Positions 1-55,802 of a stretch of 55,802 nucleotides of DNA are shown here, one piece after another. The notes under the pieces were generated by a model. The model was not told the DNA's origin. It worked only from the letters and a program-made list of their open reading frames with translations, and did no database searches. The stretch's first letter is position 1, and each line of letters opens with the position of its first letter. Source of the DNA: Anaerostipes sp. MSJ-23 (GTDB taxonomy: Bacteria; Bacillota; Clostridia; Lachnospirales; Lachnospiraceae); assembly GCF_018918155.1 (NCBI RefSeq), contig NZ_JAHLPY010000017.1:1-55802 (forward strand), written 5' to 3'. The position numbers and the translations under genes were made by a program.

Positions 1-184
1 CTTTATCCTTGTTATTACTGTTCTTAAAGAACGTTCGTCGATTTTTACTAAAATCGTCTGAAAAATTCAATTGAATTTTCAAGGTTGTCTTATTGTTCAG
101 TTGTCAATGTTCTGTGATTTGCTTCTGTGTGTAAGAAGCTTTTCTATTATATCACTCTGTTCTTTGTTTGTCAAGAACTTTTTT
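1..184 (-). other. rRNA operon leader (left, transcribed leftward out of the window)
   Basis: These 184 bases are the reverse complement of 55619-55802. On the minus strand they contain a strong promoter (TTGACA / 17 nt / TATAAT) followed by a long untranslated leader with a TTCTTTAAGAA element similar to an antitermination boxA. A promoter plus leader repeated at both window ends, facing outward and without an ORF, is what two copies of an rRNA operon start would look like. The 16S gene itself lies outside the window, so the rRNA assignment is an inference. Confidence 0.8.
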
Positions 185-433
185 ATTTTTTGCTTTTGAT
201 ATTTACCATCGTTAGCAACTTTTATATCATATCATCTTTATTCTTATTTGTCAAGAACTTTTTCTTTGATATTTTATAATGTTCTGATCATCTCTGTCAG
301 CAACTTTTATATCATATCAAACATTAGTATCTTTTGTCAAGTACTTTTTTATTCTTTTCAAAATCATTTTTGATGACTTACTGTCTCTCGAAGACAGCTT
401 AGATATAATATCATACCAGAATCTTTCTGTCAA
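146..433 (-). promoter_or_regulatory. Array of four tandem rRNA promoters
   Basis: Four sigma-A-type promoters point left at roughly 80-95 bp spacing. Plus-strand positions of the -35 (TTGACA in each case) and -10 are: 428-433 with 405-410 (TATTAT); 335-340 with 311-316 (TATGAT); 249-254 with 226-231 (TATGAT); 169-174 with 146-151 (TATAAT). Spacers are 17, 18, 17 and 17 nt. Stacked promoters of this kind are typical of rRNA operons in fast-growing Firmicutes. Confidence 0.8.
214..319 (-). repeat. 85-bp-spaced direct repeat inside the rRNA promoter array
   Basis: The 21-base stretch at 214-234 recurs at 299-319. It covers the -10 region of two successive promoters, and both copies are followed by a TTGACA -35 in matching position. 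This suggests that the promoter array grew by tandem duplication. Confidence 0.65.
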
Positions 434-481
434 CTATTTTTTCAACTTTTTTTATTTTTCTTCTTATATTTTCATTACAAT

Positions 482-511
482 AAAAAAAGTATTCCGTATT
501 AACGGAATACT
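482..511 (-). terminator. Terminator of the CvpA operon
   Basis: AGTATTCCGT (488-497) and ACGGAATACT (502-511) form a perfect 10-bp stem with a 4-nt loop, followed on the minus strand by seven T. The stop codon of the CvpA gene lies in the loop, so the hairpin overlaps the end of the coding region. Confidence 0.85.
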
Positions 512-1053
512 CCTTGTGTTCCTTCCAGCAAATGTTCCTTTTCTTCAGATATTTTCTGATCAAACATCTGAAGAAAAGGATTACTTTGAAGAAATTTTTC
601 TATTTTTTCATTTCCTTCTGTAATCTGTTCATATTGTTTATTCAATCCAATCTTTGGCATCATTGCTACTAAAAACAGCAAAAACATGATTACCAGAGAG
701 CCTTTGGCAAAGCCAAGGATCGCTCCAGCTAGTTTATTTACAAACCCAACTCCTGGTATAGAACTAATCTTATTAATAAAATGAATCACAAATCCAAAAC
801 AGATGCGGATTACAATAGATGCTGCAATAAAAGCAATCACATAAGAAATTTCCTTTACAAGAATACTTCCATACTGCGCTTCTATTATCTTTGCAATCGG
901 CTGTCTAATATAATCAGCAATATAATAAGAAATAGCAAATGTCAAAATCCATGCAGCAAATCGCATCAGTACCTTTAAAAAACCTCTTCGATATCCAAGA
1001 ATAATCTGAAGCAACAGATAAATCCCAAGAACTGCTAAAATTATTTCTCCCAT
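499..1053 (-). CDS. CvpA family membrane protein
   Basis: The 184-aa protein is hydrophobic, with four likely membrane segments (about residues 5-25, 30-50, 65-90 and 103-130) and a short charged C-terminal tail. The arrangement, the YRRGFLK motif after the first segment and the PGVGFVNKLAGAILGF motif before the fourth match the CvpA/colicin-V-production family. CvpA proteins are inner-membrane proteins linked to envelope stress tolerance; their biochemical function is not settled. It is the last gene of a leftward unit with the DUF5711-type gene (15-nt gap) and probably the LysM gene, which suggests an envelope role. The family call is firm; the function is open. Confidence 0.8.
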   Translation of the reverse strand: MGEIILAVLGIYLLLQIILGYRRGFLKVLMRFAAWILTFAISYYIADYIRQPIAKIIEAQYGSILVKEISYVIAFIAASIVIRICFGFVIHFINKISSIPGVGFVNKLAGAILGFAKGSLVIMFLLFLVAMMPKIGLNKQYEQITEGNEKIEKFLQSNPFLQMFDQKISEEKEHLLEGTQGVFR

Positions 1054-1068
1054 TATGTACCTCGTTTC

Positions 1069-2265
1069 TTAGCGTAAGCTAATCAAATCCATTTCATCCT
1101 CATATGAAATTAAATACTTACGTGCTTTTCCAGTTGGTGCTATATCCAAAACTCTTCTTTTAAAATTCTTTCTAAACATTCTATGTCCTGCAAAATTAAA
1201 GATTGCATAATGATAGTTGCCAATAAAAAGTACTTCTCTTTTTCCAATTGCAATTTTATTATATTCTGAAGAAAACTCTTTGGACATAATTTTATTTCCT
1301 GATCGATTATACACTTCCATCTCATACTGACCTTTTTTGGTCAACTTTTCTTTATCTTCTAATACAAGAACCATATATCGATCACTTACCGCAACACTTT
1401 TTACTATCTTATCTAATGTCACTTCTCGTTTTTTTGAAGGATTTCTTCCGGCTTTAAACATAATCACCTGATGATCTCCAATTGCGCAAAGTCTGGAGTC
1501 TCCCATATAACTAACTTTTGGTATAATCGTATCATTGAAATCAAAAGAGCCGATCATCTGATCGTCTTTTTCCTTTCCTTCATTTCCAAAATTATAAAAA
1601 GCAACCCGGCTCTTTGTTTTAACTCCGTCAACAATCAAATAACTTACCGCAAGATTTTGTCCATCACTTGATAACGCAATATCAATCGGATACCCATTAT
1701 CATCCGGTGCTGTCTTAATACTTACCAGTTTTTTTCGACCACCTTCATAAAGTTCAATATAATTTCCATCTTCCCCTTGGAGAAGCAAGGCAACCACTCC
1801 CTGACTTGCCACTTCTATATCAATGATTGGATAAGAAACATTAAATTGTTTCATCTGTCCTGACTGAGTCAACAACACAACATCATTTCCGCTTTTTGAA
1901 GCAACGGCTAAATAATTCCCCCGATAGGAAACCAAAGGATTTTTTATAGAATATGTACGATTCCATTCTTCATTTCCATCCTTGTCCAAAAATGACATCC
2001 CATCTTCACTATAACAGATTGTTCCACTTTTATATGCAAAAGATCCTGCAGAATTAGCCATATCTTTTGTTAATATCTTTTCAATGGTCATTGTCCGATA
2101 TGTTCGATAACGATATGCAAATAGACCAAAAATCCAGACAATCACTAAAGCAATTAACAATGCTTTCCGATATTTCATCTTTCTGCGCTGAACCCTAACA
2201 GCATGTTTTACATTTTCACTACTGTTTATATAAAGGGAAAATCCTGATTTCGTCTTTTGTTCCAT
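1069..2265 (-). CDS. Membrane-anchored beta-propeller-like protein (DUF5711 type)
   Basis: The protein has a basic cytoplasmic N-terminus, one membrane segment near residues 35-55 and a long extracellular part. That part has repeating units such as AYKSGTICYSEDG, SYRGNYLAVASKSG and IALSSDGQNLAVSY, the pattern of a WD40/PQQ-like beta propeller, and fits the DUF5711 family common in Lachnospiraceae. The ATG at 2265 is preferred over a TTG five codons upstream because GGAAGGG lies just before the ATG. It sits between the LysM protein and CvpA genes in the same direction. No enzymatic motif is visible; a scaffold or sensor role in the envelope is only a guess. Confidence 0.65.
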   Translation of the reverse strand: MEQKTKSGFSLYINSSENVKHAVRVQRRKMKYRKALLIALVIVWIFGLFAYRYRTYRTMTIEKILTKDMANSAGSFAYKSGTICYSEDGMSFLDKDGNEEWNRTYSIKNPLVSYRGNYLAVASKSGNDVVLLTQSGQMKQFNVSYPIIDIEVASQGVVALLLQGEDGNYIELYEGGRKKLVSIKTAPDDNGYPIDIALSSDGQNLAVSYLIVDGVKTKSRVAFYNFGNEGKEKDDQMIGSFDFNDTIIPKVSYMGDSRLCAIGDHQVIMFKAGRNPSKKREVTLDKIVKSVAVSDRYMVLVLEDKEKLTKKGQYEMEVYNRSGNKIMSKEFSSEYNKIAIGKREVLFIGNYHYAIFNFAGHRMFRKNFKRRVLDIAPTGKARKYLISYEDEMDLISLR

Positions 2266-2378
2266 AGAACACCCTTCCAACTTTTTTATTCCCTGCTTTT
2301 TGTTAAAATCTAGTATACCTTATCCAAAAGCCTTCGTAAAGTCCTGGTATCTTAAGAAAATCTTTCTTTTTTCTGATG

Positions 2379-3533
2379 TTATTTTCTATAACTCGGCAAT
2401 AATAATTTCTGTCCCGGATAAATCTGTTCTTTTGGACCGATTCCATTTAAATCTCTAATCCTTTGTATCGCTCTTTGATTCCCATATCTTCTTTTACTAA
2501 TAGAAACAAGTGTATCTCCCTTCCGTACTCTATAAGTTTCCCATTCTCTCCTTATAGTCCTTACCTTCCTCTGTTCTGTTGTACTTTGTTTTACCGTTTG
2601 TGTCGTTTTCTCCGTTTCCTGTGTTGTTTTTTCCTTCTTTTTCTCTGTTGTCGTTGTCGTTTCTGTTTTTTGTTCTTGTGTTTGCAATGTCGATGGCATT
2701 TTTTCTTTTTCTGTAGCGATCTGTTTATGTACTCCCATTCCCATTGTTGTTACTGCACCTTGAACCATAGAACGAAAATCAATCGTTGTACGATTTTGTG
2801 AATAATAATACATCGCACCCCCAGCTGCAATTACGATTGCCATTACTGCCGCTGATGCTACCCTTCGAATCATTCCTTTCCGATGACTCGATTTTGTCTT
2901 TTCCATGACTCGTTCTCGAAACTGTCGAATCACCTTTTCATCTCTTCTCGCTTCCATCATATTTTCATAAGATCTTACTTCTTTGATACGTTCATTTCTC
3001 TCAATCAGGTAACTTTGCATCATCGGATTTTTTTCATAATATATATAATATCCACTTTGCCTTACAAGATCTTGTCCACGATATACATAAAATGCATCTT
3101 CCTGTTCCAATTGATCAATCATATATAAAACTTTCCCATCCCCTGGAAAATTTTCAAAATGCGTTTTTTTTATTTTGTCATTTAAACGAACAGAAAATCC
3201 CATACGCAATAATGCCCAGCCGATGACTTCCATCTGCCCAAAAAAACGGTCTTTTTGCTGGTAAATTTCTCTCCATACTCTGTCATCAAAAACAGCTTCG
3301 TCCAAATCCAGTTCCAGATTCTGTCCCTCAATGGCTCCTCTTACAAAAATAATTGTATCGTTCCCTATTTTTTTCTTTTCACCAAATAAAATGGCTCCAC
3401 GAACAAATGTATTATGATCTGTGGTGAGTGCATTTAAGAAGGTAATTACATAATCCTCTACATAAACTTTTGTGTGCCCTGCCGGACTTCCAATCTGACG
3501 GATATTTTTTGGCAGCTGCTGTTCTGTTTTCAC
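2379..3533 (-). CDS. LysM membrane protein with a degenerate MPN/JAB-like N-terminal domain
   Basis: The 384-aa protein has three parts. Residues 1-175 form a soluble domain whose order of motifs (VIGWALLRMGF, then THFENFPGDG, then EDAFYVY) recalls the MPN/JAB fold, in which GWYHTHPG is followed by a Ser-x-x-Asp segment, but the zinc-binding His and Asp residues are missing here. A membrane segment follows near residues 222-242, then a Thr/Glu/Lys-rich linker (about 275-330) and a C-terminal LysM domain (YRVRKGDTLVSISKRRYG to YPGQKLLLP). The LysM domain should bind peptidoglycan outside the cell, with the N-terminal domain inside. The LysM call is firm; the MPN-like call is an inference. It heads the DUF5711/CvpA group. 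Confidence 0.75.
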   Translation of the reverse strand: MKTEQQLPKNIRQIGSPAGHTKVYVEDYVITFLNALTTDHNTFVRGAILFGEKKKIGNDTIIFVRGAIEGQNLELDLDEAVFDDRVWREIYQQKDRFFGQMEVIGWALLRMGFSVRLNDKIKKTHFENFPGDGKVLYMIDQLEQEDAFYVYRGQDLVRQSGYYIYYEKNPMMQSYLIERNERIKEVRSYENMMEARRDEKVIRQFRERVMEKTKSSHRKGMIRRVASAAVMAIVIAAGGAMYYYSQNRTTIDFRSMVQGAVTTMGMGVHKQIATEKEKMPSTLQTQEQKTETTTTTEKKKEKTTQETEKTTQTVKQSTTEQRKVRTIRREWETYRVRKGDTLVSISKRRYGNQRAIQRIRDLNGIGPKEQIYPGQKLLLPSYRK

Positions 3534-3691
3534 AAGTTATGCCTTCCTTTCCTTTATAATAAAAAGATGTTAGCACACTTTATTCTTTTTTTTTATCAAA
3601 CCTCGTCGAGGGAAACGCTCTTTTTTTCTACATATTTTTTTATCTTTTGTATAAACTAGGAACACAAATGATTCCAGACAGGAGGTTGTTC

Positions 3692-4249
3692 ATGTTATTT
3701 TCTAATACAATTTCATACTACTATCCGCCGGATGTTCAGGCGTTTTATGAATTCCAAAACGATTTCCGGACGCTAATGGAAAAAAGGCGCAAAAAAACAC
3801 AGCCACTGGTCATTGTCTGCATTGGCACAGATCGTGCTACCGGTGACTGTCTTGGTCCCCTTGTTGGTCAATATTTACAAAATCACTGTTTATCTTCTAC
3901 CGATTGTACGATTTATGGATGCCTATCAAACCCAGTCCATGCGCAAAACCTCCATGAAACAATTAAAAAAATTGAAACCTCCCACGAACAGCCTTTTATT
4001 ATCGCAATTGATGCTTGTCTTGGCTGCAGAGAACATGTCGGATATATCACACTCTCTCCTCTTCCTCTGTTTCCCGGGCAAGGAGTTTCGAAAGATCTCC
4101 CGCCAATTGGAAATATTTCCATCACTGGCATCGTCAATCACACATCACATTCTAATGAAGAAATGATTCAAAATACAAGGCTTCAAATTGTTGTAGAACT
4201 TGCATCTTTTATTTCTTCTGGAATTGAACATTTATGCTGCCCATACTAG
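3692..4249 (+). CDS. yyaC: Spore protease-like YyaC (DUF1256)
   Basis: The protein is a DUF1256/YyaC family member of about 185 aa. Signature segments are VIVCIGTDRATGDCLGPLVG, GCLSNPVHAQNL, AIDACLGCREHVGYI and the end SITGIVN. YyaC resembles the GPR/HybD peptidase fold and belongs to the sporulation regulon in Bacillus; its substrate is unknown. The start at 3692 is chosen because AGGAGG lies six bases upstream; an ATG 15 codons earlier has no ribosome binding site. It runs against the left fork and ends tail to tail with the PTS EIIC gene, the two stop codons sharing the palindrome CTAG. Its presence supports a spore-forming host. Confidence 0.88.
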   Translation: MLFSNTISYYYPPDVQAFYEFQNDFRTLMEKRRKKTQPLVIVCIGTDRATGDCLGPLVGQYLQNHCLSSTDCTIYGCLSNPVHAQNLHETIKKIETSHEQPFIIAIDACLGCREHVGYITLSPLPLFPGQGVSKDLPPIGNISITGIVNHTSHSNEEMIQNTRLQIVVELASFISSGIEHLCCPY

Positions 4250-5301
4250 ACCTCGATCTGCATGTCTCTATCCTTGATAACTCCTAATCTGCGCATTGCC
4301 TCTGCGATCACGTAAGTAACAACAATCGGAGCTACAAAACACATTAGTACGACAATAATAAGTGCAGCTAGCTCAGGTCTCCCTGCAGAAACCATCGAAT
4401 GATATGCAGAAAATGGACCAAGAAGCCCACAAGTTCCAACACCCGCACCAGCTGCGCTATTCGTCATTTTAAATAAAAGTGTTGATATTGGACCCAAAAC
4501 GGCACTTGTTAAAATCGTTGGAAGCCAAATCCATGGTCTTCTTATAATATTAGGAAGCTGCAGCATCGGTGTTCCGATTCCCTGAGCAAGCATGCCTCCA
4601 AATCCATTTTCCCGATAACTTGCTGCTGCAAAGCCAACCATCTGTACACAGCAGCCAACCGTCGCTGCTCCCGCTGCAATCCCAGTCAAATGAAGACTAA
4701 CTGCAATTGCTGATGCACCAAATGGAAGTGTAAGGATCATGCCCATCAAAACAGCAACAACCATTCCCATAAGAAATGGTTCCTGTTTCGTTCCCCACTG
4801 AACCATATGACTAATCTTTTCAATTAAAAGGGTTAGATATGGTCCTGCCAAAAGTCCTACAATACTTCCGGCAGCTATTGTTACAAGCGGTGACAAAATA
4901 ATATCAAGGTTTGTCCGTCCAATAAAAAGACGTCCAAGTTCAATTCCAACATAAGCCGCAAGAAACGCACTCAATGGTTCTCCATAACCAGAAATCTGTA
5001 ATCCACTTTTTACAGTAAGTGATCCGGCAATAATGGCTGGGGCAAAAGCACCTGCCATTCCAGCAGCAGCTGCTGACACAACAATCAACGGATGTTCCTC
5101 CAGGCGGCTAGCAACTCCAATACCAATACCCGCACCTGTCATCATTTTCAGAAGAGCTGCCATTGTCATGATCATCGTTCCTTCTGCACTTCCAATCCAG
5201 CTGCCGATCTGCTGCAAAATAATTCCCATAACTAACGTTGCAAACAATCCAAGCGTCATTCCGGTCAGCCCATCCACAAAGATCCTCTTAAAAATTTTCA
5301 T
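4246..5301 (-). CDS. PTS EIIC-like multi-membrane transporter (PTS_EIIC_2 family)
   Basis: The protein of about 351 aa is almost entirely hydrophobic and Gly/Ala-rich, with about nine to ten membrane segments. Features include GAGIGIGVASRLEEHPL, PLVTIAAGSIVGLLAGPYL and the ending CFVAPIVVTYVIAEAMRRLG. This is the stand-alone PTS_EIIC_2-type membrane protein found in many Firmicutes; it lacks EIIA and EIIB domains and its substrate is unknown. The start at 5301 is supported by GGAGGTATTAAA directly upstream of the ATG; the longer reading has no Shine-Dalgarno site. No EIIA or EIIB gene is adjacent. The only EIIA-like gene in the window, at 10947-11378, is of the mannitol type. Confidence 0.75.
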   Translation of the reverse strand: MKIFKRIFVDGLTGMTLGLFATLVMGIILQQIGSWIGSAEGTMIMTMAALLKMMTGAGIGIGVASRLEEHPLIVVSAAAAGMAGAFAPAIIAGSLTVKSGLQISGYGEPLSAFLAAYVGIELGRLFIGRTNLDIILSPLVTIAAGSIVGLLAGPYLTLLIEKISHMVQWGTKQEPFLMGMVVAVLMGMILTLPFGASAIAVSLHLTGIAAGAATVGCCVQMVGFAAASYRENGFGGMLAQGIGTPMLQLPNIIRRPWIWLPTILTSAVLGPISTLLFKMTNSAAGAGVGTCGLLGPFSAYHSMVSAGRPELAALIIVVLMCFVAPIVVTYVIAEAMRRLGVIKDRDMQIEV

Positions 5302-5380
5302 TTTAATACCTCCGGTATATTCCTTTCTATTGTCCAGCATAAACGATTACAAAAAGTCTGTCCAGTTCCAAATTTTTTTC

Positions 5381-5409
5381 TTTACAACAATCCAAAATAA
5401 CTCTATACT
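5381..5409 (+). promoter_or_regulatory. Sigma-A promoter for the 87-aa gene
   Basis: TTTACA at 5381-5386 and TATACT at 5404-5409 are separated by 17 nt. They lie 47 bases upstream of the start codon at 5457. Confidence 0.6.
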
Positions 5410-5456
5410 AAACCCAGGAAACTATTGACTTATTATTTTGGAAAGCAGGCATCTTT

Positions 5457-5720
5457 ATGTTTCGTATGTGGGGTAAAATTTTTAAGAAAAATCATATGCT
5501 TCAGGATACAGTTATTTGCATCGACAATGACCTGAATCGTACAAGAAAAGTCTACCAAGCATTAGAAGAAATCTGTTACGAATTTGACCTTCAAAAACCA
5601 CTCTGGCTGGAATCAAATAAACAGGATTTTATTCTTCACAGCAAAACCCGTTTTACTTCCGACTGTTTTATAGAAGAAATCAATTTTGATTATCTTGAAA
5701 TTCAGGTAATTGAAGAATGA
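5457..5720 (+). CDS. Small acidic protein of unknown function
   Basis: The gene encodes 87 aa with no signal peptide or membrane segment. The sequence is a mixed alpha/beta type (TVICIDNDLNRTRKVYQALEEICYEF, then LWLESNKQDF and a C-terminal NFDYLEIQVIEE). I do not recognise the family. A good promoter (5381-5409), a plausible ribosome binding site (AGCAGG) and codon use like the neighbours support a real gene. It has no obvious operon partner; the sigma-factor gene downstream has its own promoter. Confidence 0.6.
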   Translation: MFRMWGKIFKKNHMLQDTVICIDNDLNRTRKVYQALEEICYEFDLQKPLWLESNKQDFILHSKTRFTSDCFIEEINFDYLEIQVIEE

Positions 5721-5734
5721 TTTCGTCAAAAATA

Positions 5735-5763
5735 TTTACATATTTATCATATTTGAGTATACT
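5735..5763 (+). promoter_or_regulatory. Promoter of the ECF sigma-factor operon
   Basis: TTTACA at 5735-5740 and TATACT at 5758-5763 are separated by 17 nt, 55 bases upstream of the sigma gene. It looks like a housekeeping promoter rather than an ECF (AAC-type) one, so autoregulation is not evident from it. Confidence 0.6.
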
Positions 5764-5818
5764 AAACATATAAAGAAATCATTTCTTACAATTCGTACTT
5801 TTAACGAAAGAGGGGTTT

Positions 5819-6376
5819 ATGAAACGACGACGAACACTGAAGCCTGTCGGTCACGAGATTACAGAAAAAATTGCTCTGATTTATGAAAAACATGCTCACC
5901 GTCTTTACTGTACCGCAATGAAATATACTTCTAATCAACAAGATGCAGAGGAAGCAGTTCAGCAGGTTTTTGAGAGTATTATTCTCAATCCGGATAAAAT
6001 TTTAACAATTCCGGAAAATGAAGTTATCTTTTTTCTTTATGCTATTCTTCGAAATACGATTTACTCAATGAGCAGAGAAAAAAAGAAAAACTTTCATATG
6101 TCTCTGGACTTCGACAACTGCAGTGAGTATTATGATCTCAAAGATCCAGAGGATGCATATATGCGTTACATCAATCTGGTATCTTTAAAAGAGAAAATTT
6201 CCCACTTAAAACCCACATTACGCGATACGGTCTTATTTTATTACGTATATGGATTTAACCATAGGGAGATTGCAGAGATGTTTCATATCTCTGAACGTGC
6301 AGTAAGAAAAAGGATTTTCCAGTCAAAGAAAGAAATGCGAAAGATGTTTCGAAAAGAGGATTTCTATGAACGATAA
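5819..6376 (+). CDS. ECF-type RNA polymerase sigma factor
   Basis: The 185-aa protein has a region 2 at about residues 20-90 (LYCTAMKYTSNQQDAEEAVQQVF, a classic core-binding and -10 recognition segment) and a region 4 helix-turn-helix at about 128-180 (LRDTVLFYYVYGFNHREIAEMFHISERAVRKRI). Regions 1 and 3 are missing, as in ECF factors. The start follows AGAGGGG. It overlaps the next gene, a DUF4367 membrane protein, by 11 nt; such coupling usually marks a sigma/anti-sigma pair. The target genes are unknown; the DUF6147-type gene downstream is a candidate by position only. Confidence 0.88.
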   Translation: MKRRRTLKPVGHEITEKIALIYEKHAHRLYCTAMKYTSNQQDAEEAVQQVFESIILNPDKILTIPENEVIFFLYAILRNTIYSMSREKKKNFHMSLDFDNCSEYYDLKDPEDAYMRYINLVSLKEKISHLKPTLRDTVLFYYVYGFNHREIAEMFHISERAVRKRIFQSKKEMRKMFRKEDFYER

Positions 6377-7073
6377 GAATAACAAAACAACAGACGACCA
6401 AGAACAACTCTTGGACCATCTGATCGAATACGGCGGCAAGCAGTATATCGAAGAAGAGGTTCAAAAATTTGAAGATATTCCGGAATTGGAGCCTTCAAAA
6501 GAATTTGATGACAAAATGCAGGCTATGTTCAAAAAAGCCTACCAAAAAGAGGTGCGAAAGGAGCGCATGCAATTAGGAAAAAAAATCGCAGCTGTTTTCG
6601 TCATCGTTCTCGGCATAGCCATGGTCACGGCTATGAACGTTAAAGCTTTTAGAGAACCTGTTTTAAACTTTATTTTTAACCGTAGTTCTAATTTAAACGA
6701 TAAAACAAAAGTTGATGTAAAAGATGATTCCAAAACGAAAGAAAAATTTACATTTGGATATATACCGGATGGGTATAAACTAGAAAAAGAACAATATTTA
6801 CATAAAGAAAAACAAGTTATATATGACTATAAAAAATATTCCAATAAATACATTCATATATGCTTACAACCCGATCAAGAATACAGTACTTATCAAAATA
6901 TGAATAAATCATCCTATACCAAAATAAATCACAATAATAAGACTTACTATTTTATAAAAGGTAAGTCAAATAAATTTCTTTGGTATAATCAAAATATTAT
7001 TTTTAATATCTCATCTTCTTTAAATGAAAATGAGATGTTAAAAATTGCCGAAAACATCAAAATAACTAAATAA
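6366..7073 (+). CDS. DUF4367 membrane protein, probable anti-sigma partner
   Basis: The 235-aa protein has an acidic cytoplasmic N-terminus (about residues 1-70), one membrane segment at about 75-92 and an extracellular DUF4367-type domain (KFTFGYIPDGYKLEKEQYLHKEKQVIYDY and the end EMLKIAENIKI). Start and sigma-factor stop overlap by 11 nt, so the two are translationally coupled. In clostridia DUF4367 proteins are often encoded directly behind ECF sigma genes and are thought to hold the sigma factor at the membrane and sense an outside signal. This role is inferred from gene order. No zinc-binding anti-sigma motif (HxxxCxxC) is seen. Confidence 0.75.
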   Translation: MNDKNNKTTDDQEQLLDHLIEYGGKQYIEEEVQKFEDIPELEPSKEFDDKMQAMFKKAYQKEVRKERMQLGKKIAAVFVIVLGIAMVTAMNVKAFREPVLNFIFNRSSNLNDKTKVDVKDDSKTKEKFTFGYIPDGYKLEKEQYLHKEKQVIYDYKKYSNKYIHICLQPDQEYSTYQNMNKSSYTKINHNNKTYYFIKGKSNKFLWYNQNIIFNISSSLNENEMLKIAENIKITK

Positions 7074-7082
7074 GTATTTTCT

Positions 7083-7117
7083 AATAAGACTTCTTTAAAA
7101 GAGGTCTTATTTTTTTG
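7083..7117 (+). terminator. Terminator of the sigma/DUF4367 operon
   Basis: AATAAGAC (7083-7090) pairs with GTCTTATT (7104-7111), extended inward by TCTTT/AAAGA pairs and followed by a run of T. It closes the two-gene operon about 10 bases after the stop codon. Confidence 0.85.
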
Positions 7118-7173
7118 CTTCTTTTTATCCAAATATGACTTTGTAAGAGCAGTAAGGATAGGAAGGATTTTTT

Positions 7174-7587
7174 ATGAAAAAATTTTTAAAATTTATGCTT
7201 ATCTGTTCACTCTGCATCTTGCTGTCTATCTCTTCTATCGCCTCAATTCCCGTTTCTGCTGCTAATGACTGGAAAGGTTTTGACAGTGTTTATATAGGAT
7301 TAAGCTTCTATACTTTAGGAGAAGCTGTTCCGTATACAACTGTAATTCCTAGCAAAGGAAGCTATTATTCAAAAATTAATATGAAACTCCAGCGTTATTC
7401 TAACGGTTCTTGGCATACTTTAGCAAGTGGTACTCATGGTGATACTGGAACTAATGCATTTAGCAGCTCTTATTATGTCACCAAAGGGTATACCTATCGT
7501 GTTTACAGTACCGTTACCATTTATAAATCAAAAGGTGGTAAGAAAATTAACAGCGATACTTTTACTTACAAAAATAAATATAAATAA
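7174..7587 (+). CDS. Small secreted protein (DUF6147 type)
   Basis: The 137-aa precursor has a clear Sec signal peptide (MKKFLKFMLICSLCILLSIS, with likely cleavage after PVSA near residue 31). The mature part is a small beta-rich domain with Gly, Ser, Tyr and Thr and repeated Tyr-x-Ser segments (YTTVIPSKGSYYSKINMKLQ, YVTKGYTYRVYSTVTIY). The pattern fits the DUF6147 family of clostridial secreted proteins. No catalytic motif is seen. It lies in its own unit between two terminators, just behind the ECF sigma module, and is a reasonable candidate target of that sigma factor, though no diagnostic promoter was found. Confidence 0.65.
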   Translation: MKKFLKFMLICSLCILLSISSIASIPVSAANDWKGFDSVYIGLSFYTLGEAVPYTTVIPSKGSYYSKINMKLQRYSNGSWHTLASGTHGDTGTNAFSSSYYVTKGYTYRVYSTVTIYKSKGGKKINSDTFTYKNKYK

Positions 7588-7650
7588 TCTGCAATGTTTT
7601 TAATTACACGATAACTATATTAATTTTCATTTTAAAGATCCTTACTCGTT

Positions 7651-7680
7651 AAAAAAGACAGATTCCTCTGTCTTTTTTTC
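7651..7680 (+). terminator. Terminator after the DUF6147-type gene
   Basis: AAAAAAGACAGA (7651-7662) and TCTGTCTTTTTT (7667-7678) form a perfect 12-bp stem with the loop TTCC; the A and T runs make it work in both directions. Confidence 0.88.
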
Positions 7681-7739
7681 GTTAATTTTTTATTTTTTTC
7701 CGTTTTTTGTTCCTGTTTTTTCACTTTATAACGTTTATA

Positions 7740-7968
7740 TAGTGAGAGGGATTTTCCCAGTTACTAACAAACAATGCAACCTATAAATTAGAAACTATAC
7801 CATTTTCGTATCCCTAAAATTTACTGCGGAATGGAGGCGAACAAAAGTTTTTAGCAGGACATGCTGAATATCTCTTTGTTCGGGAAAATCCTTCTCATAT
7901 TTCATTCCCGTAAAAGATATGCATATTCAAAATTAAATCTCTTCTCTGGGAAAAAAGCCAGAGTTTTT
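7740..7968 (+). ncRNA. Candidate structured non-coding RNA of unknown family
   Basis: This ORF-poor gap folds on paper into a compact RNA. P1 pairs 7742-7758 with 7882-7898 (17 bp without a bulge; two pairs are G-U on the plus strand and would be C-A mismatches on the minus strand, which sets the orientation). P2 pairs 7784-7791 with 7814-7823 (8 bp with a 2-nt bulge), capped by ATAC/GTAT. P3 pairs 7839-7845 with 7875-7881, directly stacked on P1 and capped by a 7-bp hairpin (7850-7856 with 7862-7868, loop GGACA). A plus-strand terminator follows at 7944-7968. No plus-strand gene follows, so it is more likely a trans-acting RNA than a riboswitch. 6S RNA is one possibility; I could not match it to a family, and no convincing promoter was found. 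Confidence 0.55.
7944..7968 (+). terminator. Terminator of the candidate RNA
   Basis: CTCTGG (7944-7949) and CCAGAG (7958-7963) form a 6-bp stem followed by five T on the plus strand. It stands 28 bases from the end of the convergent dut gene. Confidence 0.6.
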
Positions 7969-7996
7969 ATATACAAAAACCCCAGCTCTTTTTTCA

Positions 7997-8509
7997 TTAT
8001 TTTGTTGTACTGCCAAAGCCGCCATTTCTTATTTGTACGACATTATCATCAATTGTAATTCCATACTGCATAAAGATTCCCTGAACCATACCAGTTCCTC
8101 TTGCAACAGAAACTGTTTTTCCTTCATTTGTATCGTTCGTTAATTTCACAAAAATATGCCCTTCATTATCAGAATTAAAATAATCACTATCAATAATTCC
8201 AACAGTATTGTTCATCTGAAGACGGAATTTAAATCCAAGCCCGCTTCTCGGAAAAATATTTAATACCCAATCTGGTTCAATAAATACACGAATCCCTGTC
8301 GGAATTTTAATTGTTTCTCCCGGTTTTAAAGTAAAATCAATAGGACTGAAAAAGTCATATCCTGCAGATCCCTTTGTTGCTCTGCAAGGCAGCTTGATTT
8401 CATCATAAATTTTTCTAATTTCATCGGATGTTGTATCCGGAAAACTATCCTTCCAGCTTTCCTCAAACTGAGCAAAGCTTACCTTATGAAACTGTGCAAT
8501 CTTATTCAT
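7997..8509 (-). CDS. dut: dUTP diphosphatase
   Basis: This enzyme hydrolyses dUTP to dUMP and pyrophosphate, keeping uracil out of DNA and supplying dUMP for thymidylate synthesis. All five motifs of the trimeric dUTPase family are present in the 170-aa protein: AGYDFFSP (49-56), PRSGLGFKF (87-95), GIIDSDYFN (104-112), GTGMVQGIF (138-146) and the P-loop-like RNGGFGST (161-168). The N-terminal 35 residues are an extension relative to the shortest bacterial forms. CAGGAG precedes the start. It is a single leftward gene between the candidate RNA and the deacetylase gene. Confidence 0.95.
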   Translation of the reverse strand: MNKIAQFHKVSFAQFEESWKDSFPDTTSDEIRKIYDEIKLPCRATKGSAGYDFFSPIDFTLKPGETIKIPTGIRVFIEPDWVLNIFPRSGLGFKFRLQMNNTVGIIDSDYFNSDNEGHIFVKLTNDTNEGKTVSVARGTGMVQGIFMQYGITIDDNVVQIRNGGFGSTTK

Positions 8510-8575
8510 AAACGCTCCTGTCTTGTACTGTTCTTCTGTAGTTCCAGAATATTTTATCAGACACTTCCCACAGAT

Positions 8576-9394
8576 TCAATAGTCTGGAAGGTTTTTTAGC
8601 GAAAGAAATTGAAAGCCTTCTTTTTTCAAATTTGATATCACTGTACCTAATGCCTGTGCATTCGAACTTGATACATTATGAATCAACGGAATGGCTCCAT
8701 TATGGGAATATTTTTCAAAATGCTGCACTACATACTCTTTTCCCGGCTGTTTATTAACATCATAATCAAGATATGCCATACTCCAGAAAATAGTCTTATA
8801 TCCCATTTCCTTTGTAAGTTTTAAAGTTCTCTCATTGTATTCTCCCATTGGCGGTCGAAAAAAATGATCCATCGCATAACCTGTTGCCTCTTTACAATAT
8901 TCTGCACAATCATTAATTTCTTGCTTATTATCTCTATCGGTAAGAGATGGCATACTTTTATGATGAACCGTATGATTTCCAACAATATGCCCTTCTTTCT
9001 TCATTCGTTTGACAAGATCTTTATTTTCTCGGATAAAAGGTTTGGTAACAAAAAAAGCCCCTGGTACTTTTTCTTTCTTTAATACATCCAGAATTTTTGG
9101 AGTAAATCCATTTTCATAACCACAATCAAATGTCAGATAAATACATTTTTTCTTATCTGCTTTTGGATCTACATAATAAGCATCATATTTAGAAAGATCA
9201 ATCTTATCTGATGCCTCCGGTGTTTGATGATTTTCATTTCTTTTGATCCACCATCCCTCGGTTCCCTGAACCTTTGTGCCAACCGTTTGAATCACAGTTT
9301 CTTCCGTTGATACTATCCTCGGCTGCGCACATCCTCCAAATAGCATGGCAACTAAGAAAATCTGAAAAACCACATATTTCATAGAAAAACCCAT
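8576..9394 (-). CDS. PdaA-like polysaccharide deacetylase (probable lipoprotein)
   Basis: The 272-aa protein carries a NodB deacetylase domain from about residue 84: TFDCGYENG (metal-binding Asp90), GNHTVHH (His141 and His145), RPPMGEYN (180-187) and the final LIHN (His239). The TFDxGYENG form is that of PdaA, the peptidoglycan N-acetylmuramic acid deacetylase that makes muramic-delta-lactam in the spore cortex. The N-terminus is hydrophobic and ends in a lipobox-like LFGGC (Cys22), so membrane anchoring is likely. A second ATG four codons in (MKYVV) is an alternative start, since neither has a strong ribosome binding site. With YyaC it supports a spore-forming host. Confidence 0.87.
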   Translation of the reverse strand: MGFSMKYVVFQIFLVAMLFGGCAQPRIVSTEETVIQTVGTKVQGTEGWWIKRNENHQTPEASDKIDLSKYDAYYVDPKADKKKCIYLTFDCGYENGFTPKILDVLKKEKVPGAFFVTKPFIRENKDLVKRMKKEGHIVGNHTVHHKSMPSLTDRDNKQEINDCAEYCKEATGYAMDHFFRPPMGEYNERTLKLTKEMGYKTIFWSMAYLDYDVNKQPGKEYVVQHFEKYSHNGAIPLIHNVSSSNAQALGTVISNLKKEGFQFLSLKNLPDY

Positions 9395-9434
9395 TCTTTC
9401 TTTTTCTATATTATTCTATGATTCTCCTTGTGCT

Positions 9435-10124
9435 TTATAAGTCGTTTATAAAATCTTTTAATGTTTCTATATCTTCCTTCGTAAGCTCCAGTTCTCTAGT
9501 ACTTGCAATCTGGCTCCATTTTTCTACAATCTCATCTGCTTCTTCTTTCTCTTGCGCACTCCTTTTTTCCTGACGTATATGTTGTTTTTCCTCTTTCTCC
9601 CGCTTTCCTTCCGCCTTATTCACTCTATTGGGTAAAATATTTTCCAGATAATTAATCAAAGTGCTCCGTATTCTTTTTTTCAAATGATCTAGAAGGAAAA
9701 GATTATCGATCATAAAAATTAAAAAGCCAACAGACACACTGATCATTAAACTTCGAAACCATAAAAAGAAATCGATTCCTTCTATCATTCCTCGTATCGC
9801 ACCAAGGCATCCAAGCAGCATACATAAAATACCACAAAATCCCGGTATTTGTTCCCAAAAAGAAACCGGAATACCAAAGATCCGATGATTTTCAAAATAC
9901 TGATCAACGATGCAAGAAGCATTATGTATCTTCGCATTGAGTTGATAGTAATTTTCAAATTTCTTCTTCAGTATTCCGATCCAGTGCCGTTTCGGCTTGT
10001 CCATATCATTTGCAGCTGACAATAAACGGTGATAACTTCTAAATACAATCAATTTTACAAGTAATGCAATCACCAGTGCCGATGCCAGCCCCTGAATAAA
10101 AAATGTTTCCTTTAAGATTTCCAT
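9435..10124 (-). CDS. Membrane protein of unknown function with a coiled-coil tail
   Basis: The protein of about 229 aa has an N-terminal membrane segment (about residues 8-25), two more in the middle (about 90-108 and 115-140) and a highly charged C-terminal region rich in Glu, Lys and Arg that probably forms a helix or coiled coil in the cytoplasm. I do not recognise a family. The start at 10124 follows AAGGAGATG; an earlier start eight codons upstream would overlap this site. It follows mtnN in the same direction with a gap of about 75 nt and no terminator, so the two may be co-transcribed. Confidence 0.6.
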   Translation of the reverse strand: MEILKETFFIQGLASALVIALLVKLIVFRSYHRLLSAANDMDKPKRHWIGILKKKFENYYQLNAKIHNASCIVDQYFENHRIFGIPVSFWEQIPGFCGILCMLLGCLGAIRGMIEGIDFFLWFRSLMISVSVGFLIFMIDNLFLLDHLKKRIRSTLINYLENILPNRVNKAEGKREKEEKQHIRQEKRSAQEKEEADEIVEKWSQIASTRELELTKEDIETLKDFINDL

Positions 10125-10199
10125 ATCCACATCTCCTTTTGTTATCATTATAAAAGAGTCCCTATGGAAACTTAAGAAAAATCATCTTACAAAGTTCGA

Positions 10200-10895
10200 T
10201 TATTCTCTGTCTAAAATACCAAGAACCAGACGAACAATGTGTTTGATTGCTGCTTTTTCAAATTCCTCATAACTTACGGTTGCTTCCTGATCTGCCTTAT
10301 CAGAAATTGCACGTAAAACGATAAATGGAATATGATTCAGATAAGCAGCCTGTGCCATAGATGCACCTTCCATTTCTGCACAATATCCGCCAAATTGTGA
10401 GATCAGCTGATGTTTCTTTTCATTATCTGAAATAAACTGATCTCCACTGACTACACGTCCAGTAAAGCACTGAATTTCTGGATTTACCTCTTTGCATACT
10501 TCTTCTGCAATAGAAATCAGCCCTTTATCTGCCTCAAAAATAGATGTTTCCATTCTTGGAATTACACCTGGCTCATATCCAAATCCTGTAGCATCCATAT
10601 CATGCTGAACAGCATCGCTTGAAATTACAATATCTCCAACTTCAATGTCTTTATATAATCCTCCGGCTACCCCGGTATTAATTAAATGTGTCACTTGAAA
10701 TTTATCTACAAGAATCTGTGTACAGATCGCCATATTAACTTTTCCAATTCCGCTCTGCACAATTACAACATTTTTTTTGCGCAAAATTCCTTTATAAAAG
10801 TCCATTCCTGCAAAACTGCTTTTTTCTTTTTCTTCCATGGACTCAATCAGTGTGCTGACTTCTTCTTCCATAGCTCCAATAATTCCAATGATCAT
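10200..10895 (-). CDS. mtnN: 5'-methylthioadenosine/S-adenosylhomocysteine nucleosidase
   Basis: The enzyme cleaves adenine from MTA and SAH, removing inhibitory by-products of polyamine synthesis and methylation and feeding methionine salvage and autoinducer-2 precursors. The 231-aa length and motifs are typical: GIIGAMEEEV at the start (catalytic Glu near residue 12), INTGVAGGL, the substrate segment CAEMEGASMAQ and the catalytic Asp in RAISDKADQEA. The start at 10895 is set by AGGAGG nine bases upstream; the 16 extra codons of the longer frame are not supported. The mannitol-type EIIA gene ends about 50 nt upstream in the same direction, so both may share a transcript. Confidence 0.93.
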   Translation of the reverse strand: MIIGIIGAMEEEVSTLIESMEEKEKSSFAGMDFYKGILRKKNVVIVQSGIGKVNMAICTQILVDKFQVTHLINTGVAGGLYKDIEVGDIVISSDAVQHDMDATGFGYEPGVIPRMETSIFEADKGLISIAEEVCKEVNPEIQCFTGRVVSGDQFISDNEKKHQLISQFGGYCAEMEGASMAQAAYLNHIPFIVLRAISDKADQEATVSYEEFEKAAIKHIVRLVLGILDRE

Positions 10896-10946
10896 AATTT
10901 CTTTTCCTCCTGATGTCTTTTTCTCTCTGTCAGCATACCACAAATT

Positions 10947-11378
10947 TTATAGATCAGACAAGATTTCTAAAACTTCTTCTTTTGTTTTTGCAACACGCAG
11001 CTTTTCTATTTTTTCCATATCAGAACATGTGATAGCCAATTTTGCAAGAATTTCTAAATGTTCCTCATCAACTCCAGCAATTCCAATAATAAGGTAAGCT
11101 ATCTTATCTGGCCCAAAAGATACTCCTTTAGGAACTTGAATAAAAGATACTCCGGAAGCCTTAATATATTTTTCAGATCCTGCCATTCCATGCGGAATTG
11201 CAACTCCATTTCCTATATATACAGAAATCTTTTCATCTCTTTCTATCATCGAATCTATATACTCTGATTGAATACATCCCAGATCTATAAGAATTTCTCC
11301 TGCTTTTTTTATTGCTGAAATCTTATCCTCAAATGCCTGATTTAATAAAATACTATCCGAATGAAATACACGACTCAT
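10947..11378 (-). CDS. Stand-alone mannitol-type PTS EIIA protein
   Basis: The 143-aa protein is a single EIIA domain of the mannitol/fructose type (PTS_EIIA_2). The phosphorylated histidine is His63 in the motif GNGVAIPHGM. It takes phosphate from HPr and passes it to an EIIB domain. A matching EIIBC transporter or mannitol-1-phosphate dehydrogenase gene is absent here, so it is an orphan that may serve a transporter encoded elsewhere or play a regulatory role. AAAAGGGGG precedes the start. It heads a leftward group with mtnN. Confidence 0.85.
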   Translation of the reverse strand: MSRVFHSDSILLNQAFEDKISAIKKAGEILIDLGCIQSEYIDSMIERDEKISVYIGNGVAIPHGMAGSEKYIKASGVSFIQVPKGVSFGPDKIAYLIIGIAGVDEEHLEILAKLAITCSDMEKIEKLRVAKTKEEVLEILSDL

Positions 11379-11484
11379 GCTGTTTCCCCCTTTTCTTCTT
11401 TCATATTTTTTCTTATATTTATTTTACCATGCAGAAAATAAACAAACCAGCACAACTGCCATGAAACATTTCAAAATTGCCCAC

Positions 11485-11513
11485 TGGACGCATGTTCCCT
11501 GATGGGCTATAAT
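11485..11513 (+). promoter_or_regulatory. Promoter of the TSCPD-murG operon
   Basis: TATAAT at 11508-11513 lies 17 nt downstream of TGGACG (11485-11490), a weak -35. Inverted arms GCCCA (11479-11483) and TGGGC (11503-11507) flank the spacer and could be an operator. The start codon is at 11551. Confidence 0.5.
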
Positions 11514-11550
11514 GAGACATAGCATGAAACAATGTTAACAGGAGGGAATT

Positions 11551-11814
11551 ATGATTTATAAGACAAAAGGTACTTGTTCCAGTGCCATTGAATTTGAAAT
11601 AGAAAATGGTATCCTGACAGATGTAAAATTCCAAGGCGGATGTATGGGAAATACTGCCGGTGTTGCAGCCCTTGCAATCGGTCGTCCAATTGACGAAGTT
11701 ATTGAAAAACTTTCCGGTATTCCTTGCGGATTCCGTGGTACATCCTGTCCAGACCAGCTTTCCAGAGCATTAAAATTGTATAAAGAAGAACATCCTTCAG
11801 GAGGTGCTGCATAA
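11551..11814 (+). CDS. TSCPD domain protein (TIGR03905 type)
   Basis: The 87-aa protein carries the motif GTSCPDQLSRAL (64-75) that gives the TSCPD family its name. Four cysteines (9, 31, 59 and 66) are spaced like metal ligands. Related domains occur at the C-terminus of vitamin B12-dependent ribonucleotide reductases, where they bind zinc; the function of the stand-alone form is unknown. AGGAGG precedes the start. The last base of its stop codon is the first base of the murG start codon, so the two are tightly coupled. Confidence 0.8.
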   Translation: MIYKTKGTCSSAIEFEIENGILTDVKFQGGCMGNTAGVAALAIGRPIDEVIEKLSGIPCGFRGTSCPDQLSRALKLYKEEHPSGGAA

Positions 11815-12887
11815 TGAAGCGAATCGTATTAACCGGAGGTGGTACAGCCGGTCATGTAACGCCAAATATGGCTCTCGTTCCAAAACTAATCGATGAAGGA
11901 TTTGATATTTCTTACATCGGTTCCTATAACGGTATGGAGAAAAAACTGATTGGTGATATCGGCGTTCCTTACTATGGAATATCATCCGGAAAATTACGCC
12001 GCTATTTTGATTTAAAAAACTTCAGTGATCCTTTCCGCGTATTAAAAGGATATTTTGAAGCAAAAAAAATATTAAAAAAACTACACCCAGATGTTATTTT
12101 TTCCAAAGGAGGATTTGTTACAGTTCCTGTTGTAATTGCAGCAAAAAAATTGCATATTCCAATTATCATTCATGAATCTGATATGACTCCAGGACTTGCC
12201 AACAAACTAAGCATTCCAAGTGCCAGTAAAGTATGCTGTAACTTCCCGGAAACTATCTCTCATCTACCAGAGGGAAAAGCTGTCCTTACCGGATCACCAA
12301 TTCGCGAGGAACTCTTCCAGGGAAAGAAAGAAACTGGTTTATCTCTTTGCGATTTCAATGATGAAAAACCTGTGCTTCTTGTTATTGGAGGAAGTCTTGG
12401 TTCTGTAGCAATCAACAATGCGATCCGCACAAACTTAAATGACTTGCTAGAACGCTATCAGATCATTCATCTATGTGGACGTAATCACTTAGATGAATCT
12501 CTGTCACATATCAGAGGTTACAAACAATTTGAATATGTAAAAAAAGAACTGAAACACTATTTTGCCTGTGCAGATATTGTTGTATCTCGTGCTGGTGCCA
12601 ATGCTATTTGTGAACTTTTAGCATTACGCAAACCAAACATCCTGATTCCTCTTGGATTAGATGCCAGCCGTGGAGACCAAATCCTCAATGCACAATCCTT
12701 TGAAAAACAAGGTTACAGCTACGTTTTACAAGAAAAAGATGTAACAAGCCAGACTTTATTAAATGCAGTAAACACTGTTTACGATAATCGTGAAAAATAT
12801 ATTGAAGCCATGAACAAAAGTGAACTGGCAAACCCAATTGAAACCATCGTAAACCTTGCCAATGAACTGGCTACAAAGAAAAATTAA
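11814..12887 (+). CDS. murG: UDP-GlcNAc:lipid I GlcNAc transferase (MurG), outside a cell-division cluster
   Basis: The 357-aa protein matches the MurG family in length and motifs: GGGTAGHVTPNMAL (8-21), HESDMTPGLANK (canonical form HEQNxxPG), GGSLGSVAIN, SRAGANAICELLAL and the nucleotide-binding DASRGDQILNAQ. MurG adds GlcNAc to lipid I on the inner membrane face to form lipid II. Here it stands alone with a TSCPD gene, without mraY, murD or ftsW. In clostridia such a gene can be the second of two MurG-like proteins, so the exact acceptor is uncertain. HESD in place of HEQN is one visible difference. It ends in a terminator shared with the convergent Tp47-like gene. Confidence 0.85.
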   Translation: MKRIVLTGGGTAGHVTPNMALVPKLIDEGFDISYIGSYNGMEKKLIGDIGVPYYGISSGKLRRYFDLKNFSDPFRVLKGYFEAKKILKKLHPDVIFSKGGFVTVPVVIAAKKLHIPIIIHESDMTPGLANKLSIPSASKVCCNFPETISHLPEGKAVLTGSPIREELFQGKKETGLSLCDFNDEKPVLLVIGGSLGSVAINNAIRTNLNDLLERYQIIHLCGRNHLDESLSHIRGYKQFEYVKKELKHYFACADIVVSRAGANAICELLALRKPNILIPLGLDASRGDQILNAQSFEKQGYSYVLQEKDVTSQTLLNAVNTVYDNREKYIEAMNKSELANPIETIVNLANELATKKN

Positions 12888-12897
12888 TTTTATAATG

Positions 12898-12978
12898 CAA
12901 TAAAAACATGCATGTTTTTTATTCTTTTCCGTATCTTAGATGTTAAAGATTCAATAAACATGCATGTTTTTTATTTTT
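12898..12978. terminator. Bidirectional terminator built from two copies of a palindrome
   Basis: The palindrome AAACATGCATGTTT, followed by a T-rich tail, occurs twice, near 12905-12925 and 12957-12977. Because each copy is self-complementary, the two can also pair with each other into a stem of about 20 bp with a loop of about 35-40 nt. It lies between the convergent murG and Tp47-like genes and has T runs on one side and A runs on the other, so it can stop transcription from both directions. Confidence 0.65.
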
Positions 12979-12982
12979 TACA

Positions 12983-14809
12983 TTATTTTACTGTAATAGA
13001 TTTCACTGCACTGTATGCTCCATACAATTTTGTCTTTCCAACGCTCTTATATGAACGTACTCTTACATAATATTTCTTTTTTGATTTTAAACTCTTTATT
13101 GTCTTCTTGTAAGTCTTATAAGTTGTCACCGAATAAGTCTTAGCGCCTTTGAAGTTACTCTTTAATCCAACTTGTAACTGATATCCAGATGCCTGATTGT
13201 CTTTTGTCCACGATACATCTAATTTTTGTTTACCAGCCTTTACTTTTACATTCTGTTTCTTTGGTACTACCTTGATTGCTACTTTCTTTGTTTCTGTGCA
13301 AAAGCCTTCACCAAATGCAGTCACGGTAATTGTCGCAGATCCTGTTCCTTTGATAGTAACAACTCCCTGATCTGATACATCTGCAACTTTCTTATTGCTT
13401 GTTTTATAACTTAAAGTTGTTCCTTCTACAGATTTTGCTCCAAGATCTATTGCTTTATCTCCATATACTTTTGATATGCTTAATGATGTGGCCACAGAAA
13501 TATCTGTTGCTTTTTTAATAGATACCGAAAGTTTTACATCAGCATATTTCTCAGATTCAAGAGTGATTGTATAATCATCTCCGATTTCAAGACTCTTATC
13601 AAGAGTAAGAATACCATCTTTATAGCTATACAATGTTGGATCAATGACCTGAGCAGCTCTTCCTGCTCCTTTTGTTACTTTTGTAAGATTGTAATTTGCA
13701 TCTTTTGGTGCTCTGGAAGTATCAACTTTTACTTTTGTTCCACTTTCGCTATATGCTCCTTCAGATACTGTAATTTCCTGATTTTTGCTTAACAATGGTT
13801 TCACATAAAGGTTCGTATGAATCACAAGATCTTTTCCATCACATGCTGGTACTTGTGTAATACTTCCATCTCTTCCTTTTTCTTCATATGCATCCGTCTT
13901 TCTTAACAGATAAGTAATTTTTTTAATTGTCTTTCCATTCAGACCCTTTGTATGTGCATAAGCCACATGGTTTCCATGAGGTTCAGTAAATTCTCTTGCT
14001 GCAAAAGAAATTTCTTTTGGCTGAAGCCATAAGTTATCTTCATGAAGAAGACCATATTTCTCTCCATCAGAAGTTTCTAAAATAACCCCTTCCATACTTT
14101 TTTTTGTAACATAAGAAGGAAGATTTTCTACAGAAATCTGCCAGTTACCCCAGTTAGAAGTTGAAGTAATCGCTGCTGTTACTTCTGATTTTACTTCTGA
14201 TGTAGAAGTTGTGGCTTTAAATGTTCCATCTCCATTTAATTCTTTATATTCATCAAACGCACTGTCCGAGAATTTTGCATTTGCAAGATATTGATATACC
14301 GATAAATTTTTATCTTTATTTTGAGTATAAGCATTATAATACGCTTGATATAAAGCTACTGGAATACGAATTTGTACATCTGCAATGCCATTAATATTAA
14401 CACCCGTTGCCTCATCCCCAGTTTCATTATTCTTTACATTCTCTGTATAATAAGTTGTTGGAAACCCTTTGGATTTTGTTGTAGTCGCAGATGTAACAGC
14501 GTCATAGGATCCACCTGCATATTTTGCATCTACAATATCACCTTTGGATAAATCAAGACTTGTGATATTCACTGTCCTATTGACTTCTCCATAGTAATAA
14601 TCTGCATACTCCATGTTGACCGTCGCATAATAATAACCGTCAACTGCTTTTAATGTTTTTGGATCCTTTAATCCTGATGTCTGAGTCTCTTCTGCCTTTA
14701 CAATTGCCACACTGCTGTTAAATACAGCCGGTATTGAAACCGGACCTGTCATCATTGCTGCTGCAAGTGCTACTGTAAGACTCTTTTTCCACATTGTTGT
14801 TCTTCTCAT
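12983..14809 (-). CDS. Secreted Tp47-family protein with Big2-like and FN3-like C-terminal domains
   Basis: The 608-aa precursor has a signal peptide (about 1-39, cleavage near VKA). The next 70 residues (YATVNMEYADYYYGEV at 61-76, SYDAVTSAT at 101-109) resemble, from memory, the mature N-terminus of Treponema pallidum Tp47 (YATLSYADYWAGEL, FDAVSRAT), a lipoprotein first described as penicillin-binding. DAVTSAT also fits the pattern Asp-x-x-Ser/Thr-Gly/Ser-Ala-Thr of ApbE flavinylation sites, with Thr109 as the potential target. Later come a Big2-like domain (about 435-512) and an FN3-like domain (about 515-608). AGGAGG lies five bases before the start. It follows the flavinylation operon but has its own upstream region. 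The family match is fairly sure; flavinylation is a hypothesis. Confidence 0.72.
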   Translation of the reverse strand: MRRTTMWKKSLTVALAAAMMTGPVSIPAVFNSSVAIVKAEETQTSGLKDPKTLKAVDGYYYATVNMEYADYYYGEVNRTVNITSLDLSKGDIVDAKYAGGSYDAVTSATTTKSKGFPTTYYTENVKNNETGDEATGVNINGIADVQIRIPVALYQAYYNAYTQNKDKNLSVYQYLANAKFSDSAFDEYKELNGDGTFKATTSTSEVKSEVTAAITSTSNWGNWQISVENLPSYVTKKSMEGVILETSDGEKYGLLHEDNLWLQPKEISFAAREFTEPHGNHVAYAHTKGLNGKTIKKITYLLRKTDAYEEKGRDGSITQVPACDGKDLVIHTNLYVKPLLSKNQEITVSEGAYSESGTKVKVDTSRAPKDANYNLTKVTKGAGRAAQVIDPTLYSYKDGILTLDKSLEIGDDYTITLESEKYADVKLSVSIKKATDISVATSLSISKVYGDKAIDLGAKSVEGTTLSYKTSNKKVADVSDQGVVTIKGTGSATITVTAFGEGFCTETKKVAIKVVPKKQNVKVKAGKQKLDVSWTKDNQASGYQLQVGLKSNFKGAKTYSVTTYKTYKKTIKSLKSKKKYYVRVRSYKSVGKTKLYGAYSAVKSITVK

Positions 14810-14893
14810 GTGAACCTCCTTTAAAAATAAATCATTGTGCCTTGTACTTCGGCATAAAGTACGGAAATGCCTACATACATATTTATCTTTATC

Positions 14894-14911
14894 CTGATAA
14901 AACCTTATCAG
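14894..14911. promoter_or_regulatory. Inverted repeat upstream of the Tp47-like gene, possible operator
   Basis: CTGATAA (14894-14900) and TTATCAG (14905-14911) form a perfect 7-4-7 inverted repeat about 85 bases upstream of the start codon, near a possible -35 (TTGTAA on the minus strand). No T run follows, so it is more likely a protein-binding site than a terminator. Closer to the gene, GTACTT/AAGTAC and GGCAT/ATGCC arms (14844-14869) could form alternative hairpins in the leader. Confidence 0.45.
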
Positions 14912-14977
14912 AGATATCGATCATATTTTTACAATTTCAGGGAATAACGATAGTTTGTTTAGACTAACTTCATTGTT

Positions 14978-15002
14978 AAAAGCAAGCATCCAGATTGGAT
15001 GC
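14978..15002 (-). terminator. Terminator of the flavinylation operon
   Basis: GCATCCA (14986-14992) and TGGATGC (14996-15002) form a 7-bp stem with a 3-nt loop, followed on the minus strand by TTGCTTTT. It lies 15 bases after the polyferredoxin stop codon and separates that operon from the Tp47-like gene. Confidence 0.7.
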
Positions 15003-15016
15003 CACACTTTTTTATT

Positions 15017-15862
15017 TTACAAACTCTGCGCAAAAAGACACAGCGCAATAAACAATATAAGTTTTACAAAAACAAACAGTAATTCACTGCCCTTCCATCG
15101 TTTTCCTAAACCGAGATGAATATTTTGTTTGGGACAAACATCCACACACTGAAGGCAATGAATGCATTCTCCGCCATTTTTTTGATCCCTTTTGATTTGA
15201 TAATCAACAGGACATTTCATCTCGCATGCACGACATTTTGGAATACAGCTGCTTCGATCTCTATCAAGAACAGAAAACGGAAGAACTGGTAGCCATGCAA
15301 AAATTGCTCCCATAGGACAAAGATATTGGCAGAAAAATCTTTCTTTAAAGCACATACCCACCAGAATCAGTACAAAGATCACCCATCCCGTCAGATAACC
15401 GACATCTGGGATCTTTCCTGTGTACAACATGGAAAAAACTTCCCAAGGACTGGTTCCATGGAATTTTTTTGTAAATCCTAACCCGTAAATCAGCATTAGG
15501 ACAATTAATAACACATATTTTATTTTTTGAAGTTTTCTTCCGGTTTCCGCTGAAAACCACGGAAGTTTCTTCTTTCTTTTTAATTTCTTCTGAACCCACT
15601 GGGAAAGAGCAAACATTCCATCTCCCAATGTACCAAATGCACACGCATATCCACAAAAAAATCTTCCAAATAAAATGGTAAAACCACATAACGCAATGAA
15701 CATCACAAGAAACGCATTTTGTTCAATTGGCTGTCCCGCACGGATTTTTTCAATCACATACCGTACTCCTGAAAATGCGGATGTATAAAGAGCCGGCATC
15801 CAAAGGAAAAATACGATTTGTATCATTTGTCTTGTAAGGCGTCTAAGATCTCTTTTTTTCAT
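15017..15862 (-). CDS. Membrane polyferredoxin (NapH/NosR-like 4Fe-4S protein)
   Basis: The 281-aa protein has about five membrane segments and two kinds of cysteine clusters. Two CxxxC motifs at membrane ends (FFCGYACAFG near residue 70, FFCQYLCPMGA near 180) are the mark of NapH/NosR/RdxA-type proteins. Two 4Fe-4S ferredoxin motifs follow (CIPKCRACEMKCP and CIHCLQCVDVCP). These proteins carry electrons between the quinol or cytoplasmic side and outside partners. Only one nucleotide separates its ATG from the stop of the one-domain FMN protein, and AGGAGG lies inside that gene's last codons. It is the most likely membrane electron entry point for the flavin proteins. The family is clear; the electron donor is not. 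Confidence 0.88.
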   Translation of the reverse strand: MKKRDLRRLTRQMIQIVFFLWMPALYTSAFSGVRYVIEKIRAGQPIEQNAFLVMFIALCGFTILFGRFFCGYACAFGTLGDGMFALSQWVQKKLKRKKKLPWFSAETGRKLQKIKYVLLIVLMLIYGLGFTKKFHGTSPWEVFSMLYTGKIPDVGYLTGWVIFVLILVGMCFKERFFCQYLCPMGAIFAWLPVLPFSVLDRDRSSCIPKCRACEMKCPVDYQIKRDQKNGGECIHCLQCVDVCPKQNIHLGLGKRWKGSELLFVFVKLILFIALCLFAQSL

Positions 15863-15863
15863 T

Positions 15864-16283
15864 TTATGACGCCTCCTTTAATGCATTCTGCACCGCTGTA
15901 ATAATTCCCTTCGAACTATAAGTTGCTCCGCTGGCTACATCAACATTAGCTGTTTGTTTCTTTTTCATTGTCTCCATGATCTTTTTTGCATTATCTAAAT
16001 AAGCAGGATCTTCATTTTTTGCCTCTTTAATCTTAATATCTGAAATAGTTCCTCCTTTAATCGTAACACGAACGACAATGGTTCCTCCATATCCCTGTCC
16101 GCTTCCCTCATAAATACCATCTTTATAGGCAGCAGAAAGTTTCTGATTTTCAGCTTCAATTTTCGCTTCTTTCTGTGCACGCACTAATGCAATATTATGA
16201 TAAACCAAACAAATACAAAGAATCAAAGCAAGATTACACAAGCGCATAATAAAATGTTTATAATTTTTCAATTGAATTTTCAT
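15864..16283 (-). CDS. Membrane-anchored FMN-binding domain protein (one flavin site)
   Basis: The 139-aa protein has one N-terminal membrane segment (about residues 12-35) and one extracellular FMN-binding domain. The domain starts with AYKDGIYEGSGQGYGG and ends with the flavinylation motif DVASGATYSS, in which Thr121 should receive FMN by a phosphoester bond from ApbE. It is the small relay expected between the membrane polyferredoxin and the multi-domain protein encoded next door. The gene lies 13 nt after the four-domain gene and 1 nt before the polyferredoxin gene. Related domains are found in NqrC and RnfG. Confidence 0.88.
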   Translation of the reverse strand: MKIQLKNYKHFIMRLCNLALILCICLVYHNIALVRAQKEAKIEAENQKLSAAYKDGIYEGSGQGYGGTIVVRVTIKGGTISDIKIKEAKNEDPAYLDNAKKIMETMKKKQTANVDVASGATYSSKGIITAVQNALKEAS

Positions 16284-16296
16284 CTTATGCTATCCC

Positions 16297-17997
16297 CTAT
16301 TTTTCCATCTGTTGTATAACGTCTTGGTAAGCTTCCTTGATTGCTTTTGAAGAACAGGTTGCTCCACTGACAACATCACAATCTTCAATTTTCATACCAG
16401 ATTTCAATTGTTTAATAATTCCATTTCTTGCAAATTGAATATACTCATTGTTATAAGATGCTCCATCTCCAGAAGCTGTGATCTTATCAAAATCAATCAC
16501 CCCATCTGTAGATACCGGAACATTGATTGTCAGATTATATCGGCGAAAATCCAGCTCTTCATCTGGAACACAAACTGCTTTTGCTGTATAAACAGTACCA
16601 TCAGAATCTGGTTGATTATTATTGTTATTATTGTCGTTTTTGTTATTATTGTCGTTTTTGTTATTATTGTTATTATTGTCGTTTTTGTTATTATTGTTGT
16701 TGTCGTTTTTGTTATTATTGTTGTTATTGTTGCTATTGTCGTTTTTGTTGTTATCGTTATTATTTTTTTTATGATCGTCTTTCTTTGATAAAGCTTTTGT
16801 CAGTGCATTCCGAACTGCTGCCATAATTCCATGAGAACTATAGGTTGCTCCACTAACTGCATCTACTTTATTCTCATTTGCGGATTGTAAAGCAATAATA
16901 CTATATGGTACCTCCGCCCACGCCTTCTCAAAGAACTGCTTATCATCTTTTTCATTTTTCACAAGCGAAATAGCTACAATCTTACTGTACTTAATCGTAA
17001 CTTTTACAGTAATATTTCCACGGAACCCTTTTCCTGTGCCTTCATAAACACCATCTTTATAAGTTCCAGAAACATTTGGAATATTATTTTTATGTTGATT
17101 GCTATTGTTGTTATTATGATTGGAAGAGCTATCACTTGCACTATCGGAATCATTACCTACAACTGAACCATCAACAGCAGCTTTACTTAGTGCGTTTCGA
17201 ACTGCCTTAATAATTCCGTTCGAACTATAAGTTGCTCCACTAACCGCATCCACATTTGTTGTCTGTTTCTTGATCATTAATGGAAGCAGCGTTCCTTTTG
17301 CACGGTTAAAATATGCAGCATCATCATGACTCTCTAAGACCTTAATTGCTGTAATTTTTCCATTCTTGATTGTTACCTCAACCTTTACCGTTCCGTGATA
17401 TCCACTTGCAGACCCTGTAAATGTTCCATCTTTATATGTACCGGACTCTTTTACTTTACCAGCGCTTGCAGCAGAACCTTTTGAACCAGAATTCGCTGCT
17501 GCTTTTACAGAAGATTTATCAGTTTCTCCGGTTAATGCATTTTTTACAGCCTTAATAATTCCATTAGAACTATAAGTTGCCCCACTAACTACATCCACTT
17601 TTAATGACTGTTTTGCAAGAATACTCTTAATCACACCAGCAGATGCACGATTGAAAAAGGCTGCATCATCAGAGCTGCTTAATACCTTGATTGCAGTAAT
17701 TTTATGCGATTTTACGGTTACTGCAACTTTTACTTTTCCACGATATCCATTGGCTTCACCATGATATGTTCCATCTTTAATTTTACTTAAGTCAATATCT
17801 CCTACTTTTGCTTTTTTCGCTTTCTTCTTTGCGGTGGTTGTTGCTGCTTCCACCTGCTTTGTTTGGGCGTTTGGATTGGATTTTTTAACCTTCGGTGCTG
17901 TATAACCAAAAATACTGTTTCCTACCAAACTTATAACAAAAATGGCTGGTACAAACTGAATAAAATTAACTTTTTTCAACAATTCAATATGTCTCAT
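16297..17997 (-). CDS. Surface protein with four FMN-binding domains on an Asn-rich stalk
   Basis: The 566-aa protein has a membrane segment or signal at about 10-32 and a Lys/Ala-rich linker. Four FMN-binding domains follow, each ending in a flavinylation motif: SGAT with Thr141, Thr256, Thr385 and Thr547. The first three end in SGATYSS; the last ends in SGATCSS and is divergent, lacking the Gly-rich start. Ser-rich spacers separate domains 1-3, and a segment of about 50 residues of Asn, Lys and Asp (about 411-461) separates 3 from 4. Such serial flavins outside the membrane can pass electrons by hopping, like a multi-haem cytochrome. It is encoded between apbE and the one-domain FMN protein gene. 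Covalent loading by ApbE is inferred from the motifs. Confidence 0.9.
   Translation of the reverse strand: MRHIELLKKVNFIQFVPAIFVISLVGNSIFGYTAPKVKKSNPNAQTKQVEAATTTAKKKAKKAKVGDIDLSKIKDGTYHGEANGYRGKVKVAVTVKSHKITAIKVLSSSDDAAFFNRASAGVIKSILAKQSLKVDVVSGATYSSNGIIKAVKNALTGETDKSSVKAAANSGSKGSAASAGKVKESGTYKDGTFTGSASGYHGTVKVEVTIKNGKITAIKVLESHDDAAYFNRAKGTLLPLMIKKQTTNVDAVSGATYSSNGIIKAVRNALSKAAVDGSVVGNDSDSASDSSSNHNNNNSNQHKNNIPNVSGTYKDGVYEGTGKGFRGNITVKVTIKYSKIVAISLVKNEKDDKQFFEKAWAEVPYSIIALQSANENKVDAVSGATYSSHGIMAAVRNALTKALSKKDDHKKNNNDNNKNDNSNNNNNNNKNDNNNNNKNDNNNNNNKNDNNNKNDNNNNNNQPDSDGTVYTAKAVCVPDEELDFRRYNLTINVPVSTDGVIDFDKITASGDGASYNNEYIQFARNGIIKQLKSGMKIEDCDVVSGATCSSKAIKEAYQDVIQQMEK
16613..16770 (-). repeat. 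Asn/Asp/Lys-coding simple repeat in the FMN protein gene
   Basis: Irregular trinucleotide repeats with a recurring unit of about 18 bases (ttattattgtcgtttttg) code for the Asn-rich linker. All visible units are multiples of three, so length changes by slippage would keep the frame and alter only the linker length. Confidence 0.75.
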
Positions 17998-18014
17998 ATT
18001 CCTCTCTTCACTTT

Positions 18015-19082
18015 CTATTTATCTTTCACAACAGTATAGTTATAATCAGAAGTAAAATATTTTTGAATTCCTTGGCTAATATAAATTTTATCATTTTGAT
18101 CAACCAAGATCATTTGAAACTCCTTGGAGTGGTTTCTCCAAAATTGGATTGCTTTATCTCTTCCCATAATAAACAAAGATGTAGACAATGTATCTGCCAA
18201 CGTTCCATTTTTACTAATGATTGTTACAGATGTTAGATTCTTTCTAGATGGTTTTCCTGTAGAAGGATCTAAAATATGATGATAAACCGTACCATTCTTT
18301 TCAAAATAACGCTCATAAGCACCAGATGTGATGACAGACTCTCCCTTTGATTGATAAGCTCCAACCATTTCCATTGAATCATCCGGTGACTGAATTCCTA
18401 CTTTCCAACGGCTTCCATCTGTTTTTGTTCCAATTGATTGAACATTTCCACCAAGACTAATCACACCATGTTTGACTCCTTCTTTTTCCATCAGCTCTGC
18501 TATCTTTTGAGAAGTATATCCCTTGGCAATTCCACCAAGATCAATCTCTATCCCATGTTCCAATGTAACAACACGGCTTTTTTTATTAATTTTTATATAT
18601 TGTGTTCCCATCTGATTTTCCCGAATTTCATTAATTTCTTCATCTGTTGGAACCTTATATTTTTCTGTTGTAAATCCCCAAAGATCCATCAATGGATAAA
18701 TTGTAATATCAAATGCTTTTCCTGTTACCTGATTCATCCGTTTTCCATACTCAATCAAATTTAAAGTTTCTTCTGATACTTTTAACTTCTTTTTCTGATT
18801 CAACTGATAAATCTCACTTTTTTTATTCCCGACGGACCATAGCTGATCAAGCCTCTGAATTTCGGCCTTTGCATCTTCCAAAACAGATTTTGCATTTTTA
18901 CCATATGCTTTTAAAGTCATATAAGTATCCATTGCAAATACATCAATAGAAGCTTCTTCTTCACTGGTTTTTTTCTCTGTTACTGCCTGTTTTTTCTGAT
19001 TCTGCTCACAACCAGTTAGTACAAAAATGCACATAATCCACAACATAAGAATGCCTGCACATTTTCTTATTTTTATTTTCAT
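18015..19082 (-). CDS. apbE: FAD:protein FMN transferase (ApbE), lipoprotein
   Basis: ApbE splits FAD and attaches FMN to a threonine in SGAT-type motifs. The 355-aa precursor has a lipoprotein signal with a clear lipobox (VLTGC), so it acts outside the membrane. Family motifs are DLGGIAKGYTSQK, HGVISLGGNVQSIG, SGAYERYF, HHILDPSTGKP and the magnesium-binding segment GTLADTLSTSLFIMG. The start at 19082 is chosen because GGAGG lies five bases upstream; the TTG four codons earlier is part of that site. It is the first gene of the operon and has about five target sites in the two following genes. An operator-like palindrome lies on the promoter. Confidence 0.94.
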   Translation of the reverse strand: MKIKIRKCAGILMLWIMCIFVLTGCEQNQKKQAVTEKKTSEEEASIDVFAMDTYMTLKAYGKNAKSVLEDAKAEIQRLDQLWSVGNKKSEIYQLNQKKKLKVSEETLNLIEYGKRMNQVTGKAFDITIYPLMDLWGFTTEKYKVPTDEEINEIRENQMGTQYIKINKKSRVVTLEHGIEIDLGGIAKGYTSQKIAELMEKEGVKHGVISLGGNVQSIGTKTDGSRWKVGIQSPDDSMEMVGAYQSKGESVITSGAYERYFEKNGTVYHHILDPSTGKPSRKNLTSVTIISKNGTLADTLSTSLFIMGRDKAIQFWRNHSKEFQMILVDQNDKIYISQGIQKYFTSDYNYTVVKDK

Positions 19083-19174
19083 GATTGCCTCCAAATATAA
19101 GCTAAAATATCTTTTTTCCCATAAGTTTAAGGCCGAACAATATTCTCATTGTCAACCTTTTACCCTGTGTTTAT

Positions 19175-19226
19175 TTAGTTAGCAAATGCTAACTAATATA
19201 TTATCGAAAATTCTTTCTTATTACAA
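19175..19226 (-). promoter_or_regulatory. Promoter with a DtxR-like palindromic operator upstream of apbE
   Basis: On the minus strand, TTGTAA (plus positions 19221-19226) and TAATAT (19198-19203) are 17 nt apart. Immediately downstream of the -10, half-sites TTAGTTAGCA (19175-19184) and TGCTAACTAA (19187-19196) form a perfect 10-2-10 inverted repeat that would cover the transcription start. The TTAG...CTAA form recalls operators of DtxR/IdeR/MntR metal-dependent repressors. A second possible -35 (TTGACA at 19150-19155) lies further downstream. Repression by a metal sensor is inferred, and no such regulator gene is in the window. Confidence 0.65.
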
Positions 19227-19299
19227 GTTATCTTATTGCGATTTTTTCTCATTATCTTTTTGACTCAAAATATAATTAAGTTTTTTATGATAAAATATA

Positions 19300-19347
19300 A
19301 TATAAAAAAAGAAACGTTTCTCTCTCAAAAAAACTGAGAGAGAAACG
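19300..19347 (-). terminator. Terminator of the 389-aa secreted protein gene
   Basis: CGTTTCTCTCTCA (19315-19327) and TGAGAGAGAAACG (19335-19347) form a perfect 13-bp stem; on the minus strand it is followed by TTTC and a T run. It stops transcription 37 bases after the coding region and shields the apbE promoter. Confidence 0.88.
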
Positions 19348-19383
19348 CTTAAATATCTGTGAACATACATATGATCTTTATCA

Positions 19384-20553
19384 TTAGTTTCCGTTTTGCC
19401 ACTTAAAAAATGACAATCCATAATAACCATTTGTTGATTTTCCATTTTTAGAAACTTTAATATAATAAGTAGACTTTCCCTTTGGGAGCTTTATCATTTT
19501 TTCATCAAATTTTCTAACCTTTATGGTTTTTATTGATTTCTTTCTTCCTTTTTTATAAACAGTAAAGTCAAACCCACCTGTCATTGTTCCACTTTCAAAA
19601 TTTAATACATATCTAACTTTTTTTGACGGAACCGTTATCTTATACCATCTCGATGCCTTTTCATTTTGTGTATAAATTTCATCTGTTCCATCTTCGTTTT
19701 TAATATTTTTAGCTTTTGATTTTTTATATACAACCGCCTTCTTTTTATAACTTTCTTTTTCATAACTAACAGATACAGCCTGTGATGATGGTGATTTTAA
19801 GCATAAACGATACTCTCCCCCAGAAAGAGCATAATAAATCTGGTCATCTGAAGATTTTCCACCTTTAACTTTTCCTGTACTTCCAATCTTTTGCCATTTT
19901 CCCTTCTTCTTCTTTTCAATTTTTACAAAAGTATCACCTTTTTGATATACAGAATCTATTTCAAAACTAACCAGTGCACGATCTTTTACTTTAAATGCAT
20001 GATAAGTATAAGATCCCGTTCCTTTTTGAATATATGTTTTATTTTGAGAAAGTTTTCCAAAACTGTCTTTTAATACCCAAGATGCAAGATAAGCTTCCTG
20101 TCCTTTCGGAATTCTGGTATAAAATACATCCCCAGCTTTTACTCTAGTCATATATTCAATTCCTTCCGATGCTGTACCCTGGGTTTTTATTTTCATATTA
20201 CTATCATAAAAATAGATCTTTGATTTTCCCCCACACTCTAACGAAAAATTCAAATAGCCATCATCCATAACCATAATTTTAACAAGCTGATTGTTTGCTT
20301 TAAAGTTCTTATTATAATATTTAATTCCACCAGTGAGAAGATAAACAGTTGCTTCTTCTGTGTCAAACTGATAAGCTTTTATTTCTTTTTGATTCCACTC
20401 TTCTGGCATAACATTCTTTTTACAATTCTTCGTCTTTACCTTCTGTATTACAGATGATGTTGATGCCTTTACTTTGGCAGATGATAATGCCATAATAAGA
20501 CCAATTCCCAAAGCCAGCACAACTCTTGCGATCTTCTTCCATATTTTCTTCAT
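19384..20553 (-). CDS. Secreted protein of unknown function with beta-sandwich repeats
   Basis: The 389-aa precursor has a signal peptide (about 1-30, ending SSAKVKA). The mature protein is rich in Lys, Tyr, Ser and Gly and seems to hold three beta-rich segments. The last two have the WYKITVPSKKVRYVLNFESG and LPKGKSTYYIKVSKNG patterns seen in bacterial pre-peptidase C-terminal-like domains. No enzyme motif is visible. AAAGGAG precedes the start. It is a single gene between two terminator regions, upstream of the flavin operon but separated from it by a strong terminator. A surface or matrix role is a guess. Confidence 0.6.
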   Translation of the reverse strand: MKKIWKKIARVVLALGIGLIMALSSAKVKASTSSVIQKVKTKNCKKNVMPEEWNQKEIKAYQFDTEEATVYLLTGGIKYYNKNFKANNQLVKIMVMDDGYLNFSLECGGKSKIYFYDSNMKIKTQGTASEGIEYMTRVKAGDVFYTRIPKGQEAYLASWVLKDSFGKLSQNKTYIQKGTGSYTYHAFKVKDRALVSFEIDSVYQKGDTFVKIEKKKKGKWQKIGSTGKVKGGKSSDDQIYYALSGGEYRLCLKSPSSQAVSVSYEKESYKKKAVVYKKSKAKNIKNEDGTDEIYTQNEKASRWYKITVPSKKVRYVLNFESGTMTGGFDFTVYKKGRKKSIKTIKVRKFDEKMIKLPKGKSTYYIKVSKNGKSTNGYYGLSFFKWQNGN

Positions 20554-20626
20554 TTAGTTTCTCCTTTCCCAACGAAATACCTCTCTATCTTTTATACAAT
20601 CTTCTCTCTGAAAATATCTCATACAA

Positions 20627-21169
20627 TTAATTTTTTTCTGTAATCAATCGATCCATGACAATATCATGTGTATCTACCGGTATCTCATCTAAAAGAAGTT
20701 CTTCCCAGCATATCATAATTTTAAAGAAATCTGTTCCTTGCAAATAACGATCATAATATCCAGCTCCATGTCCAAGTCTCTTCCTCTGTCGATCTGCGGA
20801 AACACATGGTATGATTCCAAGTTCAAATTCATTCTTATCCATTGTTCTGCAGTCATCCTTTGGCTCCATAATTCCATATGCGCCTTCCTTAAGGTCTGAA
20901 AAACTATGAATTTCTCTTACTTCCATTATTCCTTTTCCAATACAGATTGGAACTCCAACAACTTTCCCATCTTCCAATGCCCTGCGAATGAACATCCATG
21001 TATCCGTCTCATTTTTCATACTGACATAGCAAAATAGAGTTTTTGCATTCTTATATTCCTTGCTATCTATTAATCGTTGAAAAATATCTTTATCTGCCTG
21101 TTTTTTATAATCATCAGAAAGCTGCTGTTTTCTTTCTTTGATGATTTTTCTTGCTTCCTGTTTTGTCAT
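20627..21169 (-). CDS. 5-formyltetrahydrofolate cyclo-ligase
   Basis: The 180-aa protein converts 5-formyl-THF to 5,10-methenyl-THF with ATP, returning the storage form to the folate pool. Family features are the basic start RKIIKERKQQLSDDYK, the substrate segment YVSMKNETDT, and the phosphate-binding RLGHGAGYYDRYL with the Gly-rich loop. Length fits the family. The ribosome binding site is weak. It is a single leftward gene; the stretch upstream holds a GC-rich folded element and the fruK terminator. Confidence 0.92.
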   Translation of the reverse strand: MTKQEARKIIKERKQQLSDDYKKQADKDIFQRLIDSKEYKNAKTLFCYVSMKNETDTWMFIRRALEDGKVVGVPICIGKGIMEVREIHSFSDLKEGAYGIMEPKDDCRTMDKNEFELGIIPCVSADRQRKRLGHGAGYYDRYLQGTDFFKIMICWEELLLDEIPVDTHDIVMDRLITEKN

Positions 21170-21220
21170 TTTCTCTAATGGTTCCTTTCTTCATCAAGCA
21201 TTTTTCATATATACAAAAAA

Positions 21221-21290
21221 GAATCCTGTTCTACAGAATTGTCCGCCTGCGTTGGATCGCTTCAGCGACAAATTTCCTATGAAGTAATAA
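21221..21290. repeat. GC-rich imperfect inverted repeat, possible interspersed element
   Basis: AATTGTC (21237-21243) and GACAAATT (21267-21274) flank a GC-rich core with nested arms (CTG/CAG and CG/CG around TTGGAT). The core stands out in base composition from the AT-rich surroundings. It lies between the fruK terminator and the cyclo-ligase gene. It might be a member of a small dispersed palindromic repeat family; no second copy is in this window. Confidence 0.35.
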
Positions 21291-21318
21291 AAATGAGCCT
21301 GATTGCTCAGACTCATTT
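21285..21318 (-). terminator. Terminator of the fruR-fruK operon
   Basis: AAATGAG (21291-21297) pairs with CTCATTT (21312-21318), and CTGA with TCAG inside, with one mismatch and the loop TTGC. On the minus strand it is followed by a T-rich tail. It closes the operon right after fruK, before any fruA. Confidence 0.75.
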
Positions 21319-21342
21319 TATCACAGCACTCTTATATTTGCA

Positions 21343-22248
21343 TTATAATTGAGAATATAATTCCATAATCTTTTCACCAGTCGCAAGATCTTCAGAGAAT
21401 GCACTCGCACTTCCAGCTGCCGTTCCCATCTTTAATGCCTCATTATAATCTCCATTACTTCTAATATAACCTGTAATAAATCCGGCAACCATAGAATCTC
21501 CGGCTCCAACAGAGTTCTTTACTTCTCCCTTCGGGCATGGAGAAATATGAACTTGTCCATCCTCTGTTACAAGAATTGCACCATCTCCAGCCATGGATAC
21601 AAGAACATTTCTTGCACCTTTCTCTTGAAGTTTTTTTGCATATTCAATAATTTCATCATTTCCTTTTAATACAACACCAAACATTTCTCCAAGTTCATGG
21701 TTATTTGGCTTAATAAGGAATGGATGATATTTTAATACATTTAATAAAAGATCTTTTGTCGCATCAACAACAATCTGAATTTTCTTTTCCTGTAATCGTT
21801 CCATGATTTTTTCATAAATATCTTCTGGAAGACTTGCAGGGATGCTTCCTGCCAATACAAGCATATCTCCATCTTTTAACTGATCCAATTTTTCATACAT
21901 AACTTGCAGTTCATCTTCATGAATAACTGGACCCATTCCATTAATTTCACTTTCTTCATTTGATTTTATTTTTACATTGATTCTTGTCATTCCCTCTCTC
22001 AATCGAATAAAATCTGGGGTAAAGCCAAGTTCTTTTGCTCCAGCTTCAATTGCATCTCCTGTAAATCCAGCGATAAAACCAAGACCAACACTGTCAATCC
22101 CAAGATTAGATAAAACATTAGATACGTTGATACCTTTTCCTCCGCAATATATATCTTCTCTTGTCGTACGGTTTACCATTCCAAGTGTTAGATTGTCTAC
22201 CTTAATCACATAATCAATGGCCGGATTAAATGTTACTGTATAAATCAT
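21343..22248 (-). CDS. fruK: 1-phosphofructokinase
   Basis: The 301-aa PfkB-family kinase phosphorylates fructose 1-phosphate to fructose 1,6-bisphosphate. Typical segments are TVTFNPAIDYVIKV at the start, GGKGINVSNVLSNLG, AGSIPASLP, PFLIKPNNHELGEMFG and the catalytic SVGAGDSMVAGFITG with the base Asp. The start overlaps the stop of fruR in ATGA, so translation is coupled. A terminator follows at once, and fruA, the usual third gene (PTS EIIABC), is absent. Tagatose-6-phosphate kinase is the close alternative, but the FruR pairing favours fruK. Confidence 0.9.
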   Translation of the reverse strand: MIYTVTFNPAIDYVIKVDNLTLGMVNRTTREDIYCGGKGINVSNVLSNLGIDSVGLGFIAGFTGDAIEAGAKELGFTPDFIRLREGMTRINVKIKSNEESEINGMGPVIHEDELQVMYEKLDQLKDGDMLVLAGSIPASLPEDIYEKIMERLQEKKIQIVVDATKDLLLNVLKYHPFLIKPNNHELGEMFGVVLKGNDEIIEYAKKLQEKGARNVLVSMAGDGAILVTEDGQVHISPCPKGEVKNSVGAGDSMVAGFITGYIRSNGDYNEALKMGTAAGSASAFSEDLATGEKIMELYSQL

Positions 22249-22991
22249 GAAAATACCTCCTTGATCGTTGTTAACTTCTGATATTTTTTATTTTCAAGCT
22301 GATCGGTAATAACCACTGCATCTTTAAGATCTGCAAATTTTACCGGTGATACCTGATCAAATTTACTATGATCTGCCAAAACAAATATCTGGCTACAATG
22401 TTCTGCTGCCTTTCTCTTTACAGCTGCTTCCTTTAAATCCGGAGTTGTGAATCCGCTTATTTGATCTACACCATTTGTTCCAAAAAATCCCTTTGTAAAA
22501 TTATATTTTTCAAGATCTTCGAGCGCATCTTCTCCAATGATTGCTTCTGTTACAGCTTTGATTTCGCCTCCTAATAAAAAGACTCGGCTTCCTTTATTCA
22601 TTAGTTTTCTTGCATGACTGATCCCATTTGTTACATAAGTGACATCTTTTTTCCCTAGGAAATCAACCATCAGCTCTGTCGTTGTTCCTGCATCAATATA
22701 AACAAAATCTCCAGGTAAAATACAGCTGGACGCATATTTGGCAATTTCCTGTTTTTCTTTTAAATTTTTTCCAGACTTCTGTGCAACTGCTTCCTCACGT
22801 GCCAATACAGATTTTACTGCTGTCGCTCCCCCATATACTTTAATCAGAAGCCCTTGTTGATCCAAAGCTGTCAAATCTCGACGAATCGTAGATTCTGAAA
22901 TATTTAGTTTTTCTGTCAGCTCAGTAACTGTAACAGATTGCTCAACTCTGAGCAATTCTAAAATTTTCTCAAACCGTTCCTGCGCCAGCAT
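22245..22991 (-). CDS. fruR: DeoR-family regulator of fructose use (FruR)
   Basis: The 248-aa protein has an N-terminal DeoR winged helix-turn-helix (RFEKILELLRVEQSVTVTEL, then LNISESTIRRDLTALD) and a C-terminal sugar-phosphate sensor domain (VYIDAGTTTELMVDFLG, TNGISHARKL, LLGGEI, DHSKFDQVS). In fru operons this repressor responds to fructose 1-phosphate. It is the first gene of the unit and overlaps fruK by 4 nt. Two direct repeats over its promoter are likely binding sites, suggesting autoregulation. Confidence 0.88.
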   Translation of the reverse strand: MLAQERFEKILELLRVEQSVTVTELTEKLNISESTIRRDLTALDQQGLLIKVYGGATAVKSVLAREEAVAQKSGKNLKEKQEIAKYASSCILPGDFVYIDAGTTTELMVDFLGKKDVTYVTNGISHARKLMNKGSRVFLLGGEIKAVTEAIIGEDALEDLEKYNFTKGFFGTNGVDQISGFTTPDLKEAAVKRKAAEHCSQIFVLADHSKFDQVSPVKFADLKDAVVITDQLENKKYQKLTTIKEVFS

Positions 22992-23023
22992 TTCACCACT
23001 TCCTTTTTTACTTATCTATCTTA

Positions 23024-23076
23024 ATTATATCATGATTTCAGTCATAGTCAATCATTTTCTTTCATATTCAATCATT
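23024..23076 (-). promoter_or_regulatory. fruRK promoter with two direct repeats
   Basis: On the minus strand TTGACT (23046-23051) and TATAAT (23024-23029) are 16 nt apart. The sequence TCATA(G/T)TCAATCATT occurs at 23042-23056 and again at 23062-23076, exactly 20 bp apart, on the same face of the helix. The inner copy covers the -35. Direct repeats at helical spacing are typical of DeoR-family operators. Confidence 0.65.
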
Positions 23077-23168
23077 CACAATTTATTCATTTTTTTATTT
23101 TCTACACATTTCCTCCTTATTTCTTACACATTTTCTTTTTATGATGTAAATAAAAGGAGGTAGAACAA

Positions 23169-24971
23169 ATGAAACGAATACAGAAAAATATTCTTACAAC
23201 AAGTTTAATGATTCTTCTTGCTGCATCTATTGGCTTTACAATCTTCCATATAAAGACACAAAGTAAACCATCTGCACCATCCAGTCAAACGCAGCAACAA
23301 TCTTCTGCCGGAGGCAGTGCACCTGGAAATACACAAACTCCTGGAGGAGATAACAATAAAAACAATAAAAACAGTAATAACAAAAATACCAATAGACCAC
23401 CAGAAAAACCTTCCGGAAGTTCTGGAAATTCATCACAACAACCACCAGATATGAAACAACCTTCTGGAAAACAGCCATCTATGAAGATTTCTACAAGTTC
23501 CATTGCTCTTCTTGGAGCGGAAAGTTTTCTTTTTTCACTGTGTCTTCTTTACTTGATTTTCTCAAGTTTTCATAAGAAAACATTCCGTGAAACTTTCATA
23601 TCTGGAAAAAAGAGCATTGCTTATGGCGTCATTTCCCTATTACTTGCAGGTGGGCTTACATTTGGAGAATCCTTCATGACACAAAAATTAATGACTTCTA
23701 ACGGACAGCCCCAATTACCATCACAAGATTCTAACATAGCATCTTCTGGAGTACCAAGTAGTTCCCCACAAAGTCATACAAAGTCGGTGAAATACACAGC
23801 TTCAAAAATAATCTCAAAATTTTCTAAGACTTTATCTGGAACTTATAAAGCCACAAAAAAAGATCAATGTGGGATTCTTGTAAAAAACGGCGGATCTCTT
23901 ACTTTAAAAAATGCAGTTATTCAAAAATCTTCCGGAGATAGTAGCAATACGGAAAACTCTGAGTTCTACGGAACTAATTCCGGATTGCTTGTAACCTCAA
24001 AATCTTCTGCAACGATTAATAATACAAAAATCACTACTTCTGCAAAAGGCAGCAATGCTGTTTTTGCAACTGGAAGTAAAGCAAAAATTAAGATCAGTAA
24101 CTCAACGATTACAACAACTGGTAATGCTTCTGCTCGTGGACTTGACGCTACTTATGGCGGAACAATTCTTGCAAATCATGTGACTGTACAAACAGCAGGT
24201 AATTCTTGCGCCTCTCTTGCTACTGATCGTGGAGAAGGAACTGTAACTGCTAAAAACTCTGACTTATCAACAAAAGGAGCTGGATCACCTGTCATTTATT
24301 CCACAGGAAACATTTCCGTCAACAACACAAAAGGAACTGCTTCTGGTTCTCAAATGGTTGTCATTGAAGGAAAAAATTCAGCAACAGTGACAAATTCCAC
24401 GCTAAGTGCAAGCGGTGCTGGCAATCGAAACAATGTAGATAATGCCGGTATCATGATTTATCAATCAATGTCTGGTGATGCTTCTACTGGAACTGGAACA
24501 TTTACAGCTAAAAATTCAACTTTATCTGTATCTAAAAATTCCAGCTATTACAAAAAAGCTCCAATGTTCTTTGTAACAAATACAGATGCAGTGATCAACC
24601 TTACAGATACAAAATTATCTTACGGAAGCAACACTCTTCTCTCCGTCAAAGGAACATCTGAATGGGGACAAAGTGGATCTAATGGAGGTACTGTGAAATT
24701 AAATGCTTCCAAACAGACATTCACTGGCAATATCAATTTAGATAAATTATCTACACTTACAATGAAGCTCAGCAATTCCTCCACTTATACAGGAACTATT
24801 AATGCTAAGAACAGTGCTAAGAAGATTTCCTTAACTTTAGATTCTTCTTCTAAGATGAAACTGACTGGAGATTCTTATGTAACATCTCTCAATGATAAAG
24901 ACAGTTCTTACAGTAATATTGATTTTAATGGATATACATTATATGTAAATGGAAAAGCTATCAATAAATAA
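23169..24971 (+). CDS. Membrane-anchored surface protein with a beta-helix domain
   Basis: The 600-aa protein begins with a membrane segment (about 8-27), followed by a Gln/Ser/Asn/Pro-rich linker (about 30-108), two further membrane segments (about 110-133 and 148-168) and a long extracellular part. From about residue 230, short repeats such as LVKNGGSLTLKNAVIQKSS, SSATINNTKITTS and KIKISNSTITTTG match a right-handed parallel beta helix as in adhesins and pectate lyase-like proteins. No catalytic residues could be identified. AAAGGAGG lies nine bases upstream of the start. It is a single gene divergent from fruRK. An adhesin or polysaccharide-binding role is inferred from the fold alone. Confidence 0.65.
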   Translation: MKRIQKNILTTSLMILLAASIGFTIFHIKTQSKPSAPSSQTQQQSSAGGSAPGNTQTPGGDNNKNNKNSNNKNTNRPPEKPSGSSGNSSQQPPDMKQPSGKQPSMKISTSSIALLGAESFLFSLCLLYLIFSSFHKKTFRETFISGKKSIAYGVISLLLAGGLTFGESFMTQKLMTSNGQPQLPSQDSNIASSGVPSSSPQSHTKSVKYTASKIISKFSKTLSGTYKATKKDQCGILVKNGGSLTLKNAVIQKSSGDSSNTENSEFYGTNSGLLVTSKSSATINNTKITTSAKGSNAVFATGSKAKIKISNSTITTTGNASARGLDATYGGTILANHVTVQTAGNSCASLATDRGEGTVTAKNSDLSTKGAGSPVIYSTGNISVNNTKGTASGSQMVVIEGKNSATVTNSTLSASGAGNRNNVDNAGIMIYQSMSGDASTGTGTFTAKNSTLSVSKNSSYYKKAPMFFVTNTDAVINLTDTKLSYGSNTLLSVKGTSEWGQSGSNGGTVKLNASKQTFTGNINLDKLSTLTMKLSNSSTYTGTINAKNSAKKISLTLDSSSKMKLTGDSYVTSLNDKDSSYSNIDFNGYTLYVNGKAINK

Positions 24972-24990
24972 CTTTTTTCATATAACCTCA

Positions 24991-25034
24991 AAAAAAGAAA
25001 TGGCAGAAAAATTAAACTCTGCCATTTCTTTTTT
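24991..25034. terminator. Bidirectional terminator between the beta-helix and ABC permease genes
   Basis: The 17-base arms at 24991-25007 (A6 then GAAATGGCAGA) and 25018-25034 pair perfectly around a 10-nt loop, with A and T runs at the ends. It serves both convergent genes. Confidence 0.9.
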
Positions 25035-27081
25035 ATTTTTCTTTTAACATATTTTTGCTTCCTAGATAAGTTGCTATCATATATCCGATATAAATCACTA
25101 AAACAATGGCTAATGATTGTACTACTGATTCTGATATATTAATCTGTCCCAATGTTGAAATCAAAATAGAAGCTGTTTTAATTCCTACATAGGAATGTAC
25201 TAACGCTAAGCTCAATGGAAGACAGAAATAAATAATGATCTGTGCTTTGATTGCATGATTGATCATTTTTTGTAAAGTTCCAATTTTATTTAATAATTGA
25301 TACTTTTCGATATTATCTGCATTTTCACTTAATTGTTGTAATGCCAGTACTGCTGCACAAGTGATCAAAAATACTAATCCGATATAAATCGCAATATAAG
25401 TCATGATCGTACTTAACCCTGTACTTTGTTCATATACCTCTTCTTTTGAAATCGTTGCTGAATATGGTGAGTTTGGCATTTTACCGCTTGTGAGCAGCTG
25501 TTTTAAATATTTTGTATATCTTTGTGATACTTTCTGGGCGTTTCCTTTCCAATTGATATTCAAATATAAAGTGGAATCACTGATCTTTAATGAATCAATT
25601 ACTTTATCATTTAAAACAACCGTTCCCATATCTGTTTTTGCTGCTGTTACCATAAAGGTATCTTTTTGCAATCCATATTTCATCCTATATGTTGTTCCGT
25701 CTAATTTAATCTCTTGCTTATCTTTTGCCGCCTTCTCCAAGATTGGAATCAGATTTCCATAATCACAATTTAATGCATATTCATCATCTTTTAAAGTTAA
25801 TTCCTTCTCACCGAGCTTTTTATGAATCTTATTGTACTCAGATAGCTTTACAAATGTTAATGGAACTCTATAAAGATTTTTCACATAACTTGCTGTATAA
25901 TTAGAATATTTTTCTCTTCCTTTCAAGAGTGGTTCCATACTATATCTGCTGCTTTTAAAATTACCATTTTTATACACATTGATTGCTAAAATTTCTTTTG
26001 CATCTTTTTCCACATCCAGCCCAAGATCTTTCATTTTTTTCAATAATTTTTGTTCTTGATTTTTCTGATAACCGCTTTTTAATAATCCATAAAATGTATA
26101 ATCAAATTTGGTCATATCATCAAGATCTGTTTTCACAGAGCTTGCTAATCCACTTCCCGTTGCAAAAGCACTGATCGCTAAAAATAGCATTAAACATAAC
26201 ATTGACATTGACACAAATGTTGTTGTGATCTTTGAATTGATCTGTCTTAAAATAAACATATTCAATCCGTTATAATAAAATCTTTTATTTCTTTTTGCAA
26301 ATTCCAGTAAAAATCCTGACAATGAAAAGAAAAACAGAAATGTCCCTATTACTCCAAGAAGTATGCTGATCTTAAAATCTGTATCAATCGCAAGCATTTG
26401 GTTTTTCTCAATCAAATGATAGGCCATGCCAAGACATCCAATCGATATAATAAATAAGACTACTGACAAAATTGGATTTTTCAATTTTGCTTTCTGATTC
26501 TTCTTTGCCGCATTTAACAGATTGATCAATTTATATTTTGATATGCTGATTCCATTAAAAATCATCACAATTATAAAAATAATGGCAAAATACACTATTG
26601 TCTGAATTAATGCAGTTTGAGAAAACACAAACTTAAATTCTTTCATCTGTACGGCAAACATTCTAGCTGTTAACATTGCTAATCCCTGTGATAAAAATAC
26701 CCCTGCGATGAGTCCTGCGATCAATGCAAAAACACCGATTAGAAATGTTTCGATCAAAAGAATTTTTGAAACCTGTCGTTTTTCCATTCCAAGCAACAGG
26801 TATATTCCCATTTCCTTATGTCTTCTCTTCATTAAAAACTGATTTGCATAAATGATGAGGAATCCTAAAATAACTGCCACAAATACTGAGATCCAATTGA
26901 TAATCATTGACATAACATGCATCATGGATTTCTGACTCTCATTCAGTTTTAAAACAGCCTGTTGTGCATGAACAGAATTAAACATATAAAATAAACAAAT
27001 TCCAAATGTCAATGTTAAAAAATATATTGTATAATCCCGCATACTCTTTTTGACATTATGAAATGCAATTTTAGAATACAT
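25033..27081 (-). CDS. Bce-type ABC transporter permease (FtsX family)
   Basis: The protein of about 682 aa has ten predicted membrane segments in the 1+3 / 2+4 pattern of BceB/VraG permeases: one at the N-terminus, three around residues 50-170, more at 200-310, a large extracellular domain of about 200 residues (about 325-530) and a final group after 555. In this family the extracellular domain binds peptide antibiotics or their lipid targets, and the transporter acts with a BceRS two-component system. The ATG at 27081 (MYSKIAFHN) is chosen; a GGAGG lies 11 bases upstream. It overlaps the ATPase gene by about 11 nt. The substrate cannot be predicted. Confidence 0.88.
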   Translation of the reverse strand: MYSKIAFHNVKKSMRDYTIYFLTLTFGICLFYMFNSVHAQQAVLKLNESQKSMMHVMSMIINWISVFVAVILGFLIIYANQFLMKRRHKEMGIYLLLGMEKRQVSKILLIETFLIGVFALIAGLIAGVFLSQGLAMLTARMFAVQMKEFKFVFSQTALIQTIVYFAIIFIIVMIFNGISISKYKLINLLNAAKKNQKAKLKNPILSVVLFIISIGCLGMAYHLIEKNQMLAIDTDFKISILLGVIGTFLFFFSLSGFLLEFAKRNKRFYYNGLNMFILRQINSKITTTFVSMSMLCLMLFLAISAFATGSGLASSVKTDLDDMTKFDYTFYGLLKSGYQKNQEQKLLKKMKDLGLDVEKDAKEILAINVYKNGNFKSSRYSMEPLLKGREKYSNYTASYVKNLYRVPLTFVKLSEYNKIHKKLGEKELTLKDDEYALNCDYGNLIPILEKAAKDKQEIKLDGTTYRMKYGLQKDTFMVTAAKTDMGTVVLNDKVIDSLKISDSTLYLNINWKGNAQKVSQRYTKYLKQLLTSGKMPNSPYSATISKEEVYEQSTGLSTIMTYIAIYIGLVFLITCAAVLALQQLSENADNIEKYQLLNKIGTLQKMINHAIKAQIIIYFCLPLSLALVHSYVGIKTASILISTLGQINISESVVQSLAIVLVIYIGYMIATYLGSKNMLKEK

Positions 27082-27838
27082 TTGTACTGTCACCTCCAAG
27101 CAATGTTACAACCTCAATGATACGGTCAAAAAATTGTTTCCTTGAATCATTTCCGCGAATAAGTTCATTAAAAATTTTTCCATCTTTGATAAACAAAATA
27201 CGTTTACAGTAGCTAGCTGTAAAAGCATCATGCGTTACCATTAGAATTGTTGCATTAAGTTCCATATTCATCGTGTCCATACTGTCTAATAACATCCTTG
27301 CCGCTTTGCTGTCCAATGCTCCAGTTGGTTCATCTGCGAGGATCAACGATGGATTTGTGATTATGGCTCTTGCAGCTGCAACTCTCTGCTTCTGTCCTCC
27401 AGACATCTGATATGGATATTTATTTAGTACTTCTGTAATCATTAATTTCTCTGCAATTGATCTAACTCTTTCCTCAATTTCTCTTGCCGGAGCTTTCATG
27501 ATCGTAAGTGCCAAAGCAATATTTTCAAATGCCGTTAATGTATCTAACAGATTAAAATCTTGAAAAATAAAACCAAGCTCTTCTCTTCTAAATTTAGAAA
27601 GATACTTTCCTTTTAGTTTTGTAATATCCATCCCATTGATCAAAATATTCCCGGCAGTTACATGATCAATTGTAGAAATACAATTTAACAACGTTGTCTT
27701 TCCACTACCAGACGCACCCATAATTCCAATGTACTCCCCTTTTTCTACCTCAAAACTGATCCGGTCAATTGCCTTTGTCAGATTTGCTTTGCTTCCATAA
27801 TATTTTTCAATATTATCGACTTTCAATACAGAACTCAT
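27071..27838 (-). CDS. Bce-type ABC transporter ATP-binding protein
   Basis: The 255-aa ATPase has all core motifs: Walker A GASGSGKTTL (near 40), Q-loop FIFQDFNLLDTL, signature MSGGQKQRVAAAR, Walker B LILADEPTGALD and the switch His in MVTHD. It belongs to the MacB/BceA/LolD group, which energises peptide-resistance transporters. AAGGAG precedes the start. It is followed with overlap by the permease gene. The kinase and regulator genes that probably control it lie 0.9 kb away in the same direction, split off by two small plus-strand genes. Confidence 0.92.
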   Translation of the reverse strand: MSSVLKVDNIEKYYGSKANLTKAIDRISFEVEKGEYIGIMGASGSGKTTLLNCISTIDHVTAGNILINGMDITKLKGKYLSKFRREELGFIFQDFNLLDTLTAFENIALALTIMKAPAREIEERVRSIAEKLMITEVLNKYPYQMSGGQKQRVAAARAIITNPSLILADEPTGALDSKAARMLLDSMDTMNMELNATILMVTHDAFTASYCKRILFIKDGKIFNELIRGNDSRKQFFDRIIEVVTLLGGDSTNVF

Positions 27839-27974
27839 TTTTCCATCTCCTTATTTTTTCATAATCTATTTGATATTGCTTTTTTGTTTCTCTTATTGTC
27901 TTGTCTATAATATAGCACTGAAGCAACACTCTATCCATCGATTTCCCTTACAGAAAACTTACATTTTTGTCATA

Positions 27975-28003
27975 TTGCCAATAAAAGTGAAACGGATTAT
28001 ACT
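27975..28003 (+). promoter_or_regulatory. Promoter of the cupin gene
   Basis: TTGCCA (27975-27980) and TATACT (27998-28003) are 17 nt apart, 46 bases upstream of the start at 28050. Confidence 0.6.
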
Positions 28004-28049
28004 AAATTTATACATTTAATCTTGATTATAAAACTTAGGAGGATCATCT

Positions 28050-28400
28050 ATGTACTTAAAAAATGAAGATGTCAAAATTGAAACTTTAAAAGATGCCAAC
28101 GGTTCTGACACGCCGATTAAAAAAATGGCATTTTTATCTGAAACTGAAATGAAAAACAGTAGCCGCCTTTTTGGTAAAGTCATTATTCCTCCTGGATGTG
28201 CTCTAGGTTACCACACTCATGAAAATGAAGGTGAAGCTTATCATATTCTCCAGGGAACTGCTCTTTACAATGATAATGGTAACAAATATAAAATCCATGC
28301 AGGTGATACAACATTTACCAGTGATGGAGCTGGACATGGAATTGAAAATATCGGTGATGAAGATCTGATTTTTATAGCTTTAATTTTATTAGATAAATAA
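28050..28400 (+). CDS. Small cupin-domain protein
   Basis: The 116-aa protein is a single cupin barrel. The metal-binding motifs are visible: GYHTHENEGEAYHILQG (motif 1, two His and a Glu) and GDTTFTSDGAGHGIENIGDED (motif 2 with one His). Small cupins of this type act as isomerases, dioxygenases or sugar-binding regulators; the ligand cannot be told from sequence. AGGAGG lies before the start. It is head-on to the replication fork and sits with a small Cys protein gene between the two halves of the Bce module. Confidence 0.82.
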   Translation: MYLKNEDVKIETLKDANGSDTPIKKMAFLSETEMKNSSRLFGKVIIPPGCALGYHTHENEGEAYHILQGTALYNDNGNKYKIHAGDTTFTSDGAGHGIENIGDEDLIFIALILLDK

Positions 28401-28445
28401 TTTTATCAAAAATCAGCCATACTGTCTCTGTAAGGAGGCGAACTG

Positions 28446-28637
28446 ATGATGGATAAAAAAAAGACAAACGAAGAAATCGATGAAAATATTTTTGAAATGT
28501 GCAATGTTTGCTCTACAACAGACTGTACCGGATTGATTCAAGTTGTTCCAAAAACAGAGGAAGAATTGGAGGCTTATGAAGATCTATATCCATATAAACC
28601 TCCTTTTGTTCCTGCCGATGATCATGATAAGTCTTAA
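28446..28637 (+). CDS. Small Cys-containing acidic protein of unknown function
   Basis: The gene encodes 63 aa, with a Lys/Glu-rich start, a compact cysteine cluster CNVCSTTDC and a Pro/Tyr-rich acidic end. The cysteines could bind a metal. No family is recognised. GGAGG lies seven bases before two consecutive ATG codons. It follows the cupin gene by 45 nt and shares its transcript, which ends at the terminator 28654-28689. Confidence 0.6.
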   Translation: MMDKKKTNEEIDENIFEMCNVCSTTDCTGLIQVVPKTEEELEAYEDLYPYKPPFVPADDHDKS

Positions 28638-28653
28638 GGTTTCTTCAGACAAA

Positions 28654-28689
28654 AAGATGCCATACGAATACTTTTCGATATGGCATCTT
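28654..28689. terminator. Bidirectional terminator
   Basis: AAGATGCCATA (28654-28664) and TATGGCATCTT (28679-28689) form an 11-bp stem with further GAA/TTC pairing in the loop and T or A runs on both sides. It serves the cupin operon and the convergent kinase gene. Confidence 0.88.
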
Positions 28690-28692
28690 CTT

Positions 28693-29706
28693 TTATTTCA
28701 GAAATATCATAGAATTTCTTGGAAATCCTATAAATACATTTGTTCCTATTTTTTCTTTAGATTCAATCCAAAAATCAATCTCTAATTTATTACACAAACA
28801 CTTGCATAAATATAATCCCATTCCTGTTGATTGTTTATAATTTCGACCAGTTGTCCCTGTGTAACCTTTTTCCATCACTTTAGGAAGATCTCTCTTTGAA
28901 ATTCCAATTCCATTGTCACAAATCTTAAGAATAACTCGATCCTTTTCTTCTCTAGCTTCAAAAACAATTTCTGCTTTGGACTCTTTCCGATATTTAACCG
29001 CATTTATCACAACTTGCTGAAGAATAAATTCTATCCATTTTTCATCACTAAATATTGAAAAAGATAATTCATTTAATATTACTTTTATTTTATTTGTTAT
29101 CAACATTCTTGCATTGGATCTTATGACACTTTCCACAATTTCTCTTAAATCAATGCACTTAACCATATAATCTTTTTCTACACTTGTACTTCTTGCATAA
29201 TATAACGCCTGATCTAAGTACGACTCGATTTGATTAAGCTCATCTTTTAATATATCTTGAATCTCAGAAGGGTGATTTTCTATAATTAATTTTCCTGCAG
29301 CTAAAGGAGTCTTCACTTCATGAATCCACATTTCAATATATTCTCTATAGGAAGAAGACTGTTGCTGACATTTAAAGACTTCATCATTCATAGACTTATT
29401 ACATTCAGACAAACAATCATAAAAAATCTGTCCTTCTAAAAATTCCGGACGCTCTATCATTTCTAAAAGCAAAAATTTCTTATCAAGTCCTTCTAAAGAT
29501 TCCTGTAAAGAACAATAAAAATTTCGCTTTTTAAAATAAACATACAAAAAGCCCACAAGCTTTACAAAAACTAAAATGCTGATTAAATAAACAATTGCAA
29601 AAAGATTCATCTGAAACATCATAAGGAAAAAGAATATAAAGACTATAAGAATTATTTCTATCATACAAGAAATTTTGCGATCTTTTATATATGTGCCAAA
29701 TGTCAT
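28693..29706 (-). CDS. BceS-type sensor histidine kinase
   Basis: The 337-aa kinase has two closely spaced membrane segments (about residues 14-55) with almost no extracellular loop, the mark of intramembrane-sensing BceS-like kinases that sense through their ABC transporter. The H-box is MWIHEVKTPLAA, the N-box VVINAVKYRKES and the G-boxes KICDNGIGIS and TGMGLYLCKCLC. It overlaps the regulator gene by 4 nt and lies behind it. With the ABC genes at 25.0-27.8 kb it forms a probable antimicrobial-peptide detoxification module. Confidence 0.9.
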   Translation of the reverse strand: MTFGTYIKDRKISCMIEIILIVFIFFFLMMFQMNLFAIVYLISILVFVKLVGFLYVYFKKRNFYCSLQESLEGLDKKFLLLEMIERPEFLEGQIFYDCLSECNKSMNDEVFKCQQQSSSYREYIEMWIHEVKTPLAAGKLIIENHPSEIQDILKDELNQIESYLDQALYYARSTSVEKDYMVKCIDLREIVESVIRSNARMLITNKIKVILNELSFSIFSDEKWIEFILQQVVINAVKYRKESKAEIVFEAREEKDRVILKICDNGIGISKRDLPKVMEKGYTGTTGRNYKQSTGMGLYLCKCLCNKLEIDFWIESKEKIGTNVFIGFPRNSMIFLK

Positions 29707-30377
29707 ATCATATACCCCTGTCCTCTTTTGGTTGTGATAAATTTTTCTAATCCGATTGTCTCCAATTTTTTTCTTAATCTATTAATATTCACTGTAAGTG
29801 TATTATCATCTATAAATTCATTAGATTGCCATAATGCTTCCATTAATTGATCTCTAGATACAATTGATCCTTCTCTTTTAATCAAGGTATATAAAATTTT
29901 CATTTCATTTTTACTAAGTTCTATTTCTTGTCCTTGATATAACGCAACACTCCTATTTAAAAAAACTTCCAATCCTCTGCATTTTATAATATTTTCTTCT
30001 TCGGATACCTTCTTTGTTCTTTTTAATAGTGCTGTAATGCGAGCTAATAAAATTTGAGTATTATAAGGTTTTGTAATAAAATCATCTGCCCCAAGATTCA
30101 TACTCATCAATTCATCTATCTCACTATTCCGGCTTGTTACAACAATTATTGGTACATCTGAATGATTTCGTACTTCACGGCAAATATAATAGCCATCAAA
30201 AACAGGCAGATTAATATCCAATAAAATTAAATCTATGTCTTCCTTCAGACAATCGTTTACAACTGTATCAAACTGTTGCGGCACTGTTACTTGATATCCA
30301 TATTTTTCTAAAAAAATGGCTAATTCTTTTTGAATTGGTTCATGATCCTCTATAATTAAAATATTTGTTTTTTTCAT
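29703..30377 (-). CDS. OmpR-family response regulator (BceR-like)
   Basis: The 224-aa protein has a receiver domain (ILIIEDHEP acidic pocket, phosphorylated Asp in LILLDINLP near residue 54, Lys in FITKPYN near 104) and a C-terminal winged helix (LSKNEMKILYTLIKREGSIVSRDQLMEALW to TVNINRLRKKLE). Its stop overlaps the kinase start. Likely targets are the ABC transporter genes at 25.0-27.8 kb; the BceR binding site was not located with confidence. Confidence 0.92.
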   Translation of the reverse strand: MKKTNILIIEDHEPIQKELAIFLEKYGYQVTVPQQFDTVVNDCLKEDIDLILLDINLPVFDGYYICREVRNHSDVPIIVVTSRNSEIDELMSMNLGADDFITKPYNTQILLARITALLKRTKKVSEEENIIKCRGLEVFLNRSVALYQGQEIELSKNEMKILYTLIKREGSIVSRDQLMEALWQSNEFIDDNTLTVNINRLRKKLETIGLEKFITTKRGQGYMI

Positions 30378-30401
30378 GGTTTCTTACTCTTTCTTATAAA
30401 G

Positions 30402-30434
30402 AAAAAAGGCATCTCATTTTGAGATGCCTTTTTT
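30402..30434. terminator. Terminator after serS
   Basis: AAAAAAGGCATCTCA (30402-30416) and TGAGATGCCTTTTTT (30420-30434) form a 15-bp stem with a 3-nt loop. It ends the parA-parB-DUF4446-serS group and lies just upstream of the response regulator start. Confidence 0.92.
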
Positions 30435-30442
30435 AAATTTTA

Positions 30443-31729
30443 CTATTTCTTTGGCTGAATAGATTCTTTTCCACCCATGTATGGTCTTAGAACTTCTGGA
30501 ATTGCAACACTTCCATCTTCTCTTAAATTATTTTCAAGGAACGCAATTAGCATTCTAGGTGGTGCAACAACTGTATTATTTAATGTATGGGCAAAGTAAT
30601 TTCCATTTTCACCTTTTACACGAATGCGAAGTCTTCTTGCCTGTGCATCTCCAAGATTAGAGCAGCTTCCAACTTCAAAATACTTTTTCTGTCTTGGAGA
30701 CCATGCTTCTACGTCTACAGATTTTACTTTTAAGTCTGCCAGGTCACCAGAACAACATTCCAAAGTACGTACTGGGATATCCATAGAACGGAACAGATCT
30801 ACTGTATTTTTCCATAATTTATCATACCACATTTTACTTTCTTCTGGTTTACATACAACGATCATTTCCTGTTTTTCAAATTGATGAATACGATAAACTC
30901 CACGTTCCTCAATTCCATGAGCTCCTTTTTCTTTTCGGAAACATGGAGAATAACTTGTCAATGTTTTTGGAAGTTCTGCTTCTGGTGTTGTTGTATCAAT
31001 AAATTTACCAATCATAGAATGCTCACTTGTACCAATCAGATATAAATCTTCCCCTTCGATCTTATACATCATAGCATCCATTTCATCAAAACTCATAACA
31101 CCGGTTACGACATTGCTTCGAATCATAAATGGTGGAACACAATAAGTAAATCCACGATCAATCATAAAGTCTCTTGCATAAGAAATAACAGCAGAATGAA
31201 GTCTTGCAATGTCTCCCATTAGATAATAAAAACCATTTCCTGCAACTTTTCTTGCGCTATCTAAATCAATTCCATCAAAGCTTTCCATAATATCTGTATG
31301 ATAAGGTACTTCAAAATCAGGAACTACTGGTTCTCCAAACCTTTCAAGTTCCACATTTTCACTATCATCTTTTCCAATTGGTACAGATGGATCAATAATG
31401 TTTGGAATTGTCATCATGATCTTTTTAATTTTTTCTTCAACTTCTTTTTCTCTTTCACTCAGTTCTTCAATACGATCTGCAGAAGCTGTTACCTGTTTTT
31501 TTACTTCTTCTGCTTCATCTTTTTTACCCTGTCCCATCAGAGCACCGATCTGTTTTGATAATTTATTTCTATCTGCACGAAGAGACTGAACTTCCTGTTT
31601 AATTTCACGATTCTCTTTATCTAATTCAATTACTTCATCTACTAATGGTAATTTACGGTCCTGAAATTTATTCTGAATATTTTTCTTTACAATATCCGGG
31701 TTTTCTCTTAAAAATTTAATATCTAACAT
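30443..31729 (-). CDS. serS: Seryl-tRNA synthetase
   Basis: This class II synthetase of 428 aa charges tRNA-Ser. The N-terminal coiled-coil arm (about residues 30-105, LDKENREIKQEVQSLRADRNKLSKQIGAL) reaches the long variable arm of tRNA-Ser, and the class II core follows (motif 2 around CFRKEKGAHG...YRIHQFEKQEM). Motif 3 reads NNTVVAPPRMLIAFLEN in place of the usual NGSGLAxGRT, with the key Arg kept. The start at 31729 is set by GGAGG five bases upstream. It lies 13 nt after the DUF4446 gene, so there is no room for a T-box leader. A tRNA-Ser gene is at 55.4 kb. Confidence 0.95.
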   Translation of the reverse strand: MLDIKFLRENPDIVKKNIQNKFQDRKLPLVDEVIELDKENREIKQEVQSLRADRNKLSKQIGALMGQGKKDEAEEVKKQVTASADRIEELSEREKEVEEKIKKIMMTIPNIIDPSVPIGKDDSENVELERFGEPVVPDFEVPYHTDIMESFDGIDLDSARKVAGNGFYYLMGDIARLHSAVISYARDFMIDRGFTYCVPPFMIRSNVVTGVMSFDEMDAMMYKIEGEDLYLIGTSEHSMIGKFIDTTTPEAELPKTLTSYSPCFRKEKGAHGIEERGVYRIHQFEKQEMIVVCKPEESKMWYDKLWKNTVDLFRSMDIPVRTLECCSGDLADLKVKSVDVEAWSPRQKKYFEVGSCSNLGDAQARRLRIRVKGENGNYFAHTLNNTVVAPPRMLIAFLENNLREDGSVAIPEVLRPYMGGKESIQPKK

Positions 31730-31742
31730 ATCTTCCTCCAAA

Positions 31743-32234
31743 TTATTGATTCATACAATCTTCCAATGTGATCATTTCTTCTTTTGATAATGCTACTTTT
31801 GATTTGCCACCGGTAATTTCCTTTGCATAAACATAGGTACCACTTTGGCTCATCATGCTATTCAATAACATTCCATCATTGTTCTTATCCAAAAGTCCAA
31901 GAACAAAACTAGTCTCTCCACCCATATCCGAAAATGCATCATACTTATAAATCTTCATTTTAGAATATGTATTAGAATACTGGTTTCGAACATCATTGAT
32001 TTCTTCTTCGATCACATTCTGTTCCTGCGCAATATTCTCCATTTTTTCAAATCTATCAAAAATAGATTTTTCCAGAGATTTGCCATCATTTCCCGAAAGA
32101 AATTTTTCATAACGCTTTTTTAATTTACTTGTTTTTATAAAAAGCGCAATGATTAACAGAAACGATAGAACCACCAGTGCTGCTAACCCCATAGTAATAT
32201 ACAGGATATCAACACTTCTTATTGTTTCCCACAT
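31743..32234 (-). CDS. DUF4446 family membrane protein
   Basis: The 163-aa protein has one N-terminal membrane segment (about 12-34), a coiled-coil stretch (about 36-90) and a C-terminal domain with MKIYKYDAFSDMGGETSFVLGLLD, which is diagnostic for DUF4446. The family is found next to parB in many clostridia, as here (16-nt gap). The function is unknown; its position suggests a link to chromosome segregation or to membrane attachment near the origin, but this is guilt by association. Confidence 0.85.
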   Translation of the reverse strand: MWETIRSVDILYITMGLAALVVLSFLLIIALFIKTSKLKKRYEKFLSGNDGKSLEKSIFDRFEKMENIAQEQNVIEEEINDVRNQYSNTYSKMKIYKYDAFSDMGGETSFVLGLLDKNNDGMLLNSMMSQSGTYVYAKEITGGKSKVALSKEEMITLEDCMNQ

Positions 32235-32250
32235 TCTTATTATGTTCCTC

Positions 32251-33144
32251 CTAAATAGATTTTATCATATCCACGATTCTTTCTAATTCATCGCGGGAAT
32301 AATATTCAATCTCAATTTTTCCTTTGTTATCTTTTTTATTTTTAATATGTACTTTACTTCCCAAAATCTGTTTCATTGTTTCTTCCAGATCCTGATATAA
32401 AAACGAATATTTATCTTTCTGTTCTTTTTCTTTTTTGGGCTGATTCATTGTTTTTACAAGTTTTTCAATATCACGAACGCTCAATTTTTCATCGAAAACT
32501 TTCATTGCAATTTGATATTGCATATCTCCATCTGAAATTCCAAGCAAAGCCCTTGCATGTCCTGTACTAATCATTTCATCTTCAAGCATGTTTTGAACTC
32601 TATGATCTAATTTCAATAATCTTAAAGAATTTGTAATTGTAGCACGACTTTTACTTACCTTCGCTGCGATTTCATCTTGTTTCAATTGAAAATCCTGCAT
32701 CAGCTTTTTATACGCCATTGCTTCTTCAATCGGACTAAGATTTTCTCTTTGTATATTTTCAATCAATGCAATTTCAACAATTTCACGTTCTGTAAAATCT
32801 TTTACAATGACAGGTACTTCTTTCATTCCTGCTAATTTTGCTGCTCTCCATCTGCGTTCTCCAGCAATAATCTCATAATAATGATCTCTTTTTTTTACTA
32901 ATAAAGGTTGAAGAATTCCATACTGCTTTATAGAATCTGCCAGTTCTTGCAATCCATCTTCATCAAATTGATTTCTTGGCTGCTGAGGATTTGGCTCAAG
33001 CTTCTGAATTGGCATCATCAACTCACTGATAGAATGATCTTCTTTCTTTTCTGCCACTTCTTTTGTCAGTCCACTGTCCATAATTGGAACACTTGGAATT
33101 AATGTATTCAAACCGCGTCCAAGACCTTTCTTTTTCCCTGACAT
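32251..33144 (-). CDS. parB: Chromosome partitioning protein ParB (Spo0J)
   Basis: The 297-aa ParB binds parS and spreads as a CTP-dependent clamp, loading SMC and organising the origin; in Bacillus it is also tied to sporulation control through Soj. The start KKGLGRGLNTLIP is typical. The CTPase/arginine patch is GERRWRAAKLAG (canonical GERRxRA), followed by ENIQRENLSPIEEA and the helix-turn-helix QDEIAAKVSKSRATITNSLRLLKL. The C-terminal dimer domain ends at 297. It follows parA after 2 nt. Confidence 0.95.
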   Translation of the reverse strand: MSGKKKGLGRGLNTLIPSVPIMDSGLTKEVAEKKEDHSISELMMPIQKLEPNPQQPRNQFDEDGLQELADSIKQYGILQPLLVKKRDHYYEIIAGERRWRAAKLAGMKEVPVIVKDFTEREIVEIALIENIQRENLSPIEEAMAYKKLMQDFQLKQDEIAAKVSKSRATITNSLRLLKLDHRVQNMLEDEMISTGHARALLGISDGDMQYQIAMKVFDEKLSVRDIEKLVKTMNQPKKEKEQKDKYSFLYQDLEETMKQILGSKVHIKNKKDNKGKIEIEYYSRDELERIVDMIKSI

Positions 33145-33146
33145 GC

Positions 33147-33917
33147 CTATTCTGCACCTCCATTTTCAATAACTTCATCAGCAAGAAGTCCATAACTTTC
33201 CGCCCCAGTCGATCTTGCATCATATAAATTAATCGGAAGACCATGGCTTGGAGCTTCTGCCAAACGAACATTTCTTGGAATAATTGTTTTATAAATATTT
33301 TGATTTAAATAGGATTTTACATTTTCTACTACCTGAAGAGACAAATTTGTTCGTGCGTCATACATTGTAAATACGACACCTTCTATTTTCAGATTTGGAT
33401 TTAAACTTTTCTGTATCAACTCAATGGTATAAATTAATTGTGTCAATCCATCTAACGCATAAAATTCACATTGAATTGGTACAATAACTGTATCTGCGGC
33501 TGTCATTGCATTAACTGTCAACATTCCAAGTGCTGGCGGACAATCTATGATAATAAATTCATAATCATCTTTCACTTGATTTAAGCTTTCTTTCATAATA
33601 AACTGCATTTTATCAACAGTCATTAATTCAATTTCAGCACCCGCTAGATTTCGATTTGCAGGAAGCAGGGAAAGATTTTCAAACAAATCTTGATGAATGC
33701 ACTCTTCTATTGGATATTCATTCGTAATAACTTCATAAGTTGTTTTTTCTAGATCATTCTTATCCAGACCAAGTCCACTGGTGGTATTTCCTTGTGGATC
33801 CATATCAACAATGAGTGTTTTCTTTCCTTTTGCAGCTAATGCTGCCGAAAGATTCACCGCAGTTGTTGTCTTGCCTACACCACCTTTTTGATTTGCAATT
33901 GCAATTGTTCTTCCCAT
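33147..33917 (-). CDS. parA: Chromosome partitioning ATPase ParA (Soj)
   Basis: The 256-aa Walker-type ATPase has the deviant Walker A KGGVGKTTTAVNLSAALA near the start, the switch DMDPQGNTTSGLG, and FIIIDCPPALGMLTVNA. ParA forms ATP-dependent DNA-bound dimers that pull or position ParB-parS complexes and, in Bacillus, regulate DnaA. It heads the operon. Two parS sites lie in its 220-nt upstream region, the nearer one 52 bp before the start, so ParB may repress its own operon. Confidence 0.95.
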   Translation of the reverse strand: MGRTIAIANQKGGVGKTTTAVNLSAALAAKGKKTLIVDMDPQGNTTSGLGLDKNDLEKTTYEVITNEYPIEECIHQDLFENLSLLPANRNLAGAEIELMTVDKMQFIMKESLNQVKDDYEFIIIDCPPALGMLTVNAMTAADTVIVPIQCEFYALDGLTQLIYTIELIQKSLNPNLKIEGVVFTMYDARTNLSLQVVENVKSYLNQNIYKTIIPRNVRLAEAPSHGLPINLYDARSTGAESYGLLADEVIENGGAE

Positions 33918-33968
33918 AATATTCTCCTTTTGAAAACATTATAGCACTTATTTTTTTCCTTTTCTATA

Positions 33969-33984
33969 TGTTTCACGTGAAACA
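33969..33984. promoter_or_regulatory. parS site 1
   Basis: TGTTTCACGTGAAACA is a perfect copy of the 16-bp parS consensus, with ATA and TAT extending the palindrome to 22 bp. ParB should bind here, 52 bp upstream of parA and about 11 kb from oriC. Confidence 0.95.
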
Positions 33985-34069
33985 TATCTTTTTGGCACTA
34001 CGCATTATTTCCAAATTAATATTCCCAAAAAAGTGTACATATTTACAATTTTAAAGCTTTTTATCATGA

Positions 34070-34085
34070 TGTTTCACGTGAAATA
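34070..34085. promoter_or_regulatory. parS site 2
   Basis: TGTTTCACGTGAAATA matches the consensus at 15 of 16 positions and lies 101 bp from site 1. Its last base is the first base of the long hairpin at 34085-34120. Confidence 0.9.
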
Positions 34086-34120
34086 TGAGGGAGAGAGAAA
34101 TTTATTTCTCTCTCCCTCAT
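34085..34120. terminator. 16-bp perfect hairpin next to parS
   Basis: ATGAGGGAGAGAGAAA (34085-34100) and its exact complement (34105-34120) enclose the loop TTTA. It lies 17 bases after the argS stop codon, so termination of argS is its likely job, but no T run follows on either strand, which is unusual. It directly abuts parS site 2. Confidence 0.6.
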
Positions 34121-34137
34121 GAAAAATCTTCTTATTC

Positions 34138-35823
34138 TTACATCTGCTCTGGGCACTGAATTCCAAGTAAATCTAAAGCATCTTTGATAACCTGTTTTGC
34201 AATTAAAACAAGTTTTACTCTAGCTTTCATAAGATTTTCATCTTCTACATTACATTGATTTTCATGATAAAATCTGTTAAACGCTTGTGCAACTGCCATA
34301 ACATAACGTGAAACAACAGATGGTTCCAAACGCTGTGCTGCTGTCTTAACAACCTCAGGAAATCTTTCAATTTCTTTTAACAGCGCAACCGATGTATCGT
34401 CTGTAATTAAGGAAGCATCGATCTCTCCAACTTCGCTAATTCCTGTTTTTCTTAGAACACTTGCTGCTCTTGCATAAGTATATTGAACATAAGGGCCTGT
34501 CTCACCATCAAAACTATGGATCTTTTCCCATGTAAATGTAACATCTTTAATTCTTTGATTATAAAGATCATTAAAGATGATGGCTCCAATACCAACTTTC
34601 TGAGCAACATCTTCCTTATCTTTTAGATCTGGATTCTTTTCAGCAATAATCTCTCGAATCTTAGAAACTGATTCTTTTAAAATATCTTCAGCATAAATAA
34701 TGTTTCCATTTCTTGTAGATAACTTTCCACCTTCCAGACTAACCAATCCATAAGGAACATGAATCAACTGATCTTTTGCCCATTCATATCCCATCAATTC
34801 AACCACTTTAAATACCTGTGCAAAATGCAGTTTCTGTTCTAATCCCGTTACATAAATACATTTATCAAAATGATACGTATTTTTACGATAGAAAATAGCT
34901 GCCAAATCACGAGTTGCATAAATGGAACTTCCATCTTTCTTTGTTACAAGACAAGGTGCCATATCGTACTTTTCAAGATTAACAATCTTGGCTCCTTCAC
35001 TTTCCTCTAAAAGTCCTTTTTCTTTTAATTCTTGTACAACCGCTGCTGTTTTATCACGATAGAAACTTTCACCTGTATAATGATCAAAATCTACATTTAA
35101 AATTTTATAAATTCTTTTATATTCAATCAAGCTAATATCTTTAAACCATTCCCAGATTTCCAGAGCTTCTTTATCTCCCTGCTCCATCTTTACAAACCAT
35201 TCTCTTGCCTGATCATTTAAAGAATCGTCCTTTTCTGCTTCTTTATGGAATCTGACATACAGTTCCAAAAGTTCTGGAATTCCTTTTTCTTCAACAGCTT
35301 CTTTACTTCCCCATTTTTTATAGGCAACAATTAGTTTTCCAAATTGTGTTCCCCAATCTCCTAAATGATTGATTCTCTCCACCTTATATCCCAATTTATC
35401 AAAAATATGATATAGAGAATTTCCAATAATTGTTGTTCTCAAATGTCCAACATGAAAATTCTTAGCTACATTTGGAGAAGAGTAATCGATGCAAATCGTT
35501 TTTCCATTTCCCTCATCTGATGCACCATAATCAGAACCAATTTTGTTTAAAACTTCTTTTACATAAATTTCTTTATTTACATAAAAATTCACATATGGAC
35601 CCATAGCTGCTACTTTTGAAAGATTCTCTGATTGTGGAATTTTTTCTGCAATTTCTTGTGCAATCATATTCGGAGCTTTTCTAAATACCTTAGCAAGCTG
35701 AAAACATGGAAATGCAAAATCTCCCATATCTTCTTTTGGCGGAATTTCCAAAATATCTGCAATTTTTTCTTTATCTAATTCTTCAATCGTCTGATCTAGT
35801 AAATCAATAATTTTGTTTTTCAT
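34138..35823 (-). CDS. argS: Arginyl-tRNA synthetase
   Basis: This class I synthetase of 561 aa charges tRNA-Arg. The HIGH motif appears as FHVGHLRTT after SSPNVAKN, and KLSTRNG takes the place of KMSKS, as is common in ArgRS. The N-terminal Arg_tRNA_synt_N domain (about 1-85) and C-terminal DALR domain (TYARAASVLRK onward) are present. It follows the hypothetical gene at 35836 by 12 nt. No T-box leader is seen. Confidence 0.95.
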   Translation of the reverse strand: MKNKIIDLLDQTIEELDKEKIADILEIPPKEDMGDFAFPCFQLAKVFRKAPNMIAQEIAEKIPQSENLSKVAAMGPYVNFYVNKEIYVKEVLNKIGSDYGASDEGNGKTICIDYSSPNVAKNFHVGHLRTTIIGNSLYHIFDKLGYKVERINHLGDWGTQFGKLIVAYKKWGSKEAVEEKGIPELLELYVRFHKEAEKDDSLNDQAREWFVKMEQGDKEALEIWEWFKDISLIEYKRIYKILNVDFDHYTGESFYRDKTAAVVQELKEKGLLEESEGAKIVNLEKYDMAPCLVTKKDGSSIYATRDLAAIFYRKNTYHFDKCIYVTGLEQKLHFAQVFKVVELMGYEWAKDQLIHVPYGLVSLEGGKLSTRNGNIIYAEDILKESVSKIREIIAEKNPDLKDKEDVAQKVGIGAIIFNDLYNQRIKDVTFTWEKIHSFDGETGPYVQYTYARAASVLRKTGISEVGEIDASLITDDTSVALLKEIERFPEVVKTAAQRLEPSVVSRYVMAVAQAFNRFYHENQCNVEDENLMKARVKLVLIAKQVIKDALDLLGIQCPEQM

Positions 35824-35835
35824 ATTTTTCCCTTT

Positions 35836-36600
35836 CTATGATTTTATATTTGCTTTTATCACTAATGTATTGGTCTTCCATCGTTCAATGAAAAATTCGT
35901 TTCCAAGCAGATCCGTCAACTTCTTTTTCTTTTCCTGAAAAGCAGACATATCGGCTGGAACTTTAGGTTTTATCTGAAATTGTATCAAAACCTTTTCTGG
36001 TTTTATATCTGTTTCCACATTGATGACATATACCTTTATTTCCTTTGTAAAAAATTCTGTAATTTTCTGAAATTCTTTTAAAAATGCAAAGTCCAGCATG
36101 ACATCTGTTTTCTGATCATTTTTTTTATAATTGATTCTTAATTTTGGATGTAACTTTTTAGCACTTTCAAGCAAATCCCAGAAAGATGAAAACGATAGAA
36201 TTTTTTGATTTGTTTCTTCGGTATCTTCTGATTCCTTCTGATCTGATTCTTCTAGAAGATATTCTTCAATCCCATGCAAATACTCAGCTAGCATCTGCAC
36301 TTTTTGTTCTGCCTGTCTTGCATCTTTTTCTTTAATTTTTATATCTCGATCAATCTCTGAAGTGTCAGCTTTATCATTTTCTTCCTCTTCCTCATGAAAA
36401 TCTAAAGGTGAAAATACACGGCGTATTTTATAAACGCGTGTCTGATCTCCCACATCATTTACTTTTTGTTTTCGTTCTTCTAAAAGAGCTCTCAATTCCT
36501 TGGCAAGCACTTCTTTTACCTGAAACTGTTCTCTGACTTCTCCGGTCAGATAATTATAAAGCTCACTCATTAATTCCTGTTTCTCTGTCATATTTCCCAT
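35836..36600 (-). CDS. Cytoplasmic protein of unknown function with coiled coil
   Basis: The protein of about 254 aa has no signal or membrane segment. Residues 1-115 are highly charged and helical (two stretches with heptad-like patterns around EVLAKELRALLEERKQKV and DRDIKIKEKDARQAEQKVQML). The rest seems to be an alpha/beta domain (FWDLLESAKKLHPKLRINY, VYVINVETDIKPEKVLIQFQI). I do not recognise it. The start at 36600 follows AAAAGGTGG; GTG and a later ATG are alternatives. It lies just upstream of argS in the same direction and is probably co-transcribed. Confidence 0.6.
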   Translation of the reverse strand: MGNMTEKQELMSELYNYLTGEVREQFQVKEVLAKELRALLEERKQKVNDVGDQTRVYKIRRVFSPLDFHEEEEENDKADTSEIDRDIKIKEKDARQAEQKVQMLAEYLHGIEEYLLEESDQKESEDTEETNQKILSFSSFWDLLESAKKLHPKLRINYKKNDQKTDVMLDFAFLKEFQKITEFFTKEIKVYVINVETDIKPEKVLIQFQIKPKVPADMSAFQEKKKKLTDLLGNEFFIERWKTNTLVIKANIKS

Positions 36601-36652
36601 TTGCACCACCTTTTCTTATCATAAACGAAAAAAAGAAGAAATCAAAGTATTA

Positions 36653-36681
36653 TTGTATCAAAAGTTTGTTTAGCATATAAT
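36653..36681 (+). promoter_or_regulatory. Promoter of the alpha/beta hydrolase gene
   Basis: TTGTAT (36653-36658) and TATAAT (36676-36681) are 17 nt apart, 45 bases upstream of the start codon. Confidence 0.65.
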
Positions 36682-36726
36682 AGAAACATAAAATGCTATC
36701 AGAGCTTACATAGAAAGGAGCTGCCT

Positions 36727-37677
36727 ATGGAACCCTACAATAAACAAAAAAAGATAACGCTGATCAGTATTTTAAGTATCTTTGGCATCTTTTTAATGAA
36801 TCAGATAATCTTTCTTCTTCAGCGTTTCAAAGATACTTTTCCCCCAAAAAATTCGCATGAATATTCTTGGCGTTTTGGCAATATCTTTTATACAAAACAA
36901 GGAAAAGGAACTCCAATCCTACTAATTCATACATTGGACAGCGGAAGTTCCAGTCTTGAATTTTGTCAGCTAGTCAAACCTTTATCAAAAAAACATACCG
37001 TTTATGTATTAGACCTTCTTGGATGTGGAAGATCAGAAAAACCAAAGATTTCTTATACCGGCTATATGTATGTTCAACTGATCAACGATTTCATCAAAGA
37101 TATCATCGGTCAGAAGACAGATGTCATCGTATCTGGAAATTCTTGTTCTTTTGCAATCCAAGCCTGTTCCATGGAAAAAGAACAGTTTCATAAATTATTA
37201 CTAATTAATCCACAAAATATGGCTTCTGCATCCCGGTTTCCAACAAAGTGTCGAAATCTTTTAAAATATTTACTGGAATCACCAATCATTGGAACTTCTA
37301 TTTATAATATCATGCATTCTACTCCAATGATACATCATCGCTTTTTTAAAAAGTATTTTCAAAATCCGTCAGATGTACAAAAATCCTATATGGAGGAATA
37401 TTATAAAAATGCACACCGAGGAGGAACCCGCGCAAAATATTTATATGCTTGCCAATCTGGTGGTTATATGAATTCCAGCCTGGTTTATGCATTACAAAAT
37501 ATTGATCAAAGTATTTATTTGGCAATCAGTCAGAATATTCCAGATGCACAAAATACATTAGAACAATATCAAGTTTTAAATCCCTCTATTGAAGGATGCT
37601 ATTTAAAACATACCTTATATCTTCCTCATTTAGAAAATCCACAAAGTCTTTTAGATCTTTGCAAAATCTTCTTTTAA
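36727..37677 (+). CDS. Membrane-anchored alpha/beta hydrolase
   Basis: The 316-aa protein has an N-terminal membrane segment (about 10-32) and an alpha/beta hydrolase domain. ILLIHTLDSGSSS carries the oxyanion loop, DLLGCGRSEKP is the usual strand-4 segment, the nucleophile is probably Ser in VSGNSCSFA (near residue 140) and the base is probably His in YLPHLENPQ near the end. The substrate is unknown. GAAAGGAG precedes the start. It runs against the fork and ends tail to tail with rsmG, overlapping by 4 nt. Confidence 0.8.
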   Translation: MEPYNKQKKITLISILSIFGIFLMNQIIFLLQRFKDTFPPKNSHEYSWRFGNIFYTKQGKGTPILLIHTLDSGSSSLEFCQLVKPLSKKHTVYVLDLLGCGRSEKPKISYTGYMYVQLINDFIKDIIGQKTDVIVSGNSCSFAIQACSMEKEQFHKLLLINPQNMASASRFPTKCRNLLKYLLESPIIGTSIYNIMHSTPMIHHRFFKKYFQNPSDVQKSYMEEYYKNAHRGGTRAKYLYACQSGGYMNSSLVYALQNIDQSIYLAISQNIPDAQNTLEQYQVLNPSIEGCYLKHTLYLPHLENPQSLLDLCKIFF

Positions 37678-38384
37678 TGGATTGGTTCTTTCGATGGCAG
37701 CCCCGCTTTCCTCGGATATTTTTTCGGGGTTGCCTTTTCTTTTTTAATCATTAAAATAGTTCTACTCATATCAGTATCCGGAATTTCAAAAGAAATGATA
37801 TCTTTTATTTCTCCTCCAAGAATATGAACCGCCTTTTTTGCTCCTTGTAACTCTTCTTTCACATCTCCAGATTTATATGGACAAAAATATCCATCCTTTG
37901 CAACATAAGGAATGCAATATTCAGAAAGCACTGCAAGATTTGCAACTGCTCTTGATACAACCAAATCAAAACCTTCTCTATATTCCTTCTGTTTTGCAAA
38001 ATCTTCTGCTCTTCCATGGATCGCTGTGATTTTTTCAAGACCTAATGCATCAATCACTTCGTTTAAAAATCGAACTCTTTTGTTTAACGAATCTAATAAT
38101 ACAACTTCCAATTCCGGAAATGCAATTTTTAATGGAATTCCTGGAAAACCTGCACCGGTTCCAAGATCCAAAAGTTTTTTCCCATCTAAAGCAATTCCTG
38201 TTTTTATAAAAGCAAGACTATCTGCAAAATGCTTATCAATGACATCTTGTTTTTCTGTAATCGCAGTCAGATTCATCACCTTATTTTTTTCAATCAGCAT
38301 CTCATAATACTGCTCAAATTTTGCTAATTGAGAATTATTTAATTCAATTCCCATAGTCTGTGCTTTTTGTCTTAATCTTTCCAT
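37674..38384 (-). CDS. rsmG: 16S rRNA (guanine-N7) methyltransferase RsmG
   Basis: The 236-aa SAM-dependent enzyme methylates the N7 of a conserved guanine in the 530 loop of 16S rRNA. The motifs are LLDLGTGAGFPGIPLKI (SAM-binding motif I), VVLLDSLNKRVRFL and VVSRAVANL, with the N-terminal helix KNKVMNLTAI typical of GidB. It starts directly after the mnmG stop codon (no gap), the classic gidA-gidB arrangement near oriC. Loss of rsmG is known to give low-level streptomycin resistance in other bacteria; here the gene is intact. Confidence 0.95.
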   Translation of the reverse strand: MERLRQKAQTMGIELNNSQLAKFEQYYEMLIEKNKVMNLTAITEKQDVIDKHFADSLAFIKTGIALDGKKLLDLGTGAGFPGIPLKIAFPELEVVLLDSLNKRVRFLNEVIDALGLEKITAIHGRAEDFAKQKEYREGFDLVVSRAVANLAVLSEYCIPYVAKDGYFCPYKSGDVKEELQGAKKAVHILGGEIKDIISFEIPDTDMSRTILMIKKEKATPKKYPRKAGLPSKEPIH

Positions 38385-40277
38385 TTATTTTGTTCTCCTG
38401 TGATACATCTGCTCTAAATAGATAAGCAAAACGGAAATATCGGCCGGTGATACTCCAGAAATTCTTGATGCCTGTCCAATAGAAGAAGGACGAATTTTAG
38501 AAAGCTTCTGTTTTGCCTCAATTCTCAGACTTCCAACATCCTCATACCGAATATCATCTGGAATTCTTTTTTTCTCCATTTTCTTAAACTGTTTTACCTG
38601 AGACAACTGACGACGGATATATCCTTCATATTTTATATTAATGTTTACCTGTTCCTGTACATCCATGGCAAGCTGTGGACGTTCTTTATCAATTGGTGCT
38701 AATACCATATAGTTTAATTCTGGACGACGGATCAACTCGATCATATTAGAACCTGATTTCAATGTTGGTGTCTGCAGTTTTTCTAACAATGCCTGTACCT
38801 CTTTAGATGCTCCAACATTTACTTTTTTCAAACGTTCCATTTCCGCATCAATCTGTTTTTCTTTTTCTAGAAGATGTTCATAACGAGCTTCATCAATCAA
38901 ACCAATTTCGTGTCCAATCTTTGTTAATCGAAGATCTGCATTGTCCTGACGCAGAAGAAGACGATACTCTGCCCTGGAAGTCATCATGCGATATGGCTCT
39001 GAAGTCTCTTTTGTTACAAGATCATCAATCAATACTCCAATATACGCTTGGGATCTGTCTAATACAATAGCTTCTTTTCCCTGAAGTTTTCTTGCTGCAT
39101 TAATTCCAGCCATCAATCCCTGTGCCGCTGCTTCTTCATATCCTGAACTTCCATTAAACTGTCCTCCACTAAATAGTCCTTCAATTGATTTAAATTCCAG
39201 CGAAGGTTTTAGCTGTGTTGCATCAATACAATCATACTCAATCGCATATGCATTTCTTACAATTTTGGCATTCTCTAAACCTGGAACACTGTGATACATC
39301 TGATACTGAACATCCTCTGGCAGTGAACTAGACATACCCCCAACGTACATCTCGTTCGTATATTCTCCTTCTGGTTCTATAAACACCTGATGACGATTTT
39401 TATCTGGGAATTTTACAATTTTATCTTCAATAGATGGACAGTAACGTGGCCCTGTACCTTCAATGGCACCGGAAAATAAAGGAGATCTCTGAATATTCTC
39501 ACGGATAATCCTATGTGTTTCTTCCGTTGTATAAGTCAGCCAACATGAAATCTGATCTCTCTTAATATCATCTTCTGTATTTGTGAAACTGAAAGGAACA
39601 ATATGTTCATCCCCAAATTGTTCTTTCATTTTACTAAAGTCAATTGTATTTTTATCAATTCTGGCAGGAGTTCCCGTCTTAAATCTCCTCATCTGTATTC
39701 CGTGAGCTTTTAAGGAATCTGTCAGATAATTGGCCGCCTGAAGTCCGTTTGGCCCTGTATGTGTACTGACATCCCCATAAATACATCTTGCCTTTAAATA
39801 AGTTCCAGTTGTCAGTACCACTGCTTTTGCATGATAAACTGCTCCAGAATAAGTTTTTACACCTTCAATTTTACCATCTTCTGATACAAGAATTTCTGTA
39901 ACTTCTCCTTGTCTTAATGTTAGATTTTTTGTATTTCCCATAACCTGTGTCATGGAAATAGAATACATTTTTTTATCTGCCTGTGCTCTTAAAGAATGTA
40001 CAGCCGGTCCTTTAGACTGATTCAACATTTTTGACTGAAGATAGGTTTTATCTATATTTTTTCCCATCTCTCCTCCTAATGCATCAATCTCTCTTACAAG
40101 ATGCCCTTTGGAACTTCCACCTACATTAGGATTACACGGCATTAACGCCACACTATCCATGCTTACTGTGAAACAAATAGTTTCCAATCCGAGTCTTGCA
40201 CATGCCAAAGCCGCTTCACATCCTGCATGTCCAGCTCCTACTACAACGATATCATATTGTTCTTCTAAATTTTTCAT
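38385..40277 (-). CDS. mnmG: tRNA uridine-5-carboxymethylaminomethyl modification enzyme MnmG (GidA)
   Basis: With MnmE it modifies U34 of certain tRNAs using FAD, NADH and methylene-THF or glycine. The 630-aa protein begins with the FAD-binding [15 protein letters not shown], has the family motif [20 protein letters not shown], and ends with the tRNA-binding helical domain ([35 protein letters not shown] region). Length and motifs are normal. It lies 2 nt after mnmE and directly before rsmG. Confidence 0.96.
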
Positions 40278-40279
40278 CT

Positions 40280-41653
40280 TTATTTACCCATACAAAATTC
40301 TGCAAATATTTCGTTAACAAGATCCTCGCCTACAGATTCTCCCGTAATAAATCCTAACTGTTCATATGCATCCAGCAAGTCAATCGAAAAGAAATCTTCC
40401 GGCATTCCATCATCAATACTCTTAAGAACAAGATTTAAACTATGCAGTGCATTTGATACTGCATCTTTATGTCTGATGTTTGTAAGATAGATTTCATCAT
40501 TAAAAGAAACTCTTCCATGGAAAAACATATTATTAATTGCTTCATAAAGTTCATCCATTCCTTGTCTTTGTTTCGCAGAAATCACTACAACATGTTCAAA
40601 TCCTTTTTCCTTCAATTCTTCTCTTGTAACAATTGTTTCAAGATCGGCCTTATTTAATAAGACAATCGATTGTTTTTCTCTAATCAGATCAATAATCTGT
40701 TCATCTTCTTTTGTAAATGGAACCGAAGTATCCACAACATATAATACAAGATCAGCCTTTTTCAACAAATCTTTTGCTTTTTCCACACCAATCTTTTCGA
40801 TTAAGTCATCCGTATCTCGGATTCCCGCTGTATCAATAATATTTAAAGGAATCCCATTAATCTGAATTGACTCCTCCAATGTATCTCTTGTTGTTCCTGC
40901 AATTTCTGTAACAATAGCTCTCTCTTCCCCAAGAAGTACATTTAAAACAGAAGATTTTCCAGCATTGGGTTTTCCTACAATAACTGTCTGAATTCCTTCT
41001 TTCAGAATCCTTCCATCATCCGCATGTTCCAAAAAATGGTTGAGCTGCTTTTTTATATCCTCAATTTGAATCTTCAGCTGATCAGAAAAACCATCCACAG
41101 AATAATGCTCTGGATCATCTAACGCTGACTCAATAAATGCAACACTGTGAATAATTTCCTTTCTTATAGAACTGATCCTATCTCCAAGTACTCCATCCAA
41201 CTGCTTCAAAGATGATGTAAGTGCAAATTCATTTTTAGACTGGATCAAATCCATAACTGCCTCTGCTTTTGTCAAATCAATTCTGCCATTTAAAAAAGCT
41301 CTTTTTGTAAATTCTCCTGGCTCTGCCGGTCTTGCTCCAGCCTTCAAAACTGCCTCGAGAATTTTCTTCATTACAATGACACCACCATGACAATTAATTT
41401 CCACTACATCTTCTGTCGTATAAGAATGTGGTCCCTTCATTACAAGAACAATGCATTCATCCAGCATTTTTCCATCTACATAAATATGTCCATAATGTGC
41501 TGTATAAGTTGGAACTTCTTCCATCTTTTTTTCTTTTTTCGGTTTAAATATTTTTGAAATAATAGGCAGCGCCTGATCCCCACTAATTCTTATAATTCCA
41601 ATACCGCTACTGGTCATTGGGGTTGCCGCTGCTGCAATCGTATCTGCATTCAT
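40280..41653 (-). CDS. mnmE: tRNA modification GTPase MnmE (TrmE)
   Basis: The protein of about 457 aa has an N-terminal folate-binding domain ([22 protein letters not shown]), a helical domain and an inserted G domain: P-loop [22 protein letters not shown] and NKAD. It ends in the functional C-terminal motif FCMGK (C-x-G-K). The start at 41653 is set by GAGGTG upstream; the 11 extra codons in the longer frame include the hairpin region and are not supported. An intergenic terminator-like hairpin separates it from jag. Confidence 0.95.
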
Positions 41654-41664
41654 ATAATTCACCT

Positions 41665-41696
41665 CAAAAAAGGCTGCCTTAACCAAGGCAGCCTTC
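41665..41696 (-). terminator. Hairpin with T run between jag and mnmE
   Basis: AAGGCTGCCTT (41670-41680) and AAGGCAGCCTT (41685-41695) form a perfect 11-bp stem with the loop AACC, followed on the minus strand by a T run. It lies between jag and mnmE, 12 bases before the mnmE start, and would end or attenuate the rpmH-to-jag transcript. Confidence 0.9.
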
Positions 41697-41700
41697 TCTC

Positions 41701-42489
41701 TTATTTTTTCAGCATAATAACAACTTTACGATAAGGATCTTTTCCTTCACTCTTCGTAATTACATCCGGATCTCTCTGCAAAGCAGAATGAATGATCCTT
41801 CTTTCATTTGGATTCATCGGCTCGAGATAAATCGGCTTTTTATTTTTCTTCACCTTGTATGCAATACTTCCAGCTAATTTTTCTAATGTTTGCTGTCTTC
41901 TCTCTCGGTAATTCTCTGTATCTAATTTAATCTTAACAAACGAATCACTTTCTTTATTTACAAAAAGGCTTGTCAAATACTGAAGTGCATCCAAAGTCTG
42001 TCCATGTTTTCCAATCAATGCTCCCATCTTATCCCCAGAGACATTAATATTTAAAACATTATCTCTACGATTATAATATAGGTTCAATTTTGGATCTAAT
42101 CCCATGGCTCTTAACACTTCATCTAAATATTTTTCTGTATCTTTTACAATATCATCAATATTCTCTGGTGCTTTTGTCTTTTTCTGCTCTTTTGGTACAG
42201 CATTTTCTTTTGCTTTACCTGGCATCTTTTTATCATAATTTGCCGGTTTTTTCTCTTTCGCTTTTGTTTCTTCTTTTTTCTTAATCTCTTTTACAGGTTT
42301 TTGCTCAACGGATGTCTTTATCTCCGTATTAGCTTCAATAATGACCGGTTTCTTAAATAATCCGAAGAAACCATTACTTCCAGAATCAATAACTTTATAA
42401 TTCAGGTCGGTACTTGGAATTCCTAATTCCATTGCAGCATTCATTACTGCATCTGCTTCTGTCTTTCCTGTAAATCTCTTTACTGCCAT
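41701..42489 (-). CDS. jag: RNA-binding protein Jag/KhpB (SpoIIIJ-associated)
   Basis: The 262-aa protein has an N-terminal Jag_N domain (1-50, FTGKTEADAVMNAAMELG), a Lys/Glu-rich linker (about 60-115), a KH domain with GDKMGALIGKHGQTLDALQYL (GxxG loop) and an R3H domain near the end (RRIIHSALQRDPDVITKS). Jag/KhpB binds RNA with KhpA and affects cell division and elongation; it is usually encoded next to yidC, as here (3-nt gap). Confidence 0.94.
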   Translation of the reverse strand: MAVKRFTGKTEADAVMNAAMELGIPSTDLNYKVIDSGSNGFFGLFKKPVIIEANTEIKTSVEQKPVKEIKKKEETKAKEKKPANYDKKMPGKAKENAVPKEQKKTKAPENIDDIVKDTEKYLDEVLRAMGLDPKLNLYYNRRDNVLNINVSGDKMGALIGKHGQTLDALQYLTSLFVNKESDSFVKIKLDTENYRERRQQTLEKLAGSIAYKVKKNKKPIYLEPMNPNERRIIHSALQRDPDVITKSEGKDPYRKVVIMLKK

Positions 42490-42492
42490 TCC

Positions 42493-43503
42493 CTATTTAC
42501 CTCCCTTATTATTTCGATTCAGTGCATTCGCTTTTGATGCAATTCCTCCTTTAGAATTTCCACCAGCATTTCCACTGTAATTTACATTCTTAGTAGATTT
42601 TGCACTGGCACCTTTCTTAATTTCACCTGACTGCGGCTGTTCTGCTGCCGCACCAAGCATCTTTTCATATAATGAAGGTCCTTTTTTCTTTTTCTTCTTT
42701 GCTGCTTTTTCTCTGCTCTTTTCTATGATTTTATCCATATCTGCATGATCATAGTAATAGTTAAAAGCAATCTGCTGAATCCACTGGAATAAAGCACTTG
42801 CTGTCCAGTATACACCCAGGGCAACTGGTAAAGTAATACACATAAATAATGACATCAATGGCATTGTATACATCATACTTTTTGTCATACCTGCTCCTGG
42901 TGCGTTTTCATCCATCTGTGTATTTGACATTGATGTTTTTGCACTTAAAAACTGGAAAAGAAACGAAGCGATTGGTACAAGTAATAACGGACTAAGTTTA
43001 AATCCTGGTGTTGCCTGAATATTAATTCCTGGAAGCAGCTCAAATAAATGTTCATGAATCTTAGAATCTGCTGCAATCTGAGGAATATATCGTTCTACTG
43101 CACGTACAACATAGTACAAAGACATGATGATCGGAAACTGAATTAATGTAGTCGCGCATCCACCTGTAGGACTGGTTCCATATTTATCATAAACCTGGCG
43201 CATCTCTTCCTGCTGTTTCATCATTGATGCCTGATCTTTTTTATTTCTGTATTTTTTGTTAATTTTATTAATTTCCGGCTGCGCTACCTGATTAATTTTC
43301 ATAGACCGCTGCTGTTTCATGGTCAATGGTAAAATCAGAAGCTTGGAAATTAACGTAAATAAGATAATGCATAATCCGACGTTATAAATTCCCATGGCTG
43401 CAAGGACATTATAAATTCCTTCCATGACCCATCCGAAAATTCTTACAATCGGATATAAAATTCCACCTGTGCCCACATTCTGGGCCTGTGCCAAAAACAT
43501 CAT
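42493..43503 (-). CDS. yidC: Membrane protein insertase YidC (SpoIIIJ type)
   Basis: The 336-aa insertase has the Gram-positive YidC layout with five membrane segments: GGILYPIVRIFGWVMEG, IILFTLISKLLILPLTMKQQRSM with the conserved Arg region, CATTLIQFPIIMSLYYVVRAV, and two C-terminal segments near LSPLLLVPIASFLFQFL and MPLMSLFMCITLPVALGVYW. The C-terminal tail is Lys-, Ser- and Asn-rich and may contact ribosomes. No lipobox is visible at the N-terminus. Two ATG codons are in tandem. It lies between yidD and jag. Confidence 0.94.
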   Translation of the reverse strand: MMFLAQAQNVGTGGILYPIVRIFGWVMEGIYNVLAAMGIYNVGLCIILFTLISKLLILPLTMKQQRSMKINQVAQPEINKINKKYRNKKDQASMMKQQEEMRQVYDKYGTSPTGGCATTLIQFPIIMSLYYVVRAVERYIPQIAADSKIHEHLFELLPGINIQATPGFKLSPLLLVPIASFLFQFLSAKTSMSNTQMDENAPGAGMTKSMMYTMPLMSLFMCITLPVALGVYWTASALFQWIQQIAFNYYYDHADMDKIIEKSREKAAKKKKKKGPSLYEKMLGAAAEQPQSGEIKKGASAKSTKNVNYSGNAGGNSKGGIASKANALNRNNKGGK

Positions 43504-43508
43504 TTTTC

Positions 43509-43742
43509 TTACCTTTTTCCCTTCCTGACTTCAGGAACAGGATCATATCCGCCCTTGGAAAATGGATTACATCTCAATATTCGATAAATAGCCAAAAGAC
43601 TTCCCTTTATCACGCCATGTTTTTCCAAGGCTTCAATTGCATATTCCGAACACGTCGGAACATAAATGCAAGTTCCTCTTCCCTTTAACTTCGATAAATA
43701 CTTTCTGTAAAATTTAATAACAGCAATTAAAATTTTTTTCAA
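43509..43742 (-). CDS. yidD: Membrane protein insertion efficiency factor YidD
   Basis: The 77-aa protein has the family core [26 protein letters not shown] followed by [24 protein letters not shown]. YidD assists YidC-dependent insertion. It overlaps rnpA by 4 nt and precedes yidC by 5 nt, the conserved rpmH-rnpA-yidD-yidC order. Confidence 0.95.
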
Positions 43743-44086
43743 ATATGATCACTCTTTTTTAAATGGTGTATTTCCACAAGATGTAAAAATGCACTCTCCA
43801 TTGTACGGTAGTCAATATCTTTTGCAGTTTTTCTTGCAATTACTACCATATCATATCCATTCTTAATTTTTTCCTGATTTAATCGATAACTTTCACGAAT
43901 TAAACGTGTCACGCGATGCCTTACTACACTATTCCCAACTTTTTTACTTACGGATATTCCAAGTCGATTATAATCGAAATCATTTTTTCTATAATAAAAT
44001 ACTAAATATCTGTTAGCTTTTGATTTTCCTCTATGATAGACTTGCTGGAAATCCCTGGTTTTCCTTAATGAATGATAATGTTTCAT
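43739..44086 (-). CDS. rnpA: Ribonuclease P protein component
   Basis: The 115-aa basic protein has the RNase P signature [28 protein letters not shown] region (central cleft and RNR-like motif) and [17 protein letters not shown] at the start. It binds RNase P RNA for tRNA 5' maturation. It follows rpmH, separated by an attenuator hairpin, and overlaps yidD. Confidence 0.95.
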
Positions 44087-44106
44087 AATAGTCTCTTCCT
44101 TATTAA

Positions 44107-44139
44107 TAGAGAAAAGAAAAGGTCACATCTCTGCGACCT
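44107..44139 (-). terminator. Attenuator hairpin between rpmH and rnpA
   Basis: On the minus strand AGGTCGCA (44139-44132) and TGTGACCT (44127-44120) form an 8-bp stem (one G-U pair) with the tetraloop GAGA, followed by TTTCTTTTC. It overlaps the rpmH stop codon and could lower rnpA expression relative to the abundant ribosomal protein. Confidence 0.7.
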
Positions 44140-44272
44140 AAGCTGATAATCTATTTCTTCCTTTTGCTCTTCTACTCTTCAGAACTTTTCTTCCGTTAGC
44201 AGTGCTCATTCTTTTTCTAAATCCATGAACTTTAGATCTCTGTCTTTTCTTTGGCTGAAATGTCATTTTCAT
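44138..44272 (-). CDS. rpmH: 50S ribosomal protein L34
   Basis: The minus strand encodes a 44-aa Arg/Lys-rich protein that starts [20 protein letters not shown] and ends GRNRLSA, matching L34 in length and sequence. GGAGG lies before the start. It is the first gene of the leftward rpmH-rnpA-yidD-yidC-jag operon and is divergent from dnaA, as in most Firmicutes. Confidence 0.97.
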
Positions 44273-44344
44273 TGTCAAAACACCTCCTTATTAATAAAAT
44301 CTGATTATATATATGAATAATATATTCGTAAAAACATCACTCCT

Positions 44345-44374
44345 ATTATAGCCAGACACTTAAGGAAAAGTCAA
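44345..44374 (-). promoter_or_regulatory. rpmH promoter
   Basis: On the minus strand TTGACT (44369-44374) and TATAAT (44345-44350) are 18 nt apart. The leader to rpmH is about 65 nt. Confidence 0.75.
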
Positions 44375-44420
44375 GTAAATAATCGCTTTTTTTCTTAGAA
44401 ATTCATTGCTGTACATATAT

Positions 44421-44634
44421 TGTGGATAAATCAAATGTTATCCACAATTTGTGGGTAATCTATACTTGGGATGTGTATAACTTCTGGATAACATGTGTAT
44501 ATCTTTTTTTGAGATGTCAAAAATCTTTATTTTTCAACACAATTCAACATGTGGATAATGTGGACAAAGTTATCCACACCCTGTGGGTAATTTTCCACTC
44601 TTCTGTGCACAACCTGTTCATAACTTGTCGATAA
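44421..44634. other. oriC, upstream DnaA-box cluster
   Basis: The gap between rpmH and dnaA holds many DnaA boxes. Perfect or near-perfect copies of TTATCCACA are at 44438-44446 and 44570-44578; its complement TGTGGATAA is at 44421-44429 and 44550-44558. One-mismatch copies are TGTGGGTAA (44450-44458, 44582-44590), TGTGTATAA (44472-44480) and TCTGGATAA (44483-44491); TGTTCATAA (44615-44623) and TGTCGATAA (44626-44634) are weaker. This is the incA/B-like half of a bipartite origin. Confidence 0.92.
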
Positions 44635-44648
44635 CTCTCAAACAGACA

Positions 44649-44677
44649 TTGAAAAAATATTTTTTTTGTTATACACT
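44649..44677 (+). promoter_or_regulatory. dnaA promoter
   Basis: TTGAAA (44649-44654) and TACACT (44672-44677) are 17 nt apart. DnaA boxes end 15 bp upstream, so DnaA may regulate its own gene. Confidence 0.6.
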
Positions 44678-44739
44678 AATTATAGTGCGCATCTATGCAC
44701 TTTTATAAAAATTAATGTAGAAAGGGATTCGAATTAGCC

Positions 44740-46080
44740 ATGTCAGACATGAAAAAAAACATTGAGGACATCTGGGATGATGTACTTATTAAATTGGAAC
44801 AGGAATGTGATATGTCCAGTGCAGCAATCAATGCATGGATCAAACCACTTCATATTACAGATGTACAGGATGATAAAATTGTTTTATGTCTTCCTGAGAA
44901 ATATGATGAGAGAGGAATTCAGTTTATCAAAACCAAAATGTATGATTTTAATATTTCCATGGCGATTCATCTTTTAATTGGGAAGGAATATAAGATTGAA
45001 TTCGAACTCGAAAAAAATAAGAATTCAAAAAAGCCTTCGGTAAAGAATTCTATCCCAGATGACAATAATCTAAATCCACGATATACATTCGACACTTTTG
45101 TTATCGGTGATAATAACCAGATGGCTCATGCCGCCAGTATTGCAGTTGCCGAGGCACCTGCTGAAGCTTATAACCCTTTATTTTTATATGGTGGTGCTGG
45201 TCTCGGGAAAACTCATTTAATGCATTCAATTGCTCATTATATTCTCGAGCATAATAAAAGTTTAAATGTTTTATATGTTACAAGTGAAGACTTTACAAAC
45301 GAAGTTATCAACTCCATTCAGCATAAAAAACAGGAAGAACTACGCAATAAATACCGAAATATTGATGTTCTTTTAGTCGATGATGTTCAATTTATTATCG
45401 GAAAAGAAAGTACTCAGCAGGAATTTTTCCACACATTTAATGCTTTATATAATTCTAAAAAACAAATTATCCTTTCTTCAGATAAACCGCCAAAAGATCT
45501 GGATGTCTTAGAAGAAAGACTTCGAAGCCGATTTAGTTGGGGACTTACTGTGGATATCCAGCCGCCAAATTATGAAACAAAGATCGCAATTTTAAGAAAA
45601 CGCGCGGAACTTGACCACCTTTATATCGATGACGAAATATTTGATTATATCGCAACTCATATTAAATCTAATATTCGTGATCTGGAGGGTGCCTTAAATA
45701 AAATTAAAGTTTATTCCAAATTAAATAAACAGCCAATTAGCCTGGAATCTTCTAAACTTGCACTCCAGGATTTAATTGACAGTAAAGATAAACCAAAAAT
45801 CACACCAGATCTGATTCTAAAAACAGTCGCAGAACATTTTAATATTCAAACGAGTGATATCATTTCCAAAAAAAGAAGCCATGATATCGCATATCCAAGA
45901 CAAATTTGTATGTATTTATGTAAAAAACTAACAGATACTTCTCTTGTTAAAATTGGTGAATTTATTGGCAGAAGAGATCACTCTACTGTGATTCATGGTG
46001 TGGAAAAAATAGAGAGAGATTTACAAAAAGATGTTAATTTACAGAATATTATAAATGTTATCACCAAAAAAATGGAATAA
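44740..46080 (+). CDS. dnaA: Chromosomal replication initiator DnaA
   Basis: The 446-aa initiator has the four usual domains: N-terminal interaction domain (about 1-80), a variable Lys/Asn-rich linker (about 85-110), the AAA+ domain with Walker A GGAGLGKTHL, Walker B VLLVDDVQF and the arginine-finger region RLRSRFSWGL, and the C-terminal box-binding domain with DISSKKR-like and GRRDHSTVIHG motifs. It binds the DnaA boxes on both sides of the gene and opens the DNA near 46.3 kb. Confidence 0.97.
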   Translation: MSDMKKNIEDIWDDVLIKLEQECDMSSAAINAWIKPLHITDVQDDKIVLCLPEKYDERGIQFIKTKMYDFNISMAIHLLIGKEYKIEFELEKNKNSKKPSVKNSIPDDNNLNPRYTFDTFVIGDNNQMAHAASIAVAEAPAEAYNPLFLYGGAGLGKTHLMHSIAHYILEHNKSLNVLYVTSEDFTNEVINSIQHKKQEELRNKYRNIDVLLVDDVQFIIGKESTQQEFFHTFNALYNSKKQIILSSDKPPKDLDVLEERLRSRFSWGLTVDIQPPNYETKIAILRKRAELDHLYIDDEIFDYIATHIKSNIRDLEGALNKIKVYSKLNKQPISLESSKLALQDLIDSKDKPKITPDLILKTVAEHFNIQTSDIISKKRSHDIAYPRQICMYLCKKLTDTSLVKIGEFIGRRDHSTVIHGVEKIERDLQKDVNLQNIINVITKKME

Positions 46081-46096
46081 TGCAATAATAAGTGAG

Positions 46097-46320
46097 TTAT
46101 CCACAAATACTGTGGATAACTTGTGGATATCCTGTGTATAAACATTCATTCCCAAATTTTGGAATGTTGATAACTAGAGACTTATCCAACCTTTTTCCCC
46201 AGCTTATGCACAAGTTATCCACATCGGAAAAGCCCGAATTTTCAAGGTTTTTTAAGGTTATCCCCAAATCCACAGCTACTACTACGAAGACTACGGTTAT
46301 ATTTTATTTATTTAAGTAAA
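46097..46320. other. oriC, downstream DnaA-box cluster and unwinding region
   Basis: Boxes include TTATCCACA (46097-46105, 46215-46223), TGTGGATAA (46111-46119), TGTGGATAT (46122-46130), TGTGTATAA (46133-46141), TGTTGATAA (46165-46173), TTATGCACA (46204-46212) and TTATCCCCA (46258-46266). They end at a DnaA-trio-like run followed by an AT-only stretch (about 46296-46320) that is the likely duplex unwinding element, just upstream of dnaN. Confidence 0.92.
46275..46294. promoter_or_regulatory. DnaA-trio-like element
   Basis: Three perfect CTA triplets and then CGA, AGA and CTA run from 46276 toward the AT-rich region, right after DnaA boxes. On the other strand the first three read 3'-GAT-5', the known DnaA-trio form that guides DnaA onto single-stranded DNA. 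Position and spacing fit the Bacillus arrangement. Confidence 0.7.
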
Positions 46321-46349
46321 TTTTACATAGGAAGGAGTTATACACATTT

Positions 46350-47453
46350 ATGAAAATTATATGTAAAAAAAGTAATCTTGTTCACGGAGTTGGTATTGTA
46401 TCTAAAGCAGTATCTAATAAAACAACACTCCCTATTCTTTCATGTATTTTAATTGAAGCTGGAGCAGGAACAATTACTTTAACAGCAAATGATATGGAAC
46501 TTGGTATAGAAACTACAATTGAAGGGGAAATTCTTGAGCAAGGAAAAGTCGCTCTTGACGCAAAACTATTTTCAGAAATTGTACGTAAACTTCCTGATAA
46601 TGATGTTACAATTGAAACAACACAAGATTTTAACACATTAATCGTTTGTGAAAAATCAAGTTTCCACATTATTGGTCAGGATGGTACAGAATTTCCTGCA
46701 CTTCCAGAGATTGAAAAAGAAAAGAATATTACATTATCACAATTTTCTTTAAAAGAAATTATTCGTCAAACAATTTTCTCTATTTCAGATAATGAAAATA
46801 CAAAATTGATGACTGGAGAATTATTTGAAGTTAAAGATCAACAATTGAGCGTAGTATCATTAGATGGACATCGCATCTCGATTCGTAAACTTGAATTGAA
46901 AGATAGCGCAGATGAATTTAAGGTTGTTGTTCCAGGAAAGACACTTCAGGAGATTGTTAAAATTATATCAGGAGAAGTTGAAAAGGATGTTGCAATTTAT
47001 GTAACTCCAAGACATATTTTATTTGAATTTGATAGTACAAAAGTTGTTTCAAGACTTCTGGAAGGGGAATATTATAAAATAAGTCAGATGCTTTCCAGTG
47101 ATTATGAAACAAAAATTACAATAAATAAGAAAGAATTCTTAAATTGTATAGACCGTGCTAGCTTATTGATTAGAGAATCTGATAAAAAACCAATTATTAT
47201 TAATATTACAGATAATTCTTTAGAATTAAGCATTTCTTCTTTCTTTGGATCTATGGAAGAAAGTATTATGATTCAGAAAGAAGGAAGGGATATACTGATA
47301 GGATTTAATCCAAAGTTTTTGATGGATGTACTTAGGGTCATTGATGACGAAGAGATTCACATTTATCTTGTAAATCCTAAAGCACCTTGTTATATTCGTG
47401 ATGATGCAGGAACTTACACGTATTTAATCCTTCCTGTTAATTTTAATCATTAA
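46350..47453 (+). CDS. dnaN: DNA polymerase III beta sliding clamp
   Basis: The 367-aa clamp has the usual three-domain length and segments: KTTLPILSCILIEAG, DGTEFPALPEIE, the middle-domain DGHRIS and the C-terminal end YLILPVNFNH (canonical P-M-R/N-F type). It rings DNA and tethers the polymerase. AAGGAG precedes the start, and the origin unwinding region lies directly upstream. Confidence 0.96.
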   Translation: MKIICKKSNLVHGVGIVSKAVSNKTTLPILSCILIEAGAGTITLTANDMELGIETTIEGEILEQGKVALDAKLFSEIVRKLPDNDVTIETTQDFNTLIVCEKSSFHIIGQDGTEFPALPEIEKEKNITLSQFSLKEIIRQTIFSISDNENTKLMTGELFEVKDQQLSVVSLDGHRISIRKLELKDSADEFKVVVPGKTLQEIVKIISGEVEKDVAIYVTPRHILFEFDSTKVVSRLLEGEYYKISQMLSSDYETKITINKKEFLNCIDRASLLIRESDKKPIIINITDNSLELSISSFFGSMEESIMIQKEGRDILIGFNPKFLMDVLRVIDDEEIHIYLVNPKAPCYIRDDAGTYTYLILPVNFNH

Positions 47454-47466
47454 AAAGGAGAGTATC

Positions 47467-47676
47467 ATGATAGAAATTAAACTAAGAGACGAACATATTA
47501 AACTTGGTCAGGCTTTAAAAGCCGCTGGCCTTGTAGGATCTGGGCTGGATGCAAAGATTGTTATTCAGGATGGAGAAGTTCTCGTAAATGGCGAAGTTGA
47601 AACTCGTCGTGGAAAAAAACTTTTTGGTGGAGAAATAATTTCTTTTGACGGAGAAGAAGTAAAAATTGTAAAATAG
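47467..47676 (+). CDS. yaaA: S4-domain RNA-binding protein YaaA
   Basis: The 69-aa protein is a single S4-like domain (IKLGQALKAAGLVGSGLDAKIVIQDGEVLVNGEVETRRGKKL region), conserved between dnaN and recF in Firmicutes. In Bacillus it is linked to ribosome assembly. AAGGAG lies seven bases upstream of the start, 13 nt after dnaN. Confidence 0.92.
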   Translation: MIEIKLRDEHIKLGQALKAAGLVGSGLDAKIVIQDGEVLVNGEVETRRGKKLFGGEIISFDGEEVKIVK

Positions 47677-47687
47677 TTGGGAGCATT

Positions 47688-48773
47688 ATGTTTATTAAGT
47701 CTTTAGAATTAAAGAATTACAGGAACTATGAGCAGCTTTCGATGAATTTTGCAGGTGGAACGAATCTTTTGTATGGTGATAATGCCCAGGGAAAGACGAA
47801 TATTGTGGAGGCTATTTATTTGGCAGCCACGACAAAATCGCACAGAGGTAGTAAAGATCGGGAAATCATACAGTTTCATCATGATGAGGCACATATTAGA
47901 ATTCATTATGAAAAACAGGATATTATGCATCAGCTGGATATGCATTTAAAGAAAAACCGTGTAAAGGGTGTTGCAATTGACCGGATTCCAATTCGTAAAT
48001 CCAGTGATCTTCTGGGACAGATTCCGGTCATCTTTTTTTCACCGGAAGATTTAAAAATTATAAAAAATGGTCCAAGTGAGCGCAGAAAGTTTTTGGATAT
48101 TGAATTATCCCAGCTGGAAAGACTGTACTTATATCACTTGACAAAGTATAATAAAATATTAATGCAGAGAAACAATTTGTTGAAACAATTGAAATTTCAG
48201 CCGAATTTAGTGGATACTTTAGAATTTTGGGATCTTCAGCTTGTAAAATATGGATCTGAAGTTATTCGTTATCGTAGAAAATTTATTGATCATTTAAATA
48301 TGATTATAAAACAAATTCATAGAAAATTGACTGGAAATCGAGAAGAAATTCAGTTAGAGTATGAAAATAACGTAGAATATGATATATTTTTAACAGAATT
48401 AAACAAAAAAAGAAGTATAGATCTGAAATATACAACAACAAGTATTGGACCCCACAGGGATGATATCAGCTTTATTGTGAATGGCATTGATATTCGTAAA
48501 TTTGGATCACAGGGACAGCAGAGAACGGCGGCACTTTCTTTAAAACTTTCACAGATACAGCTTGTAAAGGAAGTTCTTCATGATACACCGGTTTTACTTT
48601 TAGATGATGTTTTATCAGAACTTGATAGTAACCGTAAAATATATTTGCTGGAAAGTATTAAGGATACACAGACGTTTATTACTTGTACTGGCCTGGATGA
48701 ATTTATTAGTCAACATTTGCCGGTTCAGCGAATGTTTCAGATAAAAGAAGGAAAAATAATCAAACAGAATTAG
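47688..48773 (+). CDS. recF: DNA repair ATPase RecF
   Basis: The 361-aa SMC-like ATPase has Walker A YGDNAQGKTNIVEAIYL, the signature KFGSQGQQRTAALSLKLSQ and Walker B VLLLDDVLSELD. RecF acts with RecO and RecR to load RecA at gaps. Length is normal. It lies between yaaA and gyrB with a 9-nt gap to gyrB. Confidence 0.96.
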   Translation: MFIKSLELKNYRNYEQLSMNFAGGTNLLYGDNAQGKTNIVEAIYLAATTKSHRGSKDREIIQFHHDEAHIRIHYEKQDIMHQLDMHLKKNRVKGVAIDRIPIRKSSDLLGQIPVIFFSPEDLKIIKNGPSERRKFLDIELSQLERLYLYHLTKYNKILMQRNNLLKQLKFQPNLVDTLEFWDLQLVKYGSEVIRYRRKFIDHLNMIIKQIHRKLTGNREEIQLEYENNVEYDIFLTELNKKRSIDLKYTTTSIGPHRDDISFIVNGIDIRKFGSQGQQRTAALSLKLSQIQLVKEVLHDTPVLLLDDVLSELDSNRKIYLLESIKDTQTFITCTGLDEFISQHLPVQRMFQIKEGKIIKQN

Positions 48774-50705
<1,932 letters not shown>

Positions 50706-50722
50706 TAGGAAGGAAGAAAAGA

Positions 50723-53209
50723 ATGGACGAGAACACAATTTTTGATAAAGTTCATGACATTGATCTGAAGAAGACAATGGAAACATCATACATTAATTAT
50801 GCGATGAGCGTTATTGTATCCAGAGCTCTTCCAGATGTACGGGATGGTCTGAAACCTGTACAGAGAAGAATTCTTTATGCAATGATTGAATTAAATAATG
50901 GTCCGGATAAACCACATCGTAAATGTGCCCGTATCGTTGGTGATGCCATGGGTAAATATCATCCACATGGTGATAGTTCTATTTATGGGGCATTAGTTAA
51001 TATGGCTCAGGATTGGTCTACCAGATATCCGCTGGTAGATGGACATGGAAACTTTGGTTCTGTTGATGGGGATGGAGCGGCAGCTATGCGTTATACAGAA
51101 GCAAGGCTTAGCAAAATTTCCATGGAGTTATTGGCAGATATTAATAAAAATACCGTAGATTTTGTACCAAACTTTGATGAAACAGAGAAAGAGCCTTCCG
51201 TACTTCCATCAAGATTTCCAAATTTGCTTGTAAATGGTACACAAGGTATTGCAGTTGGTATGGCAACGAATATTCCTCCGCATAATCTGAGAGAAGTAAT
51301 TGATGCAGTTATTAAAATTATTGACAATCGTATACAAGAGGATCGTACAACGACAATGGAGGAATTGCTGGATGTTGTAAAAGGTCCAGACTTTCCAACA
51401 GGAGCGACAATTCTCGGAAGAAAAGGAATTGAAGAGGCCTATCGTACGGGAAGAGGAAAAATTAAAGTACGTGCTGTTACAGATATTGAGGCGATGCCAA
51501 ATGGAAAACAGAGGATTATTGTAACTGAGCTTCCATATATGGTCAATAAGGCGCGTCTGATTGAGAAAATTGCAGCGCTTGTAAGAGAAAAACGAATTGA
51601 TGGTATTACAGAACTTCGAGACGAGTCGGATCGGAGCGGTATGAGAATTTGTATTGAACTTCGAAGAGATGCAAATGCAAATGTAATTTTAAATCAATTA
51701 TATAAACATACACAGCTACAAGATACTTTTGGTGTTATTATGTTAGCATTAGTTAACGGTGAGCCGAAAGTATTAAATCTTTCCGAAATGCTTGGTAATT
51801 ATTTAAAACACCAGGAAGATGTAGTAACAAGAAGAACTAAATATGAGTTGAATAAAGCAGAAGAACGTGCTCACATTTTAGAAGGGTTGTTGATTGCTCA
51901 AGATCATATTGATGAAGTTATTAAAATTATTCGTGGAGCATCTAATATTCAGGCAGCAAAAGCAGAATTAATGGAAAAATTTGCACTGACAGATGCACAG
52001 GCACAGGCAATTGTAGATATGCGTCTGCGTGCTTTAAATGGTTTAGAAAGAGCAAAACTTGAAAAAGAATATAATGAGTTGATGACTCGTATTAAAGAAT
52101 TGAAAGAGATTCTTGGAGATGAAAAAGTTCTTCTTGGAGTTATTAAGGATGAATTAATCTTAATTCGTGATAAATATGGGGATGACAGAAGAACAAAAAT
52201 TGGCTTTGATGTGGATGATATTTCGATTGAAGATCTTATCTCAAAAGAAAATACAGTTATTACTATGACAAAACTTGGTTATATCAAGAGAATGACCGTT
52301 GATAATTTTAAGAGTCAGCGTAGAGGAGGAAAAGGCATTAAGGGAATGCAGACCATCGATGAAGACTATATTGAAGAGCTATTTATGACTACAACCCATC
52401 ACTATATTATGTTCTTTACAAATCTTGGTCGTGTTTATCGATTAAAAGCCTATGAAATTCCGGAAAGCAGCAGGACTGCCAGAGGAAGTGCTATTGTCAA
52501 TCTTCTTCAGTTACAACCAGGAGAAAAGATTACAGCAGTCATTCCGATCGAGGATTATGAAGAAGGAAAATACTTAATGATGGCAACGAAGAATGGTATT
52601 GTTAAAAAATCTTCGATTATGGATTTTGCAAATATAAGAAAAACTGGTCTTGCAGCGATTACATTGAAAGATGACGATCAGTTAATTGAAGTTAAGTTTA
52701 CAGATAATGAAAAGGATATCTTTCTTGTAACAAAAAATGGACAGTGTATCCGTTTCCATGAAAAAGATGTTCGTTGTATGGGACGTACGGCGATGGGTGT
52801 ACGTGGTATTAATCTGAGTGATAATGACGAAGTGATTGGAATGCAGCTTGACTGTCAGGGAGAAGCATTATTAATTGTTTCCGCAAATGGAATGGGAAAA
52901 AGGACAATGATGAGTGAGTTTACTTCCCAGCATAGAGGCGGAAAAGGTGTTAAATGCTATAAGATTACAGAAAAGACAGGAGATGTTGTTGGAGTAAAAG
53001 CCGTTGATGAAAATAATGAAATTATGATGATCACAACGGAAGGAATTATTATTCGTATGAGTGTAGACAGTATTTCTGTTCTTGGAAGAAATACATCTGG
53101 TGTGAAGGTAATGAATGTAGATGATGATGTTCAGGTTGCAAGCATTGCAAAAGTCCGGGAAGATGTAGAAGAAGATAATGAAGCAGAAATAAAAGAAAAC
53201 GAACAATAG
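50723..53209 (+). CDS. gyrA: DNA gyrase subunit A
   Basis: The 828-aa subunit has the breakage-reunion domain with catalytic Tyr124 in [10 protein letters not shown] and the quinolone-determining region [13 protein letters not shown] (residues 80-92). Ser85 and Gly89 correspond to E. coli Ser83 and Asp87; Gly at the second place differs from the usual acidic residue. The C-terminal beta-pinwheel carries the GyrA box [11 protein letters not shown] and a second copy, [10 protein letters not shown]. The end is acidic. GGAAGGAAG precedes the start and a strong terminator follows. Confidence 0.97.
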
Positions 53210-53216
53210 GTGTTCC

Positions 53217-53253
53217 ATGAAGGATAGGTAGAAATTGCCTATCCTTCATTTTT
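53217..53253 (+). terminator. gyrA terminator
   Basis: ATGAAGGATAGG (53217-53228) and CCTATCCTTCAT (53238-53249) form a perfect 12-bp stem with a 9-nt loop, followed by a T run. It lies 8 bases after gyrA. Confidence 0.92.
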
Positions 53254-53263
53254 GTTATATAAT
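53235..53263 (+). promoter_or_regulatory. Promoter overlapping the gyrA terminator
   Basis: TTGCCT (53235-53240) and TATAAT (53258-53263) are 17 nt apart. The -35 lies inside the terminator hairpin, so the next operon restarts right where the gyrA transcript ends. Confidence 0.55.
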
Positions 53264-53308
53264 AGTCTGAATCATGGGAAATAGCTATGTGACGGAGGAA
53301 AAAAGATC

Positions 53309-53806
53309 ATGGACAACCAGAAGAAAAGAAAATGGAAGATTGTGCTTTTTCTTTTGATTGCAGTGTGTGCAGTCGGAGCATTTATTTTCTATAAAATTTC
53401 CACAATTCATAAAATGGAAAAGGGATTAAAAGAAAGTCAACAGCGATTTTCAAATTATAATTTGTATGGAAATGATGGAGAATATGATCGGCTGAATACA
53501 AATTACAAATATGCTGTACATCATCAATATGTGGATGATGTGGAAAAAGCAAAAAAAGAGATGCATCAGTTTGAGAAAATGATTCTTGCGGAAAATAAGC
53601 AGAATTTAAAAGAGTATGAGAAAAAACTGGAGAGCATGGATACTTCTAAGGCAAAGAAAGATCAGCTTCAGGAGATTACCGATTATAAAAAGAAAATGAA
53701 GGCATGTATAAAGAAAAAACAGTTTAAAAGGGCAGATCAGATTGGAAAGCAATGGGAAAAGCTGATAAAATCAATTCAGAAGAAAAAGAAGAAACATAAG
53801 CATTAA
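53309..53806 (+). CDS. Small membrane protein with a coiled-coil ectodomain
   Basis: The 165-aa protein has a basic N-terminus, one membrane segment (about 10-30) and a charged helical part (about 35-160) rich in Lys and Glu with heptad-like patterns, ending in a Lys/His tail. No family is recognised. GGAGG precedes the start. Its stop is 14 nt upstream of the fumarase alpha start, so it is probably co-transcribed with the fumarase genes, though no functional link is evident. Confidence 0.6.
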   Translation: MDNQKKRKWKIVLFLLIAVCAVGAFIFYKISTIHKMEKGLKESQQRFSNYNLYGNDGEYDRLNTNYKYAVHHQYVDDVEKAKKEMHQFEKMILAENKQNLKEYEKKLESMDTSKAKKDQLQEITDYKKKMKACIKKKQFKRADQIGKQWEKLIKSIQKKKKKHKH

Positions 53807-53820
53807 TTTTGGAGGCGGTT

Positions 53821-54663
53821 ATGAGAACGATTCACACAGATGAAATTATAAAAAATATTAAAGAAATGTGTATTGAAGCGAATTTATCTTTAACAGATGA
53901 TATGAAATGCCGATTTGAAAAAGCATATGAAGATGAAAAAAGTCCTTTGGGAAAACAGATCATAGGGCAACTTCAGGAAAATATGCAAATTGCAGGTGAA
54001 GATAGAATTCCAATTTGCCAGGATACTGGAATGGCAATTGTATTTTTAAATATTGGACAGGATGTGCATATTGAAGGGATGCCTTTGAAAGAGGCAGTGG
54101 ATGAAGGAGTAAGACAGGGATATACGGAAGGGTATCTTCGAAAATCTGTTGTAAAAGATCCCTTAATTCGTGAAAATACGAAGGATAATACACCAGCGAT
54201 TCTTCATATTGATATTGTTCCAGGAGAAAATCTTGAAATTCTGGTGGCACCGAAGGGATTTGGAAGTGAAAATATGAGTCGTATTTTTATGTTAAAACCA
54301 GCGGATGGAGAAGAAGGAATTAAGAGATCTGTAATAGAAGCTGTCCGAGATGCTGGTCCAAATGCCTGTCCACCAATGGTTATTGGCGTAGGGTTAGGAG
54401 GAAGTTTTGAAAAGGCTGCATTTCTTGCTAAAAAAGCTTTGACAAGAAATCTTGATGAGCATTCGGATAAACCTCATATTGCACGCCTTGAAAAAGAATT
54501 ACTTTCTGAAATTAATCAGCTTGGGATTGGTCCAGGAGGTCTTGGAGGAAGTACAACAGCGTTAGGATTAAATATTGAAACATATCCGACTCATATTGCG
54601 GGGATGCCGCTGGCAGTTAATATATGTTGTCACGTTAACCGTCATTCACACAGAGTCTTATAA
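53821..54663 (+). CDS. Class I fumarate hydratase, alpha subunit (4Fe-4S)
   Basis: The protein of about 280 aa is the N-terminal subunit of the two-subunit, oxygen-sensitive fumarase (also the TtdA family). The cluster cysteines are in IPICQDTG (Cys66), GPNACPPMV and the C-terminal NICCHVNRH; GVGLGGSFEKAAFLAKKAL is the usual glycine-rich segment. It interconverts fumarate and malate; L-tartrate dehydratase is the close alternative. The start at 53821 is set by GGAGG five bases upstream. The beta-subunit gene follows after 12 nt. Confidence 0.88.
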   Translation: MRTIHTDEIIKNIKEMCIEANLSLTDDMKCRFEKAYEDEKSPLGKQIIGQLQENMQIAGEDRIPICQDTGMAIVFLNIGQDVHIEGMPLKEAVDEGVRQGYTEGYLRKSVVKDPLIRENTKDNTPAILHIDIVPGENLEILVAPKGFGSENMSRIFMLKPADGEEGIKRSVIEAVRDAGPNACPPMVIGVGLGGSFEKAAFLAKKALTRNLDEHSDKPHIARLEKELLSEINQLGIGPGGLGGSTTALGLNIETYPTHIAGMPLAVNICCHVNRHSHRVL

Positions 54664-54675
54664 GGAGAGGAACAT

Positions 54676-55233
54676 ATGGAAAAATATTTAACAATACCAA
54701 CATCACAGGAAGAATTAGAAAATTTAAAATCTGGAGATTATGTGTATTTAACGGGTACGATTTACACTGCAAGAGATGCTGCACATAAAAGAATGTATGA
54801 AGCAGTGCAGGAAGGAAAGGAGCTTCCTGTATCATTAGAAAATCAGTTTGTTTATTATCTGGGACCAACACCAGCAAAAGAGGGACAAGTTATTGGTTCA
54901 GCAGGACCAACAACAAGTAGCCGTATGGATAAATATACACCTACGATGCTTGAACATGGTTTAAAGGGAATGATAGGAAAAGGAAAAAGATCAAAAGAAG
55001 TCATTCAGTCAATTATTAAACATAAGGCAATTTATTTTGCAGCGGTTGGCGGAGCCGGAGCTTTATTATCGAAATGTATTAAAGAGGCAGAGGTCATTGC
55101 TTACAATGATCTTGGAACAGAGGCAATCAGAAAATTAAAGGTAGAAAGGTTTCCAGTTATTGTTGTGATTGATAGTCAAGGACATAATTTATATGAGACA
55201 GCGGTTGAAGATTTTAAAAAGCAGCTGTTATAA
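54676..55233 (+). CDS. Class I fumarate hydratase, beta subunit
   Basis: The 185-aa subunit has the family segments GTIYTARDAAHKRMYE, YYLGPTPAKEGQVIGSAGPTTSSRMD, the catalytic-loop MIGKGKRSKEV and AAVGGAGALLSKCIK, and ends EDFKKQLL. It completes the active site with the alpha subunit. AGGAGAGG lies before the start. A hairpin without a clear T run follows. Confidence 0.88.
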   Translation: MEKYLTIPTSQEELENLKSGDYVYLTGTIYTARDAAHKRMYEAVQEGKELPVSLENQFVYYLGPTPAKEGQVIGSAGPTTSSRMDKYTPTMLEHGLKGMIGKGKRSKEVIQSIIKHKAIYFAAVGGAGALLSKCIKEAEVIAYNDLGTEAIRKLKVERFPVIVVIDSQGHNLYETAVEDFKKQLL

Positions 55234-55243
55234 TTTTGAGAAT

Positions 55244-55269
55244 AGGAAGAAGGGAGTTTCCTTCTTCCT
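55244..55269 (+). terminator. Hairpin after the fumarase genes
   Basis: AGGAAGAAGG (55244-55253) and CCTTCTTCCT (55260-55269) form a 10-bp stem with a 6-nt loop. The T run is weak (GACTAATTTTA), so termination may be partial. Confidence 0.6.
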
Positions 55270-55310
55270 GACTAATTTTATAAGAAATTAAAAAAAATAA
55301 GAAAAATGTA

Positions 55311-55339
55311 TTGACAAACCCAAGTGAGTTTGGTAAGAT
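55311..55339 (+). promoter_or_regulatory. tRNA-Ser promoter
   Basis: TTGACA (55311-55316) and TAAGAT (55334-55339) are 17 nt apart, about 58 bases upstream of the tRNA. Confidence 0.75.
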
Positions 55340-55397
55340 ATTCAAGCGTTGTAAAAAACGTAATGCAATTTCATAAAGTATTTATGTTTAGGCATTT

Positions 55398-55485
55398 GCA
55401 GAAGTACTCAAGTGGCTGAAGAGGCGCCCCTGCTAAGGGTGTAGACCGTTTACGCGGTGCGAGGGTTCAAATCCCTCCTTCTGCG
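55398..55485 (+). tRNA. tRNA-Ser (anticodon GCT, reads AGC/AGU)
   Basis: The 88-nt gene has the acceptor stem GCAGAAG/CTTCTGC, a D arm with AGTGGCTGAAGAG, the anticodon stem CGCCC/GGGTG with loop CTGCTAA (GCT at 55432-55434), a long variable arm (CCG-TTTA-CGG type) that marks serine tRNAs, and the T arm GAGGG-TTCAAAT-CCCTC. The discriminator is G; CCA is not encoded. A terminator follows at once, separating it from the rRNA promoters. Confidence 0.96.
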
Positions 55486-55490
55486 CTTTT

Positions 55491-55521
55491 AAATCTTTCT
55501 TTTGAAAGATTTAATTTTTTT
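55491..55521 (+). terminator. tRNA-Ser terminator
   Basis: AAATCTTTC (55491-55499) and GAAAGATTT (55504-55512) form a 9-bp stem with the loop TTTT, followed by a T run. Confidence 0.88.
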
Positions 55522-55531
55522 GAAAAAAGTA

Positions 55532-55560
55532 TTGACAGAGAATAAATACTGTGATACAAT
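55532..55560 (+). promoter_or_regulatory. Right rRNA operon promoter P1
   Basis: TTGACA (55532-55537) and TACAAT (55555-55560) are 17 nt apart. It lies 97 bp upstream of P2. This part of the promoter region is not shared with the left operon. Confidence 0.8.
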
Positions 55561-55618
55561 AAACAAGTTGTGTCTTACAAGAGACACGAAAGTTGATAAA
55601 AAACAACTTAAAAAAATA

Positions 55619-55802
55619 AAAAAAGTTCTTGACAAACAAAGAACAGAGTGATATAATAGAAAAGCTTCTTACACACAGAAGCAAATCACAGAACATTGAC
55701 AACTGAACAATAAGACAACCTTGAAAATTCAATTGAATTTTTCAGACGATTTTAGTAAAAATCGACGAACGTTCTTTAAGAACAGTAATAACAAGGATAA
55801 AG
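55619..55802 (+). other. rRNA operon leader (right, transcribed out of the window)
   Basis: These 184 bases contain promoter P2 and the leader, and are the exact reverse complement of 1-184. The leader has the TTCTTTAAGAA element and no ORF. The 16S gene should begin shortly past the window end; this is inferred from the promoter type and the repeat. Confidence 0.8.
55629..55657 (+). promoter_or_regulatory. Right rRNA operon promoter P2
   Basis: TTGACA (55629-55634) and TATAAT (55652-55657), both perfect, are 17 nt apart. It is identical to the gene-proximal promoter of the left operon. Confidence 0.85.

Follow-up and report, generated by a model that had tools for sequence, protein, structure and literature searches.

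A multi-flavin gene cluster with a Tp47-fold partner and a putative iron operator in Anaerostipes sp. MSJ-23

Gene content of the locus

The window, the whole stretch of DNA analysed, is contig NZ_JAHLPY010000017.1 of Anaerostipes sp. MSJ-23 (GCF_018918155.1), positions 1–55,802 (55,802 nucleotides), and the locus at 12983–19226 holds five genes on its minus strand (Table 1). A preliminary description had listed an ApbE lipoprotein, a four-site and a one-site FMN protein, a NapH-like protein and a secreted Tp47-type protein, the last called P1 below; all five were found in the order given. The P1 gene is probably its own transcription unit, separate from the apbE–multiFMN–FMN–NapH operon, given the 207-bp gap before it, the terminator-like hairpin and its own imperfect operator copy. 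The operator palindrome lies just downstream of a -10-like element, GATAATAT, judged by eye; for apbE, the ATG at 19082, behind GGAGG, is a more likely start than the TTG at 19094.

Table 1. Genes and predicted signals of the locus, in window coordinates
Feature	Position	Strand	Evidence or value
P1, secreted; signal-like segment at the N-terminus, then a Tp47-fold domain at about residues 45–347, further domains and a C-terminal fn3	12983..14809	-	
Further operator copy with a single mismatch (GTTAG-N6-CAAAC), upstream of the P1 gene	14953..14968	-	
Terminator-like hairpin between NapH-like gene and P1	14975..15012	-	-15.4 kcal/mol, z -4.88
NapH-like membrane polyferredoxin	15017..15862	-	PF12801, PF00037, Cys motifs
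Membrane-anchored protein, single FMN_bind; predicted FMN-Thr 121	15864..16283	-	PF04205, hydrophobic segment, motif
Multi-flavinylated protein (predicted), four FMN_bind, N-terminal hydrophobic segment	16297..17997	-	PF04205, motifs
apbE, extracytosolic FAD:protein FMN transferase, lipoprotein (lipobox-like LTGC)	18015..19094	-	PF02424, lipobox
Operator palindrome TTAGTTAGCATTTGCTAACTAA, core GTTAG-N6-CTAAC at 19178–19193	19175..19196	-	

ApbE belongs with the extracytosolic flavin transferases (Pfam, E=1.4e-86, 290.8 bits against a cut-off of 25.6), and its lipobox-like motif agrees with the earlier lipoprotein assignment; the genome has two ApbE matches in total, this one included. The four-FMN protein matches FMN_bind in four stretches (Pfam, E=1.5e-56), with predicted acceptor threonines at residues 141, 256, 385 and 547, and its closest solved domain is domain 1 of CbFMN4 (PDB 8p2b, E=6.8e-9). 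The motif D-x-x-S-G-A-T occurs in each of the five FMN domains at the locus. Four domains with four motifs fit the claim of four flavinylation sites on one surface protein and, with the N-terminal hydrophobic segment, mark the protein as a predicted multi-flavinylated one. Its smaller neighbour, with one FMN_bind domain (E=6.7e-17), one motif (DVASGAT) and one hydrophobic segment, is the one-site membrane protein that had been described. The genome's sixth FMN_bind domain is that of RnfG, in an rnf-type operon apart from the locus (operon genes judged by eye).

The NapH-like protein combines Fer4_5 of the NapH type (43.9 bits against a cut-off of 22) with Fer4 (Pfam), and its cysteines, arranged as CX3CX2CX3CP and CX2CX2CX3CP (two CX3C and two 4Fe-4S motifs), fit the membrane polyferredoxin proposed earlier. 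It is not NapH proper, the nitrate reductase subunit, scoring 76.9 bits against the 234 of the NCBIfam NapH equivalog (TIGR02163 gives E=7.8e-22, under the curated cut-off), and it also falls under the cut-off of the NCBIfam NapH/MauN subfamily (78 against 213.05). Encoded beside FMN_bind proteins and ApbE, it makes the locus a NapH-like flavinylation system. Such systems, in which a PF12801 membrane Fe-S protein is likewise joined by an FMN_bind partner and ApbE, were described by Meheust et al. 2021 (PMC8238504), with 539 clusters in which the FMN domain is encoded by a gene of its own. Our locus differs in adding a multi-flavin arm, a Tp47-fold partner and a putative iron operator, a combination not described in the available portion of PMC8238504, the main text of which does not contain the word Tp47. 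The arm itself resembles known multi-flavinylated proteins (PMC8238504 and PMC11334425; CbFMN4 and SaFMN3, PMC10339131), which are extracytosolic strings of FMN_bind domains with apbE nearby; their function is called unclear in the portions of these three papers at hand, whereas the operator of the present locus points to iron. Since both classes are already published (PMC8238504, in the part available), the preliminary description overstated its case in calling the wire a distinct route on the ground of gene content. Flavin-based extracytosolic electron transfer as such is supported by the genes present.

In Listeria, flavin-based extracellular electron transfer involves PplA and Ndh2, and systems of that type encode an Ndh2-type NADH dehydrogenase with the FMN protein. 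The locus shares with them an extracellular FMN protein and ApbE; against the PplA model it scores 24.7 bits, far under the cut-off of 325.

P1, its relatives and the Tp47 fold

Tp47 is a major lipoprotein antigen of Treponema pallidum and a penicillin-binding protein, and penicillin binding or beta-lactamase activity is a mark of its family. P1 alone finds no Tp47 match among Pfam and PDB sequences and scores no match at the cut-offs of the Pfam PBP-Tp47_a and _c models, while 5 of 35 P1 family members match PF14889 at E 0.01 or better. The family profiles and the structural model of P1 do lead to Tp47, so the earlier label of Tp47 family is right at the level of the fold, though not as a direct sequence match. 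Comparison with relatives suggests that the proposed outer partner of the flavin system has the fold of the syphilis antigen. Compared with Tp47 itself (TP0574, PDB 1o75, PF14888/PF14889), P1 is without the Pfam match and is secreted with an fn3 domain, whereas Tp47 is a lipoprotein.

We considered P1 as a substrate of ApbE and rejected the idea, the motif D-x-x-[ST]-G-A-[ST] being found in none of 42 Tp47-fold domains. All 42 carry a related motif, [DE]-x-x-[ST]-[STR]-[AVPS]-[TN], with Ser (31), Arg (7) or Thr (4) at the position of the consensus glycine. By profile comparison the P1 domain is unrelated to FMN_bind (hhalign, 1.8%), and the fold matches listed for the P1 model include no FMN_bind structure, although a distant link may still exist. 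The C-terminal fn3 was likewise rejected as a link between loci, being a common module; full-length P1 matches all 11 genus genomes, chiefly through its fn3 end.

The preliminary description had proposed a search for conserved linkage, the absence of which would have counted against its reading, and linkage was found. Within the genus, two further genomes keep the operon in synteny and 8 of the 11 searched lack it; in the wider family, 25 of 27 genomes with a P1 domain have an FMN_bind domain at the same locus. Synteny within the genus and recurrence across the family argue that the organisation is more than chance. The loci were counted with a profile, P1N_2, iterated on family loci: 87 had a P1-type ORF, 78 were left after removal of near-identical ones and 72 at less than 90% identity, 68 of the latter having been reached through P1. 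The named-genome scan used 8 of 35 alignment rows, its set being confirmed by similarity to P1, and the set therefore leans to close relatives. At least one place was taken per family genome, the secondary places G020:C71, G181:C7, G081:C24 and G128:C33 being left out, and domain arrangement types and anchors were assigned partly by eye.

Relatives carry pairs of genes for a lipoprotein and a membrane FMN protein, and the membrane member, which adjoins other proteins of the P1 family, is modelled like haem b reductases. It has a C-terminal FMN domain, matches MamZ in three of three proteins scanned and MsrQ in one of three, all under the cut-offs, and STEAP2/4/1 are the nearest structures to the membrane part of its model; Pfam, run on two of these proteins, did not report PF01794. 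It thus resembles the MsrQ-like flavinylation systems (PMC8238504, available portion) and the STEAP/Dcytb metalloreductases, whereas the window locus has a NapH-like donor instead. P1-type proteins are associated with two different membrane donors, and the claim of a route with no cytochrome, which stands for the window locus, may not hold for the whole P1 family. Among relatives' P1-type proteins, FMN_bind is also fused to Tp47-fold domains within single polypeptides. An FMN–fn3 fusion (genome G010, contig C47) was set aside as a probable assembly join because its reading frame jumps near the contig start.

A putative iron operator and the proposed function of the locus

An operator of the GTTAG-N6-CTAAC type is common to the locus and to feoAB, Nramp, flavodoxin and dtxR/fur genes, the composition of a DtxR-type iron regulon at the level of predicted sites. 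The DtxR homologue of this genome is encoded at C3:182917–183315. With other half-site spacings, sites with one mismatch allowed were found at 14 of 78 loci for spacing 2 and at 17 of 78 for spacing 10; perfect sites numbered 0 and 1, respectively. ORFs for the control were predicted by a simple caller instead of a gene finder, and 154 were excluded for lying no more than 600 bp from a cluster gene. Five relatives have 35 perfect sites, of which 30 were inspected; the remainder are four sites in G195 and one in G112. The acceptor had earlier been left open between ferric iron and an organic electron sink, and the company of the operator favours iron assimilation.

We consider it probable that the locus encodes a flavin-based extracellular ferric reductase induced by iron starvation. 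When iron is plentiful, a DtxR-type iron-dependent repressor would sit on the operators and keep both the apbE–multiFMN–FMN–NapH operon and P1 off; when it is scarce, the genes would be expressed along with FeoAB, the Nramp transporter and flavodoxin. The NapH-like protein would take electrons from a donor in the cytosol or the membrane and pass them through its Fe-S clusters to the single-FMN membrane protein and on to the four-FMN arm extending into the wall, ApbE having attached the FMNs. P1, as outermost partner, may bring the flavins ferric iron, whether free, complexed or haem-like, or dock the arm on such iron, and the Fe2+ released could be taken up by FeoB or Nramp.

The same genes could instead dispose of excess reductant on an extracellular acceptor (ferric minerals, quinones or organic compounds), with P1 as an adhesin or acceptor-binding protein and the iron operator setting the timing only. 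Service to respiratory oxidoreductases is the presumed role of many NapH-like systems elsewhere, multi-flavinylated proteins have been proposed for longer-distance transfer (both in the available part of PMC8238504), and surface domains occur in some large P1-type proteins, with FIVAR in L111 (under its cut-off in L113) and choline-binding repeats in L137. No extracellular reductase gene was identified among the five genes of the locus, however, and an operator common to feoAB, Nramp and flavodoxin is what an assimilation system should have, so we regard such a respiratory or fermentative sink as rather unlikely. Further from our expectations is a surface protein that binds haem or host haemoproteins, the flavins reducing and so freeing the bound iron. 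The operator would suit it, and PF07550, the Shr-like haemoglobin-interacting domain, is above its cut-off in three of seven P1/Tp47-type proteins scanned (L111, L113 and L129); yet Pfam does not report it for the window's P1, and it may be a general surface module.

Equally improbable, in our judgement, is that P1/Tp47-type proteins are penicillin-binding or peptidoglycan-related wall proteins of iron starvation, co-regulated with the flavin system and encoded near it, yet without a part in electron transfer. The Pfam families do bear the name of penicillin-binding protein Tp47 domains, and the genuine Tp47 gene of the same genome has the operator and no FMN gene beside it within the 7 kb read. 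Against this stand the fusions of FMN_bind to Tp47-fold domains in one polypeptide and the coupling to two different membrane donors.

Beyond the ferric reductase proposed for this locus, we raise with some doubt a wider reading: that the Tp47 fold forms a class of extracytosolic proteins serving as outer partners where flavin-based electron transfer is used to acquire iron, with NapH-like or STEAP/MsrQ/MamZ-like donors. Tp47 itself would then be fundamentally a redox or iron-handling partner. According to published tables, TP0572 of T. pallidum is an FMN-binding putative membrane protein (622652–623734, 1083 bp). Its locus number differs by two from that of Tp47 (TP0574), and in pairing and size class the two correspond to the lipoprotein and membrane-FMN pairs of the relatives; TP0572 and TP0574 were not found together in the literature searched, from which most subscription journals fell outside. 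The locus joins three things that stand apart in that literature, namely multi-flavinylated surface proteins of unclear role, NapH-like membrane donors with largely unknown reactions, and the Tp47 fold. Its operator makes the guess of ferric iron or an organic sink simply testable in gut bacteria that can be cultured, Anaerostipes and Anaerobutyricum hallii among them. Comparison with relatives suggests that the locus helps this gut bacterium gather iron, and it offers a checkable proposal for the role of Tp47-type proteins.

Gene layout and predicted flavinylation sites

The locus is made up of five minus-strand genes running from 19094 down to 12983 in the window, and Pfam backs the family calls for apbE, the four-FMN, the single-FMN and the NapH-like genes. 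The intergenic gaps from apbE to the NapH-like gene measure 17, 13 and 1 bp; 207 bp precede P1, the gene for the secreted protein with a Tp47-like fold, and that gap holds a terminator-like hairpin. The likelier start of apbE is the ATG at 19082, preceded by GGAGG. By motif reading, the flavinylation consensus D-x-x-[S/T]-G-A-[S/T], as stated in an excerpt of PMC12052999, is present in all five FMN domains of the locus. The genome holds six FMN_bind (PF04205) matches in total, the sixth being RnfG, and P1-bearing genomes have from 1 to 12. Two plus-strand ORFs antisense to the Asn-rich linker of the four-FMN protein look spurious. Upstream of apbE lies a gene for a secreted-looking protein with no Pfam match, in whose place a relative (G005) has, by eye, three tandem similar ORFs.

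Features of the locus, the genome and its relatives
Feature	Coordinates	Strand	Basis
apbE	18015-19094	-	Pfam
566-aa protein, four FMN_bind domains	16297-17997	-	Pfam
139-aa membrane protein, one FMN_bind domain	15864-16283	-	Pfam
NapH-like polyferredoxin, 281 aa	15017-15862	-	Pfam
P1, 608-aa secreted protein	12983-14809	-	
ORFs of 126 and 99 aa	16408-16826	+	
389-aa secreted-looking protein	19384-20553	-	
Palindrome TTAGTTAGCATTTGCTAACTAA	19175-19196		
Operator copy at P1, one mismatch	14953-14968		
Third operator near-copy, one mismatch	51742-51757		
Iron region, own genome (L232)	C3:177943-183906		
Genuine Tp47 gene, own genome (L237)	C2:224820-226822		Pfam
Operator before enolase, own genome (G000)	C23:31215-31230		
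Operator before enolase, relatives	L261, L268, L270		
Tandem ORFs, G005	L038 12776-16312		by eye
FMN-to-fn3 jump, G010 C47	L039 1-483		

Linkage of P1-type genes to flavin proteins

The full operon is present in 3 of the 11 genomes of the genus. Among 299 Lachnospiraceae genomes, the P1 domain (profile A3) was found in 27 and a NapH-like protein (E 1e-30 or better) in 30, and at least one locus was fetched for every such genome. The conserved linkage on which the preliminary description depended was borne out: an FMN_bind domain lies at the P1-domain locus in 25 of the 27 genomes, the exceptions being G213 and G146 (p about 3e-22, a rough bound that assumes an 11% chance per locus and ignores relatedness). 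Seen from the other side, the fetched stretch also contains a P1- or Tp47-type gene in 21 of the 30 NapH genomes; the other nine lack one there, and four of them encode a NapH-FMN fusion protein instead. In one contig the first bases lie within an FMN domain and the sequence then switches to a P1-type gene's fn3 end; this is probably an assembly join.

A 35-row profile of P1-family members matched 10 of 295 genomes of the order, and scanning named genomes yielded 55 loci, including Anaerobutyricum hallii, Blautia, Lachnoanaerobaculum, Oribacterium and Catonella as well as Mogibacterium, Thomasclavelia and Ruminococcus; the one Synergistales record showed no flavin link. A P1-type ORF is present in 54 of these loci: 44 have an FMN_bind match, 48 either such a match or a P1-type protein with a flavinylation motif, and six no link. 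Pooling gave 87 loci with a P1-type ORF, 78 once near-identical ones were removed. Of these 78, 66 have FMN_bind and 70 have FMN_bind or the motif; NapH and apbE each occur in 42, and seven loci have none. As four of the 78 had entered through NapH, the comparison is fairer on the 68 that P1 itself retrieved and that differ by more than 10%; here the counts are 57, 61, 38, 39 and seven, in the same order. The closest FMN_bind match, fused ones included, is at most 4.5 kb away (median 1.5 kb; 73 loci, duplicates included). P1-type surface proteins of relatives at L111, L113 and L129 carry Shr-like haemoglobin-interacting domains (PF07550).

A putative iron operator

Directly after a -10-like sequence upstream of apbE stands the palindrome TTAGTTAGCATTTGCTAACTAA, its single occurrence in the genome with up to three mismatches allowed. 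Its core, GTTAG-N6-CTAAC, precedes a cluster gene without mismatch in 42 of the 78 loci, and in 63 if one mismatch is allowed, against at most 1 and 7 for the 29 other half-site orderings and at most 1 perfect for other spacings from 2 to 10. Perfect sites within 300 bp upstream belong to 35/79 P1-type and 14/41 apbE genes, compared with 4/672 other ORFs, 1/101 FMN and 0/38 NapH genes; in the stricter P1-led set, the figures are 29/69, 14/38, 3/569, 1/90 and 0/36.

The genome has 10 perfect sites versus 2 for the reversed pattern. Six stand before DUF3793-flavodoxin, feoA-feoA-feoB, divergent dtxR and short fur-like genes, an Nramp transporter, a genuine Tp47 gene and the apbE operon; the other four, with targets mostly named by eye, are before or near an AGCS-type symporter, enolase, an ABC exporter and a methyltransferase. 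Three copies fall in one iron region, with genes for DUF3793, flavodoxin, a small protein, feoA, feoA-like, feoB, a Cys-rich small protein, a DtxR-family and a short Fur-like protein. Flavodoxin, ferrous transporters and an iron repressor form a usual iron-starvation set. The genuine Tp47 gene (PF14889 2.3e-66, PF14888 2.3e-74, plus fn3) starts about 40 bp after a perfect operator; no FMN gene was seen in the 7 kb read around it, and by eye it adjoins a YibE/F-like gene and a two-component system.

Perfect sites number 35 across five relatives: 14 versus 4 for the control in G005, 4 versus 3 in G242, 6 versus 5 in G195, 7 versus 2 in G163 and 4 versus 2 in G112. Thirty were examined, four of which fall at known P1 or FMN loci. 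Of these 30, 16 precede feoA, DUF3793-flavodoxin, dtxR/fur, Nramp, Tp47, ZupT-like transporter or P1/FMN genes and 14 none of these, three of the latter being before enolase. Enolase has the site upstream in four genomes (own, G005, G163 and G112). The half-site presumably resembles the DtxR consensus, and the regulator may be of the DtxR type or possibly Fur.

A possible route to ferric iron

NapH-like flavinylation clusters and multi-flavinylated proteins are already published, as are iron-uptake links for MsrQ-like, PepSY-like and P19 flavinylated systems (excerpts of PMC8238504, PMC11334425, PMC10339131 and PMC4767422); in the openly licensed literature, we found no text linking Tp47 to flavin electron transfer. 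In Treponema pallidum, TP0572 is listed as 'FMN-binding domain protein, putative membrane protein' (622652-623734; excerpt of PMC5607219) and TPANIC_0574 is named as Tp47 (excerpt of PMC5956850); these two locus numbers suggest that the type II pair, a lipoprotein and a membrane FMN protein, also exists in the syphilis spirochaete.

Sequence evidence supports both a flavin wire and common regulation of its genes. Iron as the substrate is our inference from the regulon, to which the STEAP-like fold modelled for the alternative donor, a membrane FMN protein next to P1-family genes in relatives, adds weak support. Quinol and ferredoxin are candidate electron donors to the NapH-like protein, and P1 may act by binding ferric iron or haem, by docking the arm or in some other way. 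On the best reading, the locus would be an assimilatory extracellular ferric reductase, made under iron shortage, and the Tp47-fold protein would form its outer end.
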